Source of the DNA: Laspinema palackyanum D2c
Lineage (GTDB): Bacteria > Cyanobacteriota > Cyanobacteriia > Cyanobacteriales > Laspinemataceae
Reading direction: 5' to 3'
Length of the DNA: 64,000 bases
Assembly (NCBI RefSeq): GCF_025370875.1
Contig: NZ_JAMXFD010000001.1
Location: forward strand, 286,182-350,181
The position numbers were made by a program, and so were the translations under genes. Below the pieces are notes generated by a model. That model was not told the DNA's origin and searched no databases. It was given only the letters and a program-made list of their open reading frames with translations. Below, in pieces: positions 1 to 64,000 of this stretch (its first letter is position 1; each line of letters opens with the position of its first letter).

Positions 1-231
1 CAGAATGTCTAAAACAAAGGTTTCCCCATCCAAACCTTCGCCATTATCCAATTCTAAGGCGGCAGATTGTACTTTAGCGCGGGTTTCCGTAAGCCAGTCT
101 TGGTATTCAGTTTGCAATTTTTCTAGCAATTTAAACGCTGCATTCACCACTTCATCAGGATGGCTAAAATTGCCCTGGGCTAACTGGGCGGCGATAAACT
201 CTTCTTGTTGCTTGTTTAAGGTAATTTGCAT
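1..231 (-). CDS. ParD-like ribbon-helix-helix antitoxin, partial at window edge
   Basis: The reading frame starts at an ATG at 231 with a GGAGA ribosome site just upstream and stays open for 77 codons to the window edge, so the C-terminus is missing. The protein begins MQITLNKQQEEFIAAQL and continues with a pattern (GNFSHPDEVVNAAF) typical of ParD/CopG-type antitoxins, in which a short strand and two helices bind operator DNA as a dimer. Such proteins normally neutralise a ParE/RelE toxin encoded directly downstream, which would lie outside the window. The family assignment rests on the N-terminal pattern only. It sits among several other antitoxin genes and remnants on the same strand. Confidence 0.75.
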   Translation of the reverse strand, partial: MQITLNKQQEEFIAAQLAQGNFSHPDEVVNAAFKLLEKLQTEYQDWLTETRAKVQSAALELDNGEGLDGETFVLDIL

Positions 232-300
232 GACGTTCTCCCGAAACCTGCTTTCTCGCCATTATAGCGAGTGGGTAGGTGATTCGGATGCAGGTAAAGA

Positions 301-438
301 AACCCCGTTTCTTGCCCTCCACCCACATCCCATAAACCCAGTTTCTGCCCTAACCTTTGCCGCCTCACCCCAATCGGATTGAGCAACCCGGTTTCTCAAC
401 CCCTCAACCCCTCCAACCGCAGAAAATACACCCGCCCC
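301..438. repeat. Diverged duplicate of the WD40 gene 3' end and downstream spacer (left copy)
   Basis: This 138-bp stretch aligns without gaps (constant shift of 1723) to 2024-2161, which covers the last codons of the WD40 gene and its downstream spacer. On the minus strand the right part still reads GRVYFLRLEGLRG and a stop, against GRVHFLRLEGLRG in the intact gene. It is therefore the decayed 3' end of a second WD40 gene. Upstream of about 440 the similarity ends abruptly at toxin-antitoxin DNA. Confidence 0.8.
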
Positions 439-487
439 CCATTTAATATCATCATTAATCCGGTCTAACGCACCCTAATCCTACTGA

Positions 488-757
488 CTACATTCGTTTT
501 AGCAATTCATCGTACTCCTCGGGTGTGCCAATCCAATACCAGTAAATAGGGTCGCCTTCGAGTAAACCAAAAACACGATAATTGAGACTGACACGAGCAG
601 TATAAATCCGTTGTTTCTGACTGACTTGCTTGAACTGAAGACTCGGATGATCAGGATCTTCTTGCCAAAGGGCGTAAGCTTTATTGGCTTATTCTTGAAC
701 TGATGCAGGCAAATCACTTAGCCGCTTGCGAAATGACTTTGTGAGGCTTGATTTCAT
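488..757 (-). pseudogene. RelE/ParE-like toxin, inactivated by an in-frame stop
   Basis: The frame opens with an ATG at 757 overlapping the stop of the upstream antitoxin gene (ATGA coupling). It encodes 22 residues (MKSSLTKSFRKRLSDLPASV...), then meets TAA at 689-691, then stays open for 66 further codons ending at TAG 488-490. The downstream part carries hallmarks of RelE-superfamily mRNA interferases: DPDHPSLQFKQV, RIYTARVSLNYRVFG and YWYWIGTPEEYDELL. The stop sits where a Gln codon (CAA) would be expected, so a single C-to-T change explains it. The total of 89 sense-length codons equals a full-length toxin, so everything else appears intact. A reinitiated shorter product is conceivable but would lack the first helix. 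Confidence 0.85.
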
Positions 758-984
758 TTTTGAGTTGGGAAGACCTCATCAAGTGGAACAGTTTCTCCTG
801 CTGCGATCTCCTGCCGCACCATTGCCGCCATCTGATCCCATTGATCGTCTGTCGTTGTAGCAAAACGGATTTCCCATTTTTGCTCATCCTGCAACTGTGC
901 CAAAAATCGAGCCGCGATCGCATCTTGTTGGTCGGGTGGGAGTTGTTGGATTTGGGCGATCGCCTGTTGAAGTAGTTCTGTCAT
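754..984 (-). CDS. Antitoxin partner of the broken RelE-like toxin
   Basis: A 76-residue acidic, mostly helical protein beginning MTELLQQAIAQIQQLPPDQQ. The N-terminal half looks like a coiled helical segment; the C-terminal half (WDQMAAMVRQEIAAGETVPLDEVF) matches the toxin-wrapping tail common in cyanobacterial antitoxins paired with RelE-like toxins. Its stop overlaps the start of the toxin reading frame by four bases, the usual arrangement for translationally coupled toxin-antitoxin operons. Because the toxin now has a premature stop, this antitoxin is presumably free of selection to neutralise it, although it may still act as a repressor. Function is inferred from context and sequence pattern, not from a recognised named family. 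Confidence 0.7.
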   Translation of the reverse strand: MTELLQQAIAQIQQLPPDQQDAIAARFLAQLQDEQKWEIRFATTTDDQWDQMAAMVRQEIAAGETVPLDEVFPTQK

Positions 985-997
985 TTTTCAGTAGCAG

Positions 998-1295
998 TTA
1001 ACACCGCCAAATCACATCGCTTCTGTATTTTACCCAAGGCTGTGATTTTTTGGGTAGGGTGGCCAGTTCCGTCCCCGTCTCCAAATCCCACAGTTTCAGG
1101 GTTTTATCATCCGATGCCGAGACCGCTCGTTTTCCGTCCGGGGCGATCGCGACTGCCATTACCCTGCTACTATGCCCACTGAGGGTGGCGAGTTCCGTCC
1201 CCGTCTCCAAATCCCACAGTTTCAGGATTTTCTCATCCGATGCCAAGACCGCTCGTTTTCCGTCCGGGGCGATCGCGACTGCTGCTACACCCCCA
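998..1295 (-). pseudogene. WD40-repeat gene fragment
   Basis: Minus-strand translation gives parts of WD40 repeats: GVAAVAIAPDGKRAV, then KILKLWDLETGTELATLSGHSSRVMAVAIAPDGKRAV, then DDKTLKLWDLETGTELATL, followed by an unrelated 19-residue tail and a stop at 998-1000. An in-frame stop lies just upstream, near 1302, so there is no plausible full start; an internal TTG could at best give about 82 residues. The DNA is related to, but distinct from, the 126-bp repeats of the intact WD40 gene to the right. Together with the 3'-end remnant near 399-438 it looks like debris of a second WD40 gene interrupted by toxin-antitoxin DNA. Confidence 0.7.
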
Positions 1296-1325
1296 CCGCA
1301 GAAAATTCACATCGACGCTAATCAT
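1296..1325 (-). pseudogene. 5' remnant of a PIN-domain (VapC) toxin gene
   Basis: An ATG at 1325 overlaps the end of the AbrB-type antitoxin gene exactly where a coupled toxin should start. The first ten codons read MISVDVNFLR, which fits a PIN-domain N-terminus including the first conserved acidic residue (Asp5). After that the frame runs into WD40 debris. The toxin has evidently been cut off and joined to WD40 sequence within or near the motif TTTTCTGCGG, which is also present at the 3' end of the intact WD40 gene. Confidence 0.65.
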
Positions 1326-1575
1326 GCCATTGTTCCTGAATACCTTGGCGAATGGCAGCTTCCATATCTTCTAGGGTTTTGGGGGGACCTTGATATTTCA
1401 AACACCCGGCAACTTCATTTAAGGTTGTAAGAAGAAAAGGGGATTTGGGCTGAATTAAAATTCCTTTGCCAGTGTCCGTTAAGATGATTTCTGTTCCGAC
1501 TTCTAAGGGATAGTTTTTTCGCATTTCTGGAGGAATAATAACCTGTCCTGTTTCAGAGACTTTAATGATTTTCAT
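1318..1575 (-). CDS. AbrB/MazE-type (VapB-like) antitoxin
   Basis: An 85-residue protein starting MKIIKVSETGQVIIPPEMRKNY, the classic swapped-hairpin AbrB/SpoVT DNA-binding domain (residues 1-48), followed by an acidic helical tail (TLEDMEAAIRQGIQEQW) that would wrap a PIN toxin. Such proteins autorepress their operon and block the ribonuclease VapC. The start overlaps the stop of the upstream Phd-like gene by four bases, and the expected toxin start overlaps its own end, but that toxin is truncated after ten codons. It is therefore an antitoxin without a partner at this locus. Confidence 0.85.
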   Translation of the reverse strand: MKIIKVSETGQVIIPPEMRKNYPLEVGTEIILTDTGKGILIQPKSPFLLTTLNEVAGCLKYQGPPKTLEDMEAAIRQGIQEQWHD

Positions 1576-1820
1576 GGATAAATCAGGTAAGTTTTAGGGA
1601 AATAATTGGCAATCCGATCCGCTGCCCAGTTCCGGGCTACCATCATATAGCCCATCCAGGAAGGGGTCAGGGGGAGTGGGGGATGCTGACGAGGGGGAAT
1701 GGGTCGAATTTCGGCGATCGCCTCATGCGATCGCACAATCACTAAAGTTTCACCCGCTTCGACTCGGCGCAAGTATTCCAATGGATCCCGTTGAATTTCC
1801 TCAATCGTTACTCTAACCAT
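1572..1820 (-). CDS. Phd/YefM-type antitoxin with an atypical C-terminus
   Basis: Start chosen at the ATG at 1820 because MVRVTIEEIQRDPLEYLRRV is where Phd-type similarity begins; the frame extends nine codons further upstream without support. The pattern of a helix, then GETLVIVRSHEAIAEIRPI, is the Phd/YefM DNA-binding fold. After residue 46 the sequence changes to a Pro-rich run (PPRQHPPLPLTPSW) and a tail (MGYMMVARNWAADRIANYF) that does not look like a normal Phd toxin-binding segment. The Pro-rich part is encoded by a GGAAGGGGTCAGG motif that recurs at 1942-1953, so the 3' end may have been replaced by repeat DNA. No Doc or RelE partner is adjacent; the next gene is another antitoxin, overlapping by four bases. 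Confidence 0.65.
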   Translation of the reverse strand: MVRVTIEEIQRDPLEYLRRVEAGETLVIVRSHEAIAEIRPIPPRQHPPLPLTPSWMGYMMVARNWAADRIANYFPKTYLIYP

Positions 1821-2023
1821 AAAAAAACACCGCTCACACGAAAGCATTTGCTACAAACTAGCCCAGAAACCTACAGCCTAGAAACCTTCTGTCATCACCT
1901 TTGCCTCCTCACCCAAATCTTACAAAGAAACCCGTAGTAGGAAGGGGTCAGGTTTTCAATTTAGGGTGATTTCTAGCATGGTTTCATCTTTTTAGCGATC
2001 GTATCTTATTAAATCGTCCCAGC

Positions 2024-2161
2024 AACCGGGTTTCTTGCCCTCCACCCACATCCCAGAAACCCGGTTGTTGCCATAACCGCTGCCGCCTCACCTCAATCGG
2101 GTCAAGAAACCCCCTTTCTTAACCCCTCAACCCCTCCAACCGCAGAAAATGCACCCGCCCC
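2024..2161. repeat. WD40 gene 3' end and downstream spacer (right copy of 301-438)
   Basis: Ungapped partner of 301-438. It includes the last 14 codons and the stop of the intact WD40 gene plus spacer with two AACCCGGTTTCTT-like motifs. Confidence 0.8.
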
Positions 2162-4323
2162 GACTTATCCCCCGCCACCACAGTCACCCCATCCGGGGCA
2201 AGGGCACAACCATAAAACTCTGCTTCAGCTGTAAAACTGGCAATTTCCTCCCCCGTGGCTAAATTCCACACCTTCAGGGTGTTATCAAATGAACCAGAAA
2301 CCGCCCGTTGCCCATCGGCGCTGATGGCTACGGCATATACCCAGCCACTATGACCGGTGAGGGTGCGTTCGGTTGCTCCCGTGGCTAAATTCCACACTAT
2401 CAGGGTCTTATCCTTTGAACCAGAAACCGCCCGTTGTCCATCGGCGCTGATGGCTACGGCTTCTACCGAGAGACGATGATCGGTTAGGGTGCGTTCGGCT
2501 GCCCCCGTGGCTAAATTCCACACCTTCAGGGTGTTATCAAATGAACCAGAAACCGCCCGTTGTCCATCGGCGCTGATGGCTACGGCATATACCCAGTCAC
2601 GATGACCGGTGAGGGTACGTTCGGCTGCCCCCGTGGCTAAATTCCACACCTTCAGGGTCTTATCCTTTGAACCAGAAACCGCCCGTTGCCCATCGGCGCT
2701 GATGCCTACGGCTTTTACCGAGAGACGATGACCGGTGAGGGTGCGTTCGGCTGCCCCCGTGGCTAAATTCCACAGTTTCAGGGTCTCATCCCTTGAACCG
2801 GAAACCGCCCGTTGTCCATCGGCGCTGATGGCTACGGCTTCTACCGAGAGACGATGACCGGTGAGGGTGCGTTCGGCTTCCCCCGTGGCTAAATTCCACA
2901 CCTTCAGGGTCTCATCCATTGAACCGGAAACCGCCCGTTGTCCATCGGCGCTGATGGCTACGGCTTCTACCGAGAGACGATGGCCGGTGAGGGTGCGTTC
3001 GGCTGCCCCCGTGGCTAAATTCCACAGTTTCAGGGTGTTATCCTCTGAACCAGAAACCGCCCGTTGCCCATCGGCGCTGATGGCTACGGCATATACCCAG
3101 CCACTATGACCGGTGAGGGTGCGTTCGGTTGCCCCCGTGGCTAAATTCCACACTATCAGGGTGTTATTCATTGAACCGGAAACCGCCCGTTGCCCATCGG
3201 CGCTGATGGCTACGGCTTCTACCGAGCCACGATGACCGGTGAGGGTGCGTTCGGCTTCCCCCGTGGCTAAATTCCACAGTTTCAGGGTGTTATTCATTGA
3301 ACCGGAAACCGCCCGTTGCCCATCGGGGCTGATGGCTACGGCTTCTACCCGGCTACGATGACCGGTGAGGGTGCGTTCGGTTGCCCCCGTGGCTAAATTC
3401 CACACTATCAGGGTCTCATCCATTGAACCGGAAACCGCCCGTTGCCCATCGGGGCTGATGGCTACGGCATATACCCAGCTACGATGACCTGTGAGGGTGC
3501 GTTCGGTTGCCCCCGTGGCTAAATTCCACACTATCAGGGTGTTATCCTCTGAACCAGAAACCGCCCGTTGCCCATCGGCGCTGATGGCTACGGCATATAC
3601 CCAGCCACTATGACCCGTGAGGGTACGTTCGGCTGCCCCCGTGGCTAAATTCCACACCTTCAGGGTCTTATCCTTTGAAGCAGAAACCGCCCGTTGCCCA
3701 TCGGCGCTGATGGCTACGGCTTCTACCGAGCCACGATGACCGGTGAGGGTGCGTTCGGCTTCCCCCGTGGCTAAATTCCACACTATCAGGGTCTTATCCT
3801 TTGAACCAGAAACCGCCCGTTGCCCATCGGCGCTGATGGCTACGGCTTCTACCGAGCCACTATGACCGGTGAAGGTGCGAATCAGTGGCCCGCCGGGAGG
3901 GGTGAGGGTGGGGATGAGGGGACGGAACCAGGTGGTTTCGCGCCATTGTTTGGCCTGTTCCAGTAAAGCGACAATCTCTGGCTTATCAAAGGACAACAAC
4001 CGCCCCAGAAGTTGCCCCGCTAGTTGAGTTTTATCCGATGCTAAAATATGAGCCGACAACCGCAACGTCCCAGGGATTAATTGCAGGGTTTCCCTCTGTT
4101 CCGGGTTCAGCAAGACATCCGAACTCATTGCCAAATCATAATCTTCAATTAAGGCTTGCACCCCGAACTCTGCCAGTTTTGCTTGGATAAAGTCAAAATC
4201 CGTCAGCAATTGCTGTAGTCGTGCAGTTTGGGCAGTCTCGACGAGATGACCAGGCAGGGTGTCCAAGGCATAGCGCCGCTTTTCTGCGGAGAGTTTGTTG
4301 AGTCGATCGCTGAAGTCGGTCAT
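2119..4323 (-). CDS. WD40 beta-propeller protein with APAF1-like helical N-terminus
   Basis: A 734-residue protein. Residues 1-150 are helical (YALDTLPGHLVETAQTARL, LLTDFDFIQAKLAEFGVQAL), resembling the helical linker between the NTPase and the propeller in NACHT/NB-ARC-WD40 STAND proteins. Residues 152-697 are thirteen WD40 repeats of exactly 42 residues (GH...SVEAVAISADGQRAVSG...VWNLATG), and 698-734 form a degenerate fourteenth. Fourteen blades suggest two seven-bladed propellers. The repeats are close to identical, which implies recent expansion or gene conversion. The NTPase half appears to be the upstream gene on the same strand (4665-6446), so the two may form one split STAND system in which the propeller senses a ligand or partner. 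No catalytic domain is present here. Confidence 0.9.
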   Translation of the reverse strand: MTDFSDRLNKLSAEKRRYALDTLPGHLVETAQTARLQQLLTDFDFIQAKLAEFGVQALIEDYDLAMSSDVLLNPEQRETLQLIPGTLRLSAHILASDKTQLAGQLLGRLLSFDKPEIVALLEQAKQWRETTWFRPLIPTLTPPGGPLIRTFTGHSGSVEAVAISADGQRAVSGSKDKTLIVWNLATGEAERTLTGHRGSVEAVAISADGQRAVSASKDKTLKVWNLATGAAERTLTGHSGWVYAVAISADGQRAVSGSEDNTLIVWNLATGATERTLTGHRSWVYAVAISPDGQRAVSGSMDETLIVWNLATGATERTLTGHRSRVEAVAISPDGQRAVSGSMNNTLKLWNLATGEAERTLTGHRGSVEAVAISADGQRAVSGSMNNTLIVWNLATGATERTLTGHSGWVYAVAISADGQRAVSGSEDNTLKLWNLATGAAERTLTGHRLSVEAVAISADGQRAVSGSMDETLKVWNLATGEAERTLTGHRLSVEAVAISADGQRAVSGSRDETLKLWNLATGAAERTLTGHRLSVKAVGISADGQRAVSGSKDKTLKVWNLATGAAERTLTGHRDWVYAVAISADGQRAVSGSFDNTLKVWNLATGAAERTLTDHRLSVEAVAISADGQRAVSGSKDKTLIVWNLATGATERTLTGHSGWVYAVAISADGQRAVSGSFDNTLKVWNLATGEEIASFTAEAEFYGCALAPDGVTVVAGDKSGRVHFLRLEGLRG
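2233..3870 (-). repeat. Thirteen 126-bp tandem repeats coding WD40 blades
   Basis: Exactly 13 x 126 bp without length variation. Differences cluster at a few codons (Lys-Asp/Met-Asp/Phe-Asn after SGS; Gly-Ser/Trp-Tyr/Leu-Ser after GH), while the rest is nearly invariant at DNA level. Confidence 0.95.
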
Positions 4324-4413
4324 AAGTCATTGCTAAGGGTTGAAGCAGGAGCGGGCATCGGTTCCTAGTTATTACTATAATGAATTTAATCGCAATATTG
4401 AGGAGGACATTCT

Positions 4414-4668
4414 ATGACAGGAAAACCGCTAGAAATCGAGGGAAGTTGGGAAGAAATTGTCAGCCATTCCGATGCCTTAGCTGGATGCCAAGTGCGGGTG
4501 ACTGTTCTTTCTCGCCCACCCCAGTCCCCATCTCCAGACAACCCTCCCCGCTTTCGTCCCGCTTCCGGTCGCTCTTTACTCAGACAGGCCGGAACTTGGT
4601 GCGGTGATGACCTGGAGGATTGTCTAAAAATGGTTTATGAGACTCGTGGCCCTGTGTTATTCAGCTAA
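4414..4668 (+). CDS. Orphan antitoxin-like protein between the WD40 and NACHT genes
   Basis: An 84-residue protein with a strong ribosome site (GAGGAGG) before the ATG. It starts MTGKPLEIEGSWEEIVSHSD and ends with GRSLLRQAGTWCGDDLEDCLKMVYETRG, the pattern of small cyanobacterial antitoxins that precede PIN-type toxins: a short N-terminal DNA-binding part and a C-terminal toxin-binding helix. No toxin follows; instead the last four bases overlap the 3' end of the convergent NACHT gene. It is on the opposite strand to both neighbours, so it most likely arrived as a mobile toxin-antitoxin module and lost the toxin. Assignment is by pattern; DNA-binding is not proven. Confidence 0.65.
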   Translation: MTGKPLEIEGSWEEIVSHSDALAGCQVRVTVLSRPPQSPSPDNPPRFRPASGRSLLRQAGTWCGDDLEDCLKMVYETRGPVLFS

Positions 4669-6446
4669 TTCTTCTCCTCACCTTTTCCATACAAGTCTTC
4701 CCACAAATTATCAACGATCGCCTGTTCAATATCCCGCAACGAGATACCCGCTTTTTGGACAGTTTTTAAATTAAACAAAAAGTCCTGAAAACTTTTGTGA
4801 TAAATACTATAAACATCCTCTCCATTGACAAAGCGGTGCCGTAAAAATTGCTCCCAGTCATCCAACACCTCCTGCACCGTCAAGGGGTCTTCCTCGGCAA
4901 AATCTGCCAACAAATCGCAGGATACCGGCTTACGAGTTTTTGACAATAAATAGATGATTTTTAACTTCGTCCGGGGTAAGGGTTTAGTCACCATCCCCAT
5001 CCGCTGCCAATGCTGCTCATAATATTGCTGCAAACCCTTGGGCAAACTTTCCAACTTCAAATCCGCATATTTCCCCCGCTCAATATCATCCAGAATGTAC
5101 TTTAAATACATAAAATTAGTTTCGCTATTCTCCGCCAGCACTTGGCTAAATTGCGCCTCTGTCACCCCTTGGGCAGTTAGCCAGCGCTGGATGGGTTCCC
5201 GTTGGCTGCGATAGCGAATAAACCCTCGGATATCTTCTAAATTCGTGGGATAATACTCATCGGACATCATATCAAACTCCTGCTGGGGAGCCGAGACCAC
5301 AAAAGGCAAAGACTCCGGGCGTTTGGTCAGGATAAAATAGACGCCATTGGGTAAAGTTCCGGGGAGATAGAGGACATTTGAACCCGGATTTTGGCTGGTT
5401 AAGTTCACCTCATCCAAGGCATCCACCGCAATCACTAAACGGTCAGTTTTTGCCGCCGCTTCCGTTAATAATTTGCTCAAAAAATTGCCATTGCGGGTAT
5501 TATCCGGATGTAGGGGTAAATCGTAGGCTAACCCATAGCGTTCAATCAGTTGAGCGCAGATACTTCTCAGGAAATCTTCCGTGCTGGTGCGGTTTTCGGA
5601 CAGGATATTAAAATAAGCCAGACATCCGGTTTGCTGCACATATTGCGCTAACAACGCACTTTTGCCTACCCCGGGGTCTGCTTCAATGATAAAATAACCC
5701 TTGGCTTGCTGCTGGCAAAATTGCTGAATCGCCTCAAACACATATTCTCTGCCAAAAAATTCCTGGGTTTTTTCCTCAATAAAAGCCGCAAAATCCGCCG
5801 GGACGGGACTCGGGCCTTTTAAGGTGGTCAGCAATTGATTAAACTGTTCATCTAACCCCTGACACGATGCAATAAAGGTATCCACTCCCTCATCAATTCT
5901 CCCCCGAATTTGCTGGAGTTCCTGGTCAATATTGCCCACTTTCCCGCCAATTTGGGTGAGCAAATCGTGGGTTAAGGTATTAAACACCACGGGATTATGT
6001 TTGATTTCTAAGCGGAAATAATGCACCAATCCCGGGAGATATAAATTCTTAAATGCTCGCCCTAAGACGGGAGGCGCTTCTCGCAACCACTGGTGTTCCT
6101 TTTCTAGGCGCTGCATCAATTTCTGACTGATATCCTGCTGTTGGGGTAGCTGCAAACTCCCTTCACTTCCCGGGGACTGTCCGGCCTCGACTATGGTTAA
6201 GATTTGTTGATAATCGTCAGTAATTTGCTCAATTCGTGTTATAATCACCCGGTGATATCGGTCCCATTCCGGTGATTTTTGACAATAGTCGCGAATCTCT
6301 TTTAATGTGCGCTGATGCGCTTTGAACAGTGCTTGGTCAATATCATCATTGCGTTCCCCAGCTTTGCGCTGCGCCCATTCGCGACATTCGGTAGCTCCAA
6401 CTCCTAATACAGCACCGGCAAATAACTGTAGAATAATAGATAACAT
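4665..6446 (-). CDS. STAND-type NACHT/AAA NTPase
   Basis: A 593-residue protein. A hydrophobic N-terminal helix (residues 3-18) is followed by about 200 residues of predicted helices and coiled coil, then FFGREYVFEAIQQF and the P-loop ADPGVGKS (Lys262), Walker B LVIAVDALDEV (Asp342, Asp345) and a sensor-like region YFILTKRPESLPF. The C-terminal 150 residues look like the winged-helix part of STAND ATPases and end with SIYHKSFQDFLFN. STAND NTPases act as ligand-triggered switches that oligomerise. The repeat domain that such proteins usually carry in cis seems to be the downstream WD40 protein, separated by an inserted antitoxin-like gene. The effector is not evident; the N-terminal helix could target membrane. 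Ribosome site GGAGG lies upstream of the ATG. Confidence 0.85.
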   Translation of the reverse strand: MLSIILQLFAGAVLGVGATECREWAQRKAGERNDDIDQALFKAHQRTLKEIRDYCQKSPEWDRYHRVIITRIEQITDDYQQILTIVEAGQSPGSEGSLQLPQQQDISQKLMQRLEKEHQWLREAPPVLGRAFKNLYLPGLVHYFRLEIKHNPVVFNTLTHDLLTQIGGKVGNIDQELQQIRGRIDEGVDTFIASCQGLDEQFNQLLTTLKGPSPVPADFAAFIEEKTQEFFGREYVFEAIQQFCQQQAKGYFIIEADPGVGKSALLAQYVQQTGCLAYFNILSENRTSTEDFLRSICAQLIERYGLAYDLPLHPDNTRNGNFLSKLLTEAAAKTDRLVIAVDALDEVNLTSQNPGSNVLYLPGTLPNGVYFILTKRPESLPFVVSAPQQEFDMMSDEYYPTNLEDIRGFIRYRSQREPIQRWLTAQGVTEAQFSQVLAENSETNFMYLKYILDDIERGKYADLKLESLPKGLQQYYEQHWQRMGMVTKPLPRTKLKIIYLLSKTRKPVSCDLLADFAEEDPLTVQEVLDDWEQFLRHRFVNGEDVYSIYHKSFQDFLFNLKTVQKAGISLRDIEQAIVDNLWEDLYGKGEEKN

Positions 6447-6543
6447 CCGCTAACCCCTCCCCTCACAGACCGAACTGGATTTCGTTTTTATTTTACTCTA
6501 TTTTACATGGATTTAGGAGTGGTGTAGGAGATGTATCTGTGGA

Positions 6544-6616
6544 CAGGCGATTCTCGAATCGCCGCTACATTTTGGGGTGAATTTTTTCAGGCGATTCGCG
6601 AATTGCCGCTACATTT
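6544..6616. repeat. Two copies of a 29-bp palindromic repeat
   Basis: Copies at 6544-6572 and 6588-6616 read CAGGCGATTC, two or three variable bases, then a near-inverse (GAATCGCC or GAATTGCC) followed by GCTACATTT. Each could fold into a small hairpin. A related GCCGCTAC motif recurs at 27752-27783. No function is evident. Confidence 0.7.
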
Positions 6617-6659
6617 ACATTTAGTACGCCAGACTCGCGATATATCCCCCCCAACATTG

Positions 6660-6687
6660 AAAACCCCGGTAAAACAACCGGGGTTTT
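6660..6687 (-). terminator. Intrinsic terminator after miaB
   Basis: A perfect 11-bp stem (AAAACCCCGGT / ACCGGGGTTTT) with a 6-base loop lies about 30 bases downstream of the miaB stop. The T-run belongs to the stem, so it may work in both directions. Confidence 0.8.
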
Positions 6688-6715
6688 ATACAACTCACCT
6701 AGGCAGTCATGACCC

Positions 6716-8080
6716 TTAAACCAAAGCCGGTTGAGGAACGGAAATCGCTTCGCCGGATAAACTGAAGGCGCGGGATTCGGTAATTTTGACCTGGACTAAC
6801 TGTCCCTTCAACTGATTAATATCCCCGGTAAAGAAGGTGAGACGGTTGCCGCGTGTTCTTCCCATGACTTGGGTGGGGTCTTTGGCATTCTGCTCCTCGA
6901 CTAGGACTTCTTCAATCCGTCCGAGATAGCGCTGCGATCGCTCGGCAGCCTTAACAGATACTAAGTGATTCAACCGTTGCAGCCGATCGCTCTTAACCTC
7001 TTCGCTCAACTGATTCTCCCACACCGCCGCTGGTGTCCCCGGACGTGGGGAATAAGCAGCAGTATTCAGCATATCAAAGCTAATCTCTTCTAACAGTTTT
7101 AGGGTATTTTCAAACTGTTCCTCAGTTTCCCCAGGGAACCCGACGATCGCATCGGCACTGATAGAAGCATCGGGCATATAGTGGCGAATCATATCAATAA
7201 TACGGCGATATTTTTCATGGGTATAACCCCGCGCCATCGCCTTCAAAACTTCATTATCCCCCGATTGAAATGGGATATGAAAATGTTCGCAAACCTTCGG
7301 CAATTCTTGACAAGCCCGAATTAATCTCTCAGTGAAATACCGGGGGTGAGAGGTGGCAAAGCGAATCCGTTCAATTCCCGGGACATCATGGACGAAATAG
7401 AGCAAATCCGTGAGGGTATGTAAATTTCGTCCCTCCGGTGTGGTTCCGGGTAAATCTCTGCCGTAGGCGTCGATATTTTGACCGAGTAAGGTGACTTCTT
7501 TATATCCCTGGCGTCCGAGTTCTTCCATTTCGGCGCGGATTGCTTCTGGGGTGCGGGATTGTTCGATGCCACGCACTGACGGGACGATGCAATAGGTGCA
7601 GCGTTCGTTACAGCCGTAAATCACGTTTACCCAGGCGGTAACTTGGCTCTCCCTGCGCGGTTTGGTGATATCCTCCATGATATGCACCGCCTCAGTCGCT
7701 ACCACTTGGTTCCCGGCGAACACCTGTTCGAGCAAATCCTCTAGGCGGTTGGCGTGTTGGGGTCCCATGACCATATCCAATTCCGGCACCCGGCGCAGGA
7801 GTGCTTCTCCTTCCTGTTGTGCCACGCAACCGGCAACGATGAGGGTGAGGTTGGGTTGTTGGAGTTTGCGTTTCGCTTGCCTGCCTAGGTAGGAATAAAC
7901 TTTGTGCTCGGCATTATCCCGAATTGAGCAGGTATTGTAGAGGATGAGGTCGGCTTGGTTGGGGTCTTCGGAAAACTGGAACCCCATATTTTCCAGGATA
8001 CCTGCCATGCGTTCGGAGTCAGCTTTGTTCATCTGACAGCCGAAGGTGGTGATGTGGTAACGACGAGGAATAGAGGACAT
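6716..8080 (-). CDS. miaB: tRNA-2-methylthio-N6-dimethylallyladenosine synthase MiaB
   Basis: A 454-residue radical-SAM methylthiotransferase that converts i6A37 to ms2i6A37 in tRNAs reading UNN codons. The N-terminal UPF0004 domain has the three Cys of the auxiliary cluster (Cys15, Cys51, Cys85, the first in TFGCQMN). The radical-SAM triad is CNERCTYC (Cys157, Cys161, Cys164). The C-terminal 65 residues form a TRAM RNA-binding domain (ending [16 protein letters not shown]). Length and motif spacing match bacterial MiaB rather than MtaB or RimO. It is monocistronic, with a clear terminator downstream. Confidence 0.97.
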
Positions 8081-8252
8081 AACGTGCTATTTTTCGCAAA
8101 TGAACGGGCCTGTTGGGTCAATGGCAGTCTGGCACTCAACCGGCGATAGGCGACGATCGCCCCGGGGAAAGCCATGACTCGGATGCAAACATAAACTATT
8201 ATTATAAAGCTTGCTGTCAATTTTACCCACTGGAAATGGAAGTCAGAACCCT

Positions 8253-8924
8253 ATGATTCAGGAGCGATCGCAATATAAGGAAACCTGGGACAACCTCGCC
8301 GCCAATATGGATGAGGCGAAACTCTATGTCGCCGGACATACGGATGAGGCCGAATTAGACCGCACGGGACTCAATACGGTGAATCGAATTGAGAATTTTG
8401 TGGGCATTCAACCGGAAGATATTTGTTTGGAAATTGGCTGTGGGGTGGGTCGAGTTGGCAAGTTTTTAAGTCCCCAATGTCAGAAATGGATTGGCACCGA
8501 TATTTCGGCGAATATGCTCCAATATGCCGCGCAACGTCTGGAAGGATTGGATAATATTGAATTAATTGAATTGAGTGGGGTAGGCTTACAGGAAATTGCC
8601 GATAATTCCATTGATTTGGTCTACTGTACGGTGGTGTTTATGCACCTGTATGAGTGGGACCGCTATCAGTATTTAAAAGAAGCGTTTCGAGTGTTAAAAT
8701 CCGGGGGACGCTGCTTTTTTGATAATGTGGATTTGACCTCCAGTCATGGCTGGGAGGTGTTTATGGCGGGGTATGCTTATCCCATTGACCAACGTCCGGC
8801 CTATTTGAGTATGTGTTCCACGGGGGAGGAATTAGAAACTTATGCGAGGCAGTCGGGCTTTTCCGGGATTAAAATCCATCGCTGGGGAGATGCGCGAGTC
8901 GGGGTGACGGGGATAAAACCGTGA
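8253..8924 (+). CDS. Class I SAM-dependent methyltransferase
   Basis: A 223-residue protein from the ATG at 8253; fourteen upstream codons in the frame lack similarity and overlap the miaB upstream region. Motif I is ICLEIGCGVGRVG, motif II IGTDISANML, and motif IV NSIDLVYCTVVFMHL, followed by YLKEAFRVLKSGGRCFFDN, all typical of class I methyltransferases of the Methyltransf_11/25 type. The substrate cannot be told from sequence. It lies divergent from miaB and upstream of a mechanosensitive channel with a gap of about 100 bases, so it is probably a single-gene unit. Confidence 0.85.
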   Translation: MIQERSQYKETWDNLAANMDEAKLYVAGHTDEAELDRTGLNTVNRIENFVGIQPEDICLEIGCGVGRVGKFLSPQCQKWIGTDISANMLQYAAQRLEGLDNIELIELSGVGLQEIADNSIDLVYCTVVFMHLYEWDRYQYLKEAFRVLKSGGRCFFDNVDLTSSHGWEVFMAGYAYPIDQRPAYLSMCSTGEELETYARQSGFSGIKIHRWGDARVGVTGIKP

Positions 8925-9030
8925 GGGTATGGGGGTGTCGTCAATCGATATCCCCGGCGATCGCAGATGGTTGAATTGGCGGGTCACTGTCCAACGGTGA
9001 ACTGGCTGCAATGTTAAATCACTTATTAAT

Positions 9031-9918
9031 ATGAATCCAATTTTGAAAGAAATAAAAACAACTCTCATTAACTTAATTGGTCAAGGTGTGGCACTGGTAC
9101 CGGCAATTTTAATTGCTTTGGTCGTGTTAGGCATAACTTGGTATGCTGCCAATGTGGTTCGTCGTCTGACGATGGCGGGAGGACGGCGAGTAGTAAAGAA
9201 TAGATCCCTCCGAATGTTAATGGTTCAAACGGCTTATGTTGCGGCATGGTCTGTGGGAATTATTGTAGCCTGCGTTCTGGCATTTCCGGGTTTGGCATTA
9301 GGAGATATAATTGGGTTATTGGGGTTAAGTTCCGTTGCCATTGGTTTTGCCTTTCAGGATATTTTTAAAAATTTCCTGGCGGGAATTTTGCTGTTATTGC
9401 AGGAACCCTTTAAACTCGGAGACCAAATTGTTGTAGAAGGATATGAGGGAACCGTAGAGGAAATTGCGATTCGTTCGACGCAAATCCGCACTTATCAAGG
9501 GGAGCGAGTTGTTATTCCAAATGCGGTGGTTTTTACGAATGTGGTGCAAGTCAAAACAGCGTTTTCTCATCGGCGCACAGATTTAGCAATAGGGGTGGAT
9601 TATAATACACCGTTACCGCAGGCAGTCGATACACTTTTAAAGGCGGTGTCCAAAGTTCCCGGGGTGTTATCGAAACCGGAACCGGAAGTTGATATTGTGG
9701 GGTTTGGAGAGAGTTCAATTGATATGATGGTGCGATATTGGACGGAACCGGAGAGACCCTCGGTGCGACGGATTCAAACGCAAGTGGCGATCGCCCTCAA
9801 AGATGCTTGCGATCGCGCCAATATCAATATTCCCTATCCCATCCGCAGCCTGTATTATTATGACCAAGAAAAGTTTGCCGATAATAGTCCCAGTTCGGGA
9901 AATGGCGATCGCATCTAG
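9031..9918 (+). CDS. MscS-family small-conductance mechanosensitive channel
   Basis: A 295-residue membrane protein with three predicted transmembrane helices (about 18-41, 63-86, 91-127). The third is the pore helix with the MscS pattern SSVAIGFAFQDIFKNFLAGILLLLQEPF, followed by the beta domain (GDQIVVEGYEGTVEEIAIRSTQIRTYQGERVVIPN) and a mixed alpha/beta C-terminal vestibule. Such channels open under membrane tension and release osmolytes on hypo-osmotic shock. The short N-terminus makes it a minimal MscS. Other ion-homeostasis genes occur at 50.6-54.2 kb but not nearby. Confidence 0.93.
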   Translation: MNPILKEIKTTLINLIGQGVALVPAILIALVVLGITWYAANVVRRLTMAGGRRVVKNRSLRMLMVQTAYVAAWSVGIIVACVLAFPGLALGDIIGLLGLSSVAIGFAFQDIFKNFLAGILLLLQEPFKLGDQIVVEGYEGTVEEIAIRSTQIRTYQGERVVIPNAVVFTNVVQVKTAFSHRRTDLAIGVDYNTPLPQAVDTLLKAVSKVPGVLSKPEPEVDIVGFGESSIDMMVRYWTEPERPSVRRIQTQVAIALKDACDRANINIPYPIRSLYYYDQEKFADNSPSSGNGDRI

Positions 9919-9937
9919 GTCAACAAAGGTGAGAGTT

Positions 9938-12400
9938 CTAGTTCCCGCGTAGCATTCGTCCTTGGATGACTTTCCAGGTGGCGGGGGTGACTTCCGATGC
10001 TGCATGATAGCAGCGAACTATCAACCCATTGGCATAAAAATAATCCCCTAATGCCTGCTTTTCTTCGGGGGATAGCTGGAGACGATCGCTGGACAAATTC
10101 AGAGCATTTAACCAAGTTTGACGAATGCGATCGCGAAACTCATAATGCACTTGATAGGCAGAATTGGTATCGGGAATCTCCGGTTGCAGGGATTGCAAAG
10201 CGGCGATCGCCTCCTGGCAATCTTTAAAAATTCCCACCTCTTCTACCAATCGAGTTAGAATACTAACAAACGCCAAATCTCGGGCGCGATCCAGGGCAAA
10301 ATTGTTGGGAGCATCTAGTAAACAATCCAGGTCCAGAACCAGTTGACGAGCGCGATCCCGAGCCAGTTTTCGCGCCAGTTCCCGAGTCAATTCCCCAGCG
10401 GATTTTTCCACATCCAAGGGGCGATCGCAAATAAACGCTAGATTTTTGGTAAAATCCTCCGCTAACCGGCCTGCACGAGTGATCAGTTCAGACAAATTAA
10501 ACCCCAAAATTTCGCACAAACTCAAAGCCACATTTTCCGGAGATTCTACTTCCCCCCTCTGCTTAAATTGCTCACCGAGGCTATCCGTAGGATAGGGATT
10601 TTCTCGGGATAAATCCGGTTCTAATGTGGCGTTTAAAACCAGCACCAAAAACAGCGCCGCCGTTCTTTTAGCCGCTGGTGAAAGCGTGCCACTATTCTCC
10701 TCCGTGGATTCAGAGGCCCATCGCAAAAGCGATCGCAACTTACTGGTTTTTAGGTATTTTTGAGCCGCTGATTCCATTAAAATCAGTAATTTATCCGCCG
10801 TGGGATGGCGAATCCCTGACACAAATAAAAAGATTTCTTGCCAGTGGCGCAAGGTTAGATTTTTAGCCGAAATTTGAGCGGCTAAATAATAGGTATCGAT
10901 ATAAATAGCGGTAAAATATTCTTGCCAAGTTACTTGAGTGAAGGCAAAGCGGTCCGGCCCAATTTGCAGCAGTAAACCGGACCGCAAGGCGATTTTTTCC
11001 AGCATTTTCTCAACCCGATAGCGGTTCTCCGCAATGGTAGGGGTTAGGGATACCGCTGGATTTTTGTTCGAGGGATGATTGGCCTTTTCATTCGGATTCG
11101 TGGGAACCGTCGGCAAGGAGTTTTTACGCCCTGGGGTTAAAGGGGGTGAATTTTTGTTAGAATTTTCCGTGGTGTTAGCATTAACATTAGTGGGTACAGA
11201 AAAGGGAAAATACTCATCTTTATGTAAATCTAACAAATGCACGGGAATCCGACTGCTCAAGTCGGCACCGGAAAAAACTGCCCGCTCGGCGATCGCACTT
11301 CTGAAGGCTAATTGAGCCAGCCACAATTTTGCCAATTCCCGATTCATTTCCAGATTCGGTGAGACATCCGGAGCCGTGGCAATGTTTCCCGCAGCTTCCA
11401 GTAAAATGTGAGAAGTTCGGAGATAAAGCGTTGCCCGATTTTCCGGTAGAGAGTGAGTCCGGTCATACATCAAGCAAAGCAAGGTAAGTGAGAGAGGAGA
11501 CGCAGATAAGGATCGGGCATGAGCATTTTCTGGTCGTTCTAAATCCATCAGAAGTGAGTCACCACTGGGGGTGGTAGCGGAGGGGGTGTTATACCACTGT
11601 CGGATCAAACTCGTTTGTTGTGCATCGTCTAACGGGGCGATCGCCACCGGATAAAAGCTGCGCCAGTGATGGTTAAAGACCCCGGCACGAGAACAAGCTA
11701 CATAGCGATTTTTGGGATAAGTTTCCATAAACCCTTCCAGACGGGCGATCGCCTCAGCAATCACAAACGAGGGAATAGTATGCAAATCATCCAGTAAAAT
11801 TAAGCATCGACCTTGAGCTAGTGCCTCTCGAACTAATCGTTCCGCCACCGGAAAACTACAGCGACGAAACTCATCAGCGATCGCTTTTTCAATTTCACCC
11901 TCCCCACTACTCACGACTTTCAGGGGAATAAACACTGGAATATACCCCCGGCGGACCACCCCCCCGAACCGGGTTCCCCGGAGGGCTTCTAGGCCGATTT
12001 TCCTCAGTAAGAGAGACTTTCCGGAACCAGGCGCACCCCAGAACATCACCCCATCCCGTTCATTGATCACTGCGATCGGGGATTTAAGGGTAGACTCCAC
12101 GGAAGAAGCATTCGGGTTCGTCGTTTCAGGTTCATCCATCTCCCTCACCTGCATCTCCACATAGAGAGATTCTAACGGCACTGGATCGCGAGTTCCTAAC
12201 AGATCAATCGTGGCATACCGTTGGAGATAGAGGTTGACATAAGTCTCCGAGGCAGAGGCGATCGCCTCCTTGGTTTTTTTATCCGGAGTTCGGGGAAAAA
12301 TGCCCAATAATTTACTCTTATCTTCCAACAGCGTATCTGTGGCAATTTGAGCAATACTGGTAGCGGCATCCGCAACAATCGTTTTTCGGGGAATCATCAT
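9938..12400 (-). CDS. NACHT-domain STAND NTPase with Asn/Pro/Thr-rich linker
   Basis: An 820-residue protein. About 115 N-terminal residues, helical, precede a NACHT domain with Walker A GAPGSGKS (122-129), the IPVFIPLK strand, Walker B CLILLDDL (199-206) and YVACSR. A helical region follows, then a low-complexity linker of roughly 50 residues rich in Asn, Pro and Thr (around 420-470, encoded near 11.0-11.2 kb), then FTQVTWQEYFTAIYI, typical of the end of NACHT proteins, and a 300-residue helical C-terminus with charged repeats (RELARKLARDRARQ). NACHT NTPases in bacteria include antiphage and signalling switches. No known effector or repeat sensor is recognisable. It is convergent with the MscS gene and has no evident partner. 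Confidence 0.85.
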   Translation of the reverse strand: MMIPRKTIVADAATSIAQIATDTLLEDKSKLLGIFPRTPDKKTKEAIASASETYVNLYLQRYATIDLLGTRDPVPLESLYVEMQVREMDEPETTNPNASSVESTLKSPIAVINERDGVMFWGAPGSGKSLLLRKIGLEALRGTRFGGVVRRGYIPVFIPLKVVSSGEGEIEKAIADEFRRCSFPVAERLVREALAQGRCLILLDDLHTIPSFVIAEAIARLEGFMETYPKNRYVACSRAGVFNHHWRSFYPVAIAPLDDAQQTSLIRQWYNTPSATTPSGDSLLMDLERPENAHARSLSASPLSLTLLCLMYDRTHSLPENRATLYLRTSHILLEAAGNIATAPDVSPNLEMNRELAKLWLAQLAFRSAIAERAVFSGADLSSRIPVHLLDLHKDEYFPFSVPTNVNANTTENSNKNSPPLTPGRKNSLPTVPTNPNEKANHPSNKNPAVSLTPTIAENRYRVEKMLEKIALRSGLLLQIGPDRFAFTQVTWQEYFTAIYIDTYYLAAQISAKNLTLRHWQEIFLFVSGIRHPTADKLLILMESAAQKYLKTSKLRSLLRWASESTEENSGTLSPAAKRTAALFLVLVLNATLEPDLSRENPYPTDSLGEQFKQRGEVESPENVALSLCEILGFNLSELITRAGRLAEDFTKNLAFICDRPLDVEKSAGELTRELARKLARDRARQLVLDLDCLLDAPNNFALDRARDLAFVSILTRLVEEVGIFKDCQEAIAALQSLQPEIPDTNSAYQVHYEFRDRIRQTWLNALNLSSDRLQLSPEEKQALGDYFYANGLIVRCYHAASEVTPATWKVIQGRMLRGN

Positions 12401-12594
12401 ATAAAAAAATTGGGTCTAATCTGAGATTAGCCCTATTATGAACTTACTGTTTGATGTTCTCATTCTGGCAAAAGTTAGAAGATTCGACAAGAGACCCAAA
12501 CTCAGTTGTCAGATGCGGTTCAACCCGATAACCAGTGAAACCCAGAAATCAACGGTTCCACTGGTTAAACCGGACTGCTAAAAGACCCAGAGTC

Positions 12595-13800
12595 TTAAAC
12601 CACTGCCATAGCTTTACTGGCAAAAATTTTCTCGATCGCCTCTTCAACTACCTTATCCGGCGTTGAAGCACCGGATGTCACGCCAATCACCAGGGGTCCT
12701 GATGGTAGCCAATTTTCGGCGATTTCCAACTCTTGATGCAAAGGTTTATGTTCGATGCGATTTCCCGGGAGAATCCGACTGGCACTATCAATATGATAAG
12801 ACGGAATTCCTCGGTCGATCGCAATTTGTTGTAACTGCGTCGTATTTGAGGAATTATACCCACCAATCACCACGATCGCATCCACTTGATCCTCGACCAA
12901 ATCTAACATCGCATCCTGGCGTTCTTGGGTGGCATCGCAGATTGTATTAAAAGCCAGAAAATGCTGATTTAATTCTGCCGGACCATATTTTTTCATCATC
13001 GTCCTTTCAAACAACTTGCCCATTTCTTCCGTCTCACTTTTGAGCATCGTGGTTTGATTCGCAATCCCAACTTGTGCTAAATCCCGGTCCGGGTCAAATC
13101 CGGCGGAAACAGCCTTACTGAATTTAGCCATAAATTCAGCTTTATCCCCACCGTTGAGAATATAATTAGCAACATAGTCCGCTTCGGCCATATTCAGGAC
13201 AATTAAATAAGTTCCCGCAAAAGAACTGGTTGCCAGGGTTTCTTCATGCTTGTATTTGCCATGAATAATGGAAGTGTAATTGCCTTTTTTATGTTTTTCT
13301 ACACTGTTCCAAACTTTAGAAACCCAAGGACAAGTAGTGTCTACAATTGTGCAGCCTTTTTCATTGAGCAACTGCATTTCTTGAACCGTAGCACCAAAAG
13401 CCGGTAAAATGACCACATCTCCCGCTTGGACCACTTCAAAATCTTTTTTTCCTTCCTCAACGGGGATGAATTCAACATTCATCTCTTGGATATGTTGATT
13501 CACGCTGGGATTGTGGATAATTTCATTGGTAATCCAAATGCGTTCCGTAGGAAAATGCTGGCGAGTTTCATAGGCGATCGCCACGGCGCGTTCAACCCCC
13601 CAGCAAAATCCAAACGCTTGCGCCAGACGAATCGTCACCTCGCCGCGAGTCAAGGTGTAATTATTTTCTCGGATTTGCTGAATCAGGGGACTTTGATAAA
13701 CGGAGTTCATCACCCCGGTTACTTCTTCTTGGTGACCAAATCCCTTGCGATGGTAGTTATCAGACTTTTGCAGTGCGCGTTTGAAAGCTTTAGTGTCCAT
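12595..13800 (-). CDS. ispH: 4-hydroxy-3-methylbut-2-enyl diphosphate reductase
   Basis: A 401-residue IspH/LytB, the last enzyme of the MEP isoprenoid pathway, giving IPP and DMAPP from HMBPP with a [4Fe-4S] cluster. The three cluster Cys are visible: Cys66 in [10 protein letters not shown], Cys157 in DTTCPWVSK, and Cys288 in [11 protein letters not shown]. The protein is about 80 residues longer than the E. coli form, with an N-terminal extension and internal insertions, as usual for cyanobacterial and plastid IspH. The ATG at 13800 has an AGGA ribosome site nine bases upstream. In phototrophs the electron donor is ferredoxin. Confidence 0.97.
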
Positions 13801-13884
13801 GCCGTGAAATCCTAGCTTCTTTTCTCTTGATTGTAGAAGACTTAGGTTACAGGGAGTGGGGAGATGGGGAGGATGGGGAAGTTC

Positions 13885-14111
13885 GTAGTAACGACTTCAG
13901 TCGTTCTCTTAAGTTCGTAGTAACGACTTCAGTCGTTCTCTTAAGTTCGTAGTAACGACTTCAGTCGTTTCTGCGTTACTTGGCGTAAAGCCAAGTAACG
14001 CCCAGGTCAGGCCCTGGCTCCAGTACCCACCCCAGCAGGCGGTAGACCCTTGGATTGCTCGTGTTATGGCTTAAACCATAACACGAGAGCAACGACTGAA
14101 GTCGTTACTAC
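13885..14111. repeat. Palindrome-rich MITE-like element with inverted ends
   Basis: The left end is GTAGTAACGACTTCAGTCG, present three times as 32-bp tandem units starting at 13881, 13913 and 13945. The right end (14091-14111) is its reverse complement. Inside are a perfect 12-bp inverted repeat (GCGTTACTTGGC, 13973-13984 with 13990-14001) and a 10-bp one (CGTGTTATGG, 14060-14069 with 14076-14085). A similarly built element lies at 50455-50606. The spacer between ispH and the SGNH gene (13801-14166) holds nothing else. Confidence 0.8.
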
Positions 14112-14166
14112 AAACAAGAAGAAACAACTTCAATCGTCACAGCGAATATTTTCCCCATCCCCATCC

Positions 14167-14997
14167 TTAAATTGGATCAAATACCATCAAGGCAGTGCGC
14201 CAGACTAAGTAACCTTGCTCGTTGAGATGTAACCCGTCGGTGGTGAGTTCGAGGCGGAGATTGCCTTGGGAGTCGGAGAAGAGGGGGTAGAGGTCCAGGA
14301 ACTCGACCCCTTCCTCGGAGGCGATCGCAGCGAGTTCACGATTGATGTCGCGGATCTGCTCGTTGGGGATATTCAGGAGGCGATCGCGACCCTCCCAAGT
14401 GGAACCAGCGCCACTGTGGGGCAAAATGGATTGGACGACAATCCGGGCGTTGGGATGAGCCCAGACCAGATCCCGAACGATCGCCCGTTGATTTTCAACA
14501 ACCTCGGACGGTGCAACGCCGCGAATCAAGTCATTAATCCCAATCATCACAAAAATCACCTCGGGATTGCTGTTGTCAAATAACGGTAACCGTTTCAACA
14601 ACCCCGAAGAGACTTCACCAGAAATCCCTTGATTGAGCCAAGTGCGTTGGGGAGGTAGCAGTTCCGGGGGAAACCAGAGACTGATGGAATCTCCAGCGAG
14701 AACCCCGAGACGTTCCGGGGGATTAGCGGCGATCGCCTCCGCCTCCCGCTGTAACTGAGCCAACCATTGCTCATAATTCCACTGATGACGGGGACCTAAC
14801 TCAGGCTCCGTGACTGGGGTTGGGGAACCCGAAGCATTCTCAATGGCACTCGAACCATTCCCCTGTAATGCCGACAAATTTTGCAGATCCGAGGACGAAC
14901 TTTGAGCGCGGACAATCAGTAAAATGACCGTGAGCATCAAGATCCCATTCGTCGCCAGGGATAACAACGCCCAGGGAGGTATCTTTGACCAAGACAT
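14167..14997 (-). CDS. Membrane-anchored SGNH/GDSL-type hydrolase
   Basis: Start set at the ATG at 14997; a TTG 16 codons upstream is less likely. The 276-residue protein has one N-terminal transmembrane segment (ALLSLATNGILMLTVILLIV) and then an SGNH esterase/lipase domain: block I GVLAGDSISLWF (catalytic Ser), the conserved Gly in NQGISGEVSSGL, block III MIGINDL (Asn), and block V DGLHLNEQGY (Asp and His). All catalytic residues are present. Such proteins in cyanobacteria are often envelope deacetylases or esterases; the substrate is unknown. The anchor suggests action in the periplasm or at the outer face of the inner membrane. Confidence 0.88.
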   Translation of the reverse strand: MSWSKIPPWALLSLATNGILMLTVILLIVRAQSSSSDLQNLSALQGNGSSAIENASGSPTPVTEPELGPRHQWNYEQWLAQLQREAEAIAANPPERLGVLAGDSISLWFPPELLPPQRTWLNQGISGEVSSGLLKRLPLFDNSNPEVIFVMIGINDLIRGVAPSEVVENQRAIVRDLVWAHPNARIVVQSILPHSGAGSTWEGRDRLLNIPNEQIRDINRELAAIASEEGVEFLDLYPLFSDSQGNLRLELTTDGLHLNEQGYLVWRTALMVFDPI

Positions 14998-15247
14998 GGC
15001 CGCGAATTTAGACAGAACCGGGTTTGAACGCAAATTTAAACGCAATGCCGTCGATCGCTACGCAACAATAAATTCCCGACCTACTCTGCACCTTCAAGCG
15101 GACCTTGCCCGGAAGCTTATCCCTACTCGTCGCACCTGGGGGCAAAAAAAATGCGGTCAGGAGATACTTCCAGTGTATTAAAAATCCTCCTAAGACCGCA
15201 AATATAGCGAATGATTAAAATTTGAGGGTGCAAACTGCACCGATAGG

Positions 15248-16777
15248 CTAGGGACTTCCCCCGGCCATCCCGCGATTATCCTTGAGGAAGCCACTGTAAG
15301 CTTCCATACCATGTTCCGCAATATCCAAGCCCTTTAACTCTTCGTCTTCCCTGACTCGAATACCCAGGACAGATTTAAGCACCAGCCAGAAAATAGTGCT
15401 CAGCAGAACAGTCATGCCACCAACGGAGGCCACGCCGAGGAATTGGACTCCCAGTTGGGCGAGACTCCCGGTATAGAATAAACCGCTGTCTACATTAAAC
15501 AGACCCACGGCTAAGGTTCCCCAGACTCCATTCACGAGGTGAACTGAGGTCGCCCCAACCGGGTCATCAATTTGGATACTGTCAAAGAAAGTCACGGAGA
15601 ACACCACCAAAATGCCCCCGATGGTCCCAATAATGGCAGCGCCAAAAACGGTGACCCCATTACAACCGGCCGTAATCGCCACCAGTCCGGCGAGGATGCC
15701 GTTGATAATCATGGAAAGGTCAGGTTTGCCGAGATACATCCAAGCCACGATGGTTGCAGAAATAGCACCCATAGCCGCAGCAATATTCGTAGTTACAGCA
15801 ATATGGCCGATGGTGTGGTCAGCCGCCATCGTCGAACCTGGGTTAAAGCCAAACCAGCAGACCCACAGAATCAAGCATCCCAAGGTAGCGATACTCATGT
15901 TATGTCCGGGTAACGCCACGGGACGTCCATCTTGATATTTACCGAGACGTGGCCCTACGAAAGCAGCCCCCATCAGGGCAGCCCAACCTCCCACGGAGTG
16001 AACTGCAGTGGATCCGGCAAAGTCCATAAAGCCTAAAGTGGAAAGCCAGCCCCCACCCCAGACCCAATGTCCGGTGATGGGATAGGCAATTCCCACCAGT
16101 AAGAGACTGAAGATTAAGAAGTCCACAAACTTAATCCGTTCAGCAACAGCACCGGAAACAATAGTGGCTGCAGTACCGGCAAAGGCGACTTGGAATAAAA
16201 ACTTGGCAGCTAGAGGGACTCCAGTCCAGCTTAAAGAATCGAAGACTCCCGCGTAAGCTTCGTTCGTCGCGGGACTGTTGTCCGGTCCGGCGAGGAAAAA
16301 GCCACTAAAGCCGATGAAGGGGTTGCCATCCCCGAACATAAAGCCGAATCCGATCGCCCAGAATGCCACCGTCGCTAAGGCGAAGACGATCAGGTTTTTG
16401 GAGAGGATGTTGACGGCATTTTTTTGACGGCAAAAGCCCGTTTCCAACATCCCAAACCCGGCGTTCATAAAGATGACCAAGATGGAGGCAATCACCACCC
16501 ACATGGTATCCAAGGCGATCCGGAGTTCTTCGGTGTCCGTTAAGGTTTCGGGTAGGTCCCCTGGAGGGGCTTGGGCAACCGCAGAGTAAGCCGATAGCAG
16601 TAAAATAATGCTGGCTAGGGGAATGCAGGCTTTCCAGGAAGGGGAGAGTCTCCCAATAGCAGAGGACAATTTTTGAAAAATCGAGTTCTCCGGGCGCAGG
16701 GGGGCATTCCGACGGGAAGAGGGCCGCCTACGATATCTGGGTTTTGATTTCAGGTTGAAGTTGAATTTAGAGGTCAT
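15248..16777 (-). CDS. amt: Ammonium transporter (Amt family)
   Basis: Start chosen at the ATG at 16777 (MTSKFNFN), giving 509 residues. A GTG 84 codons upstream also keeps the frame open, but a perfect NtcA box at 17062-17075 predicts transcription starting near 17027, so that GTG would lie at or before the transcript end. After a basic N-terminus and a signal-like helix ending AVAQA, about eleven transmembrane helices follow with Amt signatures ([62 protein letters not shown]). The protein conducts ammonium/ammonia and is normally induced by nitrogen limitation. The C-terminus [18 protein letters not shown] is the conserved regulatory tail that responds to PII proteins. Confidence 0.96.
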
Positions 16778-17026
16778 TGTCGGACTTTGCGGTGAATGGG
16801 TCAAGCACAGGGAATTGCAAAGAGCAAGTGGGTGCTTTAGAAGTGGAAAGCTGGAGCAGTCGCCTACGTCTGATTGGTCGTAGGTTGTCCCCCATTTGCA
16901 CGTTCCAGACTTCGGAGCTGGTGATTTTCTAAAATGACTTACGCTAGGGAACCTCGGATGAGCGCCGAAACCTGACGCAACCGTCCCTGTTTTCGGAAAA
17001 AGCCGACGGATCTCCATGCTCCGAGT
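16778..17026 (-). other. Probable 250-nt 5' leader of the ammonium transporter mRNA
   Basis: If NtcA activates from the usual distance, the mRNA begins near 17027 and carries this long leader. It includes an inverted repeat CCTACG (16863-16868) / CGTAGG (16879-16884). An open frame runs through it in phase with amt but shows no recognisable domain. Confidence 0.45.
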
Positions 17027-17061
17027 CACAATGATTGCACCAATTCTGGGAATTTCATTCT

Positions 17062-17075
17062 GTATCAGAGTTTAC
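17062..17075 (-). promoter_or_regulatory. NtcA-binding site upstream of amt
   Basis: The sequence matches GTA-N8-TAC exactly (GTA 17062-17064, TAC 17073-17075; the site is palindromic). On the minus strand it is followed, about 23 bases on, by a weak -10 like AATCAT/TGCAAT (17032-17040), the spacing expected for a class II NtcA-activated promoter centred at -41.5. amt genes are classical NtcA targets. Confidence 0.7.
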
Positions 17076-17200
17076 ATTTATTGAGACGCTTGTTTCGGTT
17101 GCTGGAGAGAAAAATCTCCGACTTTTTCCCCAAATGGCGGCTTTTGATGGCTCAAACCTTTCCATTGGCAAGGGTCGGCATTCCTGGGTCCCTCTGGAAA

Positions 17201-17722
17201 TCAGGGCATCTGAGTTAAGTATTCTTGATAACCCAGTTGATCTAAACGTGCCTGCTTTTCCATCACTGAGTCTTTGAGGCTTTGACGGTACTGTTGCACG
17301 AGATCCAGCAATTCCGGCTGATGGGTAGCTAAAATTTGCACCGCTAACAATCCCGCGTTTTTGGCATTCCCGATCGCCACGGTTGCCACAGGAATTCCTC
17401 CGGGCATTTGTACAATAGAGTAAAGAGAGTCCACCCCGCTCAGGTGCCGACTGGATACGGGAACCCCAATCACGGGTAAAGGGGTCAGTGCCGCCACCAT
17501 TCCCGGGAGATGGGCGGCCCCTCCTGCACCGGCAATAATCACTTTCAGTCCGCGATGATGCGCCTGGGACGCATACTGCACCATCCGTTCCGGGGTACGA
17601 TGAGCGGAGACGATCGCCACCTCTACCGGAACCTGAAATTCCTCACAGACGGCGATCGCCTCTTTCATCGTCGGCAGATCCGAATCGCTGCCCATAATAA
17701 TGCCGATTTGGCGTTGACTCAT
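17201..17722 (-). CDS. purE: N5-carboxyaminoimidazole ribonucleotide mutase
   Basis: A 173-residue class I PurE, catalysing N5-CAIR to CAIR in purine synthesis. The N-terminal signature [13 protein letters not shown] and the following [13 protein letters not shown], then [14 protein letters not shown] and [33 protein letters not shown], form the nucleotide- and CAIR-binding site. Length is normal. It lies upstream of the amt promoter on the same strand; no purK is adjacent. The gene is followed on the minus strand by the spacer bearing the NtcA site, so the two genes are probably transcribed separately. Confidence 0.97.
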
Positions 17723-18054
17723 TGGATGTTTTAAGATTTTAGATTGGAGATTTCAAATTTTATAGGAAAAATGTTAAATTTGAAGGTTTAAATTTTAGAG
17801 TTTAAAGTTAAAAATTAAGGTAAGGTGGGAGATTTCAGATGCAGCGCCTTCTTCAAAGGACTAACTCTCGGAAATTGAACCTTAAGTTTAAAGGACACTT
17901 AACCCAAATCCACCCATTGCACCAGACTGGGAATCGGAAACTACCCTCATTCCCACCCTAAAATTGAACAGCCCAAATCCCTCCGCTAAACTCTCCTAAA
18001 CTCTCCTAATCTCTTTTAGATTCGCACTCACCTTTTTGTTTGATAACAACTTCG
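17723..18054. other. AT-rich intergenic spacer between divergent purE and nagA
   Basis: No gene or RNA recognised. The part nearest purE is built of degenerate TTTAAATTTT-like runs; the part nearest nagA is CT-rich (CTCTCCTAAACTCTCCTAATCTC). Both promoters should lie here, but no convincing -35/-10 pair was identified. Confidence 0.5.
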
Positions 18055-19296
18055 ATGACTCCACTATCACGCCTCCGTACTCTTCTGCCCATCTCGGGTT
18101 GCACCAACTTGGATATTATCAATGCTCAACTTCCCGGTTATGAAGACTTGCACTGGCTGCGAATTGATCAACAGGGTGCGATCGCGGTGATTCAACCCAT
18201 GAAAACCGAGAAGCCCCCCCTTCCCTCTGTGGAAAATTTACAAGACATGGCTTTACTCGATGTAGAAGGGGACTGGGTTTCCTTGGGGGGGGTCGATCTC
18301 CAAATTAATGGCGCTTTAGGACTAGCCTTTCCCGATCTAGAATTGGCTGATTTTGACAAACTGCAGGACATTTGTCAATTTCTTTGGCAGGAAGGCGTAG
18401 ATGTTTTTCTCCCCACCCTCGTCACAACTTCGGTGGAAAATATTCAGCGATCGCTCGCTACCCTATCGGCGTTTATCAACAACCCCGAATATTCCTGTCC
18501 CAAGAATCAACGAACGGCTAAAATTGGGGGCGTCCACTTAGAAGGACCCTTCCTCAATCCGGACAAACGCGGCGCCCATCCAGGAGAATATCTCCTCCCC
18601 CTCACCCTATCCAATGTCAAGCGCGTTTTAGGAGACTATGCCCAACTGGTCAAAATTATCACCCTGGCACCGGAATTGGACCCCAGTGGTGAAACCCTAG
18701 ACTATCTGCACTCCCTGGGGATTACCATTAGTTTGGGTCACTCCCTCGCCACGGCAGAACAAGCAACAGCCGCCTTTAATCGGGGTGCAAGGATGGTGAC
18801 TCATGCGTTTAATGCCATGCCGCCGATTCATCACCGGCAACCGGGCTTATTAGGGGCGGCGATCGTCCATCCGGAGGTCAAATGTGGGTTAATTGCCGAT
18901 GGTGAGCACATTTCTCCGATTACCATTGAGTTGCTGCTGCGCGCCAGCCACTACTACAAGGGCATTTTTCTAGTTAGTGATGCGCTCTCTCCCTTGGGAC
19001 TCCCCGATGGGAAATATCCCTGGGATAGTCGTCAAATTGAAGTGATTAACGGGACCGCCCGTTTAGAAGATGGCACCCTTGCCGGAACTACCTTGCCGCT
19101 GCTTACCGGAGTGCAGAATTTAGTCAAATGGGGACTCTGTGAAGTGGGAGATGCGATCGCCTTGGCAACGAAATCCCCCCGATGGGCGATCGCCTTACCC
19201 CAGTTAAACATTGGTCAACCGGCTTCTTTATTGCGCTGGCATCTCGATGAATCGGAAAATTTGTTAACCTGGGAGCGACTTGGACCCCTGGACTAG
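18055..19296 (+). CDS. nagA: N-acetylglucosamine-6-phosphate deacetylase
   Basis: Start set at ATG 18055; a TTG five codons upstream is possible. About 413 residues of the amidohydrolase superfamily. The beta-strand end SLGGVDLQINGALG corresponds to the NagA-type entrance; HLEGPFLNPDKRGAHP carries the metal-binding Glu; SLGHSLA, THAFNAMPPIHHR and LIADGEHI provide metal and substrate His; LVSDALSPLG holds the catalytic Asp. The enzyme deacetylates GlcNAc-6-P during amino-sugar or peptidoglycan recycling. The methylglyoxal synthase gene follows after about 50 bases on the same strand, so they may be cotranscribed. Confidence 0.9.
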   Translation: MTPLSRLRTLLPISGCTNLDIINAQLPGYEDLHWLRIDQQGAIAVIQPMKTEKPPLPSVENLQDMALLDVEGDWVSLGGVDLQINGALGLAFPDLELADFDKLQDICQFLWQEGVDVFLPTLVTTSVENIQRSLATLSAFINNPEYSCPKNQRTAKIGGVHLEGPFLNPDKRGAHPGEYLLPLTLSNVKRVLGDYAQLVKIITLAPELDPSGETLDYLHSLGITISLGHSLATAEQATAAFNRGARMVTHAFNAMPPIHHRQPGLLGAAIVHPEVKCGLIADGEHISPITIELLLRASHYYKGIFLVSDALSPLGLPDGKYPWDSRQIEVINGTARLEDGTLAGTTLPLLTGVQNLVKWGLCEVGDAIALATKSPRWAIALPQLNIGQPASLLRWHLDESENLLTWERLGPLD

Positions 19297-19348
19297 CGGC
19301 ATAAAGCCTCTCCGGGGCCACTTCAAAGCGCCAACTGGATTTAATCTG

Positions 19349-19723
19349 ATGTCCTCAATCATTGCCTTAATCGCCCACGATCGCAAAAAAGATGAGATGG
19401 TAGCCTTTGCTCAAAAGCATTCGGCTATCCTGTCCCACTATCATTTGATTGCCACCGGGACCACCGGCACCCGAATTAATCAAGCCACGGGACTCGAAGT
19501 CCAACTCATGCAATCAGGACCGATGGGGGGAGATTCTCAAATTGCCGCCCAAGTCGTCGAAGGGACCGTTAAAGCGGTGATTTTCCTGATTGATCCCCTA
19601 TTTGCTCAACCCCACGAACCCGATATTCAGGCACTCCTACGAATTTGCAACCTCCAGCAAACCCCCCTGGCAACCAATCTTGCCACCGCAGAAGCGATTA
19701 TGCCCAGTTTGTCCCCTGCTTGA
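19349..19723 (+). CDS. mgsA: Methylglyoxal synthase
   Basis: A 124-residue protein from the ATG at 19349; the frame extends 23 codons upstream into the end of nagA without similarity. It shows the MgsA pattern: ALIAHDRKKDEMVAF, LIATGTTGTRI (phosphate loop), SGPMGGDSQIAA (catalytic Asp) and FLIDPLFAQPHEPDIQALLRIC with NLATAE near the end. It converts dihydroxyacetone phosphate to methylglyoxal and phosphate, a bypass relieving sugar-phosphate stress. The protein is slightly shorter than the 152-residue E. coli enzyme but the core is complete. Confidence 0.93.
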   Translation: MSSIIALIAHDRKKDEMVAFAQKHSAILSHYHLIATGTTGTRINQATGLEVQLMQSGPMGGDSQIAAQVVEGTVKAVIFLIDPLFAQPHEPDIQALLRICNLQQTPLATNLATAEAIMPSLSPA

Positions 19724-19827
19724 TCCCCTAAACCGGCAACGGGAAAAGGTCGGGGACTGGCTACTTTTTCATTTGAAAGAATGTGGTAAGTTAAGAGGCT
19801 GGAGACAACAGAGCAACAGGCATTCCA

Positions 19828-20514
19828 ATGAACGCAGTAGATGATAAAACCGTAGTCAGGGAGTATTTTAATGCCACCGGGTTCGATCGCTGGCGCAGAA
19901 TTTACGGCACCGAAGAGGTCAATAAAGTTCAGCTGGATATCCGCAAGGGACATCAGCAAACGGTCGATCGCGTCCTGGCGTGGCTACAAGCCGATGGCAA
20001 TTTGCAGGGGTTATCCATTTGTGATGCCGGTTGCGGTGTCGGCAGTCTGAGTATTCCCCTCGGACAAGCCGGTGCAATGGTCTATGGCAGCGATATTTCC
20101 GAAAAAATGGTGGCGGAAGCCTACCAACGGGCGAAGGACCTGTTCGGTCCTAGCAATACGATTTCTTTTGCAGCCCAGGATTTAGAATCGTTAAGTGGGC
20201 GCTATCATACGGTGATTTGTCTGGATGTGCTGATTCACTATCCCCAGGATAAGGCGGGAGAGATGATCGGCCATCTCTGTTCTTTGGCACAGGACCGGGT
20301 GATTCTGAGTTTTGCCCCGAAAACTGTTGCGCTGAGTGCTTTGAAGAAGGTTGGGGAATTATTCCCCGGTCCGAGTAAAACAACTCGGGCTTACCAACAT
20401 CGAGAAGCAGATATCATCGCGATTCTGGCTAAAAATGGCTTTGCGATCGCTCGCCAAGAGATGACCAGCACTCGGTTTTATTATTCTCGCCTCCTGGAAG
20501 CAATTCGGCGCTAA
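19828..20514 (+). CDS. chlM: Magnesium protoporphyrin IX methyltransferase
   Basis: A 228-residue SAM-dependent methyltransferase of the BchM/ChlM family that methylates the 13-propionate of Mg-protoporphyrin IX in chlorophyll synthesis. The N-terminus VREYFNATGFDRWRRIYG and the segment VNKVQLDIRKGHQQTVDRVL are characteristic of ChlM. Motif I is ICDAGCGVGSLSIPL, motif II GSDISEKMV, and the C-terminal part FPGPSKTTRAYQHREADI with TRFYYSRLLEAIR also matches. This is one of the clearest indications of a chlorophyll-making organism in the window. Gap to mgsA is about 100 bases on the same strand. Confidence 0.95.
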   Translation: MNAVDDKTVVREYFNATGFDRWRRIYGTEEVNKVQLDIRKGHQQTVDRVLAWLQADGNLQGLSICDAGCGVGSLSIPLGQAGAMVYGSDISEKMVAEAYQRAKDLFGPSNTISFAAQDLESLSGRYHTVICLDVLIHYPQDKAGEMIGHLCSLAQDRVILSFAPKTVALSALKKVGELFPGPSKTTRAYQHREADIIAILAKNGFAIARQEMTSTRFYYSRLLEAIRR

Positions 20515-20604
20515 CTGAGGAAAAATCCCTCTCAGCCACCCGATGACAAGGGTCAAGACAGTAGGCTAAAATTTCGGGAAATTTTACAAATTCCGGTGGA
20601 GTTT

Positions 20605-21033
20605 ATGAAACCGATTAAAACGGTGGCGGCGGGTTTGTTGCTGGCTTTTGGATTTTTTTGTCTGATCATGGCTGTCTCGGGGTTAGCGGAAACTGATCCC
20701 AATGATCAAGCCGACGGCAGAGATCTCGCGATCGGAGGATTCGGGATTGGAATTCCAGCAGTGGGGGTGGGTGGATGGTTAGCCTGGGGTCTCTATCGCG
20801 AGGGCAAAAATAAAAAGCTGGCGTTGGATAAGGAGGAACGCGATCGCCTCCAGGGGATCTTTTTCCAAATGATCCGCGAACGCAATGGTCAAATTACGGC
20901 CCTCCACTTTGCGATGGAAACTCAGCTTTCTGCTCATCAAGCCAAGCAATATTTAGAAGAACAAGCCAAAGAGTTTAATGCCGATTTTGAGGTGAGCGAT
21001 CGCGGGGATGTGGTCTATCGATTTAAAGTCTAA
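20605..21033 (+). CDS. Small membrane protein, first of a tandem pair
   Basis: 142 residues from the ATG at 20605, with GGTGGAG just upstream; a GTG three codons earlier is less likely. Two hydrophobic segments (about 7-26 and 46-66) are separated by an acidic loop with DPNDQADGRD, then an 80-residue cytosolic-looking domain (EERDRLQGIFFQMIRERNGQITALHFAMETQLSA...AKEFNADFEVSDRGDVVYRF) that resembles a small winged-helix fold. The next gene encodes a paralogue of equal length. No known family recognised. A short hairpin CCCGGA/TCCGGG follows at 21050-21066. Confidence 0.75.
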   Translation: MKPIKTVAAGLLLAFGFFCLIMAVSGLAETDPNDQADGRDLAIGGFGIGIPAVGVGGWLAWGLYREGKNKKLALDKEERDRLQGIFFQMIRERNGQITALHFAMETQLSAHQAKQYLEEQAKEFNADFEVSDRGDVVYRFKV

Positions 21034-21147
21034 AGAGATTGTCTCAATCCCGGAGTATTTCCGGGTTTAAATCGAGGAAGAATGAAGGATGGGGGAAAGT
21101 AGAGTTTATCAAAAATACCGACCTATAAAACCGATTAGATTGAAATT

Positions 21148-21576
21148 ATGAAAGGGTTGAAAAAATCAGCATCCGCACTATTGATGCTCCTAGGACTCTC
21201 CGTTTTAGGAGTAGCTACGGAAAAGTTAAACAATCCGGATACTCCCGCTCAAGATAGAGAGGAACTGAAAGCTTGCATTCTTTTATTGGGGTTCCCTTTT
21301 ACCCTTCAAGGGGGGGCAATGGCTTGGGGATTATATCGGGACAATAAGGAGGGTTATCATTTGCAGGTTAAACAGGAACGCGATCGCATTCAGTCGATTT
21401 TTTATCAGGTAATCCAGGCCCATGATGGCAAAATTACGGTGATGCGGTTAGCATTAGAAGCCGGATTATCTGTGAAAAAAGCCCGAAAATTTTTAGATGA
21501 AAAAGCCGTAGAATTTGACGCTGATTTTGAAGTCAGCGATCGCGGCGAAATTTACTACTCGTTTAATTTTGGATAA
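21148..21576 (+). CDS. Small membrane protein, second of a tandem pair
   Basis: 142 residues, equal in length to the preceding paralogue and sharing its layout: hydrophobic helix, acidic loop (NPDTPAQDREEL), second hydrophobic segment (GFPFTLQGGAMAWGLYRDN), then QERDRIQSIFYQVIQAHDGKITVMRLALEAGLSVKKARKFLDEKAVEFDADFEVSDRGEIYYSF. The cytosolic part is best conserved, in particular the ERDR(L/I)Q.IF.Q.I and F.ADFEVSDRG blocks. The HTH-like ALEAGLSVKKARKFL hints at a membrane-tethered winged helix, but DNA binding is only a guess. Each copy has its own upstream spacer, so they may be expressed independently. Confidence 0.75.
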   Translation: MKGLKKSASALLMLLGLSVLGVATEKLNNPDTPAQDREELKACILLLGFPFTLQGGAMAWGLYRDNKEGYHLQVKQERDRIQSIFYQVIQAHDGKITVMRLALEAGLSVKKARKFLDEKAVEFDADFEVSDRGEIYYSFNFG

Positions 21577-21624
21577 CTCCCTATCCAGTTGGGTAACCAG
21601 ACTCGCACTTCAGGAGTGATATCG

Positions 21625-21999
21625 ATGGCGCAACTTTTTATGGTAACTGCCTCAATTTTGGCGGGACTCTCCGTCGCTGCCGGGGCCTTTGCCTCTCACG
21701 CATTGAAACCTCACCTCAGTGAGAGGTCGATGGAAATTTTTGAGACGGGCGCAAAGTATCAAATGTATCACGCCTTGGCCCTGTTGTTCGTGGGATTGGT
21801 TTTAAGTCAAACTGAAACCCCCTCGATTTGGCTGCGAGTGGCTGGATTTGCCTTCATCGCTGGCGTCTTGCTCTTTTCCGGAAGTTTATATACCCTCAGT
21901 TTATCTGGGATCAAGGCGTTAGGTGCGATTACACCCATTGGGGGTGCCGCTTTTTTACTCGGTTGGGGTTGTTTAGCCGTGGCAACCTGGAAAATGTAG
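21625..21999 (+). CDS. DUF423 family membrane protein
   Basis: Start at ATG 21625 with AGGAG nine bases upstream; the frame extends 12 codons further without support. The 124-residue protein has four predicted transmembrane helices and the DUF423 (YgdD-like) signatures GAFASHALKPHLS near the first helix, FETGAKYQMYHALALLFVGL in the second and LFSGSLYTLSLSG in the third, ending with ITPIGGAAFLLGW. The molecular function of this widespread family is not established. A strong terminator follows. Confidence 0.92.
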   Translation: MAQLFMVTASILAGLSVAAGAFASHALKPHLSERSMEIFETGAKYQMYHALALLFVGLVLSQTETPSIWLRVAGFAFIAGVLLFSGSLYTLSLSGIKALGAITPIGGAAFLLGWGCLAVATWKM

Positions 22000-22021
22000 G
22001 GAAGTGCAAGCACCCCTTGCG

Positions 22022-22066
22022 AAAACCGGCGGAGGAACCCCACCTCTGCCGGTTTTGACTTTTCTA
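22022..22066 (+). terminator. Intrinsic terminator after the DUF423 gene
   Basis: Stem AAAACCGGC / GCCGGTTTT (22022-22030 and 22048-22056) with an inner GAGG/CCTC pairing and then GACTTTTCT. It lies 25 bases after the DUF423 stop. Confidence 0.8.
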
Positions 22067-22254
22067 CAGGCAAGGGTTTGGGACCCATTGGGATGGGGTC
22101 TTGACGTTTTGAATTTTCGTGGATTCAATAGGGAAAGAGAGAGGGATTCGTTGCTGATGACTACCCCAGGGAATGGAACAGTCCCCGGAATAGAGGCAAC
22201 GGGTCCCTAGGCTCAACTGGTTCCCCTCTATCTTTCTGACTTCCGGAGTTCAGT

Positions 22255-25053
22255 ATGAAAGTCTGGCTGCACGGTTTGTTTTCGGTAATTTTCTGGCTAT
22301 GGAATCTCACATTTTTAGGCATTGTTTATCTGGGTATCTTACCTTGGATAGCCATCCCCTTAATTCGGGCAACCGTTGAGGGAATCATCCCCGTAGAATT
22401 TACCTTGGCAGTCACCGGGGCGATCGCCATTCCCACAGTTTGTACCATAATCGGGACCAAATTACGCAAACATCCCTTACAACTGATTCGCCTGTTTTAT
22501 GGCGTCGAAGCGCCCTTATTTGCCCTCTGCCTGGTGCGGTTATTCATGTTGCGAGAAATGACCGGCGCCAGTAATCTGCTCGTTGGAACTGCCGGGGTGG
22601 CAATGGCTGCATTTGGACTAGAATTATTCTATGGCTATGCCAAGGGCGATCGCAAGTTAGCTTGGCTACAACTCGCCACCCACAGTTTAATGTTATTAAT
22701 GGGCCTCTATCTCGGCGCATTATTACTTTTCTATGTTGTTCCCTTCACCGTCTTTTTTGCCGGTTACCTTATCAGATTTGAGTGGGTACAGGGAATCATT
22801 AATCTATTCGAGTATGAATCCTGGAATGCAATCTGGTGGGTCCCTTTTTCATTTTTCTTATGGGGATTCAGTGCCACCTTATTCATTGCCATGCCTTCCG
22901 CCCTCGCTACCTTTCATATCTATTCCGGCTACAAAATCATCAAACAATTTGCCGCTCAATACGGACGAAAATGGGCAGTATTTGGGTCAGGCGTCGTAGT
23001 GACAGCCTGGATGGTGCTATTTTTATCGTTTCAACAGCAACCCCAAATTCAAGCCTTTAAAAGCTTAGAAAACCCAGCAGCCACGGATCGAGAACGGCAA
23101 GAATTGTTAGGAAAATCGAACTTAATTCGCCAAGGACTGCTCAACGCTTATTTACTTTCCTATCGCTATTTGAGTACCCATGAAGATAATAATCACATCC
23201 AGGCCATGTATCAGGACCTCTTGGGAATAGAGGAATCTACCGCGCAAGTCTTGCAGAATTGGTATAATGGGTTAATGTCACCCTTTTTGTACCAAGGGTC
23301 GCGAGAAGATAGCGAAAAAGCCGCCACCCTCTACGAGCAATTTTTTGATACGCCCATCCAAAAGGGAGAAGCCAAAACCATTTTACACGCGGCGCAATCC
23401 ACCTTTAATCGAGAAGAAGCCAAAGCGGGATTACTGAATATTAATGAACAACGAGTTTTGCTAACTCAACAAGAAATTATTGTCACGGAACGGGGAGATT
23501 GGGCCGATGTAGAATTGTATGAGGTTTATGAAAACCAAACCCCTCAAGATGAGGAGGTTTTTTACTATTTTTCCTTGCCGGAAAGTGCAGTATTAACCGG
23601 AGTTTGGTTAAATGAAACCGCCGATCGCAGCGATCGCTACGTCTTCCAGATTTCCCCCCGGGGTGCCGCCCAACAGGTGTATAATGACCAAGTGCGGCGC
23701 AGTATTGATCCAGCACTATTGGAACAAGTTGGACCCCGACAATATCGCCTCCGAGTGTTTCCCGTCCCCGCCCGCCTCACTTCCTTTGACAATACTAACC
23801 GCCTAGAACAGCCGAAACAACATCTCTGGTTAACTTATAAAGTCATGCAAAGCGCCCAAGGTTGGGCGATGCCACAACTGGCAGAAAAACGGAACGTCTT
23901 TTGGAATCGCACAACCCAGCGCCAGTATAACGGAGAAACAGTAAAACGCCTCGGTGATGCTTGGATGCCGGAGTTTCTCCCGGCAACTAATCCCCCCTCA
24001 CTCACCGCACATCAGGTCACTTTACCGGGAGATTACCAGATTTTCGCACAACCTTTAAGTGACAGAGATTATATTTTACCCCAAGGGAAACGGATTGCTG
24101 TCATCGTTGATCGCTCTTATAGTATGCGATCGCACGGCAAAGAAGTCACAGAAACCGTAAATTGGCTAAAACAAAACGGATTTGCCGATAACCGTTTTGA
24201 TAACAACGATGCGGATATTTATTTAACCGCCTCACCCGGTGGGATTCCCCTGCGTCTGGACAATATCGGTGAGTTGAATCCAGCCAAAATCACCTATTAT
24301 GGCAGCCTCAACTATCGGGAAATGTTGCAGCAGTTTCAGGAATTGCAGGGGAATACAACTTATGATGCCGTCGCCTTAATTAGCGATCGCGGCAGTTATG
24401 AATTAGCCAAAGATAGCCCTGATTTGCTCACCCTCTCCAGTCCCTTATGGATGGTCCATTTAGGGGGATTACCCCGGGCGTATGATGACGGCACTTTACA
24501 AGCCATTCAAGGCAGTTCCGGAGGCGTTTCCACGGACCTAGAGGAGGTATTACAGCGCATCGCCACCACCGCTAAATTAGGCCAATCTACGGTGAGTGTG
24601 GTGGATGGATATCGCTGGGTTGTAGAGAAACCGGCGAAAGCGGATCTCGCCACCTTACCGCAAACTTTAGCCAATGCAACAGTTCCAGACAAAGCGGGAT
24701 TAGAAGCATTAGGGGCAAGGCAACTGATTTTGGCGTTATCTAAACAGATGAATGCGGCAAGTATAGCGGATTTAGATGCAATTCATGCCATTGCCAAACA
24801 CTATGAAATTGTCTCCCCTTATTCCTCGGCGATCGTGCTGGTTAACGAGGAACAAAAGCAACAGCTAAAAGAAGCAGAATCCCGCAGCGATCGGTTTAAT
24901 CGGGAAATCGAAGATGGGAAAGAACAATTGCAGCAACCGGACGATATGATGAGTGTGCCGGTTCCGGAACCCCATGAATGGTTAGGAACAATTGGGGCGA
25001 TCGGGCTGTTGATTTTTGCCAAGCGCAAATGGGGTAAAAAATCTGTGAGATAA
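22255..25053 (+). CDS. PEP-CTERM-type integral membrane protein with VIT-like domain
   Basis: A 932-residue protein. The first 260 residues carry about seven transmembrane helices. The middle part (about 420-550) resembles a VIT domain (QEIIVTERGDWADVELYEVYENQTPQDEEVFYYFSLPESAVLTGVWL), and 615-780 resembles a von Willebrand A-like fold with IAVIVDRSYSMRSHGKE, an incomplete MIDAS. The C-terminus has a PEP-CTERM-like sorting signal: VPEPHEW, a hydrophobic helix (LGTIGAIGLLIFA) and the basic end KRKWGKKSVR. The arrangement fits the TIGR02921-type PEP-CTERM membrane protein of bacteria with exosortase systems. Its role is unknown; context suggests envelope or exopolysaccharide. No exosortase is in this window. 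Confidence 0.82.
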   Translation: MKVWLHGLFSVIFWLWNLTFLGIVYLGILPWIAIPLIRATVEGIIPVEFTLAVTGAIAIPTVCTIIGTKLRKHPLQLIRLFYGVEAPLFALCLVRLFMLREMTGASNLLVGTAGVAMAAFGLELFYGYAKGDRKLAWLQLATHSLMLLMGLYLGALLLFYVVPFTVFFAGYLIRFEWVQGIINLFEYESWNAIWWVPFSFFLWGFSATLFIAMPSALATFHIYSGYKIIKQFAAQYGRKWAVFGSGVVVTAWMVLFLSFQQQPQIQAFKSLENPAATDRERQELLGKSNLIRQGLLNAYLLSYRYLSTHEDNNHIQAMYQDLLGIEESTAQVLQNWYNGLMSPFLYQGSREDSEKAATLYEQFFDTPIQKGEAKTILHAAQSTFNREEAKAGLLNINEQRVLLTQQEIIVTERGDWADVELYEVYENQTPQDEEVFYYFSLPESAVLTGVWLNETADRSDRYVFQISPRGAAQQVYNDQVRRSIDPALLEQVGPRQYRLRVFPVPARLTSFDNTNRLEQPKQHLWLTYKVMQSAQGWAMPQLAEKRNVFWNRTTQRQYNGETVKRLGDAWMPEFLPATNPPSLTAHQVTLPGDYQIFAQPLSDRDYILPQGKRIAVIVDRSYSMRSHGKEVTETVNWLKQNGFADNRFDNNDADIYLTASPGGIPLRLDNIGELNPAKITYYGSLNYREMLQQFQELQGNTTYDAVALISDRGSYELAKDSPDLLTLSSPLWMVHLGGLPRAYDDGTLQAIQGSSGGVSTDLEEVLQRIATTAKLGQSTVSVVDGYRWVVEKPAKADLATLPQTLANATVPDKAGLEALGARQLILALSKQMNAASIADLDAIHAIAKHYEIVSPYSSAIVLVNEEQKQQLKEAESRSDRFNREIEDGKEQLQQPDDMMSVPVPEPHEWLGTIGAIGLLIFAKRKWGKKSVR

Positions 25054-25150
25054 TTCCTCGTAGGGACCAGGAACAGTAAGGTGGGCAGTACCCACAATTG
25101 CAGTTTCCTTGTTAATAGGCTATATAGCGTGAAGAGAACCCCACCCTAAC

Positions 25151-25171
25151 CCTCCCCTTGCCAAGGGGAGG
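25151..25171. repeat. Short palindrome of a dispersed boilerplate repeat
   Basis: CCTCCCCTTG / CAAGGGGAGG with one central base, within a CCACCCTAACC...GGAGGTGG context. Similar degenerate CAACCCC/AGGGGG DNA occurs near 44680-44710. Confidence 0.6.
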
Positions 25172-25320
25172 GGACCGGAGGTGGAGTTAATCTGAAATCT
25201 TGCACCAATTGCAACAACTGTCGGATCTCCTCAAAAATTTATTTCTCCCCTTTCGTAAAACACCTCTTGCTGACCCGTTACTCCCCTAACGAGCAAATCA
25301 GTTGGAATCGAGAGGTTACT

Positions 25321-25875
25321 ATGGCAACGACACTGGCACAAATTGGACAATATCTGGATAACCGGGGAGGGGGCTATGATTTGCAAGAGGCCAACTCGCA
25401 GATTATCACGGGATATGAGGCGCAGAATGTTGAGCGATTTCTCATTGTGATTCAGTTACAGGAAGAGGGGGAGTATCTGTCTGTGTTTGTCCCCGAACTG
25501 TTGCAGGTGAAAGATCATGTTTATAAAGGGGTGGTGTTTCAAACCATGCTGGCGATCGCCTGGTCCGTGAAGTTCCTGCGGTGGGAATATGACCCCAGTG
25601 ATGGGGAAATCCGCGCCAGTATTGGGTTTGCCTTGGAAGATGCCGCCTTGACGGAACGCCAATTTAACCGGGTTCTGGACGCGCTGATTCATCTGGTGGA
25701 TGAGGTAGCGATGCCGCGTCTCCAGGCGGTTCTGGCAACGGGCAATGATCCCGGGGTTCCTGAGATGGCACAAGATATCGCTGCTGCACTGGCGCAATTG
25801 CTGCCCGACGGGAGTTTAGAAGCACTCCAACAGGCGATCGCCTCCCATTTGCAGTCCCGTTCCGAAGGGGAATAA
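25321..25875 (+). CDS. YbjN-like (secretion-chaperone fold) domain protein
   Basis: Start at ATG 25321, with GAGAGG six bases upstream; 18 upstream codons in the frame are unsupported. The 184-residue protein begins MATTLAQIGQYLDNRGGGYD and carries an alpha/beta domain (residues 1-150) that resembles YbjN / type III chaperone-like folds. The block W.VKFLRWEYDPSDGEIRAS...LEDAALTERQFNRVL...LATGNDPGVPE is closely matched in the N-terminal 145 residues of the CHAT protein at 27868, showing that the two are paralogous modules at opposite ends of one locus. The C-terminal 35 residues are an extra helix pair. It probably opens an operon with the sigma-like and DUF1822 genes and may be a sensor or chaperone. 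Confidence 0.75.
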   Translation: MATTLAQIGQYLDNRGGGYDLQEANSQIITGYEAQNVERFLIVIQLQEEGEYLSVFVPELLQVKDHVYKGVVFQTMLAIAWSVKFLRWEYDPSDGEIRASIGFALEDAALTERQFNRVLDALIHLVDEVAMPRLQAVLATGNDPGVPEMAQDIAAALAQLLPDGSLEALQQAIASHLQSRSEGE

Positions 25876-25877
25876 TC

Positions 25878-25919
25878 ATGGCAAACCGATATCACCAGCA
25901 GTCAGGAGGTGACCGATGA
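25878..25919 (+). CDS. Possible 13-codon leader ORF coupled to the sigma-like gene
   Basis: A GAAGGGG motif precedes an ATG at 25878 that opens 13 codons (MANRYHQQSGGDR). Its TGA overlaps the ATG of the next gene (ATGA). It covers the sigma-like gene's strong ribosome site, so translation of the leader could couple to or gate the gene. Evidence is positional only. Confidence 0.3.
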   Translation: MANRYHQQSGGDR

Positions 25920-26791
25920 GCGATTTTCGCATAGACAGTTTCGAGTCCGGGATGAATGGCGATCGCGTAAATCTACCCTTGCTAGAATCTCGTGTAATCC
26001 CTGATAATCATGGCTGTACCCGTCGTCAGGGCGATCGCAATATGGACTTTATCGAAGCACTTTGCCACGAACTCAACGAACTGGTGCGCCAAGGGTGCCA
26101 GTACCCACCGCAACATCTCCAGCGGCGGAAAATTATGGACCAAATTGTTCGGAAAATCGAACAGTCTCGCCAACTCGATCTCAAGCGCACCCGGGAGAAC
26201 TTCCAGGACTATTCTGATGCCTTACAGCAGACTTGGCTGTATTTTTCCAAGAACCTATACGAAAAATACGACCCCAATCTCCCCGGCAGTTGCCTGATAC
26301 CCTGGTTAAGGACGTATCTGGAAAAACGACTCCTCGAATTCCAGATCGGCGACTGTACTCGCCCCAAGGACCCCAAAACCGGCGAACGGAAGCGCCGGAA
26401 CATTTTCTACGCGCAACCCGTGGCAGACTCCGAGGGCAACTTACTCAATCCCCTGGACTTGATCGCGGCAGAAGGCGACCCCCAGCCCCTGCTGAATGAC
26501 ACCTTAGACTGGGTGACAACCGACCCTAGCGGCATCTTGCAGCGAGTTACCATGCGCGATCGCCAGGATATAACAGCCCAAGTGGTCTTGAAATTGCTCT
26601 TACCTCCGGATTGCCTAAATCAGACGGAACTCGCCAAACACTTGCACCTGCCGCAACCCAGCAGCATCCAAACGTTCTATAAAAAATCCCTGCGCCTGTT
26701 GCTGGAATATTGGGAATTCGACGACCCCCAAATTCAAGAAATCTTGGCATCCAAAAAAACCAGCAAAAAACAACCCGGAGGTGAGTCCTAA
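25916..26791 (+). CDS. Atypical sigma-70-like transcription factor
   Basis: A 291-residue protein with a perfect ribosome site AGGAGGTGA before the ATG. Residues about 43-150 resemble sigma region 2 of a cyanobacterial sigma-like family (MDFIEALCHELNELV, then SDALQQTWLYFSKNLYEKYDPNLPG, then WLRTYLEKRLLE). The C-terminal 70 residues resemble region 4: ITAQVVLKLLLPP, the HTH LNQTELAKHLHLPQPSSIQTFYKKSLRLLLEYW. The recognition HTH is plausible, but canonical -10 recognition motifs are not obvious. It is followed without a gap by the DUF1822 gene (TAATG overlap). Its target promoters are unknown; the nearby CHAT gene is a natural candidate. Confidence 0.65.
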   Translation: MSDFRIDSFESGMNGDRVNLPLLESRVIPDNHGCTRRQGDRNMDFIEALCHELNELVRQGCQYPPQHLQRRKIMDQIVRKIEQSRQLDLKRTRENFQDYSDALQQTWLYFSKNLYEKYDPNLPGSCLIPWLRTYLEKRLLEFQIGDCTRPKDPKTGERKRRNIFYAQPVADSEGNLLNPLDLIAAEGDPQPLLNDTLDWVTTDPSGILQRVTMRDRQDITAQVVLKLLLPPDCLNQTELAKHLHLPQPSSIQTFYKKSLRLLLEYWEFDDPQIQEILASKKTSKKQPGGES

Positions 26792-27603
26792 TGAGTACAA
26801 CCCAGATTCGAGAACAACCGATAGATGACTTCAGTATCACCATTCCCCTCACGGAAGAAGAGAGAGACATTGCGGATATCTTTGCCGTCACCCAACCCAA
26901 CCCCGAAGCAGCAGAACGAGTGCGCTGTAACACCCTCAGCGTGATTGCCGTCGCCTTTTATTTAGACCTGCACCAAATCGAAACCGATATCACATCCGCA
27001 CAACTCTGGAACCGAAAACAACGGCAAACCCAGGATATTGCCGACTTGCCCTTACCGGGAATCGGATGGATAGAATGTCGCGCCTTTAGTCCGGACCAAA
27101 CCGAAATCCGCCTCCCGCCACACCCCAACCCCCAAAGAATTGGCTATGTCGGAGTCGAACTCAACCCCGACACCCCCGAAACTGCCAAACTCCTGGGATT
27201 TGTCGCCCATTCAGACAGCACAACCCCCCTGGAAACCTTACACCGAGAGCAATTAGGCTCCCTAGACAATCTCCTTGATGTCCTCACCCGTCTAGAACTC
27301 CTAGGGGCAATTTTAGCCGCCCGAGACGACTCACCCCTACCCGAAACCCTGCGCCAAAGAGCCATTACCGAACTGCAACGAGTCTACGCCGCCAGTCCCC
27401 ACGAACCCTGGGAATGGGCCGGTTTAGCGGAACAGCGATTATTTGACGACACCCTCACCCGTAACAGCAAAGACCTGATGGTAACAAAAAACCGAGAAAC
27501 CCCCACCCAATCAGACCCCGATAAACACCGCCTCCAGCAGCGCTCATTTTTAGAGTCCGTCCTCGAAGAAATGGACGAACAATGGCGCAAATTAAGCGAA
27601 TAA
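26791..27603 (+). CDS. DUF1822 family protein
   Basis: A 270-residue protein with GGAGGTGA upstream and a start overlapping the sigma-like stop by one base (TAATG). The block NTLSVIAVAFYLDLHQIETDITSAQLWN, then IADLPLPGIGWIECRAF, then RIGYVGVELNPD and AKLLGFV, is the characteristic DUF1822 pattern, a cyanobacterial family of unknown function. Here the family's usual N-terminal part is short. In this locus it sits between the sigma-like gene and the CHAT gene, so it may be an anti-sigma or adaptor factor, but that is inference. The C-terminus is polar and helical (QQRSFLESVLEEMDEQWRKL). Confidence 0.8.
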   Translation: MSTTQIREQPIDDFSITIPLTEEERDIADIFAVTQPNPEAAERVRCNTLSVIAVAFYLDLHQIETDITSAQLWNRKQRQTQDIADLPLPGIGWIECRAFSPDQTEIRLPPHPNPQRIGYVGVELNPDTPETAKLLGFVAHSDSTTPLETLHREQLGSLDNLLDVLTRLELLGAILAARDDSPLPETLRQRAITELQRVYAASPHEPWEWAGLAEQRLFDDTLTRNSKDLMVTKNRETPTQSDPDKHRLQQRSFLESVLEEMDEQWRKLSE

Positions 27604-27620
27604 CTCCAGTCGCAACAAAC

Positions 27621-27745
27621 GGCGGGGGTTAAAACCCCCGCCTCATAGCTAAAGTCGTCTAAAGACGACTGCAAGCCTTATCCCGTGGTGTTTTTAGTCG
27701 GTTTCAACCGACTTTAGCTGTTAGGCGGGGGTTTTAACCCCCGCC
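27621..27745. repeat. MITE-like palindromic element A
   Basis: A 125-bp near-palindrome. Both ends are hairpins built of GGCGGGGGTT and AACCCCCGCC (27621-27642 and 27724-27745). Inside each, AGCTAAAGTCG lies in inverted orientation, so the terminal inverted repeats reach about 45 bp. The centre holds TTATCCCGTGGTGTTTTT. Related sequences occur at 31572-31672, 31928-31978 and, as a single end, at 44741-44762. Two copies of GCCGGGTGTTGCCGCTACTT follow directly (27743-27789). Confidence 0.85.
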
Positions 27746-27867
27746 GGGTGTTGCCGCTACTTACCCCGCCGGGTGTTGCCGCTACTTACCGCACTCCCAA
27801 AACCTCATAACAATGGGAAACCCTATCTCGTCCCCCCCAACCCAAATCACAACCCAAACCCATCACC

Positions 27868-30800
27868 ATGACAACCACTCTCGAACAAATCACCCAATTC
27901 CTCGACGCCCAAAACTGGACCTATCAAACCGAACCGGAAAACCACTGCATCCACCTTACCAGTGAGGGACTGCCAGTCATCCTCAACCTAGAAGAAAATG
28001 GCGAACTCTTAAACTGCTTTATCCCGCAACTCCTCACCATCCCAGCAGAACATCCCTACGCCGAAACCGCAATGGCAACCCTGCTGCACCTCGGATGGGA
28101 ACTCAAACTCGTGCGCTGGCAACGGGACCCCTCCGATGGCGAAGTCCGCATCACCACCGAAATCCCTCTAGAAGATGGCACCCTCACCCCCCGCCAGTTC
28201 CAACGCACCCTCACCGAGTTAGTGGAGTTAGGAAAACGCACAAAACAGCGCCTCGAAACCGTATTAACCACCGGAGACGACCCCGGAATGCCAGACCCCT
28301 CGGGTCCCTCCACCGGGCATGAGCTCCTCAAATTTCTGCAAGCGCTGATAGAGGCAGAACTCCCAGGAGGGGAGGAAGATGTCCACCGCCTATTATCCGC
28401 CCATCTCTCCTTACTAGACCAACGGTTTGTGGCAGCAATCACCACCCTCGCCCATGTTATCTATACTAAAGGGGATTTAGAACAGTCGGAGATGATGGCG
28501 GCATGGATTGGAAACCTCAGTATCCGCATTCAAGAGTTTTCCGGGGGTAATGTTCTGGAGAATCAGAAGATTGCCATTGCCGGTTACCAGTTAGTCTTAG
28601 AAGCTCATCCCCGAGAGCGCGTTCCCGACAAATACGCCCAAACCCTCACCAACCTGGGGGTTGCTTACTGCACCCGCGCCAAATTTGGAGACAATAGCGC
28701 AGAAAACCTGAGTTTGGCAATTGCTGCCTATCAGGAAGCTGAGAAAATCCGCCGCGAACTGAAATTGTCCAAGGATTTGGCAACCACTCTCACCAACCTG
28801 GGGGTTGCTTACTGCACCCGCGCCAAATTTGGAGACAATAGCGCAGAAAACTTGAGTGAGGCAATTACTGCCTATCAGGAAGCTGAGAAAATCTGCCGCC
28901 AACTGAACTTGTTCAAGGATTTGGCAAGCACTCTCAACAACCTGGGCACTGCCTACCTCACCCGCGCCGATTTGGGAGACAATAGCGCAGAAAACCTGAG
29001 TTTGGCAATTGCTGCCTATCAGGAAGCTGAGGAAATCTGCCGCCAACTGAACTTCTTCAAGGATTTGGCAGGCACTCTCACCAACCTGGGGACTGCCTAC
29101 CGCAACCGCGCCGATTTGGGAGACAATAGCGCAGAAAACCTGAGTTTGGCAATTGCTGCCTATCAGGAATCTGAGGAAATCCTCCGCGAACTGAAGTTGT
29201 TCTTCAAAGATTTGGCAAACACTCTCAACAACCTGGGGGTTGCTTACTGCATCCGGGCCGAATTGGGAGACAATAGCGCAGAAAACCTGAGTTTGGCAAT
29301 TGCTGCCTATCAGGAAGCTCAGGAAATCCGCCGGAATCTGAACTTGTTCAAGGATTTGGCAGGCACTCTCAACGATCTGGGGAATGCCTACCGCAACCGC
29401 GCTCTATTGCGAGACAATAGCTCAGAAAACCTGAGTTTGGCAATTGCTGCCTATCAGGAAGCTCAGAAAATCTACCGCGAACTGAACTTGTTCTTCAAGG
29501 ATTTGGCAGATACTCTCACCAACCTGGGGAATGCCTACCACAACCGCGCCGAATTTGGAGAAAATAGCGCAGAAAACCTGAGTGAGGCAATTGCTGCCTA
29601 TCAGGAAGCTGAGGAAATCCGCCGCGAACTGAACTTGTTCAAGGATTTGGCATATACTCTCAACAACCTGGGGATGGCCTACTTAACCCGCGCCGAATTG
29701 GGAGAGAATTCAGTAGAAAACCTGAATTGGGCGATCGCTGCCTATCAGGAAGCGTTACAATACTTGCCACCCAAATTACAACCAGCCAACTGCCTGACAA
29801 CTGCCAAAAATCTCGTTCGCTTGGCAATGGGTCGCCAGGACTGGAATCTCGCCCTGGATGCCTCCCAAAAGGCCATTGAGGCCCTAGAACAAAGCCGCGC
29901 CTGGGCGAAAACTGAGGCCCTGCGTCAGGATATCATCCACCAGGGGATTCGGGTTTATGAAAATGCTATCCAAGCTGCGGTGAATTGCGATCGCCTGGAT
30001 TTGGCCCTGCAAATTGTCGAACGGGTGCGCTCTAAACGTCTGGTAGACTTGATGGCAACCGCAGACCTCTATGCCGATGGTCAGGTTCCAGAATCGGTGC
30101 GCCAAAAACTTGACCACCTGCAACAGCTACAACAACAAATCGACGCCCAGCGTTCCCTCCTAGAAGGTTCCTCCGATTCCTCCACCGGCAACAAAAGTCC
30201 CTTCGCCGCCATCCACCGCGCTGCTACCGAGGCCCTCAGTGAGGAAATTCTCGCCCTGGAAACCGCAAAACAGCAGGTCCTGGATGCACTCAGTCAGGAG
30301 GATAATGTCATCGCCAAACTCCAACAAGTCGTTCCCCTGGAGTTGGCACAAATGCAAGAATTGCTGGATAAACCCACCGTCGCCCTCCTCAGTTTCTATA
30401 CTACGGATGATGATACTCACATTTTCATCCTGCGCGGCGATGGCAGTCTCCACCGTCATACCTGTGCCGGTCAAGGATTCAACACCCTCCAGGGCTGGTT
30501 AGTGGAGACCTGGGTGACGCCTTATGCCGGGATTGGGGCGGCGAACGAAGCGGAACGACAGATCCGTAATGAGATATGGCAAGACCAAATGCCGCAGGTT
30601 TTGCAGGAACTCTCCCAGCGTCTGGAGTGGGATAAACTCATTCAAGACTACCTAGAAAATATTGAGGAACTCATCCTCATCCCTCACCTATACCTGCATC
30701 AAATCCCGTTTGTCGCCCTGCCTACGGACAGTGGGGAATACTTCGGAGACCGATTCCGGTTACGCTATGCCCCCAGTTGCCAGGTGTTGAGCTTCTGCCA

Positions 30801-31560
30801 CAGTCGTCCCTCGGTACAGGATACCACCTACGGCACCGTAGAAAATGCCACGGATGATTTACCCTTTACCCGCTTTGAAGGGGATATCGTGGCCCAACTC
30901 TTTCAGATCCCCCCAGAACGCCGGTTGCGGGGTAGTCAAGCGGCCACGGGGGAGGCCTATCGCGGTCTTTTGGAGGTCTGTACCCATCTCCTCTCGTCTC
31001 ACCATGCCGAAACTCGGTTTGATAATCCCCTGGAATCGTTCCTCCGTCTGGGCAATGGCACGATTACGGTCAGCCAATTACTCTCCCCGGGGTGGCGCTT
31101 CCCGGAACTGAGTGATATTTTTCTCTCCTGCTGCGAAACCGGGTTGAATCTGCCACAAAACCTCGCCGATGAACTGATTACCCTGGGGACCGGGTTTCTC
31201 TGTGCCGGGGCCCGGGCGGTTTTGAGCAGTCAGTGGTCCGTCGGGGATATCTCTACGGCGCTGCTTTCGGGATTGTATCATGAAGCTCGCCAGAAAGGGT
31301 GCGATCGGGCTTCGGCGCTGCAACAGGCGCAACGGCAATTGCGGGAGTTGACTGTGGATGACTTTGTGAAGGAGCAAAAAAAACGGTTGTATCAATTACA
31401 GAAACAAGCTGAAAAGGAGGGGAATCTTCAGGCATCGGAGGATTATACGGGTATTCGCACACTGGTGGATGATTTTGTGAAGAAAATCAAGGATCCAACT
31501 GTCCGGCTTTTTAATCACCCGGTTCATTGGGCAGCTTTTCGATGTGAGGGGTTGGGGTAG
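27868..31560 (+). CDS. YbjN-like / TPR / CHAT caspase-like protease fusion
   Basis: A 1230-residue protein. Residues 1-145 are a YbjN-like domain paralogous to the product at 25321 (shared W.LKLVRW..DPSDGEVR...LEDG.LT.RQF). Residues about 250-640 are eight near-identical TPR-type units of 48-49 residues (KDLA.TL.NLG.AY..RA..GDNSAENLS.AIAAYQEA..I), then two more helical TPRs and a coiled coil (EQSRAWAKTEALRQDI..., HLQQLQQQIDAQRSLL). Residues about 880-1230 are a CHAT domain with LIPHLYLHQIPFVALP, catalytic His (His1045/1046 in HLLSSHHAE) and catalytic Cys1089 in FLSCCETGLN, followed by GARAVLSSQWSV. All active-site motifs are intact. CHAT proteases are caspase relatives used in separase-like and bacterial defence or cell-death signalling. 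Target and trigger are unknown. Confidence 0.93.
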   Translation: MTTTLEQITQFLDAQNWTYQTEPENHCIHLTSEGLPVILNLEENGELLNCFIPQLLTIPAEHPYAETAMATLLHLGWELKLVRWQRDPSDGEVRITTEIPLEDGTLTPRQFQRTLTELVELGKRTKQRLETVLTTGDDPGMPDPSGPSTGHELLKFLQALIEAELPGGEEDVHRLLSAHLSLLDQRFVAAITTLAHVIYTKGDLEQSEMMAAWIGNLSIRIQEFSGGNVLENQKIAIAGYQLVLEAHPRERVPDKYAQTLTNLGVAYCTRAKFGDNSAENLSLAIAAYQEAEKIRRELKLSKDLATTLTNLGVAYCTRAKFGDNSAENLSEAITAYQEAEKICRQLNLFKDLASTLNNLGTAYLTRADLGDNSAENLSLAIAAYQEAEEICRQLNFFKDLAGTLTNLGTAYRNRADLGDNSAENLSLAIAAYQESEEILRELKLFFKDLANTLNNLGVAYCIRAELGDNSAENLSLAIAAYQEAQEIRRNLNLFKDLAGTLNDLGNAYRNRALLRDNSSENLSLAIAAYQEAQKIYRELNLFFKDLADTLTNLGNAYHNRAEFGENSAENLSEAIAAYQEAEEIRRELNLFKDLAYTLNNLGMAYLTRAELGENSVENLNWAIAAYQEALQYLPPKLQPANCLTTAKNLVRLAMGRQDWNLALDASQKAIEALEQSRAWAKTEALRQDIIHQGIRVYENAIQAAVNCDRLDLALQIVERVRSKRLVDLMATADLYADGQVPESVRQKLDHLQQLQQQIDAQRSLLEGSSDSSTGNKSPFAAIHRAATEALSEEILALETAKQQVLDALSQEDNVIAKLQQVVPLELAQMQELLDKPTVALLSFYTTDDDTHIFILRGDGSLHRHTCAGQGFNTLQGWLVETWVTPYAGIGAANEAERQIRNEIWQDQMPQVLQELSQRLEWDKLIQDYLENIEELILIPHLYLHQIPFVALPTDSGEYFGDRFRLRYAPSCQVLSFCHSRPSVQDTTYGTVENATDDLPFTRFEGDIVAQLFQIPPERRLRGSQAATGEAYRGLLEVCTHLLSSHHAETRFDNPLESFLRLGNGTITVSQLLSPGWRFPELSDIFLSCCETGLNLPQNLADELITLGTGFLCAGARAVLSSQWSVGDISTALLSGLYHEARQKGCDRASALQQAQRQLRELTVDDFVKEQKKRLYQLQKQAEKEGNLQASEDYTGIRTLVDDFVKKIKDPTVRLFNHPVHWAAFRCEGLG
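28621..29780 (+). repeat. Eight tandem ~144-bp repeats coding TPR units
   Basis: Units are 48 codons, and two or three of them carry one extra Phe codon (TTCTTC before AAG GAT TTG). DNA identity between units is very high, especially around GACAATAGCGCAGAAAACCT, implying recent expansion. Confidence 0.9.
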
Positions 31561-31571
31561 TGGCGACACCC

Positions 31572-31672
31572 GGCGGGGGATAAATCCCCCGCCTAATAGC
31601 TAAAGTCGGTTGAAACCGACTGCAAGTCTTATCCCCTGGTGTTTTTAGTCGGTTTTTAGCGGACTTAGTGGT
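31572..31672. repeat. MITE-like element B, right end lost
   Basis: Begins with a GGCGGGGGAT/ATCCCCCGCC hairpin (31572-31593), then TAGCTAAAGTCGGTTGAAAC and the same centre as element A (TTATCCCCTGGTGTTTTT). It stops within the right AGTCGG...GACTT arm. Confidence 0.8.
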
Positions 31673-31690
31673 GCAGTGGAGACACAAATA

Positions 31691-31757
31691 TTTAGAGGAG
31701 TGCGAGCATCTTGCTCGCTTTAGAGGATAGCGAGCAAGATGCTCGCACTCCTCTAAA
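31691..31757. repeat. Perfect 28-bp inverted repeat
   Basis: Arms 31691-31718 and 31730-31757 are exact reverse complements (TTTAGAGGAGTGCGAGCATC...), with an 11-base loop. It forms a very stable hairpin within the insertion-like stretch between MITE-like elements B and C. Confidence 0.9.
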
Positions 31758-31789
31758 ATGTACCTCATAGCACTGAGAAAGGCTAGAAC

Positions 31790-31912
31790 GATAACGCCTG
31801 AAGTCGTTACTACGAAATAAGATAAGATAACGCCTGAAGTCGTTACTACGAAATAAGATAAGATAACGACTGAAGTCGTTACTACGAACTAAGAGGGATA
31901 ACGACTGAAGCG
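31790..31912. repeat. Three and a half 36-bp tandem repeats
   Basis: Units start at 31790, 31826, 31862 and (partial) 31897, each beginning GATAACG(C/A)CTGAAGTCG and containing TTACTACGAA. They are tandem copies of the end motif of the element at 13885-14111. Confidence 0.85.
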
Positions 31913-31927
31913 CTTTGATTGCTTTTC

Positions 31928-31978
31928 AGTCGGTTTTTAACCGACTTTAGCTATGAGGCGGGGGATAAATCCCCCGCC
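31928..31978. repeat. MITE-like element C, left half lost
   Basis: Carries AGTCGGTTTTTAACCGACTT, AGCTATGA and the terminal GGCGGGGGAT/ATCCCCCGCC hairpin; equals the missing right half of element B. Together with 31673-31927 this suggests insertion of other repeats into one element, or two partial copies. Confidence 0.75.
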
Positions 31979-31993
31979 GGACCCCCGCCGAAC

Positions 31994-33646
31994 TTACCGC
32001 AATCGGCCCGATCGCAAGATACTAATCACTAACCACAACCCAATCAAACTCGCTGCTGCAAATAGGATATCACTCAAATAATAGACGTTACTCACTGCAG
32101 CTTGTGAGGAAACGACGGCTGCCCCCATAATCAGAGACCCTACCAATATACTAAAAGAAAGCCGATTGGCGGAGGAATCTACGGTGCGGCGTAGGGCCTC
32201 AACGTCTTTCATGGCGACGTTCCAAATTAAACTTTCTGAGGTTACTCGATCGAGTAAGACCTCAAATTGTCTGGGAGATTGCAAGGAGAGATTTTTGATA
32301 TCTAGGGCGGTTCTGAGTAACCCTTGTAAGGGTGCTTCCCCAATTAATTGCCGTCCGAATAAGTCGGTCATTAGGGGTTTGATTTGTTCGGCGAAGTTGT
32401 AATCGGGGTCGAGATTGCGGGCGATTCCTTCTAGGTTGGCGATCGCCTTGGCACAAAGTCCCATGTTTGCAGGCATCCGCAAGCGATTGTTGCGGGAGAC
32501 TTCTAGCACTTCATAGAACATTTGGCTAAAACTCAGTTCAGACAGACTTAGGTTATAATAGCGCCGCAAGAGGCGATCGTAATCACTTTCCAGATTGGCG
32601 ACATTGACTGTCTTACTCGTGGAACCGGCCATATCGATCGCCAGTTGACTGCATCGTTGGGCGTCTAAATTCACCATTGCCAACAGCATCTCAATCAGCA
32701 ATTGTTGGGTTCTCGGGTCCATTCGTCCCACCATCCCACAATCAATTAAGGCAACTCGTCCATCCCGCAAATAAAACAAATTCCCTGGATGCGGGTCGGC
32801 ATGGAAAAATCCATCTAAACAAATTTGTTGGAAAAATACCCGCGTCAATAAATTGGCGATCGCCTTCCGTTGGTCAACTCTATCAACTCCGGGCATTCCA
32901 TCATATTTTGCCAGCAAAATTGGGTCTCCATCAACCCACTCCATCACCAGCAATTTTTCTGTGGTTAAATTCCAATAAATTTCTGGAATCGCGACTTTTG
33001 TTGGGTCAAACCAGCGACTCTTGGCTAAATTGCGCCGCAGTTTATCTCCATTTGCCCCTTCTTCTGTAAAGTTTAACTCCCCACGCAAGGCGGTCCCAAA
33101 TTCTTCCGCCAAACCGACTAAATCGTAAGAGTCTCCAAACTCGGCGATCGAGACTAATTCTGCTAATCCCGTCAACAAGGTAATATCTTGTTCTATGATT
33201 TTTTCTAATCCGGGACGTTGCACTTTAACCGCAACTTCCTGGCCATTTTTGAGAGTGGCCCGATGGGTTTGGGCGATCGAACCCGCTGCAACAGGTTCTG
33301 TATTGAGGGTGGCAAAAACATCCTCAATCGGTTGTCGCAATTGTTGGCGGATGGTTACCTCTACATCTTCCCAGGGGACTGGAGGCACTTCCGCTTGTAA
33401 TGCCGTCAGTTCATCAATATATTCCTGGGGTAAAAGGTCGGGACGGGTACTCAGCAGTTGGCCGACTTTCACATAAACGGGTCCGAGATCGACGAATATG
33501 TTCCGGAGGACTGCTGGTGGTGGCAATTTCGGTTCATCGGTTTTGCCTCCCGTCAACAACCGTCTCATGTAGTCCCAACCATTACGCAGGACGACTTCAA
33601 AAATCTCCCGTTGACGGGCGCTAGATTGAGTAAGGTTTGACCACAT
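31994..33646 (-). CDS. ABC1/UbiB (AarF) family atypical kinase
   Basis: Start placed at ATG 33646 (MWSNLTQSS); a GTG four codons upstream is weaker. About 550 residues. The N-terminal KxGQ motif (YVKVGQLLSTRPDLLPQEYIDEL) and the Ala-rich loop AAGSIAQTHRA mark the UbiB family, with VAVKVQRPGLEKII (ATP Lys), MEWVDGDPI, FHADPHPGN (catalytic Asp) and IDCGMVGRM (metal Asp). Two C-terminal transmembrane helices anchor it. In cyanobacteria and plastids, such proteins regulate quinone or prenyl-lipid metabolism at thylakoid plastoglobules; E. coli UbiB aids ubiquinone synthesis. The exact target here is unknown. Confidence 0.92.
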   Translation of the reverse strand: MWSNLTQSSARQREIFEVVLRNGWDYMRRLLTGGKTDEPKLPPPAVLRNIFVDLGPVYVKVGQLLSTRPDLLPQEYIDELTALQAEVPPVPWEDVEVTIRQQLRQPIEDVFATLNTEPVAAGSIAQTHRATLKNGQEVAVKVQRPGLEKIIEQDITLLTGLAELVSIAEFGDSYDLVGLAEEFGTALRGELNFTEEGANGDKLRRNLAKSRWFDPTKVAIPEIYWNLTTEKLLVMEWVDGDPILLAKYDGMPGVDRVDQRKAIANLLTRVFFQQICLDGFFHADPHPGNLFYLRDGRVALIDCGMVGRMDPRTQQLLIEMLLAMVNLDAQRCSQLAIDMAGSTSKTVNVANLESDYDRLLRRYYNLSLSELSFSQMFYEVLEVSRNNRLRMPANMGLCAKAIANLEGIARNLDPDYNFAEQIKPLMTDLFGRQLIGEAPLQGLLRTALDIKNLSLQSPRQFEVLLDRVTSESLIWNVAMKDVEALRRTVDSSANRLSFSILVGSLIMGAAVVSSQAAVSNVYYLSDILFAAASLIGLWLVISILRSGRLR

Positions 33647-33723
33647 TTGAACTCTCACCAGTTAGAGGTATATTGGAAGAATCAAGAACGGGGAAAAATC
33701 AAGAATTCCACACAATTAACGGA

Positions 33724-33754
33724 GGGTCTCCCGCTGTTTAAGCGGAGAGGACCC
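33724..33754 (-). terminator. Imperfect hairpin downstream of the cupin gene
   Basis: GGGTCTCCCGCT pairs imperfectly with AGCGGAGAGGACCC. It lies between the cupin gene and the UbiB-family gene and may end the manC-cupin transcript, but there is no good T-run. Confidence 0.35.
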
Positions 33755-33876
33755 GTCTTTAATCCTCCCCAAGACACAGGGGATGGGGTTAGAGACTCTT
33801 AAAAATAGTCCCGTTTTGATGGATAATCCAGAGATTCTTCCCGTTTTATTCTTACTTTGTCTCGATCTTTTCTCGT

Positions 33877-34275
33877 TTAGCCTTCTTTGTCATCTTCTTC
33901 GAGACGGATTATATCTTCGTCCCCCAGAAATTCTCCATTTTGCACTTCGATTAAGACGAGGGGAATCACCCCCGGGTTTTCCAGGCGATGGGGGGTACAG
34001 ACGGGAACGTAGCTAGACTGGTTTTGAATCAGTAGGGATTCACTGTCACCACAGACGATTTTGGCAGTCCCAGAAACAACGATCCAATGTTCACTCCGGT
34101 GATAATGAATTTGGGTTTTCATCCGATGTCCAGGTTTGACTTCGACTCGGGAGATGCGATACCGTTCTCCGGTTTCTAAGACGGTGGCGCTTCCCCAAAA
34201 TCTCTGTTCGGTATGAAGTCCGCTATCGGAGGTGTTCACGGGTTCTAATTCGGTGGGGTTTTTGGTTTCTGTCAT
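33877..34275 (-). CDS. Cupin, mannose-6-phosphate isomerase type II-like
   Basis: A 132-residue single-domain cupin. The order RFWGSATVLETGERYRISRVEVKPGHRMKTQIHYHRSEHWIVVSGTAKI and later SSYVPVCTPHRLENPGVIPLVLIEVQ matches the C-terminal isomerase domain of bifunctional ManC/GMP-PMI proteins, including the metal-binding HYHRSEHW. Here it is a separate gene 140 bases downstream of manC on the same strand, so the usual two-domain protein appears split. It would interconvert fructose-6-P and mannose-6-P in the route to GDP-mannose; activity as a free domain is inferred. Confidence 0.85.
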   Translation of the reverse strand: MTETKNPTELEPVNTSDSGLHTEQRFWGSATVLETGERYRISRVEVKPGHRMKTQIHYHRSEHWIVVSGTAKIVCGDSESLLIQNQSSYVPVCTPHRLENPGVIPLVLIEVQNGEFLGDEDIIRLEEDDKEG

Positions 34276-34415
34276 GGATTTATATTTCCTTGAGATTCAA
34301 GTGGATTGAGATGCGCCAGATGGCCGATCGCCCTAAACAAATATAACGGTTCCCCCAGTGATGAGATTCCGATTCCCGAATTCATCTGTCCCTCATCAGT
34401 CCTCGGGGTGCTATA

Positions 34416-35465
34416 TTATAATTCGGGACTAAATCGGGGGTCGTTTTCCAACTGTTTCAGGACTTGTTTAATATCCTGAGTGCGGTCTTTTTTGACAATT
34501 AAGGTAACATTGCGATCGCGCACAATCACGATATCCTCTAATCCAATGGTGACGATGCGTTCATCGTCGCTACTGGCATAGAGAATTGCACCGCTGGTGT
34601 CGAGTCCGATATGGTTCGCGAGTTCCACATTGGTTTGGTCGCCTTTGAGGAGTCGTTCCAAGGCGTTCCAGTCGCCTAAATCATCCCAACCAAAGGCGGC
34701 AGGAATCACATAAGCTAACTGGGTTTTTTCCATTAACGCATAATCAATACTCTTTTTGGGGAGTTCGGCATAGGCTTCTACCCCTTTTTGGGCTAGGGGT
34801 TCAAAAATCTCCGGAGCATGGGTTTTTAGCTCCTCTATGACCACCCCAGCGCGAAAAATAAACATTCCGCTATTCCAGGTATAGCGGCCTGTGGCGATAA
34901 ATTCCTCGGCTTTGGGGCGATCGGGTTTTTCTGTAAAGCGGCTGACGCGGTAGGCGTTTAATCCCTGATAAGGGGCGACTACCTCTCCTTGTTCGATATA
35001 ACCGTACCCGGTTGAGGGTTCCGTGGGTTCAATTCCCAGGGTGACGATCGCCGCTTTTTCCGTTGCCAGTTGACTCGCTGCCGCTAGAGTTTTTCCGTAG
35101 GCATCCTCATCGCCAATCCAGTGATCGGCGGGGAAAAATCCGACGACTGCCTCGGGACCCTCGCGGCGCTCAATTTCGATCGCCGCCCATGCCACCGCAG
35201 GCGCTGTATCCCGTCCCTGGGGTTCAATCAGAATGTTTTTTTCCGGGAGTTGGGGTAACTGTTCCTTGATGCCATCAGCAATCTGGGCATTGGTAACCAC
35301 CCACAATCCGTCCCAACCTCCGGCGACTGCCAGCAACCGATTGGCGGTGGCTTGGAGTAGACTGACTCCTGTGCCATCTAAACTTAGAAACTGCTTGGGT
35401 CGCGATCGGCGACTCAGGGGCCAAAAGCGTTCCCCTTTCCCCCCAGCCAGAATTACGGGTATCAT
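34416..35465 (-). CDS. manC: Mannose-1-phosphate guanylyltransferase
   Basis: Start at ATG 35465; a TTG two codons upstream is less likely. About 349 residues. The nucleotidyltransferase loop MIPVILAGGKGERFWPLSRRSRPKQFL is diagnostic, followed by LIEPQGRDTAPAVAWAA, VGFFPADHWI, GYGYIEQGE, FTEKPDRPKAEEF and WNSGMFIFRA. It makes GDP-mannose from mannose-1-P and GTP. It lacks the C-terminal cupin/isomerase domain found in type II enzymes; a cupin of that type is encoded just downstream. The pair would supply GDP-mannose for glycans or exopolysaccharide. Confidence 0.94.
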   Translation of the reverse strand: MIPVILAGGKGERFWPLSRRSRPKQFLSLDGTGVSLLQATANRLLAVAGGWDGLWVVTNAQIADGIKEQLPQLPEKNILIEPQGRDTAPAVAWAAIEIERREGPEAVVGFFPADHWIGDEDAYGKTLAAASQLATEKAAIVTLGIEPTEPSTGYGYIEQGEVVAPYQGLNAYRVSRFTEKPDRPKAEEFIATGRYTWNSGMFIFRAGVVIEELKTHAPEIFEPLAQKGVEAYAELPKKSIDYALMEKTQLAYVIPAAFGWDDLGDWNALERLLKGDQTNVELANHIGLDTSGAILYASSDDERIVTIGLEDIVIVRDRNVTLIVKKDRTQDIKQVLKQLENDPRFSPEL

Positions 35466-35563
35466 GGACAATTTTTCTTAACGGTTATTATGGTTTGCCT
35501 TATTATAACCGCTCAGGCTGGGGGCTTCGCGACGGGATGGCTAATCCGGTAAAAGTCACCCGA

Positions 35564-35995
35564 TTAGCCCAGTTGTAACAGTTCTTCTAACATCAGACTC
35601 TCTAACACCGAGTTGCCTACCTGTAACTGAGACTTGGCCGCCTCACTTAGCTGTAACTGTCTGCGGGATTCCTGGTGAAAATCTGGCCCTTCCTCAAATC
35701 CACTGGCTTTTAATTTCTGTACCGCCAAAGCACAAGCTTCCGCCTTTAAATCCAGTTCTGGCATCAGCAATAATGAATTCTGAACTAACCATCGACAAGC
35801 ATCGGGATCAACTTCTGCCAGTTCATAAGTTGCTTCTTTCAACACTTCTTCGATCGCTTTAGGGGTCGGTAACACCTTCAAAAAGTTTTTCACTGCAATC
35901 ACTAAAGCAGGATTCCTCGCCTTGAAAACATCGAGGGCTACTTCTGTATGTAGCCGTTCCTTCCGGTCACTTTTGACACTTTTTAAAGGAGACAT
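35564..35995 (-). CDS. Hypothetical helical protein
   Basis: Start chosen at ATG 35995 (MSPLKSVKSDRKERL), which has AGGA nine bases upstream; the frame extends 16 codons further. The 143-residue product is helical, mixed-charge, with no transmembrane segment or known motif (ALDVFKARNPALVIAVKNFLKVLPTPKAIEEVLKEATYELAEVDPDACRWLV). The central part recalls small cyanobacterial hypothetical proteins, but I do not recognise a family. It stands alone between manC and a long spacer. Confidence 0.55.
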   Translation of the reverse strand: MSPLKSVKSDRKERLHTEVALDVFKARNPALVIAVKNFLKVLPTPKAIEEVLKEATYELAEVDPDACRWLVQNSLLLMPELDLKAEACALAVQKLKASGFEEGPDFHQESRRQLQLSEAAKSQLQVGNSVLESLMLEELLQLG

Positions 35996-36508
35996 GAATA
36001 CCGTCCTATCCTTTGCCACACAAGGGGTAAGGTTTTGTAACATAGCTAATCGATGGGGTTTTTATAAACGATCGGGTAAATTTAAGTCAATCCCACTCTC
36101 AAAGAGATGGCAGGGGCGGGGGAGTCTTCACCGTTGGGGTCCTCTGCCCCGAAGCCGTGGGAACTCCGGAAAGGCCAAAGGCTTTAAAATTATGGGCTAG
36201 AGTGGCATTGATGATGAATTCACCTACTGTGAACTTTTTTACAAAAACAAAGTGAAGTATTGGTGAAGGTCCCCGGAACCTTTAAATCCGGCAAGGGGTT
36301 GGGGAGTTATTGCGTTTTGTTAACACGCCCTAACAATTCACGAGTAATTCACAATCTCTGCTTAGGGTGTAGGTCAATGACTGAATCAGCTCATTCCCCG
36401 GGACACCCCTGATGGTCTGAAGTTTACAGAAAATTTTCTCGGGACGGGTCGGAATTTAGCTTAAACGGTTGTTGGTTTCCATCAAAAGCATGAACTGGGG
36501 GTTACATT
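35996..36508. other. Spacer with GC-rich structured segment
   Basis: No gene seen in the 513 bases. A GC-rich stretch at about 36107-36170 (GGCAGGGGCGGGGGAGTC... CCTCTGCCCCGAAGCC) can pair GGCAGGGG with CCTCTGCC and faces the zinc-ribbon gene on the plus strand. It shares short strings with c-di-AMP (ydaO) riboswitches but lacks their conserved 3' element, so no class is assigned. Confidence 0.3.
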
Positions 36509-36856
36509 ATGAGTTCTTGTCCTTGCTGCTCTTATCAACTTTTGCGCCACATTCGCAATAGTCAGGTTGATTGGTTTTGTCAACATTGTTGGCAATTCAT
36601 GCCAGATTTTTCTACTTCCCTCCGTTCCTCCCAGAGCCTGAGTCACTTCCATAATCAAGTAGACTTGGTTACTACTGAGCCCGGATGGAATCGCGAACCT
36701 GATCGCCATCCCCATCCGATTAATTTATCCGACTCCTTGCGATTTAAGAATGCCAAACCAAACCGGGAGAAAACTCCCCTCTTGGCTTCCCCGACAACTC
36801 AACTGTTGTACCCGGAGAAAACTCGACTGTTGGTCGGAACTCGGGAAATTTCATAA
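36509..36856 (+). CDS. Small zinc-ribbon protein
   Basis: A 115-residue protein with a GGGGG-containing weak ribosome site. The first 31 residues carry CPCC and CQHC (MSSCPCCSYQLLRHIRNSQ and FCQHCWQFMP), a four-Cys zinc ribbon with an intervening beta hairpin. The rest is polar, Pro- and Arg-rich and probably disordered. Such short ribbon proteins are common in cyanobacteria next to two-component genes; here a CheY-like regulator and a hybrid-sized kinase follow convergently. Its role is unknown; a nucleic-acid or protein-binding adaptor is plausible. Confidence 0.6.
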   Translation: MSSCPCCSYQLLRHIRNSQVDWFCQHCWQFMPDFSTSLRSSQSLSHFHNQVDLVTTEPGWNREPDRHPHPINLSDSLRFKNAKPNREKTPLLASPTTQLLYPEKTRLLVGTREIS

Positions 36857-36970
36857 ACAACTGCCTTACGGATCCTTAAGGGTGGCGATCGCTTTCCCGG
36901 TCAGGGTCAGGCGCATTAAATCAATTTTGCCCTCTACTTCATTTATCTTTATTGATAAAACACCCAATAT

Positions 36971-37348
36971 TTATTCACTCCATTGCAAAATTTTTCGGAC
37001 ATCATAAGCTAAATTTTCCGCCTTAAATGGCTTAAGAATGGCCCCAGCTCCCCCTAATTCAATCAGTTCTTTTTGTTCGCGAATTTGAGCCTTAGCCGTT
37101 AACCAAATGGTGGGAATTTGTTCAGTAGCCGCATTGCTTTTTAATTCCCGAAATGTACTGGGTCCATCCATCTCGGGCATCATGACATCCAGTAAAATGG
37201 CGTCGGGACGTTCAGATTGAGCTAAAGCAATCCCTTCCCGACCGGAACTGGCGGTGAATACCTCCCATCCGGCCACTACTTCCAAGGAAAATTGGATGAT
37301 TTCCCGTAAGCCATCTTCATCATCAATGACTAAAATTCGTTTGTTCAT
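36971..37348 (-). CDS. CheY-like single-domain response regulator
   Basis: A 125-residue receiver domain. Acidic pocket VIDDED (residues 8-12), phosphoacceptor Asp54 in ILLDVMMPEMDG, Thr84 in IWLTAK and Lys106 in LKPF are all present. There is no output domain. It starts ten bases after the end of the histidine kinase gene and has a strong GGAGG ribosome site, so the two are an operon and very likely a phosphorelay pair. Confidence 0.93.
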   Translation of the reverse strand: MNKRILVIDDEDGLREIIQFSLEVVAGWEVFTASSGREGIALAQSERPDAILLDVMMPEMDGPSTFRELKSNAATEQIPTIWLTAKAQIREQKELIELGGAGAILKPFKAENLAYDVRKILQWSE

Positions 37349-37358
37349 GGTGGGCCTC

Positions 37359-40300
37359 CTATGGAGAAGTTTCCGGGGTCATTTCAGGTAAGGTAAAATA
37401 AAAGGTACTGCCTTCATTGAGAACGCTTTCCACCCAAATTCTACCGCCATGTTGCTGGATGATACTGCGACAAATCGCTAATCCTAATCCCGTGCCTCCT
37501 TTTTTCCGGGAATCCGAGGCATCAACTTGATGGAATCGTTCAAAAATACTTTCCATTTTATTTTCGGGAATGCCCCGACCTTGATCTTGAACCGCAAATA
37601 AAATCAGGGATGGCGAGGGGTCGGCATCAAGTTTTCCCAGAGGGTTATGAGCAAGGGTTCGCCCTTGTACGGAAATCCCAACCGTAGAAGCTGGGGGGGA
37701 AAATTTGATGGCATTGCTTAAGAGATTAGTCAACACTTGAATGATGCGATCGCCATCAATCCATAACTCCAAATTGGGGTCACATTCCACCTGAAAATTG
37801 ACCTCGGCGCGATTTGCCATAACTTGCATGGTTTCGATCGCCTTTTCAATCAAGTCCCGGGGAGAATACCGTTCCTTGATTAAGGCAATTTTGCCGGAAG
37901 TTAACCGTTCTAAATCTAGAATATCATTGACCAAGCGCACCAGGCGATCAGCACTTTCTGCCGCGATCGCCATCACCCGTTGCCCCTTCTCTCCCACGGG
38001 GTCAATCAACCCGCTGGAAATCAAATTCAAGGCCCCGTGAATCGAAGCTAACGGGGTGCGAAGTTCATGACTCACCACGGAAATAAACTCATCCTTCATC
38101 CGTTCGATCGCATCCCGTTCCGTAATATCCTCCCCAATACTCAGCGTCCCAATTTCCACCCCACGCAAATCGTGCAACACAGTATTATTCCAAGCAATAA
38201 TTTTCTCCTGTCCAGACTGGGTAAGAATAATACTCTGAGGATGAGAATAAAAATCTGGGGTTCGCAACTCCTCTAACAGTTCCGAATGCCTGCGCTGCTG
38301 ATGCGTCGGAATAAACAACTCAAACCAATCCTTACCCTGAATTTCTGAAAGCGCATACCCTACCAACTCCAGGAAAAACGGATTGGCATATTCAATCGCA
38401 CCCCGGCGATCAAGTCCCACCACCGCTAACTGCACCGTTTCCAACAACCTGCGCCAGCGTCGTTCCGATTCGCGGACTGTTGCTTCGATTTCCTTTTGTT
38501 TCGTAATATCTCGGGCAATACTAGAGAACATCGTCACCGCCCCATCGCGGGATTTATGGGCGATAATCAACTCCGAAAGGGTAATTTCCGCCCCATCGGG
38601 AGTCACTAGGGCAGTTTCGCCAATCCAAGTCCCCTGGGCGATCGCCGTGGGAATGCCCTCATTTTGAATGATGTCATTGGCTGACCCGGTATGAGACCGG
38701 AAAATCTGAAACGTTTCTAAGGGGCAGTTTAGGGGGACCCCCAGAACCGTGCGCGCCGCCTTGTTTAAATAGAAAACCGTCCCATCCACACTCGCCGAGA
38801 GGATAAAATCCGGAGTTGCCTCCAGAATCTCGATTAATTTCGCCCGTTCCGCTTCCGCCCGTTTGCGATCGGTAATATCCCGCAAACACAAGGTAAACAC
38901 CTGTTCCCCGGCAATTTCCACTTCAGAAATAGAGACTTCTGCGGGAAACTCCCTCCCATCGTGGCGCAACCCAATAATTTCCCCAGACTGGTTCATCATC
39001 TGGGCGAGATGGGCAGAGCATCCCCCTCCACTCCCCGCAGATTCCCCGGTCCTATCTAAGCATAACGGCAATAATTTCTCCAAAGGTTGCCCCAGCAATT
39101 GAGCCGCACTATAGCCAAAAATCCGCTCGGCGGCTTGATTAAATAAAGTAATTTGTTGATTGCTATCAATAGAGATAATCGCATCCCCAGCCAATTCCAG
39201 AATCGCCGCAATCCGGGCCCGGGACGAGTGCAACTCCTCCCGGGCGCGTTTGCGGGCGGTGATATCTTGAATCTGGGCAATTAAATAAAGGGGGCGTTCT
39301 CGGGAATCCCGGACTAAGGATGCACTCAACTGAACCCAAACCACCTGTCCTTGTTTGTGACAGTAGCGCTTCTCCGTCTGATAGGAGGGAATCTCCCCGG
39401 CGAGTAAGTCTTGGAGGGGCTGTAAATCCGTGTCTCGATCCTCGGGATGGGTGACCTCGTGAAATGTTTTTTCCAGCAATTCCCCTTCGTCATAGCCGAG
39501 AATCTCGCATAAGGCGCGATTGACTTTTAACCAATGACCATCGGGGGCCACCAGTGCCATGCCAATGGTGGCATAGTCAAAGGCATTACGGAACCGTGCT
39601 TCACTGGAATGTAAGGCGGATAAGGCTTCGGTGCGATCGCTGACATCTAGGACCAGGGACAAGACGGAAATTAACTCCCCCGTTGGGGCGAACATGGCTG
39701 AATAATACCATTCACAATCAATCACCCGTCCGTCTTTGGTGTAGTTGCGATTACAGCAGACCGTTCGCGGTTGTTGTCCGGAAACCAGCAGGTTCCGACG
39801 CTGGGTGACCGCTTCCATGTCGGCTTCGTAAATCAAGGCATAGTCCATATCGGATTTGCCAAAGACTTCCTCCGCGTGCCAACCAAAGATTTTTTCCGCT
39901 TGGGCGGACCAATTTAAAATTCGCCATTCCCGGTTCCATTCGATGACCGCCAGGGGGGTATTTTCCACATGGAACTGCAAGCGCTGATAGGCGCGTTGTA
40001 AGACTTGTTCAACGCGCTGGCGGTGTTGGAGTTCGTTCTCTAGGCGTTCGTTGGCTTTGCGTAGTTGTTCCGTGCGTGCGCGGACCTGGCTTTCTAGGTC
40101 CTGTTTGGCTTGTTGTAAGGCTTGTTGTGAGCGTTTGCGTTCCGTGGTGTCTCGGAAAAAAATCGAGAGTCCATCTTTGGCGGGGTAGATGTAGTTTTCA
40201 AACCAGCAATCGTAGGGGGGATAATATTCTTCGAGGTAAATGGAGGTTTGTTGCTCTAGGGCTTGCTTGCAGGCTTGATAAAATTGCAGTCGGGTCACTT

Positions 40301-42032
40301 GGGGAATTTCGGTAAATATTTTTTGGCCGATCAGGTCTTCCCGAGGTTTTTGCAGGAGTTGGGCGGCTTTTTGGTTGACGTAGGTGTACTGTCCCTGGGT
40401 ATCGAGGGCGATAAAGCCGTCGGTAATGCTTTCAAGGATGTTGGAGAGTTGCTCTCCGGCGAGTTGGGCGGCGGTATGGGCGACTCGTTCGGTGGCGAGG
40501 AGTTGTTGGATTTGAATCTCGGCCCGTTTGCGATCGGTGATATCCATGACGATGCCGAGGGTTCCCAGGGGTTTGCCGGTGGGGTCCCAGAAGGCGTTGC
40601 CCCGGGCTTTGAGCCAGTGAATGGAGCGATCGCCCCAGATAACGCGATATTCAAGCTCGAAGGGTTGCCCACTCTTGATGGCTTCTTCTACGGTTTCATG
40701 GACTAGGGTGCGGTCCTGGGGATGGATGCAGGCTTCAAAGGCGGTGTAGCTGTTGTCAAAGGTTTCGGGGTTGATACCAAACAGGTGCAGGCATTCTAGG
40801 GAACAGATGATTCGGATGCGATCGCTTCCGGTGCGATCGCCGCAAATTTCCCATTGCCAAGTTCCCATGTTGGACGCTTGCAAGGCGAGGCGCAATTTTT
40901 CTTCACTCCCTCGGCGTGCGGATTCAGCAGCGGCGTGTTCCTGCTGACGGCGCAGGGCGATGATACCGTAGGCAAGGTCATGGGTGAGCTGAATGAGTAA
41001 CTGCACTTCGTCGGGATCGAAGGCATCGGGTTGGGTGGCCCGAAGATTCAGGGTACCCAAGAGCTGTCCTTCATTGAACAGGGGCAGGGCGATCGCGGAA
41101 GTATAACTGCCCTCCCACAGAGGCCGTCGCCCGGTGGCATTCTCGGTCTCGGGATAGGGATATTGAGCTCTGAGCGATCCACTCGTCGGCATCAAGGGGA
41201 CTAGGGGGACGAAGGTCGATTCGGACCCGAGGATTTGGCCGGACTGGAGTGATTCTTCCAGGTTCTCTCCCGCTTGGGCCACGGGGATGATCCGGTTGGG
41301 GTCATCTTCTGCCACATATCCCACCCAAGCGGATTCATAACCCCCGATGGCGGTAATCATTTCGCAGATTTGCTGCAAGACGTCGAGTTCTTGTTTGCCG
41401 TGAATCATGATGTGATTGCCCGCACTCAAGGCGCTCAGGGCGCGTTTTTGCTGGCGCAATTGGGTTTCGACGCTCACCCGTTGGTCAATATTGAGCAGGG
41501 TTCCCACGGCCCGGACGGCTTCATGGCGATCGCTGTAGAAAAATTTACCCTGACTTTCGATCCAATGGGTACTGCGATCGGGCCAAATAACGCGAAATTT
41601 CAGGTGATAATTTCCACAGCCTTGATACCCTTTCTCCAGGGTTTCGGTAATTGCACCTCGGTCATCGGGATGAATGCAGGCGAGGAACTCGGCAAAACTG
41701 CCGTTAAAACTGCCGGAATCTCGACCCCATAACAGTTCATAGCCCGGGGTTCCCGTGATGCGATCGCGGGGAATATCCCATTCACAAATTGCCATTTGTG
41801 CCACATCCAACGCCAACCTCAGCCATTCCTCTGGGTTCCGCAACCCCTCGGTTCCCTCATCGCCCGGTCCGTCATCCGGACTCCTGGTTAAGGCATTTTC
41901 GCTTCTAGGATTGGATTTTGGACGGTGAATCTCCTGCCAGCGAAGTTTTGCCCGGTTCAGTTTTTGGTCCCGTTCTTCAATTTCCCGGATTAATTCTTGC
42001 CTTGATGGGTTAGCCCAATTTTTATGACTCAT
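37359..42032 (-). CDS. Multi-PAS/GAF sensor histidine kinase
   Basis: Start at ATG 42032 (MSHKNWANPSRQEL); the frame extends 20 codons further to a weaker start. About 1557 residues. Order: a short coiled coil; PAS (about 70-180); GAF (205-365, AISALSA... with QLTHDLAYGIIALRRQQ); then six to seven PAS/PAC domains in series (several with the ITDRKRAE linker); HisKA with phosphoacceptor His in ISVVSHELRTPLASIHG near residue 1320; HATPase with N box NAIKFSPPAS, G1 QDQGRGIPENKM, and GTGLGLAICRSI. No transmembrane segment is seen, so it is a soluble multi-input sensor. It is cotranscribed with the CheY-like gene. Ligands are unknown. Confidence 0.93.
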   Translation of the reverse strand: MSHKNWANPSRQELIREIEERDQKLNRAKLRWQEIHRPKSNPRSENALTRSPDDGPGDEGTEGLRNPEEWLRLALDVAQMAICEWDIPRDRITGTPGYELLWGRDSGSFNGSFAEFLACIHPDDRGAITETLEKGYQGCGNYHLKFRVIWPDRSTHWIESQGKFFYSDRHEAVRAVGTLLNIDQRVSVETQLRQQKRALSALSAGNHIMIHGKQELDVLQQICEMITAIGGYESAWVGYVAEDDPNRIIPVAQAGENLEESLQSGQILGSESTFVPLVPLMPTSGSLRAQYPYPETENATGRRPLWEGSYTSAIALPLFNEGQLLGTLNLRATQPDAFDPDEVQLLIQLTHDLAYGIIALRRQQEHAAAESARRGSEEKLRLALQASNMGTWQWEICGDRTGSDRIRIICSLECLHLFGINPETFDNSYTAFEACIHPQDRTLVHETVEEAIKSGQPFELEYRVIWGDRSIHWLKARGNAFWDPTGKPLGTLGIVMDITDRKRAEIQIQQLLATERVAHTAAQLAGEQLSNILESITDGFIALDTQGQYTYVNQKAAQLLQKPREDLIGQKIFTEIPQVTRLQFYQACKQALEQQTSIYLEEYYPPYDCWFENYIYPAKDGLSIFFRDTTERKRSQQALQQAKQDLESQVRARTEQLRKANERLENELQHRQRVEQVLQRAYQRLQFHVENTPLAVIEWNREWRILNWSAQAEKIFGWHAEEVFGKSDMDYALIYEADMEAVTQRRNLLVSGQQPRTVCCNRNYTKDGRVIDCEWYYSAMFAPTGELISVLSLVLDVSDRTEALSALHSSEARFRNAFDYATIGMALVAPDGHWLKVNRALCEILGYDEGELLEKTFHEVTHPEDRDTDLQPLQDLLAGEIPSYQTEKRYCHKQGQVVWVQLSASLVRDSRERPLYLIAQIQDITARKRAREELHSSRARIAAILELAGDAIISIDSNQQITLFNQAAERIFGYSAAQLLGQPLEKLLPLCLDRTGESAGSGGGCSAHLAQMMNQSGEIIGLRHDGREFPAEVSISEVEIAGEQVFTLCLRDITDRKRAEAERAKLIEILEATPDFILSASVDGTVFYLNKAARTVLGVPLNCPLETFQIFRSHTGSANDIIQNEGIPTAIAQGTWIGETALVTPDGAEITLSELIIAHKSRDGAVTMFSSIARDITKQKEIEATVRESERRWRRLLETVQLAVVGLDRRGAIEYANPFFLELVGYALSEIQGKDWFELFIPTHQQRRHSELLEELRTPDFYSHPQSIILTQSGQEKIIAWNNTVLHDLRGVEIGTLSIGEDITERDAIERMKDEFISVVSHELRTPLASIHGALNLISSGLIDPVGEKGQRVMAIAAESADRLVRLVNDILDLERLTSGKIALIKERYSPRDLIEKAIETMQVMANRAEVNFQVECDPNLELWIDGDRIIQVLTNLLSNAIKFSPPASTVGISVQGRTLAHNPLGKLDADPSPSLILFAVQDQGRGIPENKMESIFERFHQVDASDSRKKGGTGLGLAICRSIIQQHGGRIWVESVLNEGSTFYFTLPEMTPETSP

Positions 42033-42838
42033 CTTTCCATCCCTGTGATCATCAGCAACCGACGATTTCCCCCGCATGGGTTCCCCTCTCACATGGATTT
42101 TTCGTTCCGTTCTCCTGCGCTGTCCGGTGTCCCCAGCACTCCGGGTCTCTCCTTACAGAGAATCGAGTTCCGGTTTTTCTCGATAGCCGGTTTGGTTTTT
42201 GGTCCGAAAATTGCGAGAGGTTCTCCTCCGTCATTAAATCCATTATTAGCTCATTTCGCCTCTTCCTGAAGAAGTGCGAACCGTTTATGCCCTGGGTTGA
42301 TATCCTCTGTGCTTTGTCTGGGCCATCCACAATGGGTTTAGACCTTGTGCTAAATCCAGTTCCTTGACTCGGTCCAATCTCCCTCCCGGTCGATTCCCCC
42401 ACCCCCTTCAGCAATTAAATGAGTGAGGCTCATCTTTGTAACCGTTGAATGGGATTGGCTGAGGCAACTAATTCTCAATCATTCGGGAAATAAAATGAGG
42501 AATTTGTCCGTTTCACTGGGCTTGAATCGTAAAATTTAACCCATCTTTCCAGATTACTTATCCAGATTTGGACAAAATTAGCAATGAAACCTCCGGGTTT
42601 TCCAGGTCAGGACTCCCGGATTTTGCTGCTAATATCCTGGGGGATGGAGCATCGGTTTCTTGGAAAAATTTTCTAATTGGCCTCATTCAAAAGAGGTAAA
42701 ATAAAATTTTTAAGCTTATTTAATTATACCATTCCTCCCCCCTGCAAAAGACAATTAACAAAAATTTACATCCCCCCAGAGAGAATTCCCTATTCCCAGG
42801 GAGGATTCCCCGCTTATCCGGCGGTCCTGACTCACAAT
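42033..42838. other. Long intergenic region between the kinase and LCP genes
   Basis: No convincing coding frame: the minus-strand frame at 42052-42414 has no similarity or ribosome site. An AT-rich stretch near 42695-42735 (TTAAGC, then TAATTATACC) could be a plus-strand promoter, followed by a purine/pyrimidine-rich 100-base stretch leading to the terminator at 42839. An untranslated RNA of about 130-160 bases is possible. Confidence 0.4.
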
Positions 42839-42888
42839 CCTCCGATTATTCCCTGGCTAAATCCCCGGGAATAATCGGAGGCTTTTTT
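42839..42888 (+). terminator. Strong intrinsic terminator upstream of the LCP gene
   Basis: A perfect 15-bp stem, CCTCCGATTATTCCC (42839-42853) with its complement at 42867-42881, loop of 13 bases, then CTTTTTT. There is no plus-strand gene upstream of it for over 5 kb, so it must end an untranslated RNA or act as an attenuator for the LCP gene 110 bases downstream. Confidence 0.9.
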
Positions 42889-43000
42889 CCCGGGTTCCCT
42901 TGAAGGAAAATTGCCGAATTTTCCCGATTCAGCCCCTTAAAACGCGCTTTATAATAGAAGATCTCAAGCCTTTCCCTTGTAAAAACCCCCTTAAAAACCT

Positions 43001-44419
43001 GTGTTAGAATTCATAGAACTCTATAACAATTTACCCATTCCTCCGCAAAAGCCGAACAAAAAATCATCCCTATCAAAACGCAATCGTCCCAATCGCGCCT
43101 CGAAAATTTCGATTCCTCCGTTACCGTTAACCCGGCGACTGGCGAGGTTACTATTGGGGAGCTTTACCCTGGTGTTGATGGCGAGTCTCTCCCTCACCCT
43201 GGGAGCGATCGTCGCGGTGTTCGATGCCAAAGTTACGGATACAGTCCCGGATTGGGGACAACCTTTGGTACAAACCGATTCCCCCCTGCCTTCCCCGCGA
43301 TTATCTCGAACCCTGAACCTGTTGGTTCTGGGGATTGAGGGGGGTGTCACTCCCACACCGGACGGTCAATCCAGTTTACCGCAACCTGCTGAAACTCTGT
43401 GGTTAATGCAGTTCGACCCGGTTCAAAATGCCGTGAGTGTGTTGTTGATTCCTCCTCAAACTCGGGTGCAAATCCCCGATCGCGGACGTAATCCGATCGC
43501 CAATGTTCACAGCATAGGCGGGGTGACCCTAACCTCCCGGGTCCTCAGTCAAACCCTCAACGCTATCCCCATTGACCGTTATATTCGCGCTGATGCTGCC
43601 ACCTTTCGCAGCTTCATCGACTTGCTTGATGGGGTAGAATTATTTGTGCCGGAGTCCCTCTCCTATCAGGATTCCACCCAAGGGATTGCTGTTCATTTAC
43701 AACCGGGTTGGCAAACTCTCAAAGGGGAAGAAACCCTCGGTTTTGCGCGCTTCCAGAAAAATGAAGCCGATCGCAGTGGCATCCACCGACAGCAAATGAT
43801 TCTGCAATCGGTCGGCGATCGCCTTGCCAGTCCCACCCTCGGGTCCCAATTGCCGCGAATCGTGCAACTGATGCACGAATATATCGATACCAATCTCACC
43901 CGGGAAGAACTTTTCGGGTTAGTTACCCTCCTGCAACAGCGACCCTCCGATGGGTTGAAAATGGTCCTACTTCCGGGGGAATTTACCACCACGCGATCGG
44001 TCCGTACTCCCTATTGGAATATCGATACAACCGGACGCGATCGGGTCCTTTACCACTATTTTGACCGGGAACTCAACCCCGGAACCCAACGCGATCGCCC
44101 TCCCACTCCCCAATCTCCTCAAACCCTAAAAATTGCCCTGCAAAATGCTTCGGGCAATCCCTTAATTTTGGGCCAAATCTTGGCCGAATTAAAATCCCGA
44201 GGATATCGCAATGTTTACCCCATTTCCGACTGGCCCGACCCTCAACGTCACACTCAAATTATTATCCAATCGGGAGATATCCCTGCTGCCACTACTCTAC
44301 AAACTCTCTTACCCACTGCCCAGATTCAACCCAGTTCCCTAGGGGACTTAGAGTCAGAAATTACTATTAGAATTGGAGAAGATGCTATTGATTCAAAAAA
44401 TTTATATTGGGCCCAATAA
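43001..44419 (+). CDS. LytR-CpsA-Psr (LCP) family protein with LytR C-terminal domain
   Basis: A 472-residue protein beginning with GTG 43001. One transmembrane helix (about residues 50-72) is followed by an LCP domain: LNLLVLGIEG, WLMQFDPVQNAVSVLLIPPQTRVQIP, GVELFVPESLSYQD, GWQTLKGEETLGFARFQKNEADRSGIHRQQMIL, including the conserved Arg and Asp residues that bind pyrophosphate lipid. The last 100 residues resemble a LytR_C domain (LKIALQNASGNPLILGQILAELKSRGYRNVYPIS). LCP proteins transfer polymers from undecaprenyl-PP to the cell wall or act in glycan assembly. A TM-bearing 39-residue ORF follows. Confidence 0.92.
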   Translation: MLEFIELYNNLPIPPQKPNKKSSLSKRNRPNRASKISIPPLPLTRRLARLLLGSFTLVLMASLSLTLGAIVAVFDAKVTDTVPDWGQPLVQTDSPLPSPRLSRTLNLLVLGIEGGVTPTPDGQSSLPQPAETLWLMQFDPVQNAVSVLLIPPQTRVQIPDRGRNPIANVHSIGGVTLTSRVLSQTLNAIPIDRYIRADAATFRSFIDLLDGVELFVPESLSYQDSTQGIAVHLQPGWQTLKGEETLGFARFQKNEADRSGIHRQQMILQSVGDRLASPTLGSQLPRIVQLMHEYIDTNLTREELFGLVTLLQQRPSDGLKMVLLPGEFTTTRSVRTPYWNIDTTGRDRVLYHYFDRELNPGTQRDRPPTPQSPQTLKIALQNASGNPLILGQILAELKSRGYRNVYPISDWPDPQRHTQIIIQSGDIPAATTLQTLLPTAQIQPSSLGDLESEITIRIGEDAIDSKNLYWAQ

Positions 44420-44454
44420 AATTTATTTTATAACTTTTTAGGAAGCAAAAAATT

Positions 44455-44574
44455 ATGTTAAAACGCCTCTTTATCGTGACCATCGCCTTACTTTTAGCCT
44501 GCCTCTGGATTCTCCTGTTTGCCAAAGAAGCGATCGGTCTGACTTTCCTGAGCACGACTCCAGCCATTTTTTAA
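44455..44574 (+). CDS. 39-residue single-transmembrane small protein
   Basis: A frame too short for routine gene calling: ATG 44455 preceded by AGGAAG at a good distance. It encodes a basic start (MLKRL), a 20-residue hydrophobic helix (FIVTIALLLACLWILLFAK) and the tail EAIGLTFLSTTPAIF. It lies 35 bases after the LCP gene on the same strand, suggesting cotranscription. No known family. The coherent basic-hydrophobic-polar layout and the ribosome site argue for a real micro-protein. Confidence 0.5.
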   Translation: MLKRLFIVTIALLLACLWILLFAKEAIGLTFLSTTPAIF

Positions 44575-44918
44575 GTGGGTCAGAACTGACATAGATGGGT
44601 TTATTTGTAACGGCTGTGAGTCATAACTAATTTAGGAATTATATCATGTTTGCTGGCTTACATAGAGAGAGACCTAACCCCTCAACCCCCTTCACTCTGA
44701 GGTAAGGGGGAGAATAAGTTCAGAGTGAACCCAAAACAAAGGCGAGGGTTTAGACCCCCGCCTGTTGTTGTTGGTAAAATCTATCAGTGAAGACCCACTC
44801 AGAACCGACCGCCCGTGGTAATATCCAACTTAATTTACAGCAAATTTTACGGAAAACAGACCCAGAAAGGTCAACCAATGGGGACATTAATCCTTTGAAA
44901 ACTCCCCCTTCATCTGGA
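44575..44918. other. Spacer with boilerplate repeat and a solo MITE-end hairpin
   Basis: No gene seen. At about 44670-44710 lies degenerate CCTAACCCCTCAACCCCCTTC... AAGGGGGAG repeat DNA. At 44741-44762 a hairpin GGCGAGGGTT / GACCCCCGCC resembles the ends of the MITE-like elements at 27.6 and 31.6 kb. Confidence 0.5.
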
Positions 44919-45635
44919 TCAGGCGGTATGTCTCCACCCTTCGGAAACTGAAGTAAAGGCGGTGAAGACATCCCAGTTTAGAATATCTTGCAATAAGGAT
45001 TGATAACCTGCTACATTGGGATGGAGACCATCCTCGCATAAATGGGCTTGCCTCCAGGCTTCACCGCGAGCGCACCATAACTCAAATAAGTCTAAATAGG
45101 GAATTTGCCTCTGTTCGCACCCTTGTCTAGTTACTTCTTTGTAGCGATATTGGTCCGCATGGTTAAAATAAAGGCAATCGGAAAAAGGCATCTGAGTCTC
45201 ATTCACTGGGACCATGCCGACGAAAAAGACGGGACAGAGTGCTTGGGAGCAATCCAGAAGTTGGGCAATCTCTGTGGTAAAGGTGTTAAAGTCAGTGAAA
45301 TTGCGTCCATTGGCTCGTCCTAAGCGGGCGGAATCATTTACGCCAACGGAGAGAATGATGGCATCAGGTACGCGATTTTTCAGTTCTCCCCGATAGCGAA
45401 ACTCGTTTTCGAGTCGTTCCAAGACTTGACAAACGCGATCGCCTCGGACGCCAAGATTGTAAAGTACATGACCCGCGCTTGAGGGCATCATCCACTCCCG
45501 TCTCAGTCGTTCGACCCAACCCCCTCCAACGGGATCGCCGAATCCATAGACGAGACTGTCTCCTAGGGCTACTATTTTCAGAGGATGCACGGTTGCACGA
45601 TAGGAACGGTTAGAGGATGCGGCTAAAACTTGCAT
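44919..45635 (-). CDS. SGNH/GDSL-type esterase
   Basis: A 238-residue soluble hydrolase without a signal peptide. Block I IVALGDSLVYGFGDPVGGGW holds the catalytic Ser; NLGVRGDRVCQVLER provides the Gly; LSVGVNDSAR the Asn; and DGLHPNVAGYQ the Asp-His pair. The Gly-Asp-Ser-Leu-Val motif and the length fit the GDSL lipase/arylesterase family widespread in cyanobacteria. The substrate is unknown. It is convergent with the LCP/small-protein transcript and divergent from rpoZ. Confidence 0.9.
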   Translation of the reverse strand: MQVLAASSNRSYRATVHPLKIVALGDSLVYGFGDPVGGGWVERLRREWMMPSSAGHVLYNLGVRGDRVCQVLERLENEFRYRGELKNRVPDAIILSVGVNDSARLGRANGRNFTDFNTFTTEIAQLLDCSQALCPVFFVGMVPVNETQMPFSDCLYFNHADQYRYKEVTRQGCEQRQIPYLDLFELWCARGEAWRQAHLCEDGLHPNVAGYQSLLQDILNWDVFTAFTSVSEGWRHTA

Positions 45636-45731
45636 AATGCGATGGGACCTCGGACTTATAAAATCTTAACACATCGATAACAATCTACATCATTGGCTAA
45701 AATTAACATAATTACCTAAAGGTACAGAATC

Positions 45732-46055
45732 ATGAATAGTGGATCGGGCAATCCAGAAAAAAGTAAGCGTTCTAGCTTCACTTCAACAGACAAAATTGAA
45801 AGTTTTTCCCGGCGAGCATTGTTTGCCCCCCACAAACGGGCGACGATTGATACAGAGCATTTGATGCGCCGAGCTGAGGACCTGGTGAATGCCGCCTCCA
45901 ATCGCTATCGGATCACGGTTCAAGTGGCGAATCGTGCCAAGCGTCGCCGCTATGAAGATTTTGACAGCATGGAAGAACCGACAATGAAACCCGTGATTCG
46001 GGCGATCGTCGAAATGTCTGATGAACTGGCACAACCGGAAATCATTGGCGATTAA
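45732..46055 (+). CDS. rpoZ: DNA-directed RNA polymerase omega subunit
   Basis: A 107-residue omega protein. From residue 36 the sequence [73 protein letters not shown] (parts shown) is the cyanobacterial omega pattern, with [16 protein letters not shown] as core. It stabilises the beta-prime subunit and in cyanobacteria influences sigma factor use. Compared with typical 75-80-residue cyanobacterial omegas it has about 30 extra N-terminal residues rich in Ser, Lys and Arg. An AAAGG ribosome site supports the upstream start. It heads a group with a secreted hypothetical protein and DUF1818. Confidence 0.93.
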
Positions 46056-46102
46056 TTAACGCTTTGGAGGGGAAATTGGGCTTGGTGGCAGGAAGAGGAA
46101 GG

Positions 46103-46735
46103 ATGATGCAAGGGCAGCGCAAAGGGCAAGCGATCGCCGCGATCGCGGTCGGGTTAACCCTAGGTCTATCTTTAGGAATACCTCCCCAGGGGGATTTACC
46201 TGATGTTTTGCCTAGGGCCCTCGCACAAGAGGTTTCACCCCCTCAACGGCGACAACGAGTAGACCCCCGGCAACTGTGGCGGCAAGTCTATGAACGCCTG
46301 CCCGATTTCCCCTTAGCAAATAATTACATCAGCATTCAGACTGGAGAGGTGGACCCCGATAACACCCTGGCGAGTCGGTTGATTTCCTATCACCTCTATG
46401 TCAAAAATCGTCTGCCGATGTTTCGTCTGGATTGGAAACTAACCCTAGCGGACTATCTGGGGGTTCTGGAAGAACTCGACGAGACTGCCTATCCCGGGAA
46501 TGGGGTTTTGCAAGAGAATCCGATGATCGGCGATCGCGAAATCCTCTCCCAACTCAACCGCCAACAACGGGATGAGTTAATCGAGGTGCTCGTCACTCTG
46601 TTTAATCCCAACTACTACAACATCCAAGGGCCAACCCAAGAGACAACTCCCCAGGCAACTCCCACATCCCCCAGAACTCCGGCAGGACCCCCTCCCTTGC
46701 CGGAATCAGGGGATGCGGATTTATTGAGATTGTAG
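46103..46735 (+). CDS. Secreted hypothetical protein
   Basis: Start placed at the tandem ATG 46103/46106 next to a GGAAGAGGAAGG ribosome site; upstream codons (from a TTG at 46064) look unneeded. About 210 residues. A signal peptide (basic MMQGQRKGQ, hydrophobic IAAIAVGLTLGLSLGI) ends at a likely ALA-QE cleavage site. The mature part has a conserved-looking block LWRQVYERLPDFPLANNYISIQTGEVDPDNTLASRLISYHLYVKNRLPMFRLDWKLTLADYLG and a Pro/Thr-rich C-terminus. I recognise the layout from cyanobacterial genes beside rpoZ, but no function is known. Likely periplasmic or in the thylakoid lumen. Confidence 0.75.
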   Translation: MMQGQRKGQAIAAIAVGLTLGLSLGIPPQGDLPDVLPRALAQEVSPPQRRQRVDPRQLWRQVYERLPDFPLANNYISIQTGEVDPDNTLASRLISYHLYVKNRLPMFRLDWKLTLADYLGVLEELDETAYPGNGVLQENPMIGDREILSQLNRQQRDELIEVLVTLFNPNYYNIQGPTQETTPQATPTSPRTPAGPPPLPESGDADLLRL

Positions 46736-46750
46736 AGGAGTGGTGGGTTG

Positions 46751-47140
46751 ATGTCTCCTGAAACCGTTCCTAACGCAGAACGACGGATTAAAAGTGGTGC
46801 CGGATGGCGCATTGGATGGGACCCCCAAGGGGAACCCTATCAGGGTTTAGTCGGGGGAGAGGACTGGGCGATCGAACTCACCGAGGGCGAGTTCAATGAC
46901 TTTTGCCGATTATTAGCGCAATTGGCAACGACGATGACTCAAATGGCATCGGAGTTGATGGACTCAGAACGAATCACCTGTGAAGCGGAAAGCGATATCT
47001 TGTGGATGGAGGTGGAAGGCTATCCCCATGCGTATCTTCTTCATGTTATCCTCAGTACAGGACGGCGCTGTGAGTTCAGTTGGCCTGCCTCCGCAGTCCC
47101 CGGACTGGTCGAGGCGGCAAGGGTGTTAAAAATTTTTTAA
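46751..47140 (+). CDS. DUF1818 family protein
   Basis: A 129-residue protein from ATG 46751 (a TTG lies one codon upstream). The pattern RIKSGAGWRIGWDPQGEPYQGLVGGEDWAIELTEGEFNDFCRLLAQL, then CEAESDILWMEVEGYPHAYLLHVILSTGRRCEFSWPASAVPGLVEAARVL, is DUF1818, a compact cyanobacterial family of unknown function. It follows the secreted protein at 15 bases, in the order rpoZ - secreted protein - DUF1818, and probably shares its transcript. The tRNA-Pro gene begins 50 bases on with its own promoter. Confidence 0.85.
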   Translation: MSPETVPNAERRIKSGAGWRIGWDPQGEPYQGLVGGEDWAIELTEGEFNDFCRLLAQLATTMTQMASELMDSERITCEAESDILWMEVEGYPHAYLLHVILSTGRRCEFSWPASAVPGLVEAARVLKIF

Positions 47141-47148
47141 TTTCCCTC

Positions 47149-47177
47149 TTGCGTCCATAAAAAGTTCATGCTAAGAT
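47149..47177 (+). promoter_or_regulatory. Sigma-70-type promoter of tRNA-Pro
   Basis: -35 TTGCGT (47149-47154), 17-base spacer and -10 TAAGAT (47172-47177). The tRNA 5' end is 14 bases after the -10. Confidence 0.65.
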
Positions 47178-47190
47178 AGTAAAGCGTCGT

Positions 47191-47264
<74 letters not shown>

Positions 47265-47271
47265 CTTGAGA

Positions 47272-47298
47272 AGCCTAAAACCGAGTTCCGGTTTTAGA
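47272..47298 (+). terminator. Hairpin downstream of tRNA-Pro
   Basis: CTAAAACCG / CGGTTTTAG with a short loop directly after the tRNA. A second AT-ended hairpin (AAAGAACG...CGTTCTTT) follows at 47314-47358. The rest of 47265-47739 has no gene I can support. Confidence 0.6.
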
Positions 47299-47739
47299 TA
47301 ATCAACAGCATAAAAAGAACGTCGAGTTTTCTACAGAGTAGAGATTCGGCGTTCTTTGATTTTGCGGCAATAGCCCACCTAAAAAGAGCAAAGAGGAAAG
47401 AGAAAAACTGGGAATTGCCAAAATGAAAGCACCCCCAATGAACTTGACGATGATAGGATAGTCGCTTGCCCATTTGAACCGCGCTTGGAATTCCCAGCAG
47501 TTTCTGGATGTTAGGTTATTTTTAGTTTATTGTGGTGGAATAAGTCTGGGCTTCTATCTAAAGTAGGGAATAATTGTTAACTTTGCCGGTAGGAATAAAT
47601 ACATTTTTAGGTGAACGACGACTCAAAATAGACCCAATAATTCAGGCAGGTTTTCGCCGAAATAGTTGAAAATTTTCCTGCGGTTTCCTGAAGAGATACG
47701 GGCCGGAGAAATAAAATTTTTTCATTCCCAATAAATAAA

Positions 47740-47771
47740 GCAGTTCCTAGAATACGGATTCCAGGAACCGC
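47740..47771 (-). terminator. Intrinsic terminator downstream of the 90-residue hypothetical gene
   Basis: Read on the minus strand, GCGGTTCCTGGAATCC pairs with GTATTCTAGGAACTGC apart from a few mismatches and is followed by TTTATTTATT. It supports the reality of the gene at 47825-48097. Confidence 0.6.
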
Positions 47772-47824
47772 TCTATTCAAGGAGGGGTACTTTATCAATT
47801 CAACGAAGCAAAAACTCAAATCCC

Positions 47825-48097
47825 TTAGAGAGTATGAGGGCAAAATTGCTCGCTACCTCGGGCTAAATTTTCTGTTTCTTGTTTAAGATGATTCCATAGC
47901 CGCTTGATTTCCTGAGAACTTTCAAATCTCGATAGTTCTCCTTTCATTTCTAATTCTCGGATGACTGAAACTTGTTGACCAAATTTTTGTAAATTAGCCT
48001 GACCTACCATCAGTTCGGGAAGAAAGTTATACTCATAAATCGGAGGGTTAGATTTAGCACCGTGCAATTGTTCGCGATATTCAGGAGTTTTACTCAT
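47825..48097 (-). CDS. Small hypothetical protein
   Basis: A 90-residue soluble protein with an AGGA ribosome site before its ATG and a terminator downstream. It begins MSKTPEYREQLHGAKSNPPI and has a charged helical second half (MKGELSRFESSQEIKRLWNHLKQETENLARG) ending in GSEQFCPHTL. No family recognised and no informative neighbours. Expression signals make it more credible than its length alone would. Confidence 0.5.
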   Translation of the reverse strand: MSKTPEYREQLHGAKSNPPIYEYNFLPELMVGQANLQKFGQQVSVIRELEMKGELSRFESSQEIKRLWNHLKQETENLARGSEQFCPHTL

Positions 48098-48157
48098 AAC
48101 ATCCTTAAAGGTTCAAATGACGGGGTGATGCGAGGCGGAAATTAAGAAGTTTTTTAA

Positions 48158-48316
48158 TCAATTCAGTGTCGGCATTTGAGGCGATCGCGCCGCTTGAGGA
48201 ATGCAACAATGTCTCGGCAAGCGTTGAGATTCCTTCTTAAATAATGACATTGAGATGGGTGTATCTAACTGGGTTAATTGTGGGGCGTAGGAACCGAAAG
48301 AAGGATTTTGCATCAT
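48158..48316 (-). CDS. Possible small protein, weakly supported
   Basis: A frame of about 52 codons from the paired ATGs at 48316/48313 (MMQNPSFGSYAPQLTQLD...). No clear ribosome site, no known pattern, Cys-Cys and Arg/Pro-rich end. It lies directly upstream of the 90-residue gene on the same strand. May be non-coding. Confidence 0.2.
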   Translation of the reverse strand: MMQNPSFGSYAPQLTQLDTPISMSLFKKESQRLPRHCCIPQAARSPQMPTLN

Positions 48317-48373
48317 AAATAAAGAGAAGAGATTGATAAAGAGGAAAGATTGTAAGGGCCAAATAAAACCCAA

Positions 48374-48778
48374 AAATTTAAGATTAAAAAAGCCAGATCT
48401 AGCCTTCCTTCCAGAAATTCATAGGTCCGCTTTTGGTTTTTCATATTGGGATAGTATCCTATTTTAGCGTAATCCTTCTTCTACCCAAAGGATGGTCTTG
48501 ATTGTAAAGTTGCATGGTAAGCACAAATACAGCCAGCCCGGGATTGCTTTGACTGTAAGACTCGACGGAGTGAACCGGAGACGGTGCAAGATAGGGGAAA
48601 GGTCTCACCCGGTTACAGAATCAGGGGAAAATAGCTGTGGATTCTGAGTTCCCTAGGATTCAGGGACCAGCGGGGATGGAGAGAGCAAAATGGGGGAATA
48701 CCAGGCCCTTTGAGATCCGGAAGCTTCTCAGCACAATAAAATAGGAAAGAGAAATTACGACGGGAGGTTAGCGCGAAG
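48374..48778. other. Leader/intergenic region of the TPR gene
   Basis: No gene seen. From about 48500 the DNA is GC-rich and contains pairing such as CAGAATC...GATTCTG around 48616-48646 and repeated GGGGAAA/AGGGGA motifs. A structured 5' leader for the TPR gene is possible; no RNA family recognised. Confidence 0.35.
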
Positions 48779-49981
48779 ATGGTCAGGGAAATTTGGCAAA
48801 GCCTGAGAGGGTTATTGGGAGAACAACGCAGCAGTCCAGAACTCCAAGAACCCGAAGGATCGGCTTCGTCACTGCCGCCGCTGGAAGATGAGGATTATGA
48901 ATTGCTCTTTACCCAGATTGTGGAAGGGTTGCGCCTGGGTTGGGACCGCGATCGCGTCCAAGAATTCTTAGGGGCACTCAGTTGGCGTGGGGATCTGCAC
49001 TTGTGGGCGGATTGGTTGCAACGCTTTGGCGATCGCCTCCAAGCGCAGGAAAATCCCAACCCAGAATGGGGGGTGCGTCTAGTCCAGTTGGGACGCCTAG
49101 GCTGTGGCGAATTCAGTCAAGTGGCCCTGAACATTGGGACCGGGTTAATGCAGCGCCAAATGCCTGCGCCTCCACCCCCACCAGCGGCCCCTACTCCGCC
49201 CCAAGATGCCCAAGCTTGGTTTGGGGAAGGAAATGTCAAACTAAATGCGGGAGATTGGCCCGGGGCGATCGCTGCCTATCGCCAAGCGGTGCAACTCAAA
49301 CCCGATTATTTGGAAGGTTGGAGTAATTTGGGGGCGGTGCTGTTTTATTCTCAACAATATGCAGAAGCCTTGGAAGTGTTCGATCGCGCCTTGGCCCTGC
49401 AAAGTGAAAATGCTAGTTTATGGTTTAATCGCGGCTTTACTCTCTCGTTATTAAATCGTCCTGCTGAGGCGATTGATGCCTATGAAAAAGCCCTGCAACT
49501 TCAGCCGGATTTGGTAGTCGCATGGCAAAATCGCGGGGTTGATTTGATGCATTTGGAACAACATCAAGAAGCGGTTCGCTGTTTTGAGCAGGCGATTCAA
49601 CTTAAGCCAGATTTTGGCGAAGCCTGGAATAGTCGGGGGAATGCGTTATTCAAGTTAACCCGCTATGAAGATGCGGTCACCAGTTACGATCGCGCGATAG
49701 AATTGCAAAGCGATCGGGCTGAAGCTTGGTTTAATCGGGGATTAGCCTTAGCAGCAAATAGCCAACCCTCCGAGGCGATCTCTTCCTTTGATCGGGTGAT
49801 TTCTTTGCAACCCAATAACTTTGAAGCTTGGGTGAATCGAGGGTTGACCCTAATGAGTAACCAACGATTTTTAGAGGCGATCGCCTCCTTTGATCGGGCG
49901 ATCGAAATCAATCCCAGCGACTCCCCGGCGATCGCCTATCGCCAACAAGCTCAGGACCTCCTCGAAAAAAGCGCTTCTTAA
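48779..49981 (+). CDS. TPR-repeat protein
   Basis: A 400-residue protein with GGGAGG upstream of its ATG. The first 120 residues are acidic and helical and contain DYELLFTQIVEGLRLGWDRDRVQEFLGAL; a Pro-rich linker (PPPPPAAPTPP, about 125-140) leads to about seven canonical 34-residue TPRs (for example AWFGEGNVKLNAGDWPGAIAAYRQAVQLKPD, EGWSNLGAVLFYSQQYAEALEVFDRALAL). The repeats form a superhelix for protein binding. No enzymatic domain or signal is present, so it is probably a cytosolic scaffold. It is unrelated to the TPRs of the CHAT protein in sequence. Confidence 0.9.
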   Translation: MVREIWQSLRGLLGEQRSSPELQEPEGSASSLPPLEDEDYELLFTQIVEGLRLGWDRDRVQEFLGALSWRGDLHLWADWLQRFGDRLQAQENPNPEWGVRLVQLGRLGCGEFSQVALNIGTGLMQRQMPAPPPPPAAPTPPQDAQAWFGEGNVKLNAGDWPGAIAAYRQAVQLKPDYLEGWSNLGAVLFYSQQYAEALEVFDRALALQSENASLWFNRGFTLSLLNRPAEAIDAYEKALQLQPDLVVAWQNRGVDLMHLEQHQEAVRCFEQAIQLKPDFGEAWNSRGNALFKLTRYEDAVTSYDRAIELQSDRAEAWFNRGLALAANSQPSEAISSFDRVISLQPNNFEAWVNRGLTLMSNQRFLEAIASFDRAIEINPSDSPAIAYRQQAQDLLEKSAS

Positions 49982-50195
49982 CCCCAAGGTGAAGGAGGCG
50001 ATCGGCCTCCTTTTCAGCTATTTCCCCAAAATCATCCAGGGACGACTCCGGGCGATAAATTTTCTCAATTACCCCAACTTTTTGAACCTTCATAATGGCA
50101 AGCATTGATAAAACATATCCTCGTTTCTTGCATTGTTAGTCCATTAGGCGGTAAGAATAAGAAATCAATCTCATCCAGAAAAAAAGGATTTTATC

Positions 50196-50402
50196 ATGAC
50201 TATTTGGGTAAACGAACAAATCGATCCATCGGGACTGGTTTATGCTTGCATTGCCTGTTGCGATGAAACCCAAGCACAATCCTGTCACGACTCCTTCCTA
50301 AAAAACCTCTCCGAGGAACAAAAAACCAGAGGTTGGACTGTCAAAATGCGAACCGTAGACTCCTGGGAGGAAGTCCCGGTGAGTGCGTTGAAATTGGCAT
50401 AA
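50196..50402 (+). CDS. Small hypothetical protein
   Basis: 68 residues with AAGGA eight bases before the ATG. The sequence MTIWVNEQIDPSGLVYACIACC starts with a strand-rich part containing ACC, followed by a helix (HDSFLKNLSEEQKTRGW) and TVKMRTVDSWEEVPVSALKLA. Small soluble proteins with a similar opening occur in cyanobacteria, but no function is known to me. It lies between the TPR gene and a palindromic repeat element. Confidence 0.6.
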   Translation: MTIWVNEQIDPSGLVYACIACCDETQAQSCHDSFLKNLSEEQKTRGWTVKMRTVDSWEEVPVSALKLA

Positions 50403-50454
50403 GGGACAGGGGGAGGAGGTTCAACGTCCCGACTGAAGTCGTTCTCCGTTGTTT

Positions 50455-50606
50455 GTAGTAACGACTTCAGTCGTTACCGCGTTACGAAAGCGATCGCTTT
50501 CGTAACGCCTCCATCTACGGATCCTCCAGTTCTGAAACAGGCGCTTAAGCCCCTTATGGTGCTTGTCACGGCTTTAGCGAAGAAACGACAGCAAGTCGTT
50601 ACTACC
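50455..50606. repeat. Second MITE-like element with inverted ends
   Basis: Left end GTAGTAACGACTTCAGTCG (50455) and right end AACGACAGCAAGTCGTTACT (50585-50604), an imperfect inverse. Inside is a perfect 30-bp palindrome at 50479-50508 (GCGTTACGAAAGCG with complement) centred on a HIP1 site. Architecture matches 13885-14111, but the internal palindrome differs. A further end motif follows at 50619-50635. Confidence 0.8.
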
Positions 50607-50653
50607 AACAGGAGAGAACGACAGCAAGTCGTTAAGGTGAACATCTCCCCTCC

Positions 50654-51754
50654 CTACTCCCAAATCGGCGGGTGGTTGCGAAGGCGAGGTGATTTCAACT
50701 TGAGGGGACTGAGGATTTGGTTGAGGAGGCGGAGTTGTTCCGTAGTTCCCATGCAGATGAGGGTATCTCCTACCATGAAGACGGTATCGGCAGTGGGTCC
50801 CCCAATGAGATGTCCATCGGCGCGGCGAATGGCGAGGACCAGGGCACCGGAACGCGATCGCAGTTTGGCATCATGCAAACTGTCTCCGACTAAGGGACAA
50901 CTCTCGGAATCAATCAAAAACTCTTCTAAATAAAAGGTGCGATCGGCACCGGCAATAATTCCATCCACAAAATCCATCACCTGGGGTCGCAATGCTGCTG
51001 CTGCCATCCGCCTCCCCCCGGTAATATAGGGAGAAACCACCGCATCGGCACCACTGCGCTGCAATTTTTGTACCGCTTCCTCACTATTGGCGCGAGAAAT
51101 GGCGCGAATTTTCGGGTTTAAGGTCTTAGCAGAAATTAAGGTATAGAGATTTTCCGCATCCGATGGCATCGCTGTTACCAAACAGATGGCGCGTTGAATT
51201 CCCACCTCTAACAAGGTGGCATCCACTGTGGCATCCCCTTGAATGGCAATATACCCCAGTTGTTGCGCCTGTTGAACAATCTCTGCTGATGCGTCAATCA
51301 CCAAGAAGGGAATGTTTTCGGCATTGAACTCATAGGCAATCTGCCGACCCGTGCGCCCAAATCCACAAATAATGTAATGTTCCGATAATGTTTCTATCAA
51401 GCGTCGCTGTCTTCTACTTTTGATTTCATCTTGGAAATATCCTTCAATGATAGCTTCTGTAAAGCGATTGACGATATATCCAATGCTCACCAATCCCATT
51501 GCAATCAAGGAAATGGTAAATAAGCGCCCGCGATCGCCGAGGGGTTGGACTTCCATAAATCCCACGGTAGAGAGGGTAATCGCCGTCATATAGGCGCTAT
51601 CGACCCATCGCCATCCCTCCACCAGTCGATACCAAAGGATCCCGATTAACACGACGGAAATTAGGGCGAGTACCCCCCCAATTAATTCTTGGCGAATTCG
51701 TCGATATTTTTGATTGATTTCGTTGCTTAAATTAATCAGTTGCTTTGGGTTCAC
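50654..51754 (-). CDS. Two-TM potassium-channel-like protein with RCK/TrkA domains
   Basis: A 366-residue protein from GTG 51754. Two transmembrane helices (about 24-42 and 76-98) flank a pore loop with TLSTVGFMEVQP (residues 60-71), where potassium channels usually have TVGYGD; the Tyr-Gly-Asp is replaced by Phe-Met-Glu. A TrkA_N nucleotide-binding domain follows (HYIICGFGRTGRQIAYEF, Rossmann fold) and a TrkA_C domain in the last 100 residues. The plan is that of MthK-like channels gated by nucleotides or calcium. Whether the altered filter is potassium-selective is unclear. Confidence 0.88.
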   Translation of the reverse strand: MNPKQLINLSNEINQKYRRIRQELIGGVLALISVVLIGILWYRLVEGWRWVDSAYMTAITLSTVGFMEVQPLGDRGRLFTISLIAMGLVSIGYIVNRFTEAIIEGYFQDEIKSRRQRRLIETLSEHYIICGFGRTGRQIAYEFNAENIPFLVIDASAEIVQQAQQLGYIAIQGDATVDATLLEVGIQRAICLVTAMPSDAENLYTLISAKTLNPKIRAISRANSEEAVQKLQRSGADAVVSPYITGGRRMAAAALRPQVMDFVDGIIAGADRTFYLEEFLIDSESCPLVGDSLHDAKLRSRSGALVLAIRRADGHLIGGPTADTVFMVGDTLICMGTTEQLRLLNQILSPLKLKSPRLRNHPPIWE

Positions 51755-51878
51755 AGAACTAGCCGCATTTTTTATAACTAAAGTAGGATAAAGTTGGAAT
51801 CAAGGTTGAGCATTGACAACTGGGGTAAATCCCGCTGATGCTAAAGATGAATCACATTCTAACCGGGGAGAGAAACTG

Positions 51879-52556
51879 ATGTACATTATTATCGGGGGCG
51901 CAGGGTTACTAGGACTCAATTTAGCCGAAAGATTGATAGAACTGGGACATACGATCGCCCTGATAGATGTTGACCCAACGGCCTGTCATTATGCTCGCGA
52001 ACAACTCGGGGTGATGGCCTTTGAAGGCAGTACGGTGAGTACGGAGTTGCTATTAGAAGCGGGGATTCGGAAAGCGGATGCGGTGGCGGCAATGTTGCGG
52101 AATGATGCCCTGAATTTAGCAATGGTTGCCTTGGCTAAATATTATGGGGTTTCGGAAATTTTAGTCCGGATGCGCCATCGGGATTTTGAACAACCCTATC
52201 GCATTGCCGGGGCTACCCATATTATCAGTACGGTGGAATTGGCGGTGACGACAATGGCGAATGCGATCGAGTATCCGGAAGTGGAATCGATGATGCATTT
52301 TGAACAAGGGCAAATTGAAGTGCTCAAACTGTCGATTCCGGATAATTCTCAGGCGATCGGGCGTAGTTTGGCGGATATTGCCCGAGACCCCCGCTTTCCT
52401 CAAGGGTCGCTGATTATTGGTTATCAACCTTATCCCCATAGTGATTTAGTCATTCCCAATGGGAGTACGGTGATTGAATTGCACTCGACTATTCTGATTG
52501 TCACCAAACAAAATTGTCTCCACAAAATGATTGATTTCATGAAAGGGTCCGTTTAA
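51879..52556 (+). CDS. TrkA family NAD-binding potassium transport regulator
   Basis: Start at ATG 51879 with GGGGAGAG upstream; the frame extends 22 codons further without support. The 225-residue protein has a TrkA_N Rossmann domain (MYIIIGGAGLLGLNLAERLIELGHTIALIDVDP, then GVMAFEGSTVSTELLLEAGIRKADAVAAM) and a TrkA_C domain (SIPDNSQAIGRSLADIA). Such subunits bind NAD(H)/ATP and gate Trk/Ktr potassium transporters or CPA antiporters. It is divergent from the channel gene and convergent, with a 4-bp overlap, to the CPA1 antiporter gene. Confidence 0.9.
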   Translation: MYIIIGGAGLLGLNLAERLIELGHTIALIDVDPTACHYAREQLGVMAFEGSTVSTELLLEAGIRKADAVAAMLRNDALNLAMVALAKYYGVSEILVRMRHRDFEQPYRIAGATHIISTVELAVTTMANAIEYPEVESMMHFEQGQIEVLKLSIPDNSQAIGRSLADIARDPRFPQGSLIIGYQPYPHSDLVIPNGSTVIELHSTILIVTKQNCLHKMIDFMKGSV

Positions 52557-54175
52557 TCATCTTCTAATTTTAATAATTGTTGATCCAAATTCTTCACTTG
52601 ATTTTGAACAATTTCTTCTGATAAAATTTGCTTGCGGAGGGCGTCATTTAAAGTGCTTTTCTCCGCCAGCAAGACTTGCCGCCAGACCGCATCCAATTTT
52701 CCGCGATCGCCCCCATCCCCATCCTCGGGCCTGATATTATAAATATCCCGTAATTGCTTCTCCGCCCCGGCAATTTTGACCTGATATGAAGCCCGCATTT
52801 CTTCATAAATCGACTTAGGCAATACCCCTGACTTCAAGAGATTATTTAACTCTTCTTGGGCCGCTTTAGCCGCCATTAATTGCGCTTGTAATTCTTGAAT
52901 TCTTTGGCGAAAGGCAGAAATTTCTTGAATATTCAACCGTTTGACTAACCAGGGCAAACTCAATCCCTGTCCAACCAAAGAGAGTAAAACTGCTCCAAAC
53001 AAGAGCGCAATGAGTTGGGACCTTCCCTCTAACGTCGCCGGTAATGTCAACGCCATCACCATTGACAAAGACCCTTTAATATTTCCCAAAAATAAAACGT
53101 GCTTCCACCGCAGAGGAATGGGACGGTCAAACCATTGAAGTAGGGCTAATAACGGATAAACAGACAATAGCCGCCCCAGTTGGTAAGCAAAAATGGCTAA
53201 CAGGACGGCAGGTAATGTATTCCAGAGAGTGAGGGGATTGATTTCTAAGCCAATCAGCAAAAAAATAAAGGTATTCACCCCAAATCCCGCATATTCCCAG
53301 AAACTATATAAAGCAATCCGATTGGAGGCTGAAGCGGTCTGTTTTATGCCAATATTGCCCACTAATAAACCCGCAACTACAACGGCAACTACCCCGGAGA
53401 CGCCGAGTAACTGCCCCAGTTGAAAGGTCCCCAAAGCTACGGCAACGCTGAGTAAAATACTGGTCAAGCCATCATCATAACGGGTCAATAATCCACTACT
53501 TAAATAGCCCACCATTAACCCAATTATAGTCCCGCCCATGATAACAATCAAGAGTTGTTGAAGTCCATTCATGAAGGAAAAACTCCCCATGATTTGGACA
53601 TTCACTAACAGGGTAAATATCACCAGAGCTACCCCATCATTAAACATACTCTCGCCATTGACAATGGTCGATAACCGACTGGGAACCGAAACTTCTTTAA
53701 AGACCGCAATGACGGACACGGTATCGGTAACGGCTAAAATTACACCGACTAATAAGCCCGGAATCCAGTCTAATCCTAATCCGAATTTGACGACGAGCCC
53801 GGTTACGCCAAAAGAAACAATCAGTCCGGGACCGGCTAACAAGGAAATGGGAACGATTGTGCTGCGTAACCGACTAATATCCGTATTAATGGCCGCTTCA
53901 AAGACTAAAATCGGCAAGAATAGGTTTAAAATTAGAGAAGAATCTAAACCAATGTTTCCCGGTAAAAATTCCGTAATCGCTAAACCAGCTAAGACCAAAC
54001 CGGCAACATAAGGAATTTTAAATTGTCGGGAAAAAATGGCGACAAAAGTAGCGACTAACAACAAAATAATCAGGATAATCGCTAATTCTTCTACTCGTCC
54101 CGATTGAGCGGATGTACCGGATTCTATCTGGGAAAGCAAATGTGGAAAAGGGGCGCGGCTAGTCATTAATCCCAT
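52553..54175 (-). CDS. CPA1-family Na+/H+ antiporter
   Basis: Start set at the first ATG, 54175; a TTG at 54202 and an ATG at 54166 are alternatives. About 540 residues with 12-13 transmembrane helices. The conserved part shows FKIPYVAGLVLAGLAI, LNLFLPILVFEAAINTD, AVTDTVSVIAVFKEVSVPSRLSTIVNGESMFNDGVALVIF (the NESLFNDG-type antiporter motif) and GLEINPLTLW. The cytosolic tail (about 420-549) is helical and coiled. It exchanges cytosolic Na+ (or K+) for protons. Its gene overlaps the TrkA gene by four bases at the 3' ends. Confidence 0.93.
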   Translation of the reverse strand: MGLMTSRAPFPHLLSQIESGTSAQSGRVEELAIILIILLLVATFVAIFSRQFKIPYVAGLVLAGLAITEFLPGNIGLDSSLILNLFLPILVFEAAINTDISRLRSTIVPISLLAGPGLIVSFGVTGLVVKFGLGLDWIPGLLVGVILAVTDTVSVIAVFKEVSVPSRLSTIVNGESMFNDGVALVIFTLLVNVQIMGSFSFMNGLQQLLIVIMGGTIIGLMVGYLSSGLLTRYDDGLTSILLSVAVALGTFQLGQLLGVSGVVAVVVAGLLVGNIGIKQTASASNRIALYSFWEYAGFGVNTFIFLLIGLEINPLTLWNTLPAVLLAIFAYQLGRLLSVYPLLALLQWFDRPIPLRWKHVLFLGNIKGSLSMVMALTLPATLEGRSQLIALLFGAVLLSLVGQGLSLPWLVKRLNIQEISAFRQRIQELQAQLMAAKAAQEELNNLLKSGVLPKSIYEEMRASYQVKIAGAEKQLRDIYNIRPEDGDGGDRGKLDAVWRQVLLAEKSTLNDALRKQILSEEIVQNQVKNLDQQLLKLEDD

Positions 54176-54202
54176 CACGATTTGAATGAAACTCCCGGAC
54201 AA

Positions 54203-54844
54203 TTGGTCTAAGGTGGCGATCGCTACAAAAACCCCGATGGAAACCTAGAGTTAGGGACCGTGAATACTGTACCATATCCCTGAAAACTCCTCCGGTTGTC
54301 AGGAATGATCGCGCATCAGGGTCAATGGATCGATCGCCTCTTAAGAAAAGGGACCCTAGGTGGGTCCATCGTGATGTTCTGGACCCATCGCCTTCCCCTC
54401 TCCGCCCCAGGGAGTCAGGGAACCCTGACATTTCCCTGCCCTTGGTAATTTCCCCCATTGATAGGGACCCCCCGCAATCTCATGGATTGCCCAGGCGATC
54501 GTTAAATTGATGAAAAATATTGCTGAATCAGAACCGTAGGGATGCGCTGGATTCCTGATAACCCTTCCCGCCTTCCTCGTTCGATTCTCTCTGACTTTTC
54601 TTTCCCCCATTGTCTATAATAGGACGGCATATTTTCCCATTATAAAATTAACAGGAATTACCGCAAAAGTCAAGCCCATTTTGAGGAAACTTGGTAAAAG
54701 CCTGTTCCCCAATTGAGGCGGTCCAAGGGCGAAAAAGTTTAAGCTTCTTAACTGAAAAAGGACGAGGAGTTAGCTAGGATAAAATGTAATTCTAGGCGGG
54801 TCGCACCCAACCCGCATAACAACTCAGGAACATAGGAGAAAGTA
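54203..54844. other. Intergenic region upstream of argD
   Basis: No gene supported; frames here lack ribosome sites and similarity. It contains a TGGGTCC / GGACCCA inverted repeat at 54361-54387. A possible -10 TATAAT (54615-54620) lies about 225 bases ahead of argD without a good -35. Confidence 0.4.
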
Positions 54845-56116
54845 GTGAGTCCAGAAACCCTCATTTCCCAGCCCCCCCTCGAAACGAACCCGTCTGTTTT
54901 TGACCCTGCGGAGTTTGATGCAGCGGTGATGACCACCTACGGACGCTTTCCCCTGGCCCTAGAACGGGGTCAGGGATGCCGCGTTTGGGATACCCAAGGG
55001 CGAGCATACCTGGATTTTGTTGCCGGGATTGCCACCTGTACCCTTGGACACGCGCATCCGGCAATGGTCCAGGCAGTGACGGAACAAATCCAAAAACTGC
55101 ATCATGTGTCTAACTTGTATTATATTCCCGAACAGGGGGCATTAGCCCAGTGGTTGGTGGATCATTCCTGTGCCGATCGCGTGTTTTTCTGTAACTCCGG
55201 TGCAGAAGCAAATGAAGGTGCTATCAAACTCGCCCGCAAATATGCTCACACCGTATTACATATTGATGAGCCGGTGATTTTAACCGCCCATGCCAGTTTC
55301 CACGGACGTACCCTCGCCACGATTACGGCCACGGGTCAACCCAAATATCAGAAGAATTTCGACCCGTTGGTACCGGGGTTTGCTTATGTGCCGTTTAATG
55401 ATATTGAGGCTATCAAAGCCGCAGTCGCCGAATTCGATGGAGGCGAAAAGCGTCGAGTTGCGGCCATTCTCCTCGAACCGCTACAGGGAGAAGGCGGCGT
55501 CCGTCCCGGGGATGTGAGTTACTTCCAGGCAGTCCGCCAAATTTGCGATGATTTAGGCATTTTACTGATTTTAGATGAAGTACAGGTGGGAATGGGCCGG
55601 ACTGGGAAGCTGTGGGGATATGAAAACCTCGGCATTGAACCGGATATCTTTACCTCAGCTAAAGGGTTAGGCGGTGGAATCCCGATTGGGGCAACATTAT
55701 GTAAATCCCATTGTAATGTCTTTCAACCGGGGGATCATGCCAGCACTTATGGGGGGAATCCCTTCGCCTGTGGGGTGGCCCTCACAGTCTGTCAAACCCT
55801 GGAACAGGACAATTTGTTAGCCAACGCCGCACAACGGGGGGAACAATTACGCCAGGGATTAGAGGCGATCGCCACTGAATATCCCAATCTAATTGCTGAA
55901 GTGCGCGGTTGGGGACTGATTAATGGTCTGGAGTTGTCTGCTGAGACGGAAATGACTTCGATTGAGATTGTCAAAGTAGCAATGGCAGCCGGATTATTAC
56001 TGGTTCCGGCAGGACCGAAAGTGGTGCGGTTTGTTCCGCCTTTGATTGTTACTGAGTCAGAAGTAGATGAAGCATTAGCAACCCTTAAAGAGGCGATCGC
56101 GCAATTGAGCGCTTAG
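54845..56116 (+). CDS. argD: Acetylornithine aminotransferase
   Basis: A 423-residue PLP-dependent class III aminotransferase starting at GTG 54845 with AGGAGAAA upstream. The PLP Lys is Lys273 in SAKGLGGGIPIG; the PLP-binding Asp244 is in LILDEVQVGMGRTG; FFCNSGAEANEGAIKLAR and the ATITATGQPKYQK region also match ArgD/ArgM. It catalyses N-acetylornithine transamination in arginine synthesis, and some homologues also act on succinyl-diaminopimelate. The gene is monocistronic between a long spacer and the DevBCA-type operon. Confidence 0.94.
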   Translation: MSPETLISQPPLETNPSVFDPAEFDAAVMTTYGRFPLALERGQGCRVWDTQGRAYLDFVAGIATCTLGHAHPAMVQAVTEQIQKLHHVSNLYYIPEQGALAQWLVDHSCADRVFFCNSGAEANEGAIKLARKYAHTVLHIDEPVILTAHASFHGRTLATITATGQPKYQKNFDPLVPGFAYVPFNDIEAIKAAVAEFDGGEKRRVAAILLEPLQGEGGVRPGDVSYFQAVRQICDDLGILLILDEVQVGMGRTGKLWGYENLGIEPDIFTSAKGLGGGIPIGATLCKSHCNVFQPGDHASTYGGNPFACGVALTVCQTLEQDNLLANAAQRGEQLRQGLEAIATEYPNLIAEVRGWGLINGLELSAETEMTSIEIVKVAMAAGLLLVPAGPKVVRFVPPLIVTESEVDEALATLKEAIAQLSA

Positions 56117-56339
56117 TTCTAACCCCGGATGGGATTGAGGGCGATCGCACACCCGGTTTTCAATCTGGAAACCGGGTTCTGAGGGTTGCTATTGCAACGG
56201 AGGAGGTTAAATCTCAACAGGAAAACTGGGGATTTTAATTGATTGCTTGTCAGCGCAGAGTCAAAATCCTATACAATCAATCCAGAAAGAGCGGTTTGCC
56301 TCTCAACCCTAAGCCCTAAATCGGTATTATTAAGTCATC

Positions 56340-58340
56340 ATGGGTCACGAGTCTGTTCAAGACAAGGATAAAAAACCCGATCGCCAAATTACTGCGCCCT
56401 CTGTTCCAGTTGCTGATGCATCCTTGAAGACTCAGACCAAGGCGGGGAGGACCCCATTAGAACGAGTGAGCTTTTTTCCCCCCTGGGTGACGTTGATCCT
56501 AGTGATGGCGGCGATCGCCATTGGGGGATATTCGATTTACATTTTATTACAGACGCGACCTGTAACTCAGGAAAGGGGAACACCGACCCCGATTGAAGCG
56601 CCTCCCACGCTGCAATATGTGAGTGCCTTGGGACGAGTCGAACCGGGTTCCGAAGTGATTCAAGTCTCTGCAGCCAACGCCATGCAGGGAGACCGATTGG
56701 GACAATTATTAGTGGAGGAAGGCGATCGCGTGCGTGTGGGTCAAACGATCGCCATTTTAGACAGTCGCGATCGCCTTGCCGCACAACTCGAACAAGCCAA
56801 ACAACAGGTGAAAATCGCCCAAGCGAAATTAGCGCAAGTTAAAGCCGGGGCCAAAACGGGTGATATTGCCGCCCAAGAAGCAGCCATCGCCCGCTTACAG
56901 GCCCAGATTCCCCGGGATTTGGCGGTTCAGGATGCCACCATTGCGCGCCTTCGTGCTCAGGTGGAAGGGGATATCGCCGCACAAGAGGCGACCATTGACC
57001 GTTTTAGCGCCCAATTAGAGGGGAATGTCACCGCTAGGGAAGCCGGGATTTCTCGCCTGCAAGCAGAACTCCAAGGTCAGATTCTGACCCAAGAGGCGAC
57101 GATCGCCCGCTTGCAAGCGGAACTCACCGGTCAAAGGGCGGCCCAACAAGCGACAATTTCTCGCCTACTTGCTCAGATTCAAGGCGATCGCGCCGCACAA
57201 CAAGCCACAATTGCCCGCTTACAAGCCGAACGCGATGAGAGACTCGCCGCACAACAAGCGCTCATTTCTCAATTGCAGGCGAAACTCCAAAATGCGGGGA
57301 TAGAGTTCCGACGCTACGAGCAACTTTACCAAGAAGGAGGGATTAGTGCCTCGGTTTATGATACAAAACGCCTGGATGTGGAAGTGGCACTGCAAGAGGT
57401 GAAAGCGGCGCAGGCGAGACTCGAAGAACTTGATCGCACTACTCGTCAGCAACAGTTAGAAGCCGTCGCCACCTTAGAGAAAATTAATGAAACTGGGGCG
57501 AAACTTCTGGAGGAAGCCCGGGCCACTCTCACTAAAATTGAGGGGACCGTGGGCAAGCAAATTGAAGAGGCTAGGACCAATCTGCAACGAGTCCAAGCCA
57601 CGGCAGTAGAACAATTGCAGGAAGAACAAGCAGTATTAACTCAATTGGATCGCACAGGTCAAGCGGAACTGAGTGAGGCCGAAGTTAAGCAGGAACAACT
57701 CCAAAAAGTGGGCCGGGAACAACTCAATGAGGCAGTCGTCACTCGCGATCGGATTCGGGCGACGGGGGAACAGCAACTCCAGGAAGCCCGAGCCATTTTA
57801 GAGAGTATTTCCGAAGTGCGACCCGTAGATGTGCAACTGGCGGAGGCGGAGGTGGATAGTGCGATCGCCGCAGAAGCCGAAGCCCAGGCGCGTCTGGATG
57901 AAGCCTTTGTGCGCTCACCCATTGAGGGTCGAGTGCTTGCCATTGACAGCCGACCCGGGGAAAGTATTGCTCAAGATCAAGGCATCGTGGCGATCGGGCA
58001 AACAGACCGAATGTTTGTCGTTGCTGAGGTTTATGAAACCGATATTCGGTATGTGCGCTTGGGTCAACGGGCAGCAATTACAAGTAATGCGGTGGATGGA
58101 GAATTGTCCGGTACTGTCGATCGCATCGGGTTAGAAATTGGCAAAAAAGATGTTTTAGAAACGGACCCGACTGCGGATACCGATGCCCGAGTGGTGGAGG
58201 TGAAAATTCGCCTCGACCCCGAGGATAGTCAACGGGTTGCCGGGTTAACCAATTTACAAGTGGAGGTTATTATTGCCACAATGTCATCGCCAACGGTTCC
58301 CACCAGTCCGGCAGATCCACCCATCAGCACTCCCGAGTAA
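56340..58340 (+). CDS. DevB/HlyD-type periplasmic adaptor with extended repeat hairpin
   Basis: A 666-residue membrane fusion protein. A transmembrane helix (about 48-70) is followed by a lipoyl half (LQYVSALGRVEPGSEVIQVSA, GDRVRVGQTIAILDSRDRLAAQL), a very long coiled-coil hairpin, the second lipoyl half (RLDEAFVRSPIEGRVLAIDSRPGES) and a beta-barrel part (MFVVAEVYETDIRYVRLGQRAAITSN). The hairpin arms are built of 18-residue repeats: eight in the outgoing arm and seven in the return arm. Typical DevB proteins are about 200 residues shorter. It forms, with the following DevC and DevA genes, an ATP-driven tripartite exporter to an outer-membrane TolC. Confidence 0.93.
   Translation: MGHESVQDKDKKPDRQITAPSVPVADASLKTQTKAGRTPLERVSFFPPWVTLILVMAAIAIGGYSIYILLQTRPVTQERGTPTPIEAPPTLQYVSALGRVEPGSEVIQVSAANAMQGDRLGQLLVEEGDRVRVGQTIAILDSRDRLAAQLEQAKQQVKIAQAKLAQVKAGAKTGDIAAQEAAIARLQAQIPRDLAVQDATIARLRAQVEGDIAAQEATIDRFSAQLEGNVTAREAGISRLQAELQGQILTQEATIARLQAELTGQRAAQQATISRLLAQIQGDRAAQQATIARLQAERDERLAAQQALISQLQAKLQNAGIEFRRYEQLYQEGGISASVYDTKRLDVEVALQEVKAAQARLEELDRTTRQQQLEAVATLEKINETGAKLLEEARATLTKIEGTVGKQIEEARTNLQRVQATAVEQLQEEQAVLTQLDRTGQAELSEAEVKQEQLQKVGREQLNEAVVTRDRIRATGEQQLQEARAILESISEVRPVDVQLAEAEVDSAIAAEAEAQARLDEAFVRSPIEGRVLAIDSRPGESIAQDQGIVAIGQTDRMFVVAEVYETDIRYVRLGQRAAITSNAVDGELSGTVDRIGLEIGKKDVLETDPTADTDARVVEVKIRLDPEDSQRVAGLTNLQVEVIIATMSSPTVPTSPADPPISTPE
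56868..57299 (+). repeat. Eight 54-bp (18-residue) repeats, outgoing hairpin arm
   Basis: Residues 177-320. Unit consensus AAQEATIARLQAQLEGDI-like, 18 residues with no indels across eight units. Confidence 0.9.
57462..57839 (+). repeat. Seven 54-bp (18-residue) repeats, return hairpin arm
   Basis: Residues 375-500. Unit consensus AxATLxxIxxTGxxQLxE, 18 residues each, seven units without indels. Confidence 0.8.
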
Positions 58341-58352
58341 ATTGGCCTAATC

Positions 58353-59513
58353 ATGATGTTCCGAAAAATTCCTTTAGCTTGGTTACAATTGTCCCGGGAA
58401 AAAAGTCGCCTGTTGGTGGCGATCGCCGGGATTGCTTTTGCAGATATTTTGATGTTTATGCAGTTGGGATTTCGAGATGCCCTGTTTGATAGTTCGACTC
58501 GTCTACACCGGAGTTTGACGGGAGATATCGTGTTAATCAGTCCGCGATCGCAAGCGTTGATTTCCATGCAGTCTTTTTCCCGACGTCGCCTCTACCAAAC
58601 CTTGGCGGTCCCGGAGGTGCAATCGGTCAGTCCTTTATATCTGGCGATCGGAACTTGGAAAAATCCGGTGAATCAAAGCGATCGCTCAATTTTAGTTTTG
58701 GGTATTGACCCGACTAAATCCGCATTGAATCTGCCCGAGGTTCAGGGGAACCTTGATGAAATTAAACGCTCAGATATGGCGCTATTTGACCGGGATGCTC
58801 GTCCAGAATTTGGGCCAATTCCGCAACTGTTACAAGAAGGTCAGAGGGTAAAAACTGAAGTAGGCGGGCGGAGAATTGAGGTTCGGGGATTGTTTAGTTT
58901 GGGTGCTTCTTTTGGGGCCGATGGGAGTTTGATTACCAGTGATTTAACCTTTTTAAAAGTGTTTAAACGGCGGAATATTCATGAGGTGGATGTGGGGTTA
59001 ATTTATCTTAAACCCGGGGCCAATGTGGAAGCAGTAATTGCCCAGATTCAGTCTCGCTTACCTCCGGATGTGCTAGTTCTGAGTCATCAAGGGTTTATTG
59101 ATCGTGAACAGAACTATTGGAAGACTCGGACGGCGATCGGTTTCGTGTTTACCCTGGGGACGATTATGGGGTTTATGGTGGGAATTGCGATCGTTTATCA
59201 GATTTTATATACGGATGTCGCCAGTCATCTGGCGGAATATGCTACCCTCAAGGCGATGGGATATGCGGATTTGTACTTTGTGGGAGTTGTATTACAGGAA
59301 GCGGTGATTTTAGCCATTTTGGGGTATATTCCGGCCTTGGCGATCGCCAATTTTCTGTTATATACTTTAACCCGCAATGCCACCCGTTTACCCATTGCCA
59401 TGACCCCAGAACGGGCAGTTCTGGTTCTCGTTCTCACCCTGATCATGTGTGCTATCTCCGGCGCAGTCGCCTTGCGGAAACTGCGGGATGCTGACCCGGC
59501 GGATATTTTTTAG
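58353..59513 (+). CDS. DevC-type ABC exporter permease
   Basis: A 386-residue FtsX/MacB-like permease of the DevC family. One N-terminal transmembrane helix (about 20-40), a periplasmic domain of 200 residues and three C-terminal helices (about 257-290, 305-330, 345-375). The start MMFRKIPLAWLQLSREKSRLLVAIAGIAFADILMFMQLGFRDALFDSS is characteristic of DevC. It lies 12 bases after the adaptor gene and 42-43 before the ATPase gene. In heterocyst formers DevBCA exports glycolipids; in a non-heterocystous strain the substrate is unknown. Confidence 0.93.
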   Translation: MMFRKIPLAWLQLSREKSRLLVAIAGIAFADILMFMQLGFRDALFDSSTRLHRSLTGDIVLISPRSQALISMQSFSRRRLYQTLAVPEVQSVSPLYLAIGTWKNPVNQSDRSILVLGIDPTKSALNLPEVQGNLDEIKRSDMALFDRDARPEFGPIPQLLQEGQRVKTEVGGRRIEVRGLFSLGASFGADGSLITSDLTFLKVFKRRNIHEVDVGLIYLKPGANVEAVIAQIQSRLPPDVLVLSHQGFIDREQNYWKTRTAIGFVFTLGTIMGFMVGIAIVYQILYTDVASHLAEYATLKAMGYADLYFVGVVLQEAVILAILGYIPALAIANFLLYTLTRNATRLPIAMTPERAVLVLVLTLIMCAISGAVALRKLRDADPADIF

Positions 59514-59555
59514 TCTTCCCCCCTAAATCTCAGACAGCTAACAATTCCAGTGATT

Positions 59556-60293
59556 ATGGATGCTCATCACGCCGCTAGTTTCAACGCTAAAAAGATTTAT
59601 TCTCGGCCCTTTCCGGTGGTAGAAATTGAAAACGTCAATCATTATTTTGGCAAAGGGCCGCTGCGAAAACAAATTTTATTTGATATCAAATTAAGGATTA
59701 ATTCGGGAGAAATTGTCTTAATGACCGGACCATCGGGTTCAGGGAAAACCACCTTATTAACCTTAATGGGAGGATTGCGATCGACCCAAGAAGGGAGTCT
59801 GAAAGTTTGTAATCAACAACTTTGTGGGGCGAGTCCCAAGCAATTGGTGCAAGTTCGGCGGAATATTGGGTATATTTTTCAAGCCCATAACTTGTTAAAC
59901 TGTTTAACCGCAAGGCAAAATGTTCAAATGTCGCTGGATTTGCATTCTCAACCCGGGGACGAGAGCAAAATGAAAGCCAAAGCGACGGCAATGTTAGAAT
60001 CGGTTGGATTAAGGGAATGGGTGGATTATTATCCAGAAAACCTATCCGGGGGACAAAAACAACGGGTGGCGATCGCCCGTGCATTAGCGAGTCATCCTCA
60101 ACTGGTTTTAGCGGATGAACCCACCGCTGCATTAGATAGTAAATCCGGTCGAGATGTGGTAGAACTGATGCAACGTTTGGCAAAAGAACAAGGTTGTACT
60201 ATTTTGCTGGTGACTCATGACCCCCGGATTTTAGACATTGCCGATCGCATCGTTCAGATGGAAGATGGACGACTTAAGGAAGGGAAGGGATAG
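59556..60293 (+). CDS. DevA-type ABC exporter ATPase
   Basis: Start at ATG 59556 (a GTG lies two codons upstream). About 245 residues. Walker A GPSGSGKTT (about 58-66), Q-loop FQAHNLL, signature LSGGQKQR, Walker B LVLADEPTAALD and the switch His in LVTHD are all present. It is of the LolD/MacB/DevA subfamily that energises FtsX-like permeases. It closes the adaptor-permease-ATPase operon. No outer-membrane TolC is encoded nearby. Confidence 0.94.
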   Translation: MDAHHAASFNAKKIYSRPFPVVEIENVNHYFGKGPLRKQILFDIKLRINSGEIVLMTGPSGSGKTTLLTLMGGLRSTQEGSLKVCNQQLCGASPKQLVQVRRNIGYIFQAHNLLNCLTARQNVQMSLDLHSQPGDESKMKAKATAMLESVGLREWVDYYPENLSGGQKQRVAIARALASHPQLVLADEPTAALDSKSGRDVVELMQRLAKEQGCTILLVTHDPRILDIADRIVQMEDGRLKEGKG

Positions 60294-60446
60294 GGAGGTA
60301 AACTGAAGATGACGGACCTCTGATCACGCTCAAAACCGGGCGATCGCACGGGGGGATTTTGATCGCTTTGATAACCTACCCTAGAAATCATCCCCCGATT
60401 TGAGTGTTGCATAACCGGATAAACCGCATCCTGACCTCCTTCCCCT

Positions 60447-61319
60447 TTAACGACGGGGTTTTTTGCCCCCATTTCCTTGGATTTTCGTCTTGGTTCCGGT
60501 TTTCCCCCTGCGCGTTGTTGCGCCCGTGATCGAGGTTGCCCCTGTCATCGCGCCTGTATCTGAGGTGTCTGAGGCGGAGACCCGTCGGGCAGTTGTGGTT
60601 CGGAACGTCACGTTCACCCCTTCATTCGATTGTTCCAGCACTAACAAGGGGGTCGGTTTGGCTTTTTGATCCCAGTGGATATAAGCCACTCTACCTTGAA
60701 TCGTCGGTTGCCAGGTATCGTGATCATCCCGGGCACTGAGATAGGTTTCCAGACAGTCAATAATTTGGCTAATCGTTTTTGAAGTAGCTTGGGTGGGTAA
60801 TTTGGTTAACTTGATTTGAATGCGAAACAGGACTCGTTTTTTCGACTTGGCAACATCACCTAGATGATATTCCACGTCAAATATTTCATCCACTTGTCGT
60901 CCGGAACCTCGGTTTTCTGCATTCGGACGTAGGGCAACCGAGATTTTTTCTTTCACCTTGACTTTAATTTGATTCACCACGGCAAAGTGGAAGTTTTCTT
61001 CCTCCATCCTCATCCGCAGATAGTCTAAGTTAAACTCCCGCGAGTGAATCAAGTCGGGATTTTTTTCCATCTTGGTGATGGTTTCCAGAGACATTTTCAG
61101 CTTCTTTTGTAGCTCTTTGTTTTTAAATTCATCAAATTTAACCTTTTTCTTGATTTGCTCAATTTGCACCTTGTGAAACACGAAGGATGCTATCAGTAAC
61201 AGCAACAGGCCACCGGATACTGACATCCAAAGTTGATCCGATGACAGGGGAATTTTGGAGTCATTCGCTGCAGGCGCTTGAGCTAAGGTAGGCTGGACAA
61301 GGATAATAGGGCTTGACAT
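60447..61319 (-). CDS. Membrane-anchored coiled-coil hypothetical protein
   Basis: Start at ATG 61319 with AGGGA upstream; the frame extends eight codons further. About 290 residues. One transmembrane helix (about 30-50) is preceded by a short Ala/Pro-rich part, followed by a Lys-rich coiled coil (KKKVKFDEFKNKELQKKLKMSLETITKMEK) and a soluble alpha/beta domain (FNLDYLRMRMEEENFHFAVVNQIKVKVKEKISVALRP). The C-terminal 60 residues are Thr/Gly/Arg-rich and disordered. Conserved cyanobacterial proteins with this layout exist, but the function is unknown. It is convergent with the exporter operon. Confidence 0.7.
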   Translation of the reverse strand: MSSPIILVQPTLAQAPAANDSKIPLSSDQLWMSVSGGLLLLLIASFVFHKVQIEQIKKKVKFDEFKNKELQKKLKMSLETITKMEKNPDLIHSREFNLDYLRMRMEEENFHFAVVNQIKVKVKEKISVALRPNAENRGSGRQVDEIFDVEYHLGDVAKSKKRVLFRIQIKLTKLPTQATSKTISQIIDCLETYLSARDDHDTWQPTIQGRVAYIHWDQKAKPTPLLVLEQSNEGVNVTFRTTTARRVSASDTSDTGAMTGATSITGATTRRGKTGTKTKIQGNGGKKPRR

Positions 61320-62169
61320 AGACTTTCCCTGGTACAACGGCACTTTTTAATAGAGTTCCCCTGACGGCATCTTTGATATTCATCCCGTAAGTTTTTCCCG
61401 TCCTCTCATGGATCAGAGGCCACCAATGAGAGTTGTCAAGTCAGGTCGGACGCTGGGTCGGTCTCTTGTGAACTCTCAGAGAAGGGTAGGAGATGTTTGT
61501 CCGTTTTGGGGCAAACTGCTGGTGACTCAAAATCAACCGAACCGATCGCAACACCCTTACCTTATCTTAACTATCCCCTTACAGGCTGGATCTAAGGCGG
61601 CAATTTTCCCCTAGCATCGGACTCCCGACTCGGTAAAGAAAGCGACCCCTGGCGTCAAGACTCTCTACACCCCCGGATGGCACCCCACCCCAACTCTAGG
61701 ACGATGCCGCGACTTCTGTATGATGCCCCAGACCGACGAAACAGGGCTATACCAGATTCTGATGGCGAACTCTACTGTAGTTTAGGGCAATTGCTCCAGG
61801 ATGAAAAGCTCAGGTCCAAAACCGGGGATTCTGCGCGATCGCCTCAAACTGTTGAGGTCCGGCAGTGGGTCGCTTTAACGTGACAAATGGAACTCAAGGT
61901 TGACAATCCCTACCGGGTTTGAGGCAGATTAGACCCTTGAATTGAAGCGGTTAAAGTCATTTAAAGGCAATGATTGCCCGGAATTAACGACAGTAAATTC
62001 TAGGGAATTCCCATTTGAATCAACAGAAATCTCACGGTGATTTTCACCCTTTTTTCGGTTTTGTTAATCGATGCCAACGAATTCATCTCCAAGGGTTGAC
62101 TCCTTTTCTTTCCCTTGGTCTCATGGTAAAGGAAAACCCACAATGATGGAATGGCACCTTTAGAAATTT
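61320..62169. other. 850-bp gene-free region
   Basis: No frame with ribosome site or recognisable similarity on either strand. Base composition is ordinary with a few HIP1-like sites. No strong hairpin or repeat was noticed. A promoter for the HAD gene should lie near its right end. Confidence 0.5.
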
Positions 62170-62949
62170 ATGAAATCTTTACCCTTATCTCAACTTCAGA
62201 TCCATCATAGCCTGCAACGAGTGGCCGTGGTAGCAACGGATCTGGATGGGACCCTGACTCACCAGGGGAAATTTACCCCGGATTTGTTACAAGCATTGGC
62301 GGCATTAGCGGCAGCATCTGTGGCGGTGGTGATCGTCACGGGACGATCGGCGGGATGGGTGAGTGGGTTAGTCAGTTATCTGCCGGTAGTGGGGGCGATC
62401 GCCGAAAATGGCGGGATTTTCTACCCCAGCAATGGGACTCCTGTCCTGTTAACTGCGATCGCCGATTTAAAGACTCATCGCCAGCAACTAGCGGCAGCTT
62501 TTGCCTCTCTCTTGACTGAATTTCCCCATCTGCGAGAGACTTCGGATAATCCATTTCGAGTCACAGATTGGACCTTTGAGGTGGCGGGACTGACTTCAGA
62601 TCATTTGCAGCGATTGAGGTCCCTCTGTGCCGAAATGGGTTGGGGATTTACTTTTAGTACAGTTCATTGTCATATCAAACCCCACCAGCAGGATAAGGCA
62701 GTGGCCCTGATGCAGGTTTTGGGCGATCGCTTCCCTGACTACAGCAGCGATCGCGTCGTGACGGTGGGGGATAGTCCCAACGATGAGAGTTTATTCGACA
62801 ACACCCTGTTTCCCTTGTCGGTGGGGGTTGCCAATATTGCTGAATACGGGGATATCCTCACCCATCACCCCGCCTATGTCACGGATTTACCGGAATCCGA
62901 GGGGTTTTGCGAGTTAGTTCGCGCCATTCTTGCCGCCCAATTGCCTTAA
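62170..62949 (+). CDS. HAD-superfamily (type IIB) sugar-phosphatase-like protein
   Basis: A 259-residue HAD phosphatase. Motif I VVATDLDGTLTHQG carries the two catalytic Asp; motif II is VVIVTGRSAGW (Thr); motif III/IV is VVTVGDSPNDESLFD (metal Asp). A cap of the C2B type lies between. The size and motifs fit the Cof / trehalose- or sucrose-phosphatase / MPGP group. The late stretch FPLSVGVANI is typical of such proteins. Substrate unknown. Confidence 0.88.
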   Translation: MKSLPLSQLQIHHSLQRVAVVATDLDGTLTHQGKFTPDLLQALAALAAASVAVVIVTGRSAGWVSGLVSYLPVVGAIAENGGIFYPSNGTPVLLTAIADLKTHRQQLAAAFASLLTEFPHLRETSDNPFRVTDWTFEVAGLTSDHLQRLRSLCAEMGWGFTFSTVHCHIKPHQQDKAVALMQVLGDRFPDYSSDRVVTVGDSPNDESLFDNTLFPLSVGVANIAEYGDILTHHPAYVTDLPESEGFCELVRAILAAQLP

Positions 62950-63025
62950 AAGAGGCGATCGCCCCTGGATGGAGTGGCGATTCCCTTCGGGATCGCTTCC
63001 CTTCACTCCCTGTTACTGTTGCCCC

Positions 63026-63949
63026 TTACTGACCCGTCGGCATAAAATTCCCGGACACAAATTTCCATTGATTCTGTTCTTTCGCCAGATTAACCTCAAT
63101 CTCAAACAGACTATCCAAATTGCCCTTAAGCACTGCCGCTACCCGCTGACCCTCTTCTTCTTGAAATGTCCATTCATTAAACTTAATCTCGCCGCGTCTT
63201 TCTAATGCTATGGGCAGAAATGGATTTTCTTGGAGTCTTTGTTGATATTCCTCAAAGGTCATTTGCTCCCGAAGCTGACTGGAGGCATTTTCATAAGCGG
63301 CCCGGACATTTTGATTTATGGCAATGCCTTTTTCTAGGCGCATAAAATGATTAGTTGCGGCTTGATTCACGGACCGAATTTCGGGTAGATAAGTTCTCAT
63401 CAACGAAAATCCTATCCCCAATCCCGCTAAACTCACCAACAGCAAAATAATGCCAATTATCTTTTTAAACGTAAAAATATATCGGTCCTCAACAATAATG
63501 CCCGGAACCCCCGCATCCCGATTAATCACTAAAGTTCTGGCATAGCGATCGCCCAAAGTTTGGGTTTTCGGCGACATTAACAACGGCGCTAGAAGCAAGA
63601 GCATATCCACCGGCTTAAAAAGATTCCGGACCAGCGCTTGAAGCAGACTAGGGCGGCGTCCCCGTAGGGTGACGACTTCTTCTTGAAAAATTAACTTACC
63701 CAAAGTCCAACCCAAGGTGGCTTCTAACAAGGTAAAATAAACAATAAAAACTAAAAATACAATAAAAATCTTGGGAACATCCGGAGCAATAAAGGTAATA
63801 CTATTTACGCCAGTACGGGGTAAAAAATCAATTCCTAATCCCACAGAGAACCAAACCAGGGCAATCAGAATAAAATCAATGACCGCTGCAATTATCCTTC
63901 GGAAAAAGCCAGGAAATAAACTTTGGGCCGGGTAACTTGCCATGAGCAT
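63026..63949 (-). CDS. RDD-family membrane protein
   Basis: A 307-residue protein with two in-frame ATG at the start (63949 and 63943). The RDD domain comprises three to four transmembrane helices with FPGFFRRIIAAVIDFILIALVWFSVG, then YFTLLEATLGWTLGKLIFQ and LGDRYARTLVIN, including the Arg-Asp-Asp-like signature in modified form (RRIIAAVID). A further transmembrane helix (about 165-187) precedes a periplasmic or cytosolic domain of 110 residues (MRLEKGIAINQNVRAAYENASSQLREQMTFEEYQQRL...). RDD proteins include transporters and assembly factors, but this one is of unknown role. Confidence 0.85.
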   Translation of the reverse strand: MLMASYPAQSLFPGFFRRIIAAVIDFILIALVWFSVGLGIDFLPRTGVNSITFIAPDVPKIFIVFLVFIVYFTLLEATLGWTLGKLIFQEEVVTLRGRRPSLLQALVRNLFKPVDMLLLLAPLLMSPKTQTLGDRYARTLVINRDAGVPGIIVEDRYIFTFKKIIGIILLLVSLAGLGIGFSLMRTYLPEIRSVNQAATNHFMRLEKGIAINQNVRAAYENASSQLREQMTFEEYQQRLQENPFLPIALERRGEIKFNEWTFQEEEGQRVAAVLKGNLDSLFEIEVNLAKEQNQWKFVSGNFMPTGQ

Positions 63950-64000
63950 GATATCGAGAGAAATTAGGTAACAGTTTACATAATGCCATAGATGAACCCG

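Follow-up and report, generated by a model that had tools for sequence, protein, structure and literature searches.

The question raised by a cluster of four genes in the cyanobacterium Laspinema palackyanum D2c is whether a caspase-like protease, a sigma factor and a DUF1822 protein that are encoded side by side work together and, if so, which of them acts on which. The window, as the term is used here, is the whole 64,000-nucleotide stretch of DNA analysed, part of contig NZ_JAMXFD010000001.1 of a 7.03 Mb genome. All four ORFs are present in it where the first-pass annotation had placed them, and the features of the locus, in window coordinates, are:

25321..25875, + strand: stand-alone YbjN-like protein, 184 aa, ATG at 25321
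25916..26791, + strand: ECF-type sigma factor, predicted sigma-2 at about residues 45-152 and sigma-4 at about 191-271
26791..27603, + strand: short-type DUF1822 protein (PF08852, E 1.3e-33)
27328..27594, + strand: probable diverged copy of the tail domain inside DUF1822, a proposed protease-docking/substrate module (profile compared with shuffles)
27621..27788, no strand: intergenic repeats in the DUF1822-CHAT gap, GC-rich inverted repeats and a 25-nt direct (tandem) repeat pair
27868..31560, + strand: YbjN-TPR-CHAT protease-like protein, 1230 aa, CHAT at 912-1226, H1046/C1089
28642..29799, + strand: eight TPR units of 144 nt (48 aa) each, the other seven having 63-93% DNA identity to the reference unit

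The three leading genes had been credited with strong ribosome sites and overlapping ends. This holds for the sigma and DUF1822 genes, which share one base (TAATG), the sole overlap among the four, and have by eye good Shine-Dalgarno sequences; it does not hold for the YbjN gene, whose site is moderate and which is separated from the sigma gene by 40 nt. The CHAT gene start is, by eye, without a clear Shine-Dalgarno sequence and the 264-nt gap that precedes it contains an inverted repeat, so the protease gene may be a transcription unit of its own. A promoter/terminator pattern scan of the region gave counts close to those of shuffles (8 against 5.3 expected; 12 against 10.2), and the window's upstream sequence, when aligned with those of loci L056 and L076, proved too diverged for a promoter call, the L056 stretch having begun at an over-long ORF. 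Beyond the four cassette genes, the Pfam scan covered one gene upstream and two downstream, and the NCBIfam scan one gene upstream. The gene next upstream (22255-25053) belongs to TIGR02921 at 1095.6 bits and codes for a PEP-CTERM/VIT-domain protein; past the CHAT gene, at 31790-31897, a 36-nt unit is repeated three times in tandem.

By its domain and its active-site His and Cys, the largest product is a CHAT, that is caspase-like, protease whose activity is predicted. The CHAT domain (PF12770, E 3.6e-33) occupies residues 912-1226 of 1230, TPR_12 is also matched, and H1045, H1046, C1088 and C1089 are all present; Pfam and the residue check agree with the first-pass description of a 1230-residue YbjN-TPR-CHAT protein with His1045/1046 and Cys1089. 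The His/Cys pair is shared with Csx29 of Craspase, a type III-E system, since in the alignment H1046 pairs with the His of its CHGE stretch and C1089 with the Cys of GACET. The six PDB matches are all Craspase/Csx29-kind CHAT chains (best E 1.2e-7), and at 60.6 bits the protein stays below the Csx29 family cut-off of 300 (NF041237). As judged by a simple pattern, a His...[C/S]CET motif is kept in 65 of the 66 clade CHAT proteins of the fetched loci. Several of the TPR units are more than 85% identical at the DNA level, which would suit a sensor array that varies in length and has been growing recently. We know of no tested substrate for cyanobacterial CHAT proteins of this kind.

The second gene had been called sigma-like, and the predicted fold (an AF2 model and fold searches) supports its assignment as a sigma-2/sigma-4 factor. 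The window protein has no match to Sigma70_r2 or TIGR02937, and sequence profiles are weak on the family at large: in the best 80 of 246 loci retrieved with the sigma sequence as the only query, Pfam Sigma70_r2 is matched in 6/80 and TIGR02937 in 24/80. Homologues align from about residue 45, the closest named record is from Laspinema palackyanum at 81% identity, and sigma-DUF1822 fusions number 0 among the 80 loci. Elsewhere, a 648-aa protein (L075 1251-3197) has a sigma-like domain at its C-terminus and an N-terminal part without family assignment. The window sigma scores 148 bits against the classical profile and 4.9 against the cassette profile; these scores favour the window genus having recruited its sigma-DUF1822 pair independently, and the trees neither show nor reject one origin (AU p 0.37 and 0.12 in two analyses of sigma trees; one side of the branch at 91/97 in the DUF1822 tree; concatenated tree support 42/20).

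YbjN is present twice in the window branch, as a separate protein and at the N-terminus of the protease, with 41% identity between the two across 150 residues. The fused copy is a marginal PF10722 match (24.1 bits against a cut-off of 22), while the stand-alone YbjN and sigma proteins have no Pfam match at E<1. Stand-alone YbjN is also found ahead of cassettes L019, L056, L057, L059-L063 and L158-L160. The protease of L072 (G037 C81) has no YbjN domain, so YbjN is optional and sigma-DUF1822-TPR-CHAT is the core. On large proteins YbjN was assigned with the domain-only profile A3, tags from the whole-protein profile being set aside. An extra gene upstream of three cassettes (L060 10887-11456, L061 11173-11802, L062 4941-5567) is tagged by the whole-protein YbjN profile only and missed by the domain-only one, and its homology is unsure. 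According to the available part of PMC5398634, YbjN proteins resemble chaperones, form dimers and may bind flexible chains, so the solo and fused copies could pair.

The sigma factor, a DUF1822 protein translated with it and a TPR-CHAT protein whose His/Cys pair is intact are encoded as a conserved module. Among 120 genomes of the order, profile matches were obtained in 36 for YbjN, 69 for the sigma-like protein and 111 for DUF1822. The window's gene order, YbjN > sigma > DUF1822 > YbjN-TPR-CHAT, recurs in G113 of the same genus. In the 28 stretches mapped, the same-strand order YbjN > YbjN-TPR-CHAT > sigma > DUF1822, interrupted by at most three small ORFs, is found on host contig C14, which holds a second complete cassette of this genome, and in G008, G060, G038, G097, G009 and G080; G005 has the last three cassette genes only, near a contig end, and the apparent split of L076 corresponds to masked stretches in its record. 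A CHAT-clade profile of 11 seed domains (10 found via YbjN and one, that of L072, via sigma), searched in 388 genomes, gave 18 places at E <= 1.5e-144, 7 of them in addition to the 11 seeds. Next to every one of these 18 closest CHAT domains, sigma and DUF1822 are encoded on the same strand no more than five genes away. Of 33 further CHAT places fetched in near rank order, with a few skipped, 16 have both sigma and DUF1822 that close. From the side of sigma, again in the best 80 of 246 loci, DUF1822 is on the same strand no more than five genes downstream in 53 and immediately next in 47; 49 loci have a CHAT gene no more than five genes away, and 44 have both partners. The majority of the CHAT genes at these sigma loci encode proteins with CHAT near the N-terminus, the layout given by Kaur et al. 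2021 for EACC2 proteins. The co-occurrence within five genes that the first-pass annotation had proposed as a check of its cassette is found from both directions, and a functional cassette is well supported: the four families recur close together elsewhere, and sigma, DUF1822 and CHAT do so far more widely. A role in stress response or regulated cell death, which it also suggested, receives no support from this analysis.

Part of this theme has a precedent. The available part of Kaur et al. 2021 (PMC8195603) describes ECF sigma and DUF1822 beside EACC2-caspase proteins and proposes a link between autopeptidase and transcription. Sigma plus DUF1822 plus a caspase-like protease was already published there, and the window, with its ECF sigma and DUF1822 adjoining a caspase-superfamily protein, is a variant of that theme; the published network also includes TRADD-N proteins, as does the present one. 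The layouts differ. In that paper, EACC2-caspase proteins have a constant N-terminal module and a variable C-terminus, whereas in the window a C-terminal CHAT follows YbjN and TPR, so that by layout the sigma and DUF1822 neighbours are present and the constant N-terminal EACC2 and caspase module is absent. The EACC2-caspase layout itself is found in the host genome at L017 and L018 (sigma, DUF1822, then CHAT near the N-terminus followed by CHASE2), keeping in mind that "EACC2-type" is here a label by layout only. The window DUF1822 is without the C-terminal part found with N-terminal-CHAT (EACC2-layout) proteins. With regard to mechanism, the available part of a second paper (PMC10028731) describes how, in Craspase, the TPR-CHAT protein Csx29 cuts Csx30 and so frees CASP-sigma. 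The first-pass statement that no mechanism had been described needs amending to that extent, given the link proposed by Kaur et al. and this worked example of a TPR-CHAT protein freeing a sigma factor. A direct-repeat scan of window positions 15000-45000 gave no CRISPR array; for Cas7-11, also a part of Craspase, coverage is that of the Pfam and NCBIfam scans given above. We know of no relation between DUF1822 and Csx30. The open-access literature yielded nothing on the tail or on a YbjN-TPR-CHAT cassette, the tail having no searchable name. What is new is the TPR-CHAT form with paired YbjN, the shared C-terminal tail, and the relation between the DUF1822 end and protease layout.

The identification of the third gene product as DUF1822 stands on the Pfam match given above. 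Its model has a conserved core at about residues 10-165 and a helical C-terminal tail at about 180-268, within which residues 222-240 are a linker modelled at low confidence. DUF1822 is labelled a TPR protein in the part of PMC8195603 available; that label was not adopted, as the model core is alpha/beta and no TPR_ family is among the 19 families matched by 53 members. Helical matches to the tail in the VIA list for DUF1822 were taken as noise. The set compared comprises 101 non-identical DUF1822 proteins from fetched loci, partly fetched by the TPR-CHAT profile. An extra C-terminal part is present in 60/101 and absent in 41/101, and a CHAT of either type lies within six genes on the same strand for 87/101. 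For these, with CHAT positions checked, the count of DUF1822 end against protease layout is 49/0/0/37: the extra part occurs with N-terminal CHAT in 49, its absence with the TPR-CHAT clade in 37, and its absence with N-terminal CHAT in 0. Three DUF1822 proteins have both tail and extra part: those of L203 and L204, with both protease types around them, and that of L202, which is left unclear, since its locus offers no more of the N-terminal type than an 89-aa fragment, together with a C-terminal CHAT that does not belong to the clade. The DUF1822 end mostly follows the protease layout. On the tree of DUF1822 cores about 4 changes suffice, a number that does not allow a sign test, and an independent-pairs test of 2 pairs is not significant.

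A universal rule by which the extra part means an N-terminal-CHAT partner is broken by L221, L224 and L225, on Picosynechococcus plasmids, where the extra part stands beside TPR-CHAT. Of nine records from the plasmid search, three Nostocales loci fit the pattern, the three from Picosynechococcus break it, and three are without sigma or DUF1822 by profile; the related sigma-DUF1822-CHAT locus on plasmid pAQ6 of the laboratory strain PCC 7002 is one of the exceptions. The plasmids with L221, L224 and L225 are mobilizable; as neighbours these loci have a DisA-type diadenylate cyclase, an ATP-binding protein and a further CHAT. In the host genome, a DUF1822 with TRADD-like_N (PF20694, 3.8e-13) is encoded beside two CHAT proteins (L020 8206-9294).

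The tail emerged from CHAT-clade loci without sigma-DUF1822, which have instead gene pairs of about 135 aa and about 237 aa. Over its last ~80 residues the 237-aa protein matches the C-termini of short DUF1822 proteins (E down to 1e-20). At L179, the sole Pfam-scanned locus, the pair matches Gp49/HigB-like (3.8e-9) and HTH_3 (8.4e-9), and in nine loci a gene of 132-137 aa is directly 5′ of that for the tail-bearing protein, with gaps of -35 to +5 nt. These loci, all outside the window, resemble HigBA-type toxin-antitoxin (Gp49/HTH) systems, an assignment scanned at L179 only; the tail is on the HTH protein and the same CHAT clade is nearby, but the partner is toxin-like instead of a sigma. Iteration of the tail profile kept 34 members, and the tail of about 80 residues is common to DUF1822, XRE-HTH antitoxin-like and other proteins, the further carriers being proteins of about 150 aa and one of 175 aa whose N-terminus we take to resemble TRADD-N.

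A tail profile of 14 rows, all from neighbours of clade CHAT genes, gave 33 matches in 25 of 120 genomes, and at least 21/33 lie no more than 7 kb from a clade CHAT (about 0.1 expected), or at least 18/30 when three seed loci are subtracted. The remaining 12 of the 33 are without a nearby clade CHAT among those listed, and seven of these are carriers of about 145-170 aa with no clade CHAT in the fetched stretch. Tail proteins of about 140-170 aa at L205, L206, L211, L213, L214, L216 and L217 mostly come after a protein of about 230 aa, and no CHAT was seen close to them. For the 230-aa protein no family was found in the one relative scanned; its TDLI...CIQIT stretch, seen by eye, may be a degenerate nuclease motif. 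In the window, the DUF1822 end gives 3.7 bits with the tail profile in HMMER, in the right place and not significant. When a window profile of three sequences is compared with the tail profile by hhalign, the score is 25.5 (probability 44) and is reached by 0/300 column shuffles, and this suggests that the window DUF1822 tail is a diverged copy of the tail domain. With the other eight YbjN cassettes as one profile, the score spans only 19 columns and is reached by 3/300 shuffles, and singly their best HMMER E is 0.086, so for them the tail is not demonstrated.

The reading tentatively preferred, at a little under even confidence, is a CRISPR-independent protease-sigma switch. The conserved core of DUF1822 would bind sigma and keep it inactive, its C-terminal tail would dock on the TPR-CHAT protease, and the TPR/YbjN part of the protease would sense a trigger; the activated CHAT would then cut DUF1822, perhaps at the low-confidence linker 222-240, and the released sigma would transcribe the response. 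Stand-alone YbjN might pair with fused YbjN, either to keep the protease inactive or to offer it a ligand. The position of DUF1822, the base that its gene shares with sigma, the way its end matches the protease, the occurrence of the tail on antitoxin-like proteins and the example of Craspase together favour a DUF1822 that holds sigma until CHAT sets it free. Counted against it are the lack of any significant Foldseek match, anti-sigma or other, for the DUF1822 model; the stretches with no CHAT of either type (10/60 DUF1822 with the extra part and 4/41 without); the 22/80 sigma loci, some near contig ends, with neither DUF1822 nor CHAT within five genes; the Picosynechococcus exceptions and the few tree changes behind the C-terminus pattern; the 12 tail matches apart from clade CHAT and the tail not demonstrated in the eight other YbjN cassettes; and the repeat-bearing gap ahead of the protease.

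Some of the same observations would suit other arrangements. The locus could be one defence or abortive-infection unit in which sigma only auto-regulates and CHAT kills via other targets, with no protease cascade. Related loci on conjugative plasmids adjoining integrase genes, one distant CHAT near BREX genes, and a host genome with 43 CHAT places in 7 Mb, where only 5/8 DUF1822 genes have a CHAT within about 6 kb and 3/8 have none (these three counting also against the switch), all lean this way; yet the match of DUF1822 end to protease layout, together with a tail shared with other clade neighbours, argues for contact between DUF1822 and protease, and we regard such a unit without a cascade as unlikely. 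The sign of the regulation might also be the reverse, DUF1822 being a chaperone or co-activator of sigma that the protease destroys to end the response. The one-base sigma/DUF1822 overlap is compatible with either sign, but precedent protease-sigma modules (Csx30; RseA), as given in the available part of PMC10028731, release sigma, and this version we find the least probable. Hardly better placed is DUF1822 as the effector, a zymogen or enzyme with perhaps a degenerate PD-(D/E)XK nuclease-like core, activated by proteolysis, with sigma driving only the expression of the locus; the nuclease fold is kept as a rival reading only.

Returning to the protease-sigma switch, its protease clade is also linked to other tail carriers, in several loci an XRE-HTH protein directly after a gene of about 135 aa. 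This would fit a tail that can be transferred between different effector-inhibitor pairs and serves as the handle on their inhibitor halves. A broader proposal, possible though somewhat more doubtful than the switch itself, is that this cyanobacterial TPR-CHAT clade recognises a transferable tail on the regulatory half of pairs (DUF1822/sigma, XRE-HTH antitoxin/HigB-like toxin, TRADD-N-like protein), so that one chassis with interchangeable sensors would free a transcription factor or a toxin by a CRISPR-free, Craspase-like logic. The module is real and conserved, and the transferable tail is the most useful finding: with the linked sigma/DUF1822 pair it provides a concrete candidate substrate and, as readout, a reporter that depends on sigma. 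With such a candidate and readout, caspase-like signalling in multicellular bacteria would become testable, and, if the proposal is true, the protease-to-sigma wiring of Craspase would be one case of a wider, CRISPR-independent design.
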